Shown: one piece after another, positions 1-25,350 of the stretch
How the letters are laid out: every line of letters starts with the position of its first letter
Position numbering within the stretch: the stretch's first letter is position 1
Source: a virus
Direction: 5' to 3' (one strand)
Virus record (IMG/VR): IMGVR_UViG_3300001344_000024
Location: 1 to 25,350 of that record
DNA length: 25,350 nt
Notes under the pieces: model-generated
The model's database searches: none
What the model saw: the letters and a program-made list of their open reading frames with translations, nothing else
What the model was told of the DNA's origin: nothing
Translations under genes and position numbers: made by a program

Positions 1-1818
1 TGAAGTTCCTGAGGTTCCTGAAGTTGCACTTAGGCCACTTTCTCCTGCTACCCCATTTGAACCTGATGTACCATTTGTTCCTGTTGAACCTGAGGTTGCA
101 CTTTCTCCTGATGTGCCATTTGTTCCACTTTCACCTGAAGTACCTGATGTACCTGCTGAACCACTTGTAGCACTTTCACCTGATGTTCCTGCAGTACCAG
201 ATTCTCCTGAAGTACCTGAAGTACCTGAAGTACCTGATGATCCTGAAGTTGCACTTAAACCTGAAGTTCCGTTTGTTCCATCTGCTCCTGAAGTACCACT
301 TGTTCCTGATGAACCACTTGTTCCGCTTTTTCCGTTTGTTCCAGATGTACCATCAACTCCACTTGTTCCTGAAGTACCTGAAGTTGCACTTAAGCCACTT
401 TCACCTGCTACTCCGTTTGAGCCACTTGTACCATTTGTTCCTGTTGAACCACTTGTTGCACTTAAACCTGATGTACCTGATGTTCCATCTGCTCCTGAAG
501 TACCGCTTGTTCCTGAAGATCCTGAAGTTTCACTTTCTCCTGATGTTCCTGCTGTGCCTGATTCACCTGAAGTACCACTAGTACCTGATGAGCCGGATGT
601 TGCACTTTCTCCTGAAGTACCTCTTGTTCCATCTGCTCCTGAAGTACCTGAAGTTCCTGATGAACCTGCTGTACCACTTACACCTGAAGTTCCTGAGGTG
701 CCATCTGCACCACTGGTTCCTGATGTACCACTTGTAGCACTTAAGCCACTTTCTCCGGCAACACCATTTGAACCTGAAGTTCCATTTGTTCCTGTAGAAC
801 CACTTGTTGCACTTTTACCTGATGTACCTGATGTTCCATCTGCTCCTGAGGTACCACTAGTACCTGAAGAACCACTTGTACTACTTTCACCTGATGTTCC
901 CGCAGTACCAGATTCTCCTGAAGTACCTGAAGTACCACTTGAGCCTGATGTTGCACTTTCTCCTGATGTACCTCTTGTTCCATCTGCTCCTGAAGTACCA
1001 CTTGTTCCTGAAGAACCACTTGTTGCACTTAAACCTGAAGTACCTGATGTACCATCTGCACCACTGGTTCCTGATGTACCACTTGTAGCACTTAAGCCAC
1101 TTTCTCCTGCTACTCCGTTTGAACCTGATGTACCTGAAGTACCTGTTGATCCTGAAGTAGCGCTTTCTCCTGAAGTTCCGCGTGTTCCATCTGCTCCTGA
1201 AGTACCTGAAGTACCACTTGAGCCTGATGTTGCACTTTCTCCGCTTGTTCCTGCTGTGCCTGATTCACCTGAAGTACCACTAGTACCTGATGAGCCGGAT
1301 GTTGCACTTTCTCCTGACGTACCTCTTGTCCCATCTGCTCCTGAAGTACCTGATGTACCTGAAGTACCACTTGTACCACTTGAACCTGAAGTACCTCTTG
1401 TTCCATCTGCTCCTGAAGTACCTGATGTACCACTTGAGCCTGATGTTGCACTTTCTCCTGATGTACCTACTGTGCCGCTTTCACCTGAAGTACCTGAAGT
1501 ACCACTTGAGCCTGATGTTGCACTTTCTCCGCTTGTTCCTGCTGTGCCTGATTCACCTGAAGTACCACTTGTTCCTGAAGAACCACTTGTTGCACTTAAA
1601 CCTGAAGTACCGTTTGTTCCGTTTTCACCTGATGTACCTGAAGTACCTGATGTACCTGATGTACCTGAAGTAGCACTTTCACCTGATGTTCCTGAAGTAC
1701 CAGATTCTCCTGAAGTACCATTTGTTCCTGTTGAACCTGATGAACCACTTGTACCTGAAGTACCAGATTGGCCTGCTGTACCACTTGAACCTGAAAATCC
1801 ACTAGTACCACTAGTTGC
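1..1818 (-). repeat. Gly-X-Y coding array with a 72-nt (24-residue) super-repeat
   Basis: The coding strand is built of 9-nt Gly-X-Y units. The Gly position carries an Ala codon with low coordinates 25, 97, 169, 250, 385, 457, 601, 736, 808, 952, 1024, 1087, 1159, 1231, 1303, 1447, 1519, 1591, 1672 and 1816. At 529 the same slot is Glu and at 880 it is Ser. All spacings are multiples of 9, most are exactly 72 nt, and the rest are 63, 81, 135 or 144. The typical unit is seven Gly triplets followed by one Ala triplet. Third codon positions vary between copies, so the protein pattern is more regular than the DNA pattern. Confidence 0.92.
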
Positions 1819-2658
1819 ATTTACATATCCTATAAGACCTGTTGAAGGGTTATATGTTAATAATTCAGGTCTATCTTGTATTGGAGCTGATATTATAGAA
1901 AAATCATCTCCGGTACCACTTACATCAAATGTACTACTACCGGTTACTGCGAATCCACCTGGAACACCCCCAACTGATCCTGTTATTTGTGCTGATCCTG
2001 AAAATGGAAAAGCATTACCTCCACCAACACCACCATCTGCTAATGTAGGACCTACATATTGGTATGCTGATAAAACGACAGTATCTCCGGTTGATGGTGA
2101 GACTGAATTATCTACGAATTGTATTACACCTGTTTTATAATCAAATTGATAAAAAGCTGAATCTTGTTCAGTACCATTTACTCTAACAGTAACATTATAT
2201 CCAGGTGTACCGTTTCCTGCGGGTACATTATCCTCAGTATTTTTAAATGTTAAGGAAGCATCTGAATATTTTGGTGATAAAAAGTTTGTTTGTTGTCCAT
2301 CCTGTATAATTTGAGGAGTAACAGCTATTGTAGGATCATGTGCTGATTTTGATATAAAGAAAAATACTTCTGTTTTACTACCATTAACAACCGATGATGG
2401 TGTTAATTGATGTTGGAAGTGAAACTTTACAATATCAACAGCTGTTAAAGCTGAACCTGATTCTATTGTATCTTGGTTCTGTCCACTACCAGAATATGGT
2501 AAATTATTTAAGGGAACAAAATTTTCTCTTATATAAACATCACCAGCATTAATGTCGAGAGTTCTTGTGAATGCCTCCTGAGCATCAGTACTCTGCTCCA
2601 TTGTATATCTCTTACTCTGGAGTAATCTATTCGACTTTTTTATTTTATCTAATGCCAT
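1..2658 (-). CDS. Collagen-like tail fibre / appendage protein (3' end outside window)
   Basis: The reading frame opens at an ATG at 2658 and stays open to base 1, giving 886 codons with no stop, so the C-terminus is missing. Residues 1-280 form a non-repetitive head beginning MALDKIKKSNRLLQSKRY, probably the attachment domain. From about residue 281 the protein is an almost uninterrupted Gly-X-Y array (about 202 triplets visible) dominated by GTS, GSS, GES and GTA. By my reading it contains no proline, unlike animal collagen. Gly is replaced by Ala at regular intervals, described in the repeat entries. Phage collagen-like proteins are usually fibres or shaft segments of tail appendages, and the position after neck and appendage genes fits that. 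The start lies 17 nt after the upstream stop, implying co-transcription. Function as a fibre is inferred; the Gly-X-Y coding is read directly. Confidence 0.87.
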   Translation of the reverse strand, partial: MALDKIKKSNRLLQSKRYTMEQSTDAQEAFTRTLDINAGDVYIRENFVPLNNLPYSGSGQNQDTIESGSALTAVDIVKFHFQHQLTPSSVVNGSKTEVFFFISKSAHDPTIAVTPQIIQDGQQTNFLSPKYSDASLTFKNTEDNVPAGNGTPGYNVTVRVNGTEQDSAFYQFDYKTGVIQFVDNSVSPSTGDTVVLSAYQYVGPTLADGGVGGGNAFPFSGSAQITGSVGGVPGGFAVTGSSTFDVSGTGDDFSIISAPIQDRPELLTYNPSTGLIGYVNATSGTSGFSGSSGTAGQSGTSGTSGSSGSTGTNGTSGESGTSGTSGESATSGTSGTSGTSGTSGENGTNGTSGLSATSGSSGTSGTSGESGTAGTSGESATSGSSGTSGTSGESGTVGTSGESATSGSSGTSGTSGADGTRGTSGSSGTSGTSGTSGTSGADGTRGTSGESATSGSSGTSGTSGESGTAGTSGESATSGSSGTSGTSGADGTRGTSGESATSGSTGTSGTSGSNGVAGESGLSATSGTSGTSGADGTSGTSGLSATSGSSGTSGTSGADGTRGTSGESATSGSSGTSGTSGESGTAGTSGESSTSGSSGTSGTSGADGTSGTSGKSATSGSTGTNGTSGSNGVAGESGLSATSGTSGTSGADGTSGTSGVSGTAGSSGTSGTSGADGTRGTSGESATSGSSGTSGTSGESGTAGTSGESETSGSSGTSGTSGADGTSGTSGLSATSGSTGTNGTSGSNGVAGESGLSATSGTSGTSGVDGTSGTNGKSGTSGSSGTSGTSGADGTNGTSGLSATSGSSGTSGTSGTSGESGTAGTSGESATSGSAGTSGTSGESGTNGTSGESATSGSTGTNGTSGSNGVAGESGLSATSGTSGTS
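25..1449 (-). repeat. Higher-order repeat of 351-360 nt within the collagen array
   Basis: A distinctive block encoding G-S-N-G-V-A-G-E-S-G-L-S-A (variants in individual copies) recurs at plus-strand positions near 28, 388, 739 and 1090. The flanking Ala codons at 25, 385, 736, 1087 and 1447 are spaced 360, 351, 351 and 360 nt. Sequence between these marks is colinear from copy to copy, including the segments reading ccatctgctcctgaagtacc and cctgctgtgcctgattcacc on the plus strand. The array thus looks like a tandem amplification of a 117-120-residue unit that was already internally periodic. Confidence 0.85.
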
Positions 2659-2675
2659 TCTATATCTTTATTCTT

Positions 2676-5216
2676 TTACGTAATCGTTATGTCTATATCT
2701 TCTACTGGAACTGGGTCTCCTTTATATCTTATTATAACTATAAAGTCCTGTGTTAACTGATCTAAAGTCATACCATTTCCATTTAAAAGAGGAAATTCAT
2801 AACTTGTACCAGCTCCACTTCCTCTTACTGTACCTGTTTTACAAGCATATAAATCAATTGGATCACTAAATGGATTTGTAAAATTATTATTTGTTATACC
2901 TATTTGTAAAGCATCTCCTACGGTTGTTGCAGGATCAAATATTCTTGGATTTGTATAAGCTTGTGCACCCGAACCTGAAAACAAAAATGCTACTGATACC
3001 CCATTAGCTGTGCTATCCCACGTATTTAAAGCTGCACCAAAACTAGCTGTTACATCACTTGCTCCTGTTGTTAAATCTCTTTGAAATGCTCTTGAATAAT
3101 ATTGATAAGTATTTGCACCAGCGTTTGCAGGAGTCCAATAACCATATGTTCCTCCTGGGGTTACTAAATATCCTGGTTTTATTTGTAATTCTAAGGGTTG
3201 TTGAACATACTCTGCATACACACCCGTTGCCAATTTTGTTCCACTAGCATAGGATCCTGTTAATAAATCATCATCAATAACTATTCTATAATCTTCTCCT
3301 GAAAATTGTTCTGTAAATATTGTATTACTTGAAGCCCCAGTTAAGGTGCCACCATCATATCCTTGAGCTCTACCGTAGTAACCCATAGAACCTGACAGTA
3401 CATTTTGTCCATATGCCCCTGGGTCAAAATAAGCATAAGTATTAGTAAATACGGTATTTAACGATCCTCCAAATTCTCTACCTTTTGTTGTTGTTATAAA
3501 TGTTGTTGTGCCAAATCCGGTTTGGTTGATATTATCAGCCCCTCCTGATCCTGCATTAAATGCTAAACTTGCTGTCAAATAAACAACATCTCCTTGACTT
3601 GGTATAGTTCCTACAGTTCTAACAACACCCCCACTAGAATATATAAAATTAGAAGTTTGAACAGTACCCCCATTTGTACTTCCATTTCTAGTTCCACCTG
3701 TTGGGTTAGAGGGGGTTACTAAAGAATCTGTTTCTGTAATTGAAGCAAATGTAGGTTGTGCTGAAAATAAAGGATTGAAATATCCTGTAAGATGAGATCC
3801 TTCTTTAAAATTTGATGTTAATAATAAAGGAGCTCCTGAAAGTGATCTTGAGGTTGCTGATAAAGATGAACTTTGTCTAGTATTAAAACCTACTGTTTGA
3901 GAAAAATCACTAGTTTGTACTTCCGACCAAAATATTTCAGTATCTTGATCATAAAAAGTAGTATAATTAGAAGAACCTGATTGTACTCCTATTGATGAAG
4001 ATAATCTATACCAACCTGTAGCCTCTTTTGTTGTGAAAGAAATACCCCCATTATATAAATTATTTTGGAAAATCGTAGCAAATTTACCATCTTGATATTT
4101 TATATCTAATCCTCCTACTGTAGGTATTGCCCCAATAGTTTGACCTGATGTTGTATTAAAAGGTGGTGGGGTTTTTACTAAAGTATATTGTTGTTCATCT
4201 ACTACTGTTTGGGTTTTTGCAGAGTTATCAGCAAAAATTCTTCTTAAAGAACCTGATGTTGTAAATGAAGAACTTACTAATCCTAAATTGAATAATTGGA
4301 AAGAAGGATCATAAGATGATGAGGGGCATGTAGTCGAACCAGCTGCAACTGATGTATATTTTATATTATAGCCTGAATTATTATAAATTGGGGTAATTCC
4401 TTGAAATACACTTTGTCCTGCTATAGCCCATCCTTTTCCTTGCAAATATAATAAAATGGGGTCGGTTGTAGAATTGGGTACATAACCCGTAACCCCACCA
4501 GTTCCATTTGAAGCAATTGTTTCAGAAGTACCAGAATAATAACGAGCATTTGGGGAAGTATCTGGGGATGATGCACTTAATTGTGTTGCAATAAACCTTA
4601 AAATTTCTGCTGTATCTGTATTTTGGTCATAGTTATTAAATACCGATCCTTCTAAATCTGTCTGCCATGCTTTTGATGTTGGGTAACCTACATTATCCGT
4701 ATAATGCCATACTGATTGGCTAAACATCATTCCATACTTAGCTACATTACCTCCAGTGCCATCATTGTTTGGGTTTTGTGTAACGCCTATAGTAGTATAC
4801 TCAGATTCTTGGTAAGTACTGGCTGTAACTTGTAATGAAGAGGTTGCAAAATATATATCTGTAGCTCCTAATAATTGGAATATTCCTGTTCCAGAACCAC
4901 CACCACCACCACCTCCTTGGATATTAATATCAACTTGGTTTGTTGTTGGGGAGTTTGTTATACTAGCTATACCATCTCCTAAAAAATTTAGAGTTTGAAC
5001 ACCATTACTTATTAAAGTACTTCCACTTTCAATTGTAACTCCTGTAAATCCCGGAACATTTTGTAAATCTATACTATGTGTTACACTACTACTTGCAAAA
5101 AAGAATTGAAGGTCAGTACCAGACAGAGAACTAGAGTAGTAGAGTGACTGAAAATTGCCATCTACTTCTGCGAATGTTAACTCGGAACCTTTGTTCTGTC
5201 TTAATATTATACCCAT
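2676..5216 (-). CDS. Large tail-fibre-like structural protein, 846 aa
   Basis: The N-terminus reads RQNKGSELTFAEVDGNFQSL. This short Gly-Ser-Glu-Leu-Thr...Glu-Val-Asp-X-Asn-Phe block is familiar from the N-termini of many marine phage fibre and appendage proteins. A run of seven glycines at about residues 101-107 looks like a hinge between a small N-terminal domain and a long body rich in Ser, Thr, Gly and Asn. No enzymatic motif, signal peptide or membrane segment is visible. The gene sits between a gp15-like tail-completion gene and the collagen-like gene, so a virion appendage or baseplate-associated protein is likely. The ATG is 34 nt after the upstream stop, and a TATTTATA-type element fills that gap. 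The specific role and any receptor specificity are unknown. Confidence 0.7.
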   Translation of the reverse strand: MGIILRQNKGSELTFAEVDGNFQSLYYSSSLSGTDLQFFFASSSVTHSIDLQNVPGFTGVTIESGSTLISNGVQTLNFLGDGIASITNSPTTNQVDINIQGGGGGGGSGTGIFQLLGATDIYFATSSLQVTASTYQESEYTTIGVTQNPNNDGTGGNVAKYGMMFSQSVWHYTDNVGYPTSKAWQTDLEGSVFNNYDQNTDTAEILRFIATQLSASSPDTSPNARYYSGTSETIASNGTGGVTGYVPNSTTDPILLYLQGKGWAIAGQSVFQGITPIYNNSGYNIKYTSVAAGSTTCPSSSYDPSFQLFNLGLVSSSFTTSGSLRRIFADNSAKTQTVVDEQQYTLVKTPPPFNTTSGQTIGAIPTVGGLDIKYQDGKFATIFQNNLYNGGISFTTKEATGWYRLSSSIGVQSGSSNYTTFYDQDTEIFWSEVQTSDFSQTVGFNTRQSSSLSATSRSLSGAPLLLTSNFKEGSHLTGYFNPLFSAQPTFASITETDSLVTPSNPTGGTRNGSTNGGTVQTSNFIYSSGGVVRTVGTIPSQGDVVYLTASLAFNAGSGGADNINQTGFGTTTFITTTKGREFGGSLNTVFTNTYAYFDPGAYGQNVLSGSMGYYGRAQGYDGGTLTGASSNTIFTEQFSGEDYRIVIDDDLLTGSYASGTKLATGVYAEYVQQPLELQIKPGYLVTPGGTYGYWTPANAGANTYQYYSRAFQRDLTTGASDVTASFGAALNTWDSTANGVSVAFLFSGSGAQAYTNPRIFDPATTVGDALQIGITNNNFTNPFSDPIDLYACKTGTVRGSGAGTSYEFPLLNGNGMTLDQLTQDFIVIIRYKGDPVPVEDIDITIT

Positions 5217-5221
5217 CTAAT

Positions 5222-5240
5222 TTTATTTATAAATATTATA
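5222..5240 (-). promoter_or_regulatory. TATTTATA-type candidate late promoter upstream of the 846-aa gene
   Basis: The coding strand reads TATAATATTTATAAATAAA, identical over 19 nt to the element upstream of the portal gene. The TATTTATA core (plus strand 5228-5235) ends 11 nt before the ATG. It also contains TATAAATA, the T4 late-promoter consensus. Promoter function is inferred. Confidence 0.5.
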
Positions 5241-5250
5241 AAAAACAGTA

Positions 5251-6210
5251 TTATTTCCCAGATTTTGGAAATTCTGTAAAATTATTATCCGTTTGAATAC
5301 TAAGACGGGAATTATCTAATTTTTTTCTTTGGTTTAACTCTTCTATACTTTGTACTGTTTCCATATTAAATATAATTTGTGTTGGGGTATTGAATTTTTT
5401 TATTGCGTTTAATTGTTTTTGGACTGTGTCAGGAACTAAATAACCATATAATTTTAGGCTAAATGTTGCTTTAACTGATCTTTCTCCTTTTTGTTCTACT
5501 TGTACAGGTGTAGCAAAATTATCTATTCTAGCTCTAAATTGATATCTTTCAGGATTGCCCCAATAAGAATCTGAAGCATAGTTAATAGCTTCGACTATTT
5601 TATTTAATTGTTCTATATAGTAAGTAGCAACAATAAAATCATAAGTAATATTTACATAGTCAGGTACTACTACTGCATAATTAACCTTATCAGGTCTTTT
5701 ATTATTTAGTATATCAAAATTATCATAAGCATTACTAACACTATATTGTTTTTGAAAAATATTTACATTATGTGGGTTATTTGCATCTAATTTATTAGCT
5801 ATATTTCTAACTTTTTCAATATTGTTACGTTTAAAAGTAATTAAAGGTAACATAATTTTACCTTTTTTATCTCTATAATACCCATCTTTTTGTACCTGCT
5901 TCCACCTTTCAGGAGAACCATAAATAAATGGTACTTGTTGTACTGCCCCATTTTGTATTACGGTAGGTTGAATTACTTCTTCCATATAATAAGCAATAGC
6001 TTCATCTATATCTTTAATTCCTAAACTAAAAGGTTTAGTAGTATCATCTCTAAATGATACTTGGTTACCTCTATTAGGAGTATCAGCATTATTAGGATTA
6101 CCTGTATCTGAAAAACCAGGAGAACCAGCTGGTGGGCTGTATGGATCAATTTGAGAATTTAATATTTCTCTTTGAGTTTTAGGTGTTGGTATTTTTCCTC
6201 TTTTAGCCAT
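5251..6210 (-). CDS. 15: gp15-like tail terminator / sheath stabiliser
   Basis: This 319-residue protein has the layout of the T4 gp15 family: a variable N-terminal arm, then a block VPFIYGSPERWKQVQ (about residues 93-107), MLPLITFKR, and a later YVNITYDFIVATYY segment followed by LKLYGYLVPD. T4 gp15 is 272 aa with a corresponding 'VPITYAS' and 'YELSIFTRY' arrangement. In T4 it caps the tail tube and sheath and meets the neck, acting in virion assembly. The start overlaps the end of the upstream gp14-like gene by 8 nt, suggesting translational coupling, and gene order 13-14-15 is as in T4. The N-terminal 60 residues are Pro/Asn/Gly-rich and probably disordered. Assignment rests on remembered family pattern plus synteny. 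Confidence 0.72.
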   Translation of the reverse strand: MAKRGKIPTPKTQREILNSQIDPYSPPAGSPGFSDTGNPNNADTPNRGNQVSFRDDTTKPFSLGIKDIDEAIAYYMEEVIQPTVIQNGAVQQVPFIYGSPERWKQVQKDGYYRDKKGKIMLPLITFKRNNIEKVRNIANKLDANNPHNVNIFQKQYSVSNAYDNFDILNNKRPDKVNYAVVVPDYVNITYDFIVATYYIEQLNKIVEAINYASDSYWGNPERYQFRARIDNFATPVQVEQKGERSVKATFSLKLYGYLVPDTVQKQLNAIKKFNTPTQIIFNMETVQSIEELNQRKKLDNSRLSIQTDNNFTEFPKSGK

Positions 6211-6799
6211 TTAGTGATGGGTTTGAATTATTTCCAGTATACAATCTTTCTTGTGTAATACCAACCTTATCAGCAGGTACATAATGTGTTTCAACTATAA
6301 TTGAAACTGAAGTTCCAAAATTTTCTAAGCCTGGGTTTTGTAATTGAGGTGAATTAGGATAATCTGGATTTTTACCCATAAAATATTGGTTAGCATTTAC
6401 ATTATCTACTTCATAATATCCTTCATTATATAAAATTATATCTCCAACTTCAGGAACTAAATCAGCTCCATATTGATAGTTTGTAGGTGCAAAATCTAAA
6501 TTAAATTCTTTCATTTTTCCTAATAAATCATCTCTTAAAAATTTAAAGGTAGCACCCCAAGTAAAGTCAGTACCTAAATCTGTTTCAGGAAATTCTTCAT
6601 TTGATCTTTCAATTAGACAATTTAGTAAAACAGGACCCATGTAGAATTTTTCCTCTGCTGCTTCTCCATATATGTTTACTTTAGTTTCTTCTAACTTAAA
6701 CTTATAAAAAGAACATTGCTGAGTAATGATGTCTGCCATTAACTCTCTATTTAGATGTCTAAATAAACTTATGTCTCTTGCTCCTCCAAATAATGCCAT
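6203..6799 (-). CDS. 14: gp14-like neck protein
   Basis: The protein is 198 residues and begins MALFGGARDISLFRHLNREL. It contains FKLEETKVNIYGEAAEEKFY and a following LLNCLIERSNEE segment, a pattern I associate with the gp14 head-completion family of T4-like cyanophages and pelagiphages. T4 gp14 is longer (256 aa). In T4, gp13 and gp14 close the filled head and form the neck to which the tail docks. An AGGA sequence lies about 5 nt before the ATG, one of the few Shine-Dalgarno-like sites here. It starts 1 nt after the gp13-like stop and overlaps the gp15-like gene. Short length and remembered similarity keep confidence moderate. Confidence 0.68.
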   Translation of the reverse strand: MALFGGARDISLFRHLNRELMADIITQQCSFYKFKLEETKVNIYGEAAEEKFYMGPVLLNCLIERSNEEFPETDLGTDFTWGATFKFLRDDLLGKMKEFNLDFAPTNYQYGADLVPEVGDIILYNEGYYEVDNVNANQYFMGKNPDYPNSPQLQNPGLENFGTSVSIIVETHYVPADKVGITQERLYTGNNSNPSLNG

Positions 6800-6800
6800 A

Positions 6801-7964
6801 TTATCCTATATAAATTGGAAATGGAACCTTGCCTAATTCTTTTTCAATGAAATCGCTTTCGGCTGTTCTTCTTTCTAGTAATTTTTCTCTTGATGTTTCT
6901 CCTAAATAAGCCCTTAACCTATCAATTAATCTTTCTTTTTCTCCAGTAGCTGCTGTAATTAAATCATTTGCATTTAGTGTAACATTATCCCCAGGGACTG
7001 GTACTACTTGATATTTACCTCTAACATACCCTAACATTTCTTTACATAAAGCTAAAGCATATTCAAATATCCAACTTCTACCTACTGAGTTAATATCATC
7101 GTAATTTGGGTTTTTATAAGGTACATCATATATATTAGTAATAGTACTACTTCCACCTACTACAAAGGAAGCTGAAGATCTTTCTGAGTTAAGAATATAT
7201 TCAAAGTATAATTTTGGGACTGATCCATCGGGTATTGGGAAAATTCTTAAATTATTGTTATGCATTTCAAAAGAATAATTTGCTCTTCTGATCATATCAT
7301 TAAATTCTATTTGTTGGATAACTTGTAAATCATAATTAATAGGCATTAACATGAAATTTACACCAGCAGGAGAAAATCCATCCCAACCAAAAGTATCCAT
7401 CATATCCATAGTACCCATTCCTGCTCCTACATAAGGATCAAAAAATCTTAACATTGCAGGTGGAGCTTCATAAAAAACTCTCATAATTTCTATATCATGA
7501 TCCTTATAATGTGGTATAGTATCCTTTGCCCATTCTTCTAAATTATAATCTTGTACTGATTTTGTTAAATTAACATGACCTGTATGCCAGTCAACATTAC
7601 CACCAGTACCAGCTTCAACCCCATATTGTTCTGACATTTGGATTATTCTTCCTAGATTTGGAACAACAACTGAATTTTCAATATCCATAGTAGAAGCATC
7701 TGCTCCTTCTAAGGTTAAATAATTATCTCTAATTTTAAACCCGTATAATTCATTAGCATATATTGTTACTGCTTCTTCAAAAGCAGCATAAAAGTTTAAA
7801 TCTTGAAGTTCAACATCCACAATAGGATATCCTAATCTTCTTGCTGCAAAAGTTGAAAATTTATCTGCGTCTATTTGGAATTCAGGATCATTATCATAAA
7901 ACCCAAAAGGTGTATCTCCTGGGTGGAATGAACTAGATCCGGGCCATATTGGTATATTTGCCAT
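6801..7964 (-). CDS. 13: gp13-like neck protein
   Basis: The protein is 387 residues. Its N-terminal region contains TPFGFYDNDPEFQIDADKF and a following LGYPIVDVELQDLNFYAAFEE segment, characteristic of the gp13-like neck/head-completion proteins of marine T4-like phages. T4 gp13 is 309 aa. The family works with gp14 to seal the portal after packaging. No membrane segment or enzymatic motif is visible. The C-terminal part is rich in charged residues (about 330-375, with RLIDRLRAYLGE and REKLLERR) and looks alpha-helical. It begins 10 nt after the preceding stop and is followed 1 nt later by the gp14-like gene, so 13-14-15 form one tight unit. Confidence 0.7.
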   Translation of the reverse strand: MANIPIWPGSSSFHPGDTPFGFYDNDPEFQIDADKFSTFAARRLGYPIVDVELQDLNFYAAFEEAVTIYANELYGFKIRDNYLTLEGADASTMDIENSVVVPNLGRIIQMSEQYGVEAGTGGNVDWHTGHVNLTKSVQDYNLEEWAKDTIPHYKDHDIEIMRVFYEAPPAMLRFFDPYVGAGMGTMDMMDTFGWDGFSPAGVNFMLMPINYDLQVIQQIEFNDMIRRANYSFEMHNNNLRIFPIPDGSVPKLYFEYILNSERSSASFVVGGSSTITNIYDVPYKNPNYDDINSVGRSWIFEYALALCKEMLGYVRGKYQVVPVPGDNVTLNANDLITAATGEKERLIDRLRAYLGETSREKLLERRTAESDFIEKELGKVPFPIYIG

Positions 7965-7974
7965 AGTTTTTTAT

Positions 7975-9288
7975 TTATGCGTTATCTGAGTTAACAACTA
8001 CGTATTCAACATCCATCCTTTCTGTTTCAGCATACACAGAAACAAATTCTATATCTTGCTCAAAGAAGCCGTTAAATGTACTTCCTGTAACTTGAGGACT
8101 TGAAAACATTAAAGATGATGTAGGTAATACATCCATCGTCCAGTAACTTCTTGCTCCATTTTCTGTAAAATCATTTAAGGTTAAAGTAAATACGGCATCT
8201 GTTGAATTACCTATTTCAGCACCATTTACTGTAATTGTTTCTCCTACTTCATACCCACTTCCACCTGCTGCTATTTTTGCTTGAAATACGTTTGTATTTA
8301 TATTACTACTAGTTAAGGCTAACATAGATGCTGCAGATGAATCAGCAACATCATCTGCTATTAATGTATTAGTATAATCTGAACTTACTACTCCAAACCC
8401 TACATTAGTTAGTTGATCTTGAGATATTGTAATTGTTTGATTTTCCAAATATCCTGTTCCTATATTTACTGGTTTTACTACTGTAATTACACCACCATCT
8501 GACTTTACACTAACTGTACCACCTTGACCTGTAGCTGTATAAACTGCTATTTCTCTTGTTATATTATTTGTTACATTAGGAATTAAACCGTTATTAGTAA
8601 AAGGTTGATTTGTTACTAATTGTCCCGTTCCTAAATCTCCGCTTGCAATTGTTAATAAATCTCCTACTACATATCCTCTTCCAGGATTTAATACCATTAC
8701 AGTTGATAATGTTGGTGTAGATGGATTTGCTCCTGTAACTACTGCTTGAGCTGTTGCTCCAGTACCGCTACCTCCTATTAAATTAACATTATAAGTTCCA
8801 GTAGCACAATCATCGGGTGCAATATTTAATCCTAAACTTTGACTCATTATTAAAGATGAAGAAATAACAACATCTAATGTCATCCCACTACCACTAACAC
8901 TTGCTGTAGTTGGTACACCTGCGTATAACCCAATTACACCCCCAACACCACCGCTTGTATAAGATGAAGTTAAATCCGTACCTATAACGCCTATCCCATC
9001 AGGTGACTTTGATGATGTAAAAGAAACTGCTAATGAAGATGTTGTGTCTAAATTAGTAATCCTAGCATATTTCATACTACTTGATGGAAAAGTTCCTGCT
9101 GAAGGTCTTACCCCATTGACATTAAATAAATCAATTGGAGTTTGAGCTGGTATTGTAACTATTCTTCTATCTACATTAGTAATATTCCCTAATGTAAAAA
9201 ATGTTTCATTTGTAGTTTTAATACCCTTAACTACGTGTTCCTCCTTTATTTTAATCTGAAATGCTGATGGAGTAAGTATTGATGCCAT
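7975..9288 (-). CDS. Putative virion protein with three Gly-Tyr-Gly-type repeats
   Basis: I do not recognise the exact family of this 437-residue protein. Three short related segments stand out: NPGRGYVVGDLL (about 201-212), NIGTGYLENQTITI (275-288) and AGGSGYEVGETITV (341-354). This G-x-G-Y-x-x-G-(D/E)-x-(L/I)-T-(I/V) pattern recurs in marine phage structural proteins and probably forms repeated small beta units. The rest is rich in Ser, Thr and Gly, with no signal peptide or membrane helix. It is the first gene after the PhoH terminator and directly precedes the neck genes, so it is likely a head, neck or decoration protein expressed late. A TATTTATA-type element lies 12 nt before the ATG. 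Confidence 0.6.
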   Translation of the reverse strand: MASILTPSAFQIKIKEEHVVKGIKTTNETFFTLGNITNVDRRIVTIPAQTPIDLFNVNGVRPSAGTFPSSSMKYARITNLDTTSSLAVSFTSSKSPDGIGVIGTDLTSSYTSGGVGGVIGLYAGVPTTASVSGSGMTLDVVISSSLIMSQSLGLNIAPDDCATGTYNVNLIGGSGTGATAQAVVTGANPSTPTLSTVMVLNPGRGYVVGDLLTIASGDLGTGQLVTNQPFTNNGLIPNVTNNITREIAVYTATGQGGTVSVKSDGGVITVVKPVNIGTGYLENQTITISQDQLTNVGFGVVSSDYTNTLIADDVADSSAASMLALTSSNINTNVFQAKIAAGGSGYEVGETITVNGAEIGNSTDAVFTLTLNDFTENGARSYWTMDVLPTSSLMFSSPQVTGSTFNGFFEQDIEFVSVYAETERMDVEYVVVNSDNA

Positions 9289-9291
9289 AAT

Positions 9292-9309
9292 TATTTTTGT
9301 TATAAATAT
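9292..9309 (-). promoter_or_regulatory. TATTTATA-type candidate late promoter upstream of the 437-aa gene
   Basis: The coding strand reads ATATTTATAACAAAAATA, identical over 18 nt to the element upstream of the 122-aa gene at 23014-23031. It directly follows the intrinsic terminator of the preceding operon, which is where a new promoter is needed. Function is inferred. Confidence 0.5.
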
Positions 9310-9311
9310 AT

Positions 9312-9340
9312 AAAAAAAGAGGCTTAATTGCTAAGCCCCT
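9312..9340 (-). terminator. Intrinsic terminator after phoH
   Basis: On the minus strand a GGCTTA / TAAGCC stem (plus 9332-9337 with 9321-9326) with a 5-nt loop is followed by CTC-like bases and a run of seven T (plus-strand A run at 9312-9318). It lies 16 nt past the phoH stop and just before the next candidate promoter, so it closes the amidinotransferase-decarboxylase-PhoH operon. Confidence 0.8.
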
Positions 9341-9355
9341 TTTAAATTTTTAGGA

Positions 9356-10090
9356 CTATCGCCTAGCTTTTCCGCTAGTGCCGGAGGATCCTTTAATAAT
9401 CCCCCTACTTTCAGCTTCTTCATAAATTTCAATCAAGTTATCCACAATTGGGTCTCTATGATTTTGCATTAAAGTAATAGAACACATATTTTTTACTTTA
9501 CGAGCTGCTGAGTATAAAAATCTAAAACCAGATTCTCGTTTTGATTTCAAATCAACTTGGTGGTCATCACCACAAATAATCATTTTTGATCTTAATCCTA
9601 TTCGGGTTGAAATCATTTCCATTTGTTCATGAGTAACATTCTGAGCTTCATCTACAATAATACAAGAGTCTAAAAAGGTTCTTCCTCTCATAAATGCTAA
9701 AGGAACTATTTCTACTTTGCCATCCTCAATTAATTTTTCTACTTTTACCTTATCATATAAGGCATACATATTTTGGTAAATAGGTTGAATCCAAGGATCC
9801 ATTTTTTCTCTTAAATCCCCAGGTAAAAATCCTATTTCTTCTTTTGAAACTGTAGGTCTAGTAATGATTATTTTTGAATAGTGTCTTCGTATAAGACCAT
9901 CTAAAGCAACTTGACATGCTAGGAGTGTTTTTCCAGATCCTGCTCTTCCGGCTAATAGGGTTAATGTGTTATCTAATATTTTTTGTTTGGCTTCTTTTTG
10001 TTCCTCGTTTAAACTTATTTTGAATTTTATTGGGTTCTTCACAGTTCTTTGTTTTCTGTGTACTTCGTCTGTGTGGGGTTTTGAAGGCAT
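9356..10090 (-). CDS. phoH: PhoH-like P-loop ATPase
   Basis: This 244-residue protein carries a complete PhoH-type ATPase domain. Walker A is AGRAGSGKT (about 47-55), followed by IIITRPTV (74-81), the GFLPGDLREKMDPW block (87-100) typical of PhoH, Walker B IIVDEAQN (144-151) and the IICGDDHQVDL sensor-like strand (171-181). PhoH proteins bind and hydrolyse ATP; some are linked to RNA or phosphate-stress functions, but their role in phage infection is not settled. PhoH genes are common in marine T4-like phages. Its ATG lies inside the 3' end of the decarboxylase gene, a 52-nt overlap in another frame, so it appears translationally coupled. A short basic N-terminal tail (residues 1-25) precedes the domain. 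Confidence 0.93.
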   Translation of the reverse strand: MPSKPHTDEVHRKQRTVKNPIKFKISLNEEQKEAKQKILDNTLTLLAGRAGSGKTLLACQVALDGLIRRHYSKIIITRPTVSKEEIGFLPGDLREKMDPWIQPIYQNMYALYDKVKVEKLIEDGKVEIVPLAFMRGRTFLDSCIIVDEAQNVTHEQMEMISTRIGLRSKMIICGDDHQVDLKSKRESGFRFLYSAARKVKNMCSITLMQNHRDPIVDNLIEIYEEAESRGIIKGSSGTSGKARR

Positions 10091-10806
10091 TTTTGAGTGT
10101 GGTTTATTTTAATTAATTTATCAAGACCAGCATTTACATGCATTGTATTATCTAATACAGTCTCAAACTCATATCTAGAATCTAGAGGTAGAACTAAATC
10201 TACTTGGGAACCCCATCTAATTAAACTGAATCTTTCGTTTTGGACACAAAGATCATTTTGTTGTTTAAAAGGGGCTATTACATTTACATCTTCATCGGCA
10301 ATTTGTATTAAATGGTATGTATAATCCAAAGAGGGAACATACACTTGGTTAGACATTCTTTCATTGTATTTTAAATATGCCATGTTGTTAGGATTAATTA
10401 CTTTATTTAATATATCCTTCTCTACAGCTAACATAGGTTGATTAGTAGATTCAATAGGCTCCAAACGTTTATATTTAAGTACACCCCCGTATGGAATTCT
10501 ATTAATATGTACATCATAAAATGACATAAATATTCCAATAACTAAAGAAGGGTGATTATAATCACGATCTCCCATTACATCTTGAAGTGTGTAATCAACA
10601 CCTTTTATTTCTAAAACTTGATCACCAGGTTGTACTACTTTTTGATATAAAATAGTTCCATCTGCTGGGCTATAAAAATGCTTATAATCTATATGTGTTG
10701 GCCTTAATGGATCTCTAAAGAAAAAATTATTACTTAACTCTCCTACAGACTTTTTAGATAATTCTGCAACTTCTCCATTTAACCAGTCTTCTAGTTTTTC
10801 AGCCAT
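10039..10806 (-). CDS. psd: Phosphatidylserine decarboxylase-like pyruvoyl enzyme
   Basis: The 255-residue product has the hallmarks of the PSD family: SPADGTI at 46-52, DVHINRIPYGG at 98-108, and RFSLIRWGSQVDLVLP at 192-207. In PSD the proenzyme cleaves itself at a Gly-Ser bond, converting the Ser into a pyruvoyl cofactor. Here that bond is G199-S200, and the Asp-His-Ser catalytic set corresponds to D49, H100 and S200. Known PSDs convert phosphatidylserine to phosphatidylethanolamine at the membrane, although some relatives decarboxylate other amino acids. No transmembrane segment is visible. A tail of about 45 residues after the usual end of the domain overlaps phoH. The start shares one base with the amidinotransferase stop (TAATG). 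The fold assignment is strong; the substrate is uncertain. Confidence 0.88.
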   Translation of the reverse strand: MAEKLEDWLNGEVAELSKKSVGELSNNFFFRDPLRPTHIDYKHFYSPADGTILYQKVVQPGDQVLEIKGVDYTLQDVMGDRDYNHPSLVIGIFMSFYDVHINRIPYGGVLKYKRLEPIESTNQPMLAVEKDILNKVINPNNMAYLKYNERMSNQVYVPSLDYTYHLIQIADEDVNVIAPFKQQNDLCVQNERFSLIRWGSQVDLVLPLDSRYEFETVLDNTMHVNAGLDKLIKINHTQKCLQNPTQTKYTENKEL

Positions 10807-11720
10807 TAAAGAAGTGATTTAAAGTGATCAACTCTATTTAAATGCATTACCATACAACTTAACATAGCTCCAGATTTCATATATTCAGATAAATTAAATA
10901 TAACAGGTTCCATCCCCTCGTCAGAACATATTTTTTCTAATGATTCAATTTTGTGTTTTTCACCCTCATAAAATTCATCTGATTTTTTTAATTCTGAAAT
11001 GTTTGAGGCACATAATATCATGTTTCCTAATCTAACAGAATTGGCCATTCCATAAGTAGAATCATCAGCATTTATATCTATTATATTTGTATATTTGCTT
11101 ATTTGCGCTAACTCTGTTTTATCATATAACTCAGTGCAAACCATAGTTGATCGCGTATTTAACGGGAAGATACTGCAGTCTAAGTGATACATATATTCAT
11201 CAACCATTTTAACTTTGATTACTTTCATATCAAAATTTTCTTCCATCCAGTGGTAGGTTTTAATATCTGATCTTATATCATACCCCCCAATATAAACATT
11301 ATCTTTTAGATATTTTATATCTGCTTCCCCTTCCCATTTATGGGGAGAAATGTGGGTTTTATAACCCATTTGATTAAAGAATTTTTCACCAACATATTCT
11401 TCACCCTGTCTTGGAGGTGAAGTATAATTTGATAATAAAATATGGTTTTCATCTTTAATGTGGGGTAATTGTAACCCTAAATTAGCAACGTATATTAAAT
11501 CTTGAAAATTACCTTCTGCAGGTAACAAATGTACTAATGATTGACCAGCCATAAAATTATACAAATCCATAAATTGTTTGTATGCTTTAGGTCTATTTAT
11601 AGCTAACTCTTTATCGGACATTTCTTTCATCCAAACGTTATTAGGGTCATTTGTTGAGAAAGTATGTGGGAAATTCATTACATAACTTTGAATCGGTAAC
11701 TGTGAAGGGGTTTCTTTCAT
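10806..11720 (-). CDS. Amidinotransferase / dimethylargininase-like (guanidino-modifying) enzyme
   Basis: This 304-residue protein aligns along its length with the pattern of DDAH-like amidinotransferase-superfamily enzymes: VMNFPHTF near the N-terminus, HLLPAEGNFQDLIYVANLGL (64-83) with a candidate Asp at 74, SPPRQGEE (101-108), WEGEAD (129-134), GGYDIRSDI (145-153), YHLDCSIFPL (178-187), then ANSVRLGN and SGAMLSCMVMHL (283-294). The expected catalytic residues are present: Cys289, His179 and the acid around 130-132. Family members act on arginine, methylarginine or related guanidino compounds by hydrolysis or amidino transfer through a Cys thiouronium intermediate. No signal peptide is visible. 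It is the first gene of the cassette with psd and phoH, following the capsid terminator. The exact reaction cannot be read from sequence. Confidence 0.83.
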   Translation of the reverse strand: MKETPSQLPIQSYVMNFPHTFSTNDPNNVWMKEMSDKELAINRPKAYKQFMDLYNFMAGQSLVHLLPAEGNFQDLIYVANLGLQLPHIKDENHILLSNYTSPPRQGEEYVGEKFFNQMGYKTHISPHKWEGEADIKYLKDNVYIGGYDIRSDIKTYHWMEENFDMKVIKVKMVDEYMYHLDCSIFPLNTRSTMVCTELYDKTELAQISKYTNIIDINADDSTYGMANSVRLGNMILCASNISELKKSDEFYEGEKHKIESLEKICSDEGMEPVIFNLSEYMKSGAMLSCMVMHLNRVDHFKSLL

Positions 11721-11744
11721 TTTAAAAACTATTTTAATTAATAT

Positions 11745-11760
11745 TCGAGTATAAATATAC
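11745..11760 (-). promoter_or_regulatory. TATTTATA-type candidate promoter of the metabolic cassette
   Basis: The coding strand contains GTATATTTATACTC, with the TATTTATA core at plus 11750-11757. It ends 29 nt before the amidinotransferase ATG, farther than at most other sites. It lies between the capsid terminator and the first cassette gene. Confidence 0.4.
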
Positions 11761-11764
11761 TAAC

Positions 11765-11777
11765 TACCTACTAGGTA
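11765..11777. promoter_or_regulatory. Perfect 13-nt palindrome, possible operator
   Basis: TACCTACTAGGTA consists of two perfect 6-nt arms around one central base. It sits just upstream of the TATTTATA element before the amidinotransferase gene, where a regulator could act. A single short palindrome in AT-rich intergenic DNA may also be chance. Confidence 0.25.
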
Positions 11778-11789
11778 CACACTAGTAAC

Positions 11790-11818
11790 AAAAAAAAAGC
11801 CCCGCTGACGCGGGGCTC
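11790..11818 (-). terminator. Strong intrinsic terminator after the major capsid gene
   Basis: The minus strand reads AGCCCCGC-GTCA-GCGGGGCT, a perfect 8-bp GC-rich stem with a 4-nt loop, followed by nine or more T residues (plus A run 11790-11798). It lies 24 nt past the capsid stop and is the clearest terminator in the window. Confidence 0.95.
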
Positions 11819-11841
11819 TTAATTTATTTATAATCTATTGA

Positions 11842-13482
11842 TTATAGAGTGTTTAAACCTTCTACGAAGATCTTACCATAAAATTCTGGTCTTACGACTT
11901 TCTTAGCGTAACGAGTTAATAGACCTTTTCTTGGAGTAAAGGTATTTGGATCGTATACTAATGGAGTCATGATTAACGGAATATATGGAGCAAATACAGC
12001 ACCTGCTTCTAAGAATTGTCCACCTCTAAAGCCCATTAAAATGGTATTTTCAGTCATGTATGGATTCTTATAAACTGTGTATCTTGAATTGATAGTACCT
12101 GCTTTTTGTACACCAAATGCGTAGCTCATTTTAGCAGCATCACCATCAGAAGTACTAGCAAATCCTGGAATGGATTCGATAATTGTAGCTACTGTTGGAG
12201 AACATACCATAAAATTAGCTCCACCTCTTAGAGTTTTCTGGTGAATGATATTACTCAATTTCTGAACTTTAGTTCCTAAAGTTTGGAACCATTGTCCTTG
12301 TGAGTTGTAGAAACCTAAATCTGAATCTACAACACCTGTTGAAGCTAATGCTAAGTTATTCTGTGCACTCCAGTACTCAGTACCAGCAGCAGCAGATTCG
12401 ATCAACATATCAAGAATTTCTAAATCAATTTCTAATGAGATATACTCACTCATAATTGAAGTTAATTCAGCTTCAGCATCCAAAGAGTGGTAAGCGTTAA
12501 GATCTTGAGCAAACTCAGGAGTCCAAACAGCTTTCAATTTACGAGTCTTAGCAACAATTGCTTCCGACTGCATTTGAATATTGATTTCTGGAATTGAAAT
12601 TGGAGTGTTGTCAGCATTTAAGTTGTTATTACCATCTTCAAAATCACCTCTTTGAGCGTCATTTGTTTGTAGTAAATACTCAACTTTTAATGCACCTGCT
12701 TCAACAACATCAGAACCTACAAAGAATTCAATGTTTGCACCATTGATTTTAGTAAATTGTGGGTATTGAGTAGCAGAAGCTGGTAAATCAGCAGCTGAAC
12801 CTGAAAGGTAAAAACCTCTTACTGCTCTTTCATCAAAGTTAGGTAATGAAGCAGAAGGGACAGTTAATTTTACAATTTGACCTGAAGCACCTGCAACATA
12901 AGACTGAGATACTGAAGAATCAGCATTCAAATCACTATACCAATCAACAGAACCAGAAGCTACTGCATAAGCAGCAGATTGAGTATTGTTAATTGAATAA
13001 CCAAATCTACCAGCACCATAAAGACCACCTGTAGCACCATTACCAAATGGTAAGTTACCGTCAGTATCACCGTAAAGTGATCCGCCTTGTGCAAAAGGTT
13101 GTTTACCTGCAGTTCCGTATTGGAAATCTAGATAAAATACTAGACCAGAAGGTAAATTCATTGGTTGAACCGAAACGAATTCTTTCGCTGCGATTTGACC
13201 AAATACCTTTCTTACTAGTGGTAAAGCTACACCTGCCCATTGTGCTCCTGTTCCAGGAGTGAATGTACCTGCTCCAGGAAGTGGACCACCGGTGTTACTT
13301 TCTTCCATCACTAATTGCTTAGCTTGGTTTTCAAGGATCATAGACATATTGTTTTTCTCAGTTTCGTTTCCGATACCTTCTAACAAGCCTGTCTTGTTCC
13401 ATTTGTTGGCTAATCTTGCAGCATCACTTTGTAGTGACTTGTAAGGATTAGCGCTTTCTAAAAGAGAATTTAATTGACTCAT
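11842..13482 (-). CDS. 23: Major capsid protein, gp23-like
   Basis: The 546-residue product is close in size to T4 gp23 (521 aa). The N-terminal region has NKWNKTGLLEG and ILENQAKQLV, parallel to the T4 propeptide (NKWKPLLEG...FENQEKDF). It is followed by FVSVQPMNLPSGLVFYLDFQYG (about 104-125), the counterpart of 'CGVQPMNSPTGQVF'. Later landmarks include KLKAVWTPEFAQDLNAYHSLDAE and the C-terminal GKIFVEGL. In this family hexamers form the head shell, and the prohead protease removes the N-terminal propeptide. By comparison with T4, processing here probably falls near the acidic VMEES at 58-62, before a GAGTFTPGTG segment. It follows scaffold and protease genes as expected and ends at a strong terminator. 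No TATTTATA element precedes it. Confidence 0.95.
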   Translation of the reverse strand: MSQLNSLLESANPYKSLQSDAARLANKWNKTGLLEGIGNETEKNNMSMILENQAKQLVMEESNTGGPLPGAGTFTPGTGAQWAGVALPLVRKVFGQIAAKEFVSVQPMNLPSGLVFYLDFQYGTAGKQPFAQGGSLYGDTDGNLPFGNGATGGLYGAGRFGYSINNTQSAAYAVASGSVDWYSDLNADSSVSQSYVAGASGQIVKLTVPSASLPNFDERAVRGFYLSGSAADLPASATQYPQFTKINGANIEFFVGSDVVEAGALKVEYLLQTNDAQRGDFEDGNNNLNADNTPISIPEINIQMQSEAIVAKTRKLKAVWTPEFAQDLNAYHSLDAEAELTSIMSEYISLEIDLEILDMLIESAAAGTEYWSAQNNLALASTGVVDSDLGFYNSQGQWFQTLGTKVQKLSNIIHQKTLRGGANFMVCSPTVATIIESIPGFASTSDGDAAKMSYAFGVQKAGTINSRYTVYKNPYMTENTILMGFRGGQFLEAGAVFAPYIPLIMTPLVYDPNTFTPRKGLLTRYAKKVVRPEFYGKIFVEGLNTL

Positions 13483-13528
13483 TTTTTACGTTTTTAAATT
13501 TAATAATTAATTGTTTTGTTTTACTTAA

Positions 13529-14686
13529 TTAGATTATTCCAGCTAATTTTTTAAAGCGAGCGACCATTTCATCTGATTCAACAATTGGTTGTTTTTTAGT
13601 TACTTTTGGAGCTGACATATTTGAGGCACTACCTTTAGCTCTAAAGCCTTCGCTTATAGAATTATTTGTAGTTTTTGATTTAACACTACTATTAATAGTT
13701 TCAAATACAAGTTTTACTTCTTTAACTGTTTCAGCTTTATCAAAAGCACCTAACACTTTAACCTTTTGGTTTTCAGATAAATTTTTACCGCGGAACACTT
13801 TGTTTGTGTAAAGTAATTTAGCATTTAACAAATTGATTTCATTTAGTTCAGATCTTAAAGTAGCAACAGTTTTCATTGCTTCATCTAAATCTTTTTTAAC
13901 TTCATCCATTTCGTCTTTTGCTTCATCGATTTCTTCTTTACCGTATTCATCAATGTCGTCTTTAGCTTCAGCTACATCTACAGAAGTTTCTTCATCATCT
14001 TCTATTTCAATTTCACCATCTGCATCAACATCAACATCTACATCATCTTCGAATGATTCGCCGGCTTCAATTTCACCTGCACTAACCATATCTTCGATTA
14101 CGTCTTCGATAAATTTCTTAAGGTCTTCTTCTGACATATCTTCAAGGTCGATATCTTCATCGTCCTCATCATCCATGTCTTCTTTCTCGTCTTTTTCACC
14201 GTCTAAGTAGCCTTCTTCTTCAGCATCCGTACGTTCGTCCTCTTTCAAGTCCTCTTTTTCGTCCTTCATACCGTCCTTGTAGCCTTCTTCTTCAGCGTCT
14301 GTACGAGCATTTTCTTTAAGATCTTCATCTTTTTCTAACTCTGCTAAAATTTCGTCTAAGTCCATTTCTTCTTCCTCTTTGATTTTACGCATTTTTTCAG
14401 TTTCAGTCTCAGCCTTATTATCAGACTTACGATCGTCACCTTCGCGCTTTTCCTTTTTGGTCATGTACTCTTTCTTTTCTGAAATTTCATCATCTTTTGC
14501 TTCATCTACATCATCATAAGCTTCATTCACTTCTTCGTCTTTTTCCATTTCTTCTAGTTTACTAGCAAACATGGCTTGAACTTGAGGTGAGAAAGCTTCT
14601 TCTAATGCGACTTTAGCATTTGCTATTGCAGATTCTTTGACTGCTTTAGCATCGGCGATAGCCTCTTGTAAAAAGTTTCTATTCAT
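13529..14686 (-). CDS. 22: Prohead core scaffold, gp22-like
   Basis: The 385-residue protein is extremely acidic and helical. The C-terminal stretch LLNAKLLYTNKVFRGKNLSE (286-305), followed by QKVKVLGAFDKAETVKEVKL, is characteristic of gp22-like prohead scaffolds of marine T4-like phages. T4 gp22 is 269 aa, so this one is expanded. The excess is a Glu/Asp/Lys-rich middle including a 24-residue tandem duplication (123-146 and 147-170) and an Asp/Glu block at 170-235. Scaffolds of this type fill the prohead and are degraded by the protease before DNA entry. A candidate protease site is IVES near 368-371, matching the I/L-X-E rule known for gp21. It lies between protease and capsid genes and has a 190-nt upstream leader. 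Confidence 0.85.
   Translation of the reverse strand: MNRNFLQEAIADAKAVKESAIANAKVALEEAFSPQVQAMFASKLEEMEKDEEVNEAYDDVDEAKDDEISEKKEYMTKKEKREGDDRKSDNKAETETEKMRKIKEEEEMDLDEILAELEKDEDLKENARTDAEEEGYKDGMKDEKEDLKEDERTDAEEEGYLDGEKDEKEDMDDEDDEDIDLEDMSEEDLKKFIEDVIEDMVSAGEIEAGESFEDDVDVDVDADGEIEIEDDEETSVDVAEAKDDIDEYGKEEIDEAKDEMDEVKKDLDEAMKTVATLRSELNEINLLNAKLLYTNKVFRGKNLSENQKVKVLGAFDKAETVKEVKLVFETINSSVKSKTTNNSISEGFRAKGSASNMSAPKVTKKQPIVESDEMVARFKKLAGII
14177..14320 (-). repeat. 72-nt tandem duplication inside the scaffold gene
   Basis: Units 14249-14320 and 14177-14248 align without gaps and encode 24 residues each (for example RTDAEEEGYKDGMKDEKED versus RTDAEEEGYLDGEKDEKED). The central 18-nt stretch agccttcttcttcagc is shared, and differences are mostly single substitutions. 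This is a recent in-frame duplication lengthening the acidic region. Confidence 0.85.
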
Positions 14687-14799
14687 TTTCCTAAATTTTT
14701 TGTTGGGAAACTACGTTTATTAAGAAACGTAATGGGGGTTATAATAAAAAATTATTGATGTCATATGAGAAATGACATATTATCAATTATACGTATATG
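14687..14799 (-). promoter_or_regulatory. Structured leader upstream of the scaffold gene
   Basis: This gene-free stretch holds two inverted repeats. TACGTTT / AAACGTA (14712-14718 and 14725-14731, 6-nt loop) lies 26 nt before the ATG. ATGTCAT / ATGACAT (14758-14764 and 14772-14778, 7-nt loop) lies farther up, flanked by ATTGAT / ATCAAT (14754-14759 and 14782-14787). Both would fold in the mRNA and could tune scaffold translation or stability. TTTAGGAAAATG gives a weak Shine-Dalgarno-like AGGA before the start. Confidence 0.45.
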
Positions 14800-14831
14800 C
14801 AAAGGTATAAAAGTCGAAAAGGCGCATCAAA
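14800..14831 (-). promoter_or_regulatory. Candidate Bacteroidota-type promoter upstream of the scaffold gene
   Basis: On the minus strand TTTG (plus 14828-14831) is followed by exactly 20 nt and then TACCTTTG (plus 14800-14807). This matches the Bacteroidota primary sigma consensus TTTG / TAnnTTTG with the usual spacing. It lies immediately after the protease terminator, partly within its hairpin loop, and would give a leader of about 105 nt. Short degenerate motifs occur by chance in AT-rich DNA, so it remains a candidate. Confidence 0.45.
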
Positions 14832-14850
14832 AAAATGAGTGCGCCTCTTC
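14817..14850 (-). terminator. Intrinsic terminator after the prohead protease gene
   Basis: The minus strand forms an AGGCGCA / TGCGCCT stem (plus 14840-14846 with 14820-14826) around an A/T-rich loop, followed by TTTT and a second T-rich tract. It lies 27 nt past the protease stop. Confidence 0.75.
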
Positions 14851-14876
14851 TAGGAATCAGGGGTTGTATTGTTAAG

Positions 14877-15479
14877 CTATAATATAGGGCAATGTCCGTA
14901 TGAACATAATATTTCACCTAATATATTATTTACGTTTTTATATTTATCTTGTGATTTAAATTCTTTATTTTCTCTTACTAAATGCATAAATGAGTCTGGG
15001 TTAGATGGTGTTGAGACAAAATCCCAACATAATAATTCAAAGTCATCTTGAACTTCCATTAATTCACCTTTTTGTTCTAATGAACCCATTCCTCTTGAAG
15101 ACACACCTACTGTAATCCCACTTTCAACTAATGCTTTGAGTATATTACCATTTGGTGTAGGTAAAATTTCTATTTTACCCATTACATTATCTCCATCCCA
15201 CCACATTTCAGAAATATTATGTGATACATTCTGTAAATTTATTACTGAGGATTCTGGGTGGTCTAATTCTCCCATTGCTCTATTTTCATCAACTAATACT
15301 CTATATTTGTCAATTTCTCTATCCCACAATTCTTTAGAATAATACCTACCATTACCGTTTTTTACTTCAGCAGTAGCTAATATTCCTTCAACTAAGGGTA
15401 AACCTCGTTTTGAGCGTGATTCATTTAAAATGACTCCCTTAGGTTTAAATACGTGTGTTTCTATTAGTAATTGACTCAT
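14877..15479 (-). CDS. 21: Prohead core protease, gp21-like
   Basis: The 200-residue protein matches the herpesvirus-like serine protease fold of T4 gp21 (212 aa) in length and motifs. NGNGRYYSKELWD (41-53) is typical of the family N-terminus. ELDHPESS (71-78) supplies the catalytic His74, and GITVGVSSRGMG (121-132) the catalytic Ser, at 127 or 128. CWDFVSTPSNP (151-161) is the conserved closing strand. In T4 the enzyme is enclosed in the prohead, cleaves capsid and scaffold proteins after I/L-X-E, then digests itself. It is placed just upstream of scaffold and capsid genes, and its own terminator separates it from them. The start has no Shine-Dalgarno and lies 8 nt after the preceding stop. 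Confidence 0.92.
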   Translation of the reverse strand: MSQLLIETHVFKPKGVILNESRSKRGLPLVEGILATAEVKNGNGRYYSKELWDREIDKYRVLVDENRAMGELDHPESSVINLQNVSHNISEMWWDGDNVMGKIEILPTPNGNILKALVESGITVGVSSRGMGSLEQKGELMEVQDDFELLCWDFVSTPSNPDSFMHLVRENKEFKSQDKYKNVNNILGEILCSYGHCPIL

Positions 15480-15487
15480 AATATGTT

Positions 15488-16654
15488 TTATGCAGTTCTA
15501 AATTTTGATAATCCTGAATATGATTCTTTATTATCGTTTGAATTTTCGTTTGAATTTTCGTTAGATCCTTCATTACTGTTAGCATTACTTTCTTCATTTC
15601 TTGGTGCCCAATCAGCATCTTGACCATTTTGTCTTTTCCATGCTTCAGGATCCATTTCAGTAACTACTTTTTTGTATGATTTACCACACATCTTTTCATA
15701 CATTTTCTCCATGCCCGCTTTTTTCTTTTCAAGAACTTTTACTTCACGTTGCATTTCTTTCATTTTTTTCTTATCTACTAATTCAGATAAACTTTCATCT
15801 TCGGATACCATAGAAATTCTATCATTTTTACTTTCAATGATTTCATCTAAGGCATTAATTTGTAACTCAAGAGTAGCAATTCTACCATTATTTTCAATCT
15901 CGGCTAATTTGCTATCTGTTGTTTCTTTTTTTACTTTCTTTTTTACTTTTGCCTTTGGTTTTTCACCTAAAGGACTATTTTCTAATAAGTTTAATAATGA
16001 TATCATTTTGTTTTCTTTAATTTCTAAATAACCAGTACCTACTTCACCTTCTGGGAAGTCTTTTTTTGTAGCTTCACCATATCCACCACCAACACCCGGA
16101 TCTTTAACCATTTTACCTTTACCTAAAGCGGGTGCATCTTCAGTATATCCTATCCCTTTAATGCCAAATTGAGCTTCCTCAATATAATATAGGGGGTTTT
16201 TATCAATATTTTTAATAACTAAATCTATTAATTCTTCCTTAGTTTTGTCTTTATTAGATACACAAGTAAGTTCTGTAAAATATCCTTGACGAAATTGCTC
16301 ACCAGATACATTATTAAGCATTTTATCATCTTTATAATCGTATCCTTTATCAGGTGCTTGTAAATCAGTTACTCCTTTTGTTACCTTTTTTTCTATAGCT
16401 TTAGCTTCTTCCTCAGAGATTAAGTTCATGTTGTCATCAAAAAGTTTAAACCAGTCTGGTTTTTTAGTGTTTCCTGTTCCTACATAAAGGTTTTCAGCTA
16501 TAATGCTTCTACCAATTAGAGCAGATGATGCTTCATCAAATCCTGCAGCATTACGTACTAAATTAGGATATTTAGCTTTAACTTCTTTAAGGAAAATATG
16601 CTTACTGCCTTTTCCCTTTTTAATTTGGTTGTATTGTTCTTGTAATGTTTTCAT
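15488..16654 (-). CDS. Unknown head-region protein with coiled coil and Asn/Ser/Glu tail, 388 aa
   Basis: I do not recognise this 388-residue family. Residues 1-215 look globular, with segments such as EEAQFGIKGIGYTEDAPALGKG. Residues about 230-325 are strongly charged with heptad-like spacing (ALDEIIESKNDRIS; KKMKEMQREVKVLEKKKAGM) and probably form a coiled coil. The last 35 residues are a low-complexity Asn/Ser/Glu tail with NSNEGSNENSNENSND. The gene is one of three unknowns between portal and protease, where T4 has small prohead-core genes 67 and 68, so a prohead-core or internal-head role is possible. AAAGGAG overlapping the previous gene's stop gives it the clearest Shine-Dalgarno in the window. 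The start abuts that stop. Confidence 0.6.
   Translation of the reverse strand: MKTLQEQYNQIKKGKGSKHIFLKEVKAKYPNLVRNAAGFDEASSALIGRSIIAENLYVGTGNTKKPDWFKLFDDNMNLISEEEAKAIEKKVTKGVTDLQAPDKGYDYKDDKMLNNVSGEQFRQGYFTELTCVSNKDKTKEELIDLVIKNIDKNPLYYIEEAQFGIKGIGYTEDAPALGKGKMVKDPGVGGGYGEATKKDFPEGEVGTGYLEIKENKMISLLNLLENSPLGEKPKAKVKKKVKKETTDSKLAEIENNGRIATLELQINALDEIIESKNDRISMVSEDESLSELVDKKKMKEMQREVKVLEKKKAGMEKMYEKMCGKSYKKVVTEMDPEAWKRQNGQDADWAPRNEESNANSNEGSNENSNENSNDNKESYSGLSKFRTA
15535..15562 (-). repeat. 12-nt tandem repeat encoding a Ser-Asn-Glu-Asn tail
   Basis: The unit cgtttgaatttt occurs at 15535-15546 and 15547-15558, and cgtt begins a third copy. It encodes part of the Asn/Ser/Glu-rich C-terminus of the 388-aa protein and is likely to expand or contract by slippage. 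Confidence 0.7.
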
Positions 16655-17692
16655 TTATTCTCCTTTTAATAAGTCTTTTATATCTTTTATATAATCTAAT
16701 ACTAGATCTGTTGGTTTTATAACTGAAAATGATGTAGGGTTTTCTGTGTAATAATCCCCTGTTTCATTTTTAGCATTGCTTAACATCTTATAAATATCAT
16801 TAAGTTGTTGTTCAATTACATCAAAAGCAGCTATTCTTTCTTGTTGGAATGATTTTACATCATCAGCTTCAAATAACTGCTTAACTTCTAAACCAGATCC
16901 TTTTATTTTCTTAGGTACTAAACTATATTTAAATTGTTTTACGTATGCATTATCTTTTACTCCTTCTGGACCTGCTTTAGGTCCTGGGCCTAATGTTGCT
17001 CCAATATCCTCTTTTACTAGTTTTACTCTATTGCTAGGAAATATTTTAACTGTACTACCATCAAAACGAACTGTCGTTTTATCCCCTTCTACCTTTTCAA
17101 CTGATCCAGTACCATACATTTTACCATCTTTATCGTAAACATGTACTAGTTGTAATGCTTCTTTTTGCACTGCTTTTTTAGCTTTTTTAAAAGCATATGG
17201 GGTTGCATATTGCATTCCTGTACCCGGGGTAAATGAAGCAGCACCTGCTCCACCGCCAGTTGTAGACATTTCCTCTAATTCTTCTTTAGTAAGTTGAGAT
17301 TTTAATTGAGCATAAAATGCTGGGTATTCTTTTCTTAAATGAGTTCTAAATCTATTAAATTCTCTTTTTAATTCATTAGATATATCTCTTAATATCTCAT
17401 CATCTCTTACAGATTCACCTTTAACTAATTCATTAGCAGCATCCCTAGTTGCTTTTAATTGTTTGATTAATACTGAAAATGAAGGCAATTTAACTATTTT
17501 ATGTGAAATTCCACCTCCTTCAGATTCATAATCAGCATCTGTTTTAAAATAAGTATCACCATCATCAGATATAAAATCTCTATCATCCCAAGGACCATAT
17601 CTATCTTCAATCCAAGTTATTAATTTTGGATCAATATCTTTTCTTTTAACTTCTTTTATCAAGCCAATTATTTTTTCTACTATGCTATCCAT
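16655..17692 (-). CDS. Unknown head-region protein with capsid-like GAG-FTPGTG motif, 345 aa
   Basis: This 345-residue protein is unassigned. Residues 1-140 are charged and mostly helical, ending in LTKEELEE. A flexible MSTTGGGAGAASFTPGTGMQ (142-161) follows and resembles the segment just after the predicted capsid propeptide (GAGTFTPGTGAQ). A small beta-rich region follows (VHVYDKDGKMYGTGSVEKV, 183-201; TTVRFDGSTVKIFPSNRVKLV, 206-226), looking like an SH3-type fold. The C-terminal third is helical (ERIAAFDVIEQQLNDIYKML). L-E-E at 139-141 and L-F-E at 273-275 fit the gp21 cleavage rule, so it may be processed in the prohead. It overlaps the preceding gene by 8 nt. Role in the prohead core is inferred from position and motif. 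Confidence 0.6.
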   Translation of the reverse strand: MDSIVEKIIGLIKEVKRKDIDPKLITWIEDRYGPWDDRDFISDDGDTYFKTDADYESEGGGISHKIVKLPSFSVLIKQLKATRDAANELVKGESVRDDEILRDISNELKREFNRFRTHLRKEYPAFYAQLKSQLTKEELEEMSTTGGGAGAASFTPGTGMQYATPYAFKKAKKAVQKEALQLVHVYDKDGKMYGTGSVEKVEGDKTTVRFDGSTVKIFPSNRVKLVKEDIGATLGPGPKAGPEGVKDNAYVKQFKYSLVPKKIKGSGLEVKQLFEADDVKSFQQERIAAFDVIEQQLNDIYKMLSNAKNETGDYYTENPTSFSVIKPTDLVLDYIKDIKDLLKGE

Positions 17693-18542
17693 TTGATTTT
17701 GTTAATTCTTCTATTAATGAATGGTATTGTAACAAATCAACTAAGTGATCACTTTTAATGGTTGTTTTTTTATTTAACTCACTAATCAAAGAATTAACTT
17801 CATTTAATTTAATCTTAATTACTTTACTTTCTGTTTTAGCAATTTGAGATTTAATTGATTCTTTAATAAAAAGAACTTCTTTATTATAAAATTCTTTTAA
17901 TGATGGTGTGTTATCTACAGACTCAATAAATTCTTTAAGAATATTCTTTTGTCTAGGGTTTAATGTTGAGTATTTATCATTAAATTTTTCTAGTAATACA
18001 TAATATGTTAATGTACGAATATCTTTATCTTGAGATTTAAACTCTTCAATTACATCTTCTTTAACATTATCTCTATTTATATCTTTAGATGTTAAATATT
18101 CTAATAGTGTAACTTTATTATCTATAATTTGATTTGGGTCTATTAATTTTTCTGTGTTGTATGTTTCTAATAAAGTATACAATGAAGCCTGTGCTTTATA
18201 ATCATTAAGTTTTGTTTTAAATAAATCTTCAACATTATAGTGAGCTTTAAGTTCTTTTATAAGATTGTATTTTTCTTTTCTAATCCTAGTTCTATTAAGT
18301 CTTTTTGAAGATTCTAATATGGTATCTAAAACTGTACTAGCTCTAGTACTATCTAGATTTTTAGATTTAAATATAGTTTCATACAATTTATATTCTTTCC
18401 CTAACTCAGTATTTACAAAGTGGGATTTTAGAATGTTAATAGCTGGTGAATCTTTTCCTGACAGGGTTTCTGATGTAATTTTTCTTACTATTACCTCGAA
18501 TAAAATGCCTGTATTCCTGAATTTTGAATGTTTTATATACAT
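17685..18542 (-). CDS. Unknown conserved-position head protein, 285 aa
   Basis: The product is helix-rich and basic, starting MYIKHSKFRNTGILFEVIVR. An in-frame TTG lies one codon upstream, but ATG at 18542 is the more likely start. The FRNTGILFEVIVRKIT segment near the N-terminus recalls uncharacterised proteins encoded next to the portal in marine T4-like phages; this is recollection, not a search. The rest is Lys/Glu/Leu-rich helix without membrane or enzyme motifs. It follows the portal gene by about 31 nt, a gap containing a TATTTATA-type element, and overlaps the next gene by 8 nt. A prohead core or assembly factor is the most plausible role. Confidence 0.6.
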   Translation of the reverse strand: MYIKHSKFRNTGILFEVIVRKITSETLSGKDSPAINILKSHFVNTELGKEYKLYETIFKSKNLDSTRASTVLDTILESSKRLNRTRIRKEKYNLIKELKAHYNVEDLFKTKLNDYKAQASLYTLLETYNTEKLIDPNQIIDNKVTLLEYLTSKDINRDNVKEDVIEEFKSQDKDIRTLTYYVLLEKFNDKYSTLNPRQKNILKEFIESVDNTPSLKEFYNKEVLFIKESIKSQIAKTESKVIKIKLNEVNSLISELNKKTTIKSDHLVDLLQYHSLIEELTKSNG

Positions 18543-18555
18543 CAATCAATATTTT

Positions 18556-18572
18556 TTTATAAATATACTAAA
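18556..18572 (-). promoter_or_regulatory. TATTTATA-type candidate late promoter upstream of the 285-aa gene
   Basis: The coding strand reads TTAGTATATTTATAAAA, with the core at plus 18558-18565, ending 15 nt before the ATG. It fills the short gap after the portal gene. Confidence 0.45.
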
Positions 18573-18573
18573 A

Positions 18574-20466
18574 TTATTGTTCCTTAATATTTGACTCGTC
18601 AAGAAGCGAACTTTTTGCGGGTTTATCTTCAAATACTAACTTTTTACCTGTAGGGATAGATTTTAACATGGATTGATGCTTTGCAAAGTGGCTATTATTT
18701 TCTAAAGCCATACCACTTTTATTTGTATCATTATAATCCTTTTTTATACCTTTAGCACCTAATCTATCTTTACCAAAATTATCATCTTGTGTGTTTCTTT
18801 TAGAAGCTTTTTCTTTTGGTCTACCTAATACATCTTTATCTCCATCTTTATCATATGTTTCAGGTTTAGGAACATCACCTGGGTTTGAATACATTCTACC
18901 CTTACCATATAGTGAAGCTAAATCATGAGGTGTACCATATGATTTGCCAGTTTCAACAGGATCATTACCTTCTGCTTCTATTTGGTCTATTCTAAATTTA
19001 CGTTTAGCATCTTCTCTAATCAAATCTCTAAAATCATCATATTGGTCTTCACTTAAATGGAATAAATGGTCGTAAATGAAATCAGAAGGAAATAAATTAG
19101 TTTCAGTCATTTGAGCTGCTAAATCCATTTTTTCTTTCATTAATGCTACCCTTTCTTGATCATATATAATTGATGGGGTAGTTAATGATAATTCAAAATT
19201 AGCTAATTGTTCATCTCTATAGCCCTGAGTGTATAAATGGACTAATCCTATTTTATATAATTCTGATACTATAATTCTTTGTATTCTTTCAATAGTACGT
19301 GCAAATCTAATATCTTGAGCTGCTAGTGTTGCTTTACCATCCGTATTTTCATCATACCCTAAAAATGCTTTTGGTACTTTTAAGGCAGCAAATAATTTAT
19401 CTCTTAAATATTCAACATCAGCAATCCCATCCCATTGTAACCCGTTTGCACTTTCAATTTTAGTACTTGAATCATTACCTCTAACAGGAATATAATAATC
19501 TTCTAAAAGGTTTTGCATGTTGTATCTTAAGTTATACTCTCCAGTTTTCTCATCTACGTGAGGAGTACGTTTAAGTTTACTTAATGTTTTTTCCATAAAG
19601 GCATCTACCTCATTTGGAGGAATTGACCCAACATTCATATAAAAGATACGTTTTTCAGGTGCACGAACAATTCTATGAATTAACATAGCATCTTCCATTA
19701 AAACATACTGTTTAAATAATTTACGAGCAGGCTCTATATATGATCTACCATAAGGTAAAAAGTTCATATCTGTTAATAGACGAAAATGAGCCATTTCATA
19801 GTTGTCAAATATAATAGAGCGGGAATTATTAACTCCCGCATTTGGTACACTCATCATACCATAATCTGATGCTGATACTCCTTCTGGGTCAAATCTAAAT
19901 TTAACTTCAGTTGGGTTTTCACCATCTCCCTCCATTCTTTCAATATGGAAAGCAGTATAAGGTATTACATTATATACTCCATACTTTTCAGCTATTTCTA
20001 ATTTTAAGAAAAAATCTCCATATTTAGCTAAATTTCTAACCCAAGGCCAAAGATTAAATTCAATATTTAAAACATCATAAAATAAATTATATAATATTTT
20101 TTGGATGTCTTCATCAGAAGATTTAATTTGTAGCACTTCACCCATATCATTTTTAAGGGTAGACTCATCAGCTATAATATCTAAAGCAGATGCAACAATA
20201 GCATCTGTATCCATTGCATCATATTCTGAGTATAGCATAGGTCTTAAATACTGGTAGTTAAAACCAGCTTGTTGACCATATAGTGATGTTGAAGAATTTG
20301 AATAGATTCTATTAAATCTATCTACTAGTGTGTTTGTTTCAATTTCTCCACTTTGCTGGATTTTGTTAACATCGAAAACTTTAAGTTGGCTGCCCCCTAC
20401 ATTACGAATTATTACGTCTGTAGAAAATAACCTTCTTAATCTTGGGAATAAACCTGTATCTGCCAT
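18574..20466 (-). CDS. 20: Portal protein, gp20-like
   Basis: The 630-residue product has the T4 gp20-family signature: LYSEYDAMDTDAIVASALDI near 77-96 with the following ADESTLKND, then NLWPWVRNLAKYGDFFLKLE, APEKRIFYMNVGSIPPNEVD and PKAFLGYDENTDGKATLAAQ, the GKATL block shared by T4-like portals. T4 gp20 is 524 aa. The extra length here is a Lys/Asp/Gly-rich C-terminal tail from about residue 520, probably flexible. Twelve copies form the ring at one head vertex through which DNA enters and leaves, and on which the prohead core nucleates. It starts 18 nt after the terminase stop with a TATTTATA-type element in between. Direct terminase-to-portal order differs from T4, where genes 18 and 19 intervene. 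Confidence 0.93.
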   Translation of the reverse strand: MADTGLFPRLRRLFSTDVIIRNVGGSQLKVFDVNKIQQSGEIETNTLVDRFNRIYSNSSTSLYGQQAGFNYQYLRPMLYSEYDAMDTDAIVASALDIIADESTLKNDMGEVLQIKSSDEDIQKILYNLFYDVLNIEFNLWPWVRNLAKYGDFFLKLEIAEKYGVYNVIPYTAFHIERMEGDGENPTEVKFRFDPEGVSASDYGMMSVPNAGVNNSRSIIFDNYEMAHFRLLTDMNFLPYGRSYIEPARKLFKQYVLMEDAMLIHRIVRAPEKRIFYMNVGSIPPNEVDAFMEKTLSKLKRTPHVDEKTGEYNLRYNMQNLLEDYYIPVRGNDSSTKIESANGLQWDGIADVEYLRDKLFAALKVPKAFLGYDENTDGKATLAAQDIRFARTIERIQRIIVSELYKIGLVHLYTQGYRDEQLANFELSLTTPSIIYDQERVALMKEKMDLAAQMTETNLFPSDFIYDHLFHLSEDQYDDFRDLIREDAKRKFRIDQIEAEGNDPVETGKSYGTPHDLASLYGKGRMYSNPGDVPKPETYDKDGDKDVLGRPKEKASKRNTQDDNFGKDRLGAKGIKKDYNDTNKSGMALENNSHFAKHQSMLKSIPTGKKLVFEDKPAKSSLLDESNIKEQ

Positions 20467-20470
20467 TTTA

Positions 20471-20489
20471 TTTATTTATAAATATTATA
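20471..20489 (-). promoter_or_regulatory. TATTTATA-type candidate late promoter upstream of the portal gene
   Basis: The coding strand reads TATAATATTTATAAATAAA, identical over 19 nt to the element before the 846-aa tail gene. The core is at plus 20477-20484, 10 nt from the ATG. It overlaps the terminase stop codon. Confidence 0.5.
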
Positions 20490-22059
20490 ATAACCATCCT
20501 ATATCATGAGACTTACCATTTATTTTCATCTCATATGGATTTTCAATTGAATTGTTTGCTGAATGTCCTCCACTATATGTTACTTTATTAGATTTTACAC
20601 TACCTAATGTTGCCCTTGTCATATCTAAACTCTGCTGTTGGAATTTTAATGATGTGTCTCGTAGAAACATACCAATCCCAAATGACATAACCAAGTCATC
20701 GTTATAACCAGTTTGAGCTTCTGGTCTTCCGTTTTTCCAGATAAATACCTTCATTTCTTCTATTAAACGTTTTGACCTAATTACCACAGATTTATCTCCT
20801 ACAAATTCTCTAAATTTATTAATACAAAGAGGTCTTGTTCTCATTGACATTGTAAACCCAGGTACCATCTCTGAATTTCCTTCAAATACTCTTAAAAATG
20901 ACTCAGCCGTTAAGGCATCGGATTTGGGGGATTGGTATAAATTTTTATATCCTCTTTCTTGTATCGCATCTAAGGTTGCCCACCCTATATTAGCATTTTC
21001 TACTACTAACATAGCATTATTATATTCTGTAGATAAACCTGTTAAAAAATATCCAAATTCTTTAGGGGGCATTTGTCCTTTATATTCTGCTACTTGTGTA
21101 TTTGTAGCTATATCCATTACATGGCAGGCTGAATAATCTTTACCATCACCCCGTGCAACATCTGCTACAACCATATATTCTCTAGAATAATCAGCAGATT
21201 CCCAAACCCATAAATTTTGGTCTACTCCTCTTCTTTCCATAGGCTCTTTAATAGTAGTTTCATTTAAAAACTCAATCCATTCATTGTAAAATACAATATC
21301 ACCTGATGTACTAAAATCACAATCACACTCTTGAGCTGCCATTCTAGGATCTCCTAATAATTCATTTTGGTTATCTCTCCACTCCTGGTTTCTTTCAGGG
21401 TGGACAAACCAAGGTAATTTAATAGGTATAAATTGATTTTCATTAGCTTCTGCATTAACCCAAGTTTTATGGAACCAATTTCCGGTACCATAGGGAGTAC
21501 TTAATACTATAGCACCCCCACCAGTTGCTAGTGTTTGTTGAGCTGATGCCCAAATCTCACCAATATTATCAATAAAGGCTGCTTCATCTATTAATAGTAA
21601 AGATACTGCTTCTGATCTACCAGCATCACTACTAGCTGATGTTGCCTTAATTATAGATCCATTATTTAATCTAAGTGATAGTTTGTTATTTTCTTCTGCT
21701 TTTATAGATAACCATGATGGTAAATTGTCATACATGAATTTTACCTTAGTAACCATGTTACGCGCTGTTTCTTGTTTAGTCGCTATACATAACACGTTTT
21801 TATCCTTATGAAACAACATTAACCATAAAGAATAACCGGCTGATAGGGTTGATATTCCTAATTGTCTTGACTTTAATATTATTGAATAAGGATTATCTCT
21901 AACTAAATGTAAAGTTTTTTCTTGAAAAGGATATAAATTAAACTGGATTCTACCTCTTTGAGGGTGTTGAATAAAACAGTATTTTTTCATAAAATGAGCT
22001 GGGTCTTGAGCACATTTCATATATTCTTGTCTTATTATTTTTTTTAAATCTTCAGCCAT
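20485..22059 (-). CDS. 17: Terminase large subunit, gp17-like
   Basis: The 524-residue protein has the two-domain plan of T4 gp17 (610 aa). The ATPase half shows KSRQLGIST (63-71) as Walker A, LLLIDEAAF (154-162) as Walker B with catalytic Glu159, and the STPYGTG coupling motif (187-193). The RNase H-like nuclease half shows Asp300 in VVADVARGDGKDYS, Glu354 in LVVENANIGW and Asp453/454 in GYNDDLVMS. The enzyme cuts concatemeric DNA and pumps it through the portal into the prohead. In Walker A the usual Lys position (SRQLGKTT in T4) is Ile, with a Lys just before the motif, as in deviant terminases such as lambda gpA. The gene follows the 198-aa gene without spacing. No small terminase was recognised here. 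Confidence 0.95.
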   Translation of the reverse strand: MAEDLKKIIRQEYMKCAQDPAHFMKKYCFIQHPQRGRIQFNLYPFQEKTLHLVRDNPYSIILKSRQLGISTLSAGYSLWLMLFHKDKNVLCIATKQETARNMVTKVKFMYDNLPSWLSIKAEENNKLSLRLNNGSIIKATSASSDAGRSEAVSLLLIDEAAFIDNIGEIWASAQQTLATGGGAIVLSTPYGTGNWFHKTWVNAEANENQFIPIKLPWFVHPERNQEWRDNQNELLGDPRMAAQECDCDFSTSGDIVFYNEWIEFLNETTIKEPMERRGVDQNLWVWESADYSREYMVVADVARGDGKDYSACHVMDIATNTQVAEYKGQMPPKEFGYFLTGLSTEYNNAMLVVENANIGWATLDAIQERGYKNLYQSPKSDALTAESFLRVFEGNSEMVPGFTMSMRTRPLCINKFREFVGDKSVVIRSKRLIEEMKVFIWKNGRPEAQTGYNDDLVMSFGIGMFLRDTSLKFQQQSLDMTRATLGSVKSNKVTYSGGHSANNSIENPYEMKINGKSHDIGWLL

Positions 22060-22656
22060 TTATTTTTTACCTATTTTCATATAATAACTACCTGATATAA
22101 TAGGTTCAAAGTTTTCATTAACACCTATCCCTAAACCATATATGTTTTTTCTTTTTGATTTGTATAATATTCCCCCACCTAAATAATTAATTTGTGATGA
22201 TCTACCTGCTATATTTAAACCCCAATAAAATTCTCTATTATTTAAATAAATCTCTTGAGTTAGTGTTTTTGTAGGGATTAGTATATCTGATTTTATTTGT
22301 CTTGAAAATATTCTATTTTGGGAAATTGTATCTGTTACAGTTACAACCCCTAAAGAATCCAATACAATTTTATCTACATAAACATTTTTGGCATAGTATT
22401 CTTTTAATACTTCTAATGTATCTATAGGAGTATTTATTATAATAGTATCATTTTCATATACTGTTACTATTTTTTCTACCCATTTAGGTACATATTCTAT
22501 CTTGTTAATAGTAATAGTATCCCATTTAGTTTCAACCTTTGTTATAATCGTAGGTTCAATAATAGTTGGATCAGAAGTACAACTCCTTTGTAATAAAAGG
22601 AGTACAACTAAAACTACAATAAGTAGAAATTGGATATTTTTAAAGAAGACCTTCAA
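22060..22656 (-). CDS. Membrane-anchored protein with beta-rich C-terminus, 198 aa
   Basis: The frame begins with TTG at 22656; no in-frame ATG occurs until near the C-terminus, and this start includes a complete hydrophobic segment (FLLIVVLVVLLLL, about 10-22). A Cys at 26 follows, but Q-R-S-C is a poor lipobox, so a single membrane anchor is more likely than a lipoprotein. Residues 30-140 are Thr/Ile/Val-rich and extended. The last 60 residues alternate aromatic and polar residues (FYWGLNIAGRSSQINYLGGG; IYGLGIGVNENF) and end SGSYYMKIGKK, resembling outer-membrane beta-barrel strands. Function is unknown; a lysis or envelope role is possible because the protein should be exported. It overlaps the 122-aa gene by 17 nt and abuts terminase. 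Confidence 0.6.
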   Translation of the reverse strand: MKVFFKNIQFLLIVVLVVLLLLQRSCTSDPTIIEPTIITKVETKWDTITINKIEYVPKWVEKIVTVYENDTIIINTPIDTLEVLKEYYAKNVYVDKIVLDSLGVVTVTDTISQNRIFSRQIKSDILIPTKTLTQEIYLNNREFYWGLNIAGRSSQINYLGGGILYKSKRKNIYGLGIGVNENFEPIISGSYYMKIGKK

Positions 22657-23008
22657 GTTCTTTTTTAATTTTAGTTAATTCTCTTAGACGATCCGTAAGT
22701 TTTTGTTTTTCAGAACCTTCAGCATTTTTCCACTTTTTTACTACTTTTTTCATTTCAGCAGATGTTTGTTGAAGTTTTGATGCTAATTTAGATACTGAGT
22801 CTCCTTTTTTAGCTCCTTTTATAGCTTTCTTATCCATTACATCCTCATCATCTTCATCTTCTTCTTTCATAAGGTCTTGAGTTTTTTCTAATTCCTTATT
22901 TAGGTCAGCCTGTGCATCGGCTTTAGCACTAATTTCATCTGCAGATTCTGCTTCTAATAGTTCAAGGATTTCTTCTTTAATTGATGCTTTTAATTCTGAT
23001 TTCTTCAT
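22640..23008 (-). CDS. Small charged helical protein, 122 aa
   Basis: The protein begins MKKSELKASIKEEILELLEA, a highly charged helix. An acidic stretch (KEEDEDDEDVMD, 48-59) is followed by a basic Lys-rich coiled-coil-like C-terminus (KLASKLQQTSAEMKKVVKKW; KLTDRLRELTKIKKELEGLL). No domain is recognised. It could be a scaffold-like or small virion protein. A TATTTATA-type element precedes the ATG by 14 nt, implying late expression. It is the first gene of the packaging block and overlaps the 198-aa membrane-protein gene by 17 nt. Confidence 0.6.
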   Translation of the reverse strand: MKKSELKASIKEEILELLEAESADEISAKADAQADLNKELEKTQDLMKEEDEDDEDVMDKKAIKGAKKGDSVSKLASKLQQTSAEMKKVVKKWKNAEGSEKQKLTDRLRELTKIKKELEGLL

Positions 23009-23013
23009 TAGAG

Positions 23014-23031
23014 TATTTTTGTTATAAATAT
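23014..23031 (-). promoter_or_regulatory. TATTTATA-type candidate late promoter upstream of the 122-aa gene
   Basis: The coding strand reads ATATTTATAACAAAAATA, an exact 18-nt match to the element before the 437-aa gene at 9292-9309. It occupies the 22-nt gap after the P-loop kinase-like gene. Confidence 0.5.
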
Positions 23032-23561
23032 CACAAAGAAATTGACTGTTTAACTAACTTTATACGTTCCTCTGTTGAACCTTTTATTTCAATTAAGTTT
23101 TTTATCTTATGTCTGTACTTAATAATTAAAAGCTGTATGTTTTGGTCAATTAATTTTCTATATTCAGCATTAGTTTCTCTAACACCATTATTTTCTATAT
23201 CAACACCTTCAGGTGAAACATAAAATATATAATCATATTCATCTAACATATTACTAGCAAATGAGCAAAAATCATCTGCTTCCATGTAATTCATAGACTT
23301 AGAACATTTAGCAAACGCCATCACATCAATAATAGTTCTATCTGTTATAATATTATTTTGCATTAGTTCACTAGCTCTTTCAGCTAAAAATACAGACTGG
23401 CCTTTTACGGTACTATCTGTGTTTAATGGGATTCCCATTTCCATAAGATATTTAGAACGTTCTGTTCTAAATTTATAATTTTTTAATTCTGGTAGTTCAG
23501 ATAAAGCATTAACTAAAGTTGTTTTACCTACTGACATTGTTCCACAAAAACCTATTTTCAT
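23031..23561 (-). CDS. P-loop kinase-like ATPase (NadR/AAA_28 type), 176 aa
   Basis: Walker A is GTMSVGKTT (7-15) at the end of the first strand, as in small nucleoside or NMN kinase-like proteins. The segment NNIITDRTIIDVMAFAKCS (69-87) matches the 'D-R-(S/T)-x-x-D-x-x-A' block seen in NadR C-terminal and AAA_28 domains, and YDYIFYVSPEG (109-119) is the next core strand. Such proteins phosphorylate nucleosides or nicotinamide riboside, but the substrate here is not determined. It starts 12 nt after the FkbM-type methyltransferase. A TATTTATA copy (plus 23585-23592) lies inside the 3' end of that upstream gene, 23 nt from this ATG. Confidence 0.72.
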   Translation of the reverse strand: MKIGFCGTMSVGKTTLVNALSELPELKNYKFRTERSKYLMEMGIPLNTDSTVKGQSVFLAERASELMQNNIITDRTIIDVMAFAKCSKSMNYMEADDFCSFASNMLDEYDYIFYVSPEGVDIENNGVRETNAEYRKLIDQNIQLLIIKYRHKIKNLIEIKGSTEERIKLVKQSISL

Positions 23562-23573
23562 AACTTATTTATT

Positions 23574-24263
23574 TTATTTCCAAATATAAATAAAACTTTG
23601 ATGATATCCAACTTCAACAAAGTGATTATTATATCCTTTTGATATTATTGATTTTACAAATTCTAATCTTTTTTTATCTCTATCTTCTGGTGAAATTGTA
23701 GTATCCTCATGATATTCAATAAAAATTTTTGAAATTTTATCATATATAGCTTTTGGAATTTGGGGTAAAATTTTAATTTCATGTCCCTCAATATCAACTT
23801 TCATATAATCAATATGTGTAATTTTATTAGAATACATAAAATTTTCTAAAGTAATACAAGGACGTGAAACATTATCCCACCAATCAGGCCATTTGGGTAT
23901 GTCTATTTCTCCATCATAGTCTGCAATTGCTAAATTAAAATTCTCCCATTTATCTGATTTATTCATTTCTAATGCCTCGTATACTCCTGGGTCAGGTTCA
24001 ATGCAATATAATTTAGAGGCCCCTGATAATTCTGCTCTTAAAGCTGATAGTCCTATATTTGCTCCTAAATCTAAATAAACATCACCGGGTTGAACACCAG
24101 GTCCATATTTATTTAACTCATCATGGATTAAATTCCCCCAAGCCATAGCACCTTCCCAGCCATAATTAATACCTACATCTTGATGTCCTTTACTAACATC
24201 CCAGCTTGACATATCTATTAATTTTCCATCTTTTGTATAAAATTGTTTACCGTTTCTTATCAT
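23574..24263 (-). CDS. FkbM-family SAM-dependent methyltransferase
   Basis: The 229-residue protein shows the FkbM domain in order: YLDLGANIGLSAL (63-75) as the SAM-binding motif, CIEPDPGVYEAL (87-98) as the acidic loop, RPCITLENFM (134-143), and IDYMKVDIEGHEIKIL (151-166), the family's signature strand. FkbM enzymes O-methylate sugars or other small molecules, and in phages they often accompany glycan genes. No signal or membrane segment is visible. Its ATG shares one base with the stop of the 95-aa gene (TAATG). The cupin two genes upstream suggests a small sugar-modifying set. Substrate is unknown. Confidence 0.88.
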   Translation of the reverse strand: MIRNGKQFYTKDGKLIDMSSWDVSKGHQDVGINYGWEGAMAWGNLIHDELNKYGPGVQPGDVYLDLGANIGLSALRAELSGASKLYCIEPDPGVYEALEMNKSDKWENFNLAIADYDGEIDIPKWPDWWDNVSRPCITLENFMYSNKITHIDYMKVDIEGHEIKILPQIPKAIYDKISKIFIEYHEDTTISPEDRDKKRLEFVKSIISKGYNNHFVEVGYHQSFIYIWK

Positions 24264-24550
24264 TATATACTATATCTTTCTGTGCCCAACATTATTTTTA
24301 ATACGTTTTCGGGGATTGCTGATTCTACATAGGGATCTAACTTAGCTATTGCTTGAGTAACATCTTGTGCTATAATCGGCACTGTTTTAATTGTTCCTCT
24401 ATCAACATATCTACACTCATATAATAAATTATCTTTTATTTTAGATAAACCCAATAATTTTATTTCTAATATCGCTGTATTTATGTTTATTTCCTGTAAA
24501 GAAGCTGCTAATTCTTGGTCTTCCTGTTTATATTTTTTTCTAATACTCAT
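24263..24550 (-). CDS. Small protein of unknown function, 95 aa
   Basis: The product begins MSIRKKYKQEDQELAASLQE, a charged helix, then has alternating strands and helices (AILEIKLLGLSKIKDNLLYE; TVPIIAQDVTQAIAKLDPYV). No known motif, signal peptide or membrane segment is visible. It lies 2 nt after the cupin gene and overlaps the FkbM-type gene by one base, so it is expressed with them. The coding case is length, ATG start and tight packing. Confidence 0.55.
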   Translation of the reverse strand: MSIRKKYKQEDQELAASLQEININTAILEIKLLGLSKIKDNLLYECRYVDRGTIKTVPIIAQDVTQAIAKLDPYVESAIPENVLKIMLGTERYSI

Positions 24551-24552
24551 AA

Positions 24553-24960
24553 TTAAAATGGTAAGTTTTTTGGATCTAACTGTGAAGATCCCATTCCTAT
24601 TCTATAACTATCACTATCAAAGTGCTGTGTTGATACTTCAAATATACAACTTCCTTCTTCGAGAGCCAACATTTGGTGAGGCTGTCCTGGCATTAAATGT
24701 ATACAATCTCCTTCTGTTACTTCAATTGATTTATACTCAGCATCCTCAGTATCAATATATTTGTACAAAAATTTTCCTTTAGAGATGTACCATGCTTCAT
24801 CTTTTAATAAATGATAATGCATTGAAAATGATTTATCCTTTTTAAATACTAATAACTTACCGCAATAGAATTCATTATTAATTATCCATAACTCATGACC
24901 CCATGCTTTTTCATGAATTTCTCCTTTATAAGGCATTGCTTCTAATGTGTGGTCTCTCAT
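24553..24960 (-). CDS. Cupin-fold protein, sugar-isomerase-like
   Basis: The 135-residue protein matches the cupin domain at the C-terminus of type II mannose-6-phosphate isomerase / GDP-mannose pyrophosphorylase proteins. EKAWGHELWIIN (17-28) resembles their opening 'K-P-W-G' block. SMHYHLLKDEAWYISKGK (46-63) supplies metal ligands His48, His50 and Glu55, and LMPGQPHQM (89-97) the second cupin motif with His95. A stand-alone cupin of this type may isomerise or bind an activated sugar, though many have no known substrate. It starts 1 nt after the 88-aa gene and precedes the methyltransferase group, supporting a carbohydrate context. Confidence 0.75.
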   Translation of the reverse strand: MRDHTLEAMPYKGEIHEKAWGHELWIINNEFYCGKLLVFKKDKSFSMHYHLLKDEAWYISKGKFLYKYIDTEDAEYKSIEVTEGDCIHLMPGQPHQMLALEEGSCIFEVSTQHFDSDSYRIGMGSSQLDPKNLPF

Positions 24961-24961
24961 A

Positions 24962-25228
24962 TTAATGTCTTGATGTTCCCTTCCCAGCTGATGTTTTGTA
25001 CCAAGGTAAACCTTCTCTTTCCTTCATTATATCCTTAAACTCTTCCTCAGAATATTCAATCCCACTTAAAAAGTATCCCCTTTTAAACTCTGATTGTTTA
25101 TTGATAGGTACTATTGCTGGTGAATCGTATCTGTGATGTTTAAAATGTTCTTCACCTTCTAATCTAATTAAATAATGTCTAGCTCCTTTATATTTAATTA
25201 CTTTTTCTTCATAAAATTTACTGCTCAT
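24962..25228 (-). CDS. Small protein of unknown function, 88 aa
   Basis: The protein is basic and aromatic-rich (YKGARHYLIRLEGEEHFKHH; PINKQSEFKRGYFLSGIEYS). No domain is recognised, and no signal or membrane segment is seen. Its ATG lies 5 nt after the stop of the partial gene at the right edge, and the cupin gene follows its stop by 1 nt. Upstream sequence is A-rich without a Shine-Dalgarno. Confidence 0.5.
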   Translation of the reverse strand: MSSKFYEEKVIKYKGARHYLIRLEGEEHFKHHRYDSPAIVPINKQSEFKRGYFLSGIEYSEEEFKDIMKEREGLPWYKTSAGKGTSRH

Positions 25229-25233
25229 AATTT

Positions 25234-25350
25234 TTATTTATTTAATTTATTAGTATTTTTTTTAGGCATTGTTAATCCTCCTATAGTATGTATTTTATTA
25301 TCTTCTTCAGACCAAGGTCCAGGTTTATCAGCCCATTCTAAAAAATCATT
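25234..25350 (-). CDS. 3' end of an upstream gene (partial)
   Basis: On the minus strand a frame is open from the window edge to a TAA at 25234-25236, giving 38 residues ending GGLTMPKKNTNKLNK. Preceding residues read NDFLEWADKPGPWSEEDNK. It stops just before the 88-aa gene and continues outside the window. Too short to assign; an internal ATG (MPKKNTNKLNK) would make only 11 residues, so the fragment reading is preferred. Confidence 0.45.
   Translation of the reverse strand, partial: NDFLEWADKPGPWSEEDNKIHTIGGLTMPKKNTNKLNK

What the first reader, a model, noticed from the sequence alone, without database searches (positions are those of the whole stretch)
9312..11818. Metabolic cassette (amidinotransferase, PS decarboxylase, PhoH) framed by two terminators in the structural region
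Three overlapping genes sit between the capsid gene terminator (11790-11818) and a second terminator (9312-9340), with their own candidate promoter. Two encode host-type metabolic enzymes with intact catalytic residues. One speculative idea is that the decarboxylase makes ethanolamine lipid and the guanidino enzyme acts on arginine or on that amine; a simpler one is arginine or methylarginine hydrolysis alongside membrane lipid remodelling during assembly or lysis. The combination is one I do not recall as a described phage module.
Basis: partly seen in the sequence, partly recalled or inferred. Interest (0 to 1): 0.75.

Follow-up and report, generated by a model that had tools for sequence, protein, structure and literature searches.

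The report
Phage arginine-to-amine two-enzyme pathway
Next to its capsid gene this virus of bacteria carries two enzymes that travel together in nearly every virus examined and are neighbours in rare bacteria, where a pump gene usually joins them; most likely they turn the amino acid arginine into a small charged amine such as putrescine.

Summary
The genes, overlaps and terminators are real. PhoH is backbone: Flavobacterium phage immuto, closest by capsid, has gp23 and PhoH here but no match to the other two. The module is the pair A (10806-11720) and P (10039-10806). All 45 annotated phage records matching P also match A. Of 292 loci, none lacks a partner except at contig ends or where, in Campylobacter phages, it lies elsewhere. 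In 27 of 29 bacterial loci P is followed by A, and in 21 of 29 a MATE exporter lies within 1.6 kb. A folds like arginine dihydrolases ArgZ/AgrE (Z 34.5; amidinotransferases at most 24.1) and keeps their Asn71 and Cys264 equivalents. P has the PSD fold and Gly-Ser, but acidic QIADYDVDCI replaces the basic IAGLVARRI of four of seven canonical PSDs, suggesting a cationic substrate. A related arginine decarboxylase is known from Aspergillus. Best reading: arginine to ornithine to putrescine. Biochemistry untested; lipid remodelling unlikely. No paper that the searches listed was seen to describe the pair.

The parts
10806..11720 (-). A: guanidino-modifying (pentein-fold) enzyme, arginine-dihydrolase-like, 304 aa; residues aligned with AgrE/ArgZ N71, R90, E118, R139, H168, D170, C264 are N80, R104, E130, R150, H179, D181, C289
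10039..10806 (-). P: PSD-fold pyruvoyl decarboxylase, 255 aa; presumed pyruvoyl-forming Gly199-Ser200; a motif conserved in canonical PSDs is replaced by an acidic one (D171, D173)
9356..10090 (-). PhoH-like ATPase, 244 aa: downstream neighbour and syntenic backbone gene, not part of the pair
11750..11758 (-). promoter-like motif ATATTTATA, 29 nt upstream of A; one of 7, all on the minus strand; upstream of A in 9 of 16 relatives, ATATGTATA in 6 more
11795..11820 (-). intrinsic-terminator-like hairpin after gp23 (11 bp stem, T tract)
9315..9343 (-). intrinsic-terminator-like hairpin after PhoH (13 bp stem, T tract)
11842..13482 (-). gp23 major capsid protein, upstream neighbour that places the pair in the structural region

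Best explanation
A and P form a two-step soluble pathway from arginine to a small polyamine. A hydrolyses L-arginine, as ArgZ/AgrE do, to ornithine, ammonia and CO2. P, a pyruvoyl enzyme of the phosphatidylserine decarboxylase fold in which a conserved basic motif has become acidic, decarboxylates the cationic product, most likely ornithine to putrescine. In bacteria the same two genes usually have a MATE exporter gene nearby. The phage has the enzymes without the exporter, so the amine would stay inside the infected cell; the promoter-like motif shared with structural genes suggests that it is made when heads are built and DNA is packaged, where it could serve as a counter-ion or feed host spermidine synthesis. 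Shown: gene identity, pairing, bacterial operon, fold of A, conserved active sites, motif change in P. Inferred: both substrates, the order of the steps, the product, the timing, the purpose.
For: Pairing: all 45 records with P also have A (46 with A). Of 292 loci, 276 have both on one strand, 274 of them no more than 19 nt apart; the other 16 are the window itself, one inverted pair (L155), six cut by contig ends and eight loci of Campylobacter phages whose records have the two genes far apart (with 12, 13). Bacteria: P then A in 27 of 29 loci, MATE within 1.6 kb in 21 of 29. A: the only significant solved relatives by sequence are AgrE/ArgZ; model pLDDT 93; Z 34.5, rmsd 1.8 over 264 residues, against 27.6 for AstB, 26.7 DDAH, 22.8-25.6 arginine deiminases, 22.6-24.1 amidinotransferases, about 21 agmatine deiminases. 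N80 aligns with ArgZ N71, which is Ser in the N71S entry 6juz; R104 and R150 align with R90 and R139 (that these bind the alpha-carboxylate is recalled); all are invariant in 126 of 126 distinct full-length phage proteins. P: D171 in 127 of 128 distinct full-length phage and 28 of 28 bacterial proteins; the seven canonical PSDs of the same genomes have Gly (4) or Ala (3) there. An arginine decarboxylase of Aspergillus oryzae (9jer) matches the P model nearly as well as PSD does, and PMC12283126 cites such an enzyme as pyruvoyl-dependent (passage). Trees of A and P agree (distance correlation 0.95 among phages). Phages encoding polyamine enzymes of other folds are known (PMC9992855, passages).
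Against: No activity has been measured. NCBIfam arginine dihydrolase equivalog score 86 against a cut-off of 450. No spermidine synthase or AdoMet decarboxylase in any of 13 phage records, some of them fragments, so no fuller polyamine pathway was seen in the phage. The fold search does not separate amino-acid decarboxylases from PSD for P (PSD 10.8, PsiD 9.5, fungal arginine decarboxylase 9.2), and the unrelated IIA-Glc domain scores higher, 11.9, on part of it; the P model is less certain (pLDDT 83). D173 is not fully kept: Gln in 4 of 128 phage proteins, all from Campylobacter phages. In 3 of 12 bacterial genomes P is the only PF02666 match. MATE exporters also accompany guanidino natural products, which suits a transferase (recalled). 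How often a MATE gene lies near an arbitrary gene was not measured.
Confidence: 0.5

Rival explanations
1. A is an amidinotransferase: it moves the amidino group of arginine to an amine made by P, giving a guanidino compound and ornithine. With P an ornithine decarboxylase, the two would cycle and turn arginine into agmatine; with another substrate they would make a small guanidino metabolite that bacteria export by MATE.
For: Fold relatives include SxtG, AGAT and HsvA, a polyamine amidinotransferase (Z 23.4-24.1). MATE gene nearby in bacteria; the NCBIfam guanitoxin exporter GntT is among the sub-threshold matches of 2 of the 5 MATE proteins scanned. Campylobacter phage copies are annotated as amidinotransferase.
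Against: ArgZ/AgrE stand 10 Z units above any amidinotransferase listed, no amidinotransferase is found by sequence in the PDB at E<=1, and the ArgZ-type Asn is invariant in phages.
Confidence: 0.2
2. P is an arginine decarboxylase making agmatine, and A acts on agmatine or on arginine in parallel, as a deiminase or dihydrolase.
For: The basic amino-acid decarboxylase found among the fold relatives of P is an arginine decarboxylase.
Against: A keeps both arginines that match AgrE R90 and R139, recalled as alpha-carboxylate ligands; agmatine deiminases are among the lowest-scoring guanidino enzymes listed.
Confidence: 0.12
3. P is a true phosphatidylserine decarboxylase that changes membrane lipid, and A is unrelated arginine catabolism.
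For: PF02666 above cut-off, Gly-Ser and catalytic Asp/His present.
Against: Motif of canonical PSDs lost; a second, higher-scoring PSD in 9 of 12 bacterial genomes; pairing with A and a nearby MATE exporter.
Confidence: 0.06
4. The pair decorates phage DNA bases or nucleotides (hypermodification).
For: Large phages often modify DNA (recalled); the Bacteroides phage locus has dCTP-deaminase-like and IMPDH-like genes beside the pair.
Against: IMPDH match in only 2 of 14 records. A bacterial operon with an exporter does not suit DNA modification. Fletcherviruses are recalled to carry deoxyinosine in place of dG and no other altered base (paper not held).
Confidence: 0.05

Closest known systems
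ArgZ / AgrE arginine dihydrolase (N-terminal domain), cyanobacteria
   Same: Fold (Z 34.5, rmsd 1.8 over 264), catalytic Cys, His, Asn71 and both arginines kept
   Different: About 22% identity; no second domain; paired with a PSD-fold decarboxylase; below the equivalog score
Phosphatidylserine decarboxylase (PF02666) and amino-acid decarboxylases of related fold: PsiD (tryptophan), Aspergillus oryzae arginine decarboxylase
   Same: Fold, Gly-Ser, catalytic Asp and His
   Different: Where four of seven canonical PSDs have IAGLVARRI or TGAIARRI with GSR, and three a different type with GST or GGS, P has QIADxDVxxI and GSQ; found with A
Phage- and virus-encoded polyamine enzymes (PMC9992855)
   Same: Viral supply of putrescine-type amines, pyruvoyl decarboxylases among them (passages)
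   Different: The passages seen name AdoMetDC-derived and PLP decarboxylases and arginase; its main text does not contain the words phosphatidylserine, dihydrolase, Campylobacter or Bacteroides
'Aminidotransferase' and 'phosphatidylserine decarboxylase' genes of Fletchervirus NCTC12673
   Same: Relatives of both genes, 36-40% identical
   Different: About 42 kb apart in that genome and annotated separately

Membership tests
Phosphatidylserine decarboxylase (EC 4.1.1.65) | PF02666 profile above gathering score | tested here: met
   84.4 bits, cut-off 22
Phosphatidylserine decarboxylase (EC 4.1.1.65) | Gly-Ser self-cleavage site, catalytic Asp and His | tested here: met
   D49, H100, G199, S200 in 128 of 128 distinct full-length phage and 28 of 28 bacterial proteins; self-cleavage itself not tested
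Phosphatidylserine decarboxylase (EC 4.1.1.65) | Conserved motif of canonical PSDs before and at the pyruvoyl site (its role in head-group recognition is inferred) | tested here: not met
   P has QIADxDVxxI and GSQ; of 7 canonical PSDs of the same genomes 4 have A/T-G..ARRI with GSR, 3 are of another type with GST or GGS, none has the Asp
Phosphatidylserine decarboxylase (EC 4.1.1.65) | NCBIfam PSD equivalog cut-offs | tested here: not met
   Best 73.5 bits against 183
Phosphatidylserine decarboxylase (EC 4.1.1.65) | Decarboxylates phosphatidylserine | not testable with these tools
   Needs assay
Arginine dihydrolase (ArgZ/AgrE) | Pentein fold closest to ArgZ N-domain | tested here: met
   Z 34.5, rmsd 1.8 over 264 residues; next family listed 27.6
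Arginine dihydrolase (ArgZ/AgrE) | Asn71, His168, Cys264 equivalents | tested here: met
   N80, H179, C289 in 126 of 126 distinct full-length phage proteins; in bacteria 24, 25 and 24 of 25
Arginine dihydrolase (ArgZ/AgrE) | NCBIfam NF052232 equivalog cut-off | tested here: not met
   86.3 bits against 450
Arginine dihydrolase (ArgZ/AgrE) | Arginine to ornithine plus two ammonia | not testable with these tools
   Needs assay
Arginine:X amidinotransferase (AGAT, StrB, SxtG, HsvA) | Closest match by fold and by sequence among solved guanidino enzymes | tested here: not met
   Z 22.6-24.1 against 34.5 for ArgZ; none among sequence hits at E<=1
Arginine:X amidinotransferase (AGAT, StrB, SxtG, HsvA) | Transfer of the amidino group to an amine | not testable with these tools
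   Needs assay
Known phage polyamine modules (PMC9992855) | AdoMetDC-fold decarboxylase or spermidine synthase in the phage | tested here: not met
   0 of 13 records for PF02675 and 0 of 13 for PF01564, some records being fragments
PhoH-like | PF02562 above cut-off | tested here: met
   213.8 bits, cut-off 27

The most novel reading that the evidence does not exclude
A previously undescribed two-enzyme route from arginine to putrescine (or another exported cationic amine), built from an ArgZ-type dihydrolase and a PSD-fold decarboxylase with a charge-reversed motif. It is rare and scattered as a bacterial operon with a MATE exporter, but common in large phages, known hosts of which are Bacteroides and Campylobacter; the phages run it as a closed intracellular module, in the window's group beside the capsid gene. 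The PSD fold would then be a further fold for ornithine decarboxylation.
Probability: 0.42. Interest if true: 0.75.

Novelty: new variant of a known kind. Interest (0 to 1): 0.62.

Why it matters
An annotation that looks like lipid metabolism is probably an amino-acid decarboxylase. If so, many environmental phages, a group of Campylobacter phages and some Bacteroides phages share a compact arginine-to-amine shunt that can be tested with two purified proteins. It would explain two families that PHROGs lists as of unknown function (phrog_12670, phrog_12759), define a bacterial operon with an exporter whose product is unknown, and give a direct way to ask why phages need polyamines of their own.

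Tried and rejected
Three-gene cassette with PhoH: rejected, because PhoH is backbone and is not found in the loci of the pair in DAC23 and NCTC12673. IMPDH / deoxyinosine link: only 2 of 14 records. MATE in phages: 0 of 13. Further polyamine genes in phages: 0 of 13 twice. A third conserved gene in the Saccharothrix and Streptoalloteichus loci without MATE: nothing shared was found among the few ORFs tested. Of the two Streptoalloteichus loci, one has an amidase upstream and APH, MarR and MFS genes downstream, the other unrelated genes, so no link to a bleomycin-type cluster was shown; that idea came from a note in the NCTC12673 record (that the accession cited there is the bleomycin cluster is recalled). 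Sequence alignment of P to the Aspergillus arginine decarboxylase 9jer: not obtained. ORFs between A and P in L163 and L156: they look like GIY-YIG homing endonucleases (read by eye), not pathway enzymes. Prevalence in cells at E<=1e-30: 1 of 298 genomes in the phylum of the Sulfurimonas MAG and 2 of 396 in the phylum of Streptoalloteichus, each count including the genome used as centre. Sigma-70 promoter scan: no enrichment. A possible fusion of A with MATE in L331 could not be judged, because part of that locus is masked; not pursued.
Full report
What is there. The window is itself a whole virus record of 25,350 bases and holds a T4-like structural region on the minus strand: terminase, portal, prohead protease and gp23. 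Among annotated phages its gp23 is closest, at 60% identity, to Flavobacterium phage immuto. Between gp23 and a gene at 7975-9288 lie A (304 aa), P (255 aa) and PhoH (244 aa), bounded by two terminator-like hairpins. The motif ATATTTATA occurs seven times, all on the coding minus strand, six of them 10-29 nt upstream of an ORF, A included; no shuffle of 100 reached seven. In the leader of A, ATATTTATA is present in 9 of 16 relatives and ATATGTATA in 6 more; L028 has neither. I read it as a promoter of the phage's own type; that it is a late promoter is inference from its neighbours.

PhoH is a neighbour. In immuto the order is gp23, tail fibre, hypothetical, PhoH. tblastn with A and P finds nothing in that stretch at E<=1, while PhoH matches at 58%, and immuto is not among the matches of A or P over whole records. 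The gap between gp23 and PhoH is thus a variable slot, and the module is the pair A-P.

The pair in phages. In 50,697 annotated phage records P has 45 matches and A 46 at E<=0.01; all 45 records with P are among the 46. They are 39 Campylobacter phage records (some are GenBank/RefSeq duplicates; NCTC12673 is filed under Fletchervirus, and that the others belong there too is recalled) and six Bacteroides phages. The one record with A alone (PP921807) matches A over only 48% of its length. IMG/VR was scanned four times (each call keeps the best 80). With the phage-record loci and the window's own copy, 292 loci were held. Loci of different scans overlap; full-length copies (273 loci with A, 277 with P outside the bacterial set) represent 131 distinct A and 136 distinct P nucleotide sequences. 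276 loci have both on one strand, 274 of them no more than 19 nt apart; in L163 and L156 an ORF that looks like a homing endonuclease lies between. The other 16 are the window copy L004, the inverted pair L155, three A-only and three P-only loci that end at contig ends, and eight loci of Campylobacter phages with the two genes far apart (33.7 and 76.6 kb in NCTC12673; the IMG/VR copies were matched to named records by their lengths). So the arrangement varies but the partnership does not.

The pair is also a bacterial operon. The only scan of bacterial and archaeal genomes, with a P alignment, gave 30 loci. L321, titled Flavobacteriales, has the phage order and phage-type genes and was set aside. 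Of the other 29, titled Sulfurimonas, Sedimenticola, Thioalkalivibrio, Gammaproteobacteria, Saccharothrix, Streptoalloteichus, Pseudonocardiales, Gaiellaceae, Verrucomicrobia in many forms, Latescibacterota, Eisenbacteria or just bacterium, 27 have P followed directly by A, two of these A genes being cut by contig ends. The exceptions are L305, with no A in reach, and L322, cut at a contig end. A MATE transporter (PF01554) lies within 1.6 kb of A in 21 of 29, co-directional in some and convergent in Verrucomicrobiales; in L302 another ORF lies between. Six of these loci supplied the MATE profile and were confirmed by Pfam first. Of the eight without it, three are cut by contig ends (L310, L314, L322), four are Saccharothrix or Streptoalloteichus, one is L305. 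No background rate for MATE neighbours was measured. Phages have no MATE (0 of 13 records). In unrooted trees of 48 paired sequences (29 phage, 19 bacterial) the phage proteins fall on one side (support 0.995 for A, 0.735 for P), and distances of A and P correlate at 0.95 among phages, 0.81 among bacteria and 0.91 overall. The operon is rare in cells: 1 of 298 and 2 of 396 genomes in two phyla, counting the genomes used as centres.

What A is. By sequence its only significant solved relatives are AgrE and ArgZ, arginine dihydrolases (E down to 1.5e-28 with the family profile). AlphaFold gives pLDDT 93. The model matches ArgZ at Z 34.5, rmsd 1.8 over 264 residues; then come AstB 27.6, DDAH 26.7, arginine deiminases 22.8-25.6, SxtG 24.1, HsvA 23.8, AGAT 23.6 and agmatine deiminases about 21. 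In the alignments N80 falls on ArgZ N71 (Ser in the N71S entry 6juz), R104 on R90, E130 on E118, R150 on R139, H179 on H168, D181 on D170, and C289 on C264 in a weak, separate stretch (numbers counted from the printed AgrE residues). All seven are unchanged in 126 of 126 distinct full-length phage proteins; among 25 bacterial ones only L303 departs, having lost N80, R150 and C289. In ArgZ and DDAH the two arginines bind the alpha-carboxylate (recalled; the papers are not held). If so, A acts on arginine itself, not on agmatine. Against this, the score is far below NCBIfam's equivalog cut-off, so I do not file A as ArgZ; I say it most likely works like it.

What P is. P has the PSD profile, the Gly-Ser expected to become the pyruvoyl group, and the catalytic Asp and His. 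Eight stretches with strong other PF02666 matches of the same bacterial genomes were fetched; one gave no match to the profile used and was dropped. Of the seven compared, four read like QIAGLVARRI ... FGSRVDL where the pair's P reads QIADYDVDCI ... YGSQVDL, and three are of another type (VSALNV, VGAIFV, IGATNV with GST or GGS); none has the Asp. D171 is Asp in 127 of 128 phage and 28 of 28 bacterial proteins; D173 is Gln in four Campylobacter phage proteins. Basic residues have become acidic in a motif before the pyruvoyl site; that it touches the substrate, and hence that the substrate is cationic, is inference. Nine of 12 bacterial genomes have another, higher-scoring PSD as well; in the other three P is the only match. 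The fold match is to E. coli PSD (Z 10.8), the tryptophan decarboxylase PsiD (9.5) and an Aspergillus oryzae arginine decarboxylase (9.2), too close to choose between; the IIA-Glc domain scores 11.9 on part of the model. PMC12283126 (passages seen) names an Aspergillus oryzae enzyme as one of three convergent pyruvoyl arginine decarboxylases; that 9jer is this enzyme is inferred.

How it most likely works. Arginine to ornithine by A, ornithine to putrescine by P. The steps are inferred; the pairing, the lack of any third enzyme seen in both phages and bacteria, and the nearby MATE exporter (MATE proteins are recalled to export organic cations) make a short pathway to a small cation the simplest reading. 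In bacteria it would be exported; in phage-infected cells it would accumulate. Polyamines neutralise packaged phage DNA (recalled), and viruses need spermidine to replicate, partly for translation (PMC9992855, passages and start of abstract). The main rival is an amidinotransferase that makes a guanidino product.

What is known. Phages encode polyamine enzymes of other kinds (PMC9992855). A paper on ocean viruses discusses psd and creatine genes separately (PMC11360552, passages). Full-text searches for the two enzyme names with phage, Campylobacter or natural-product terms listed no paper whose title, abstract start or passages that I saw described the pair. Only listings were seen for most of them, searches listed 20 of 31 and 20 of 42 papers, and the library holds only openly licensed papers. 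PMC2853527 (passage) reports a putative glycine amidinotransferase in a radical-SAM cluster of Campylobacter phages CP220 and CPt10; these are not among the matches, and whether they are in that collection was not checked.

Verdict. The finding is a conserved but uncharacterised arginine-to-amine module shared by phages and rare bacterial operons.

Noticed in passing
window 113-2140 (+): 675-aa ORF on the strand opposite to the structural genes, in a stretch of GC 0.46 against 0.27-0.36 elsewhere, with two matches to a short PHROG of unknown function; perhaps the edge of another module.
   Followed up: no
window 5228, 9301, 11750, 16789, 18558, 20477, 23023 (-): Motif ATATTTATA, minus strand only, six of seven 10-29 nt before an ORF: a candidate promoter motif of this phage group.
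   Followed up: partly
L163 1919-2668, L156 8910-9440, L003 8731-10185, L001 12782-14320: Homing-endonuclease or homing-endonuclease-like genes between or right after the pair in several phage lineages; the pair seems to be a favoured target.
   Followed up: partly
L001 14388-15870, L156 11284-12750: Bacteroides-type phages carry a dCTP-deaminase-like gene and an IMPDH-family gene after the pair, perhaps for an unusual purine in DNA.
   Followed up: partly
L303 / L325 (Streptoalloteichus hindustanus): One copy of A has lost the catalytic Cys, the Asn and one Arg while P beside it keeps the residues checked; a second P-A pair lies elsewhere in the genome (L327), where simple searches for some motifs of A also failed.
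   Followed up: partly
L321 (Flavobacteriales MAG contig): Phage-type A-P pair in a bacterial bin: either a misbinned phage or a hint that Flavobacteriales are hosts.
   Followed up: no
window 6801-7964, 7975-9288 (-): Genes after the second terminator: one matches the head-tail adaptor family phrog_211 (E 9e-11), the other matches no PHROG or Pfam family at E<=0.001.
   Followed up: no
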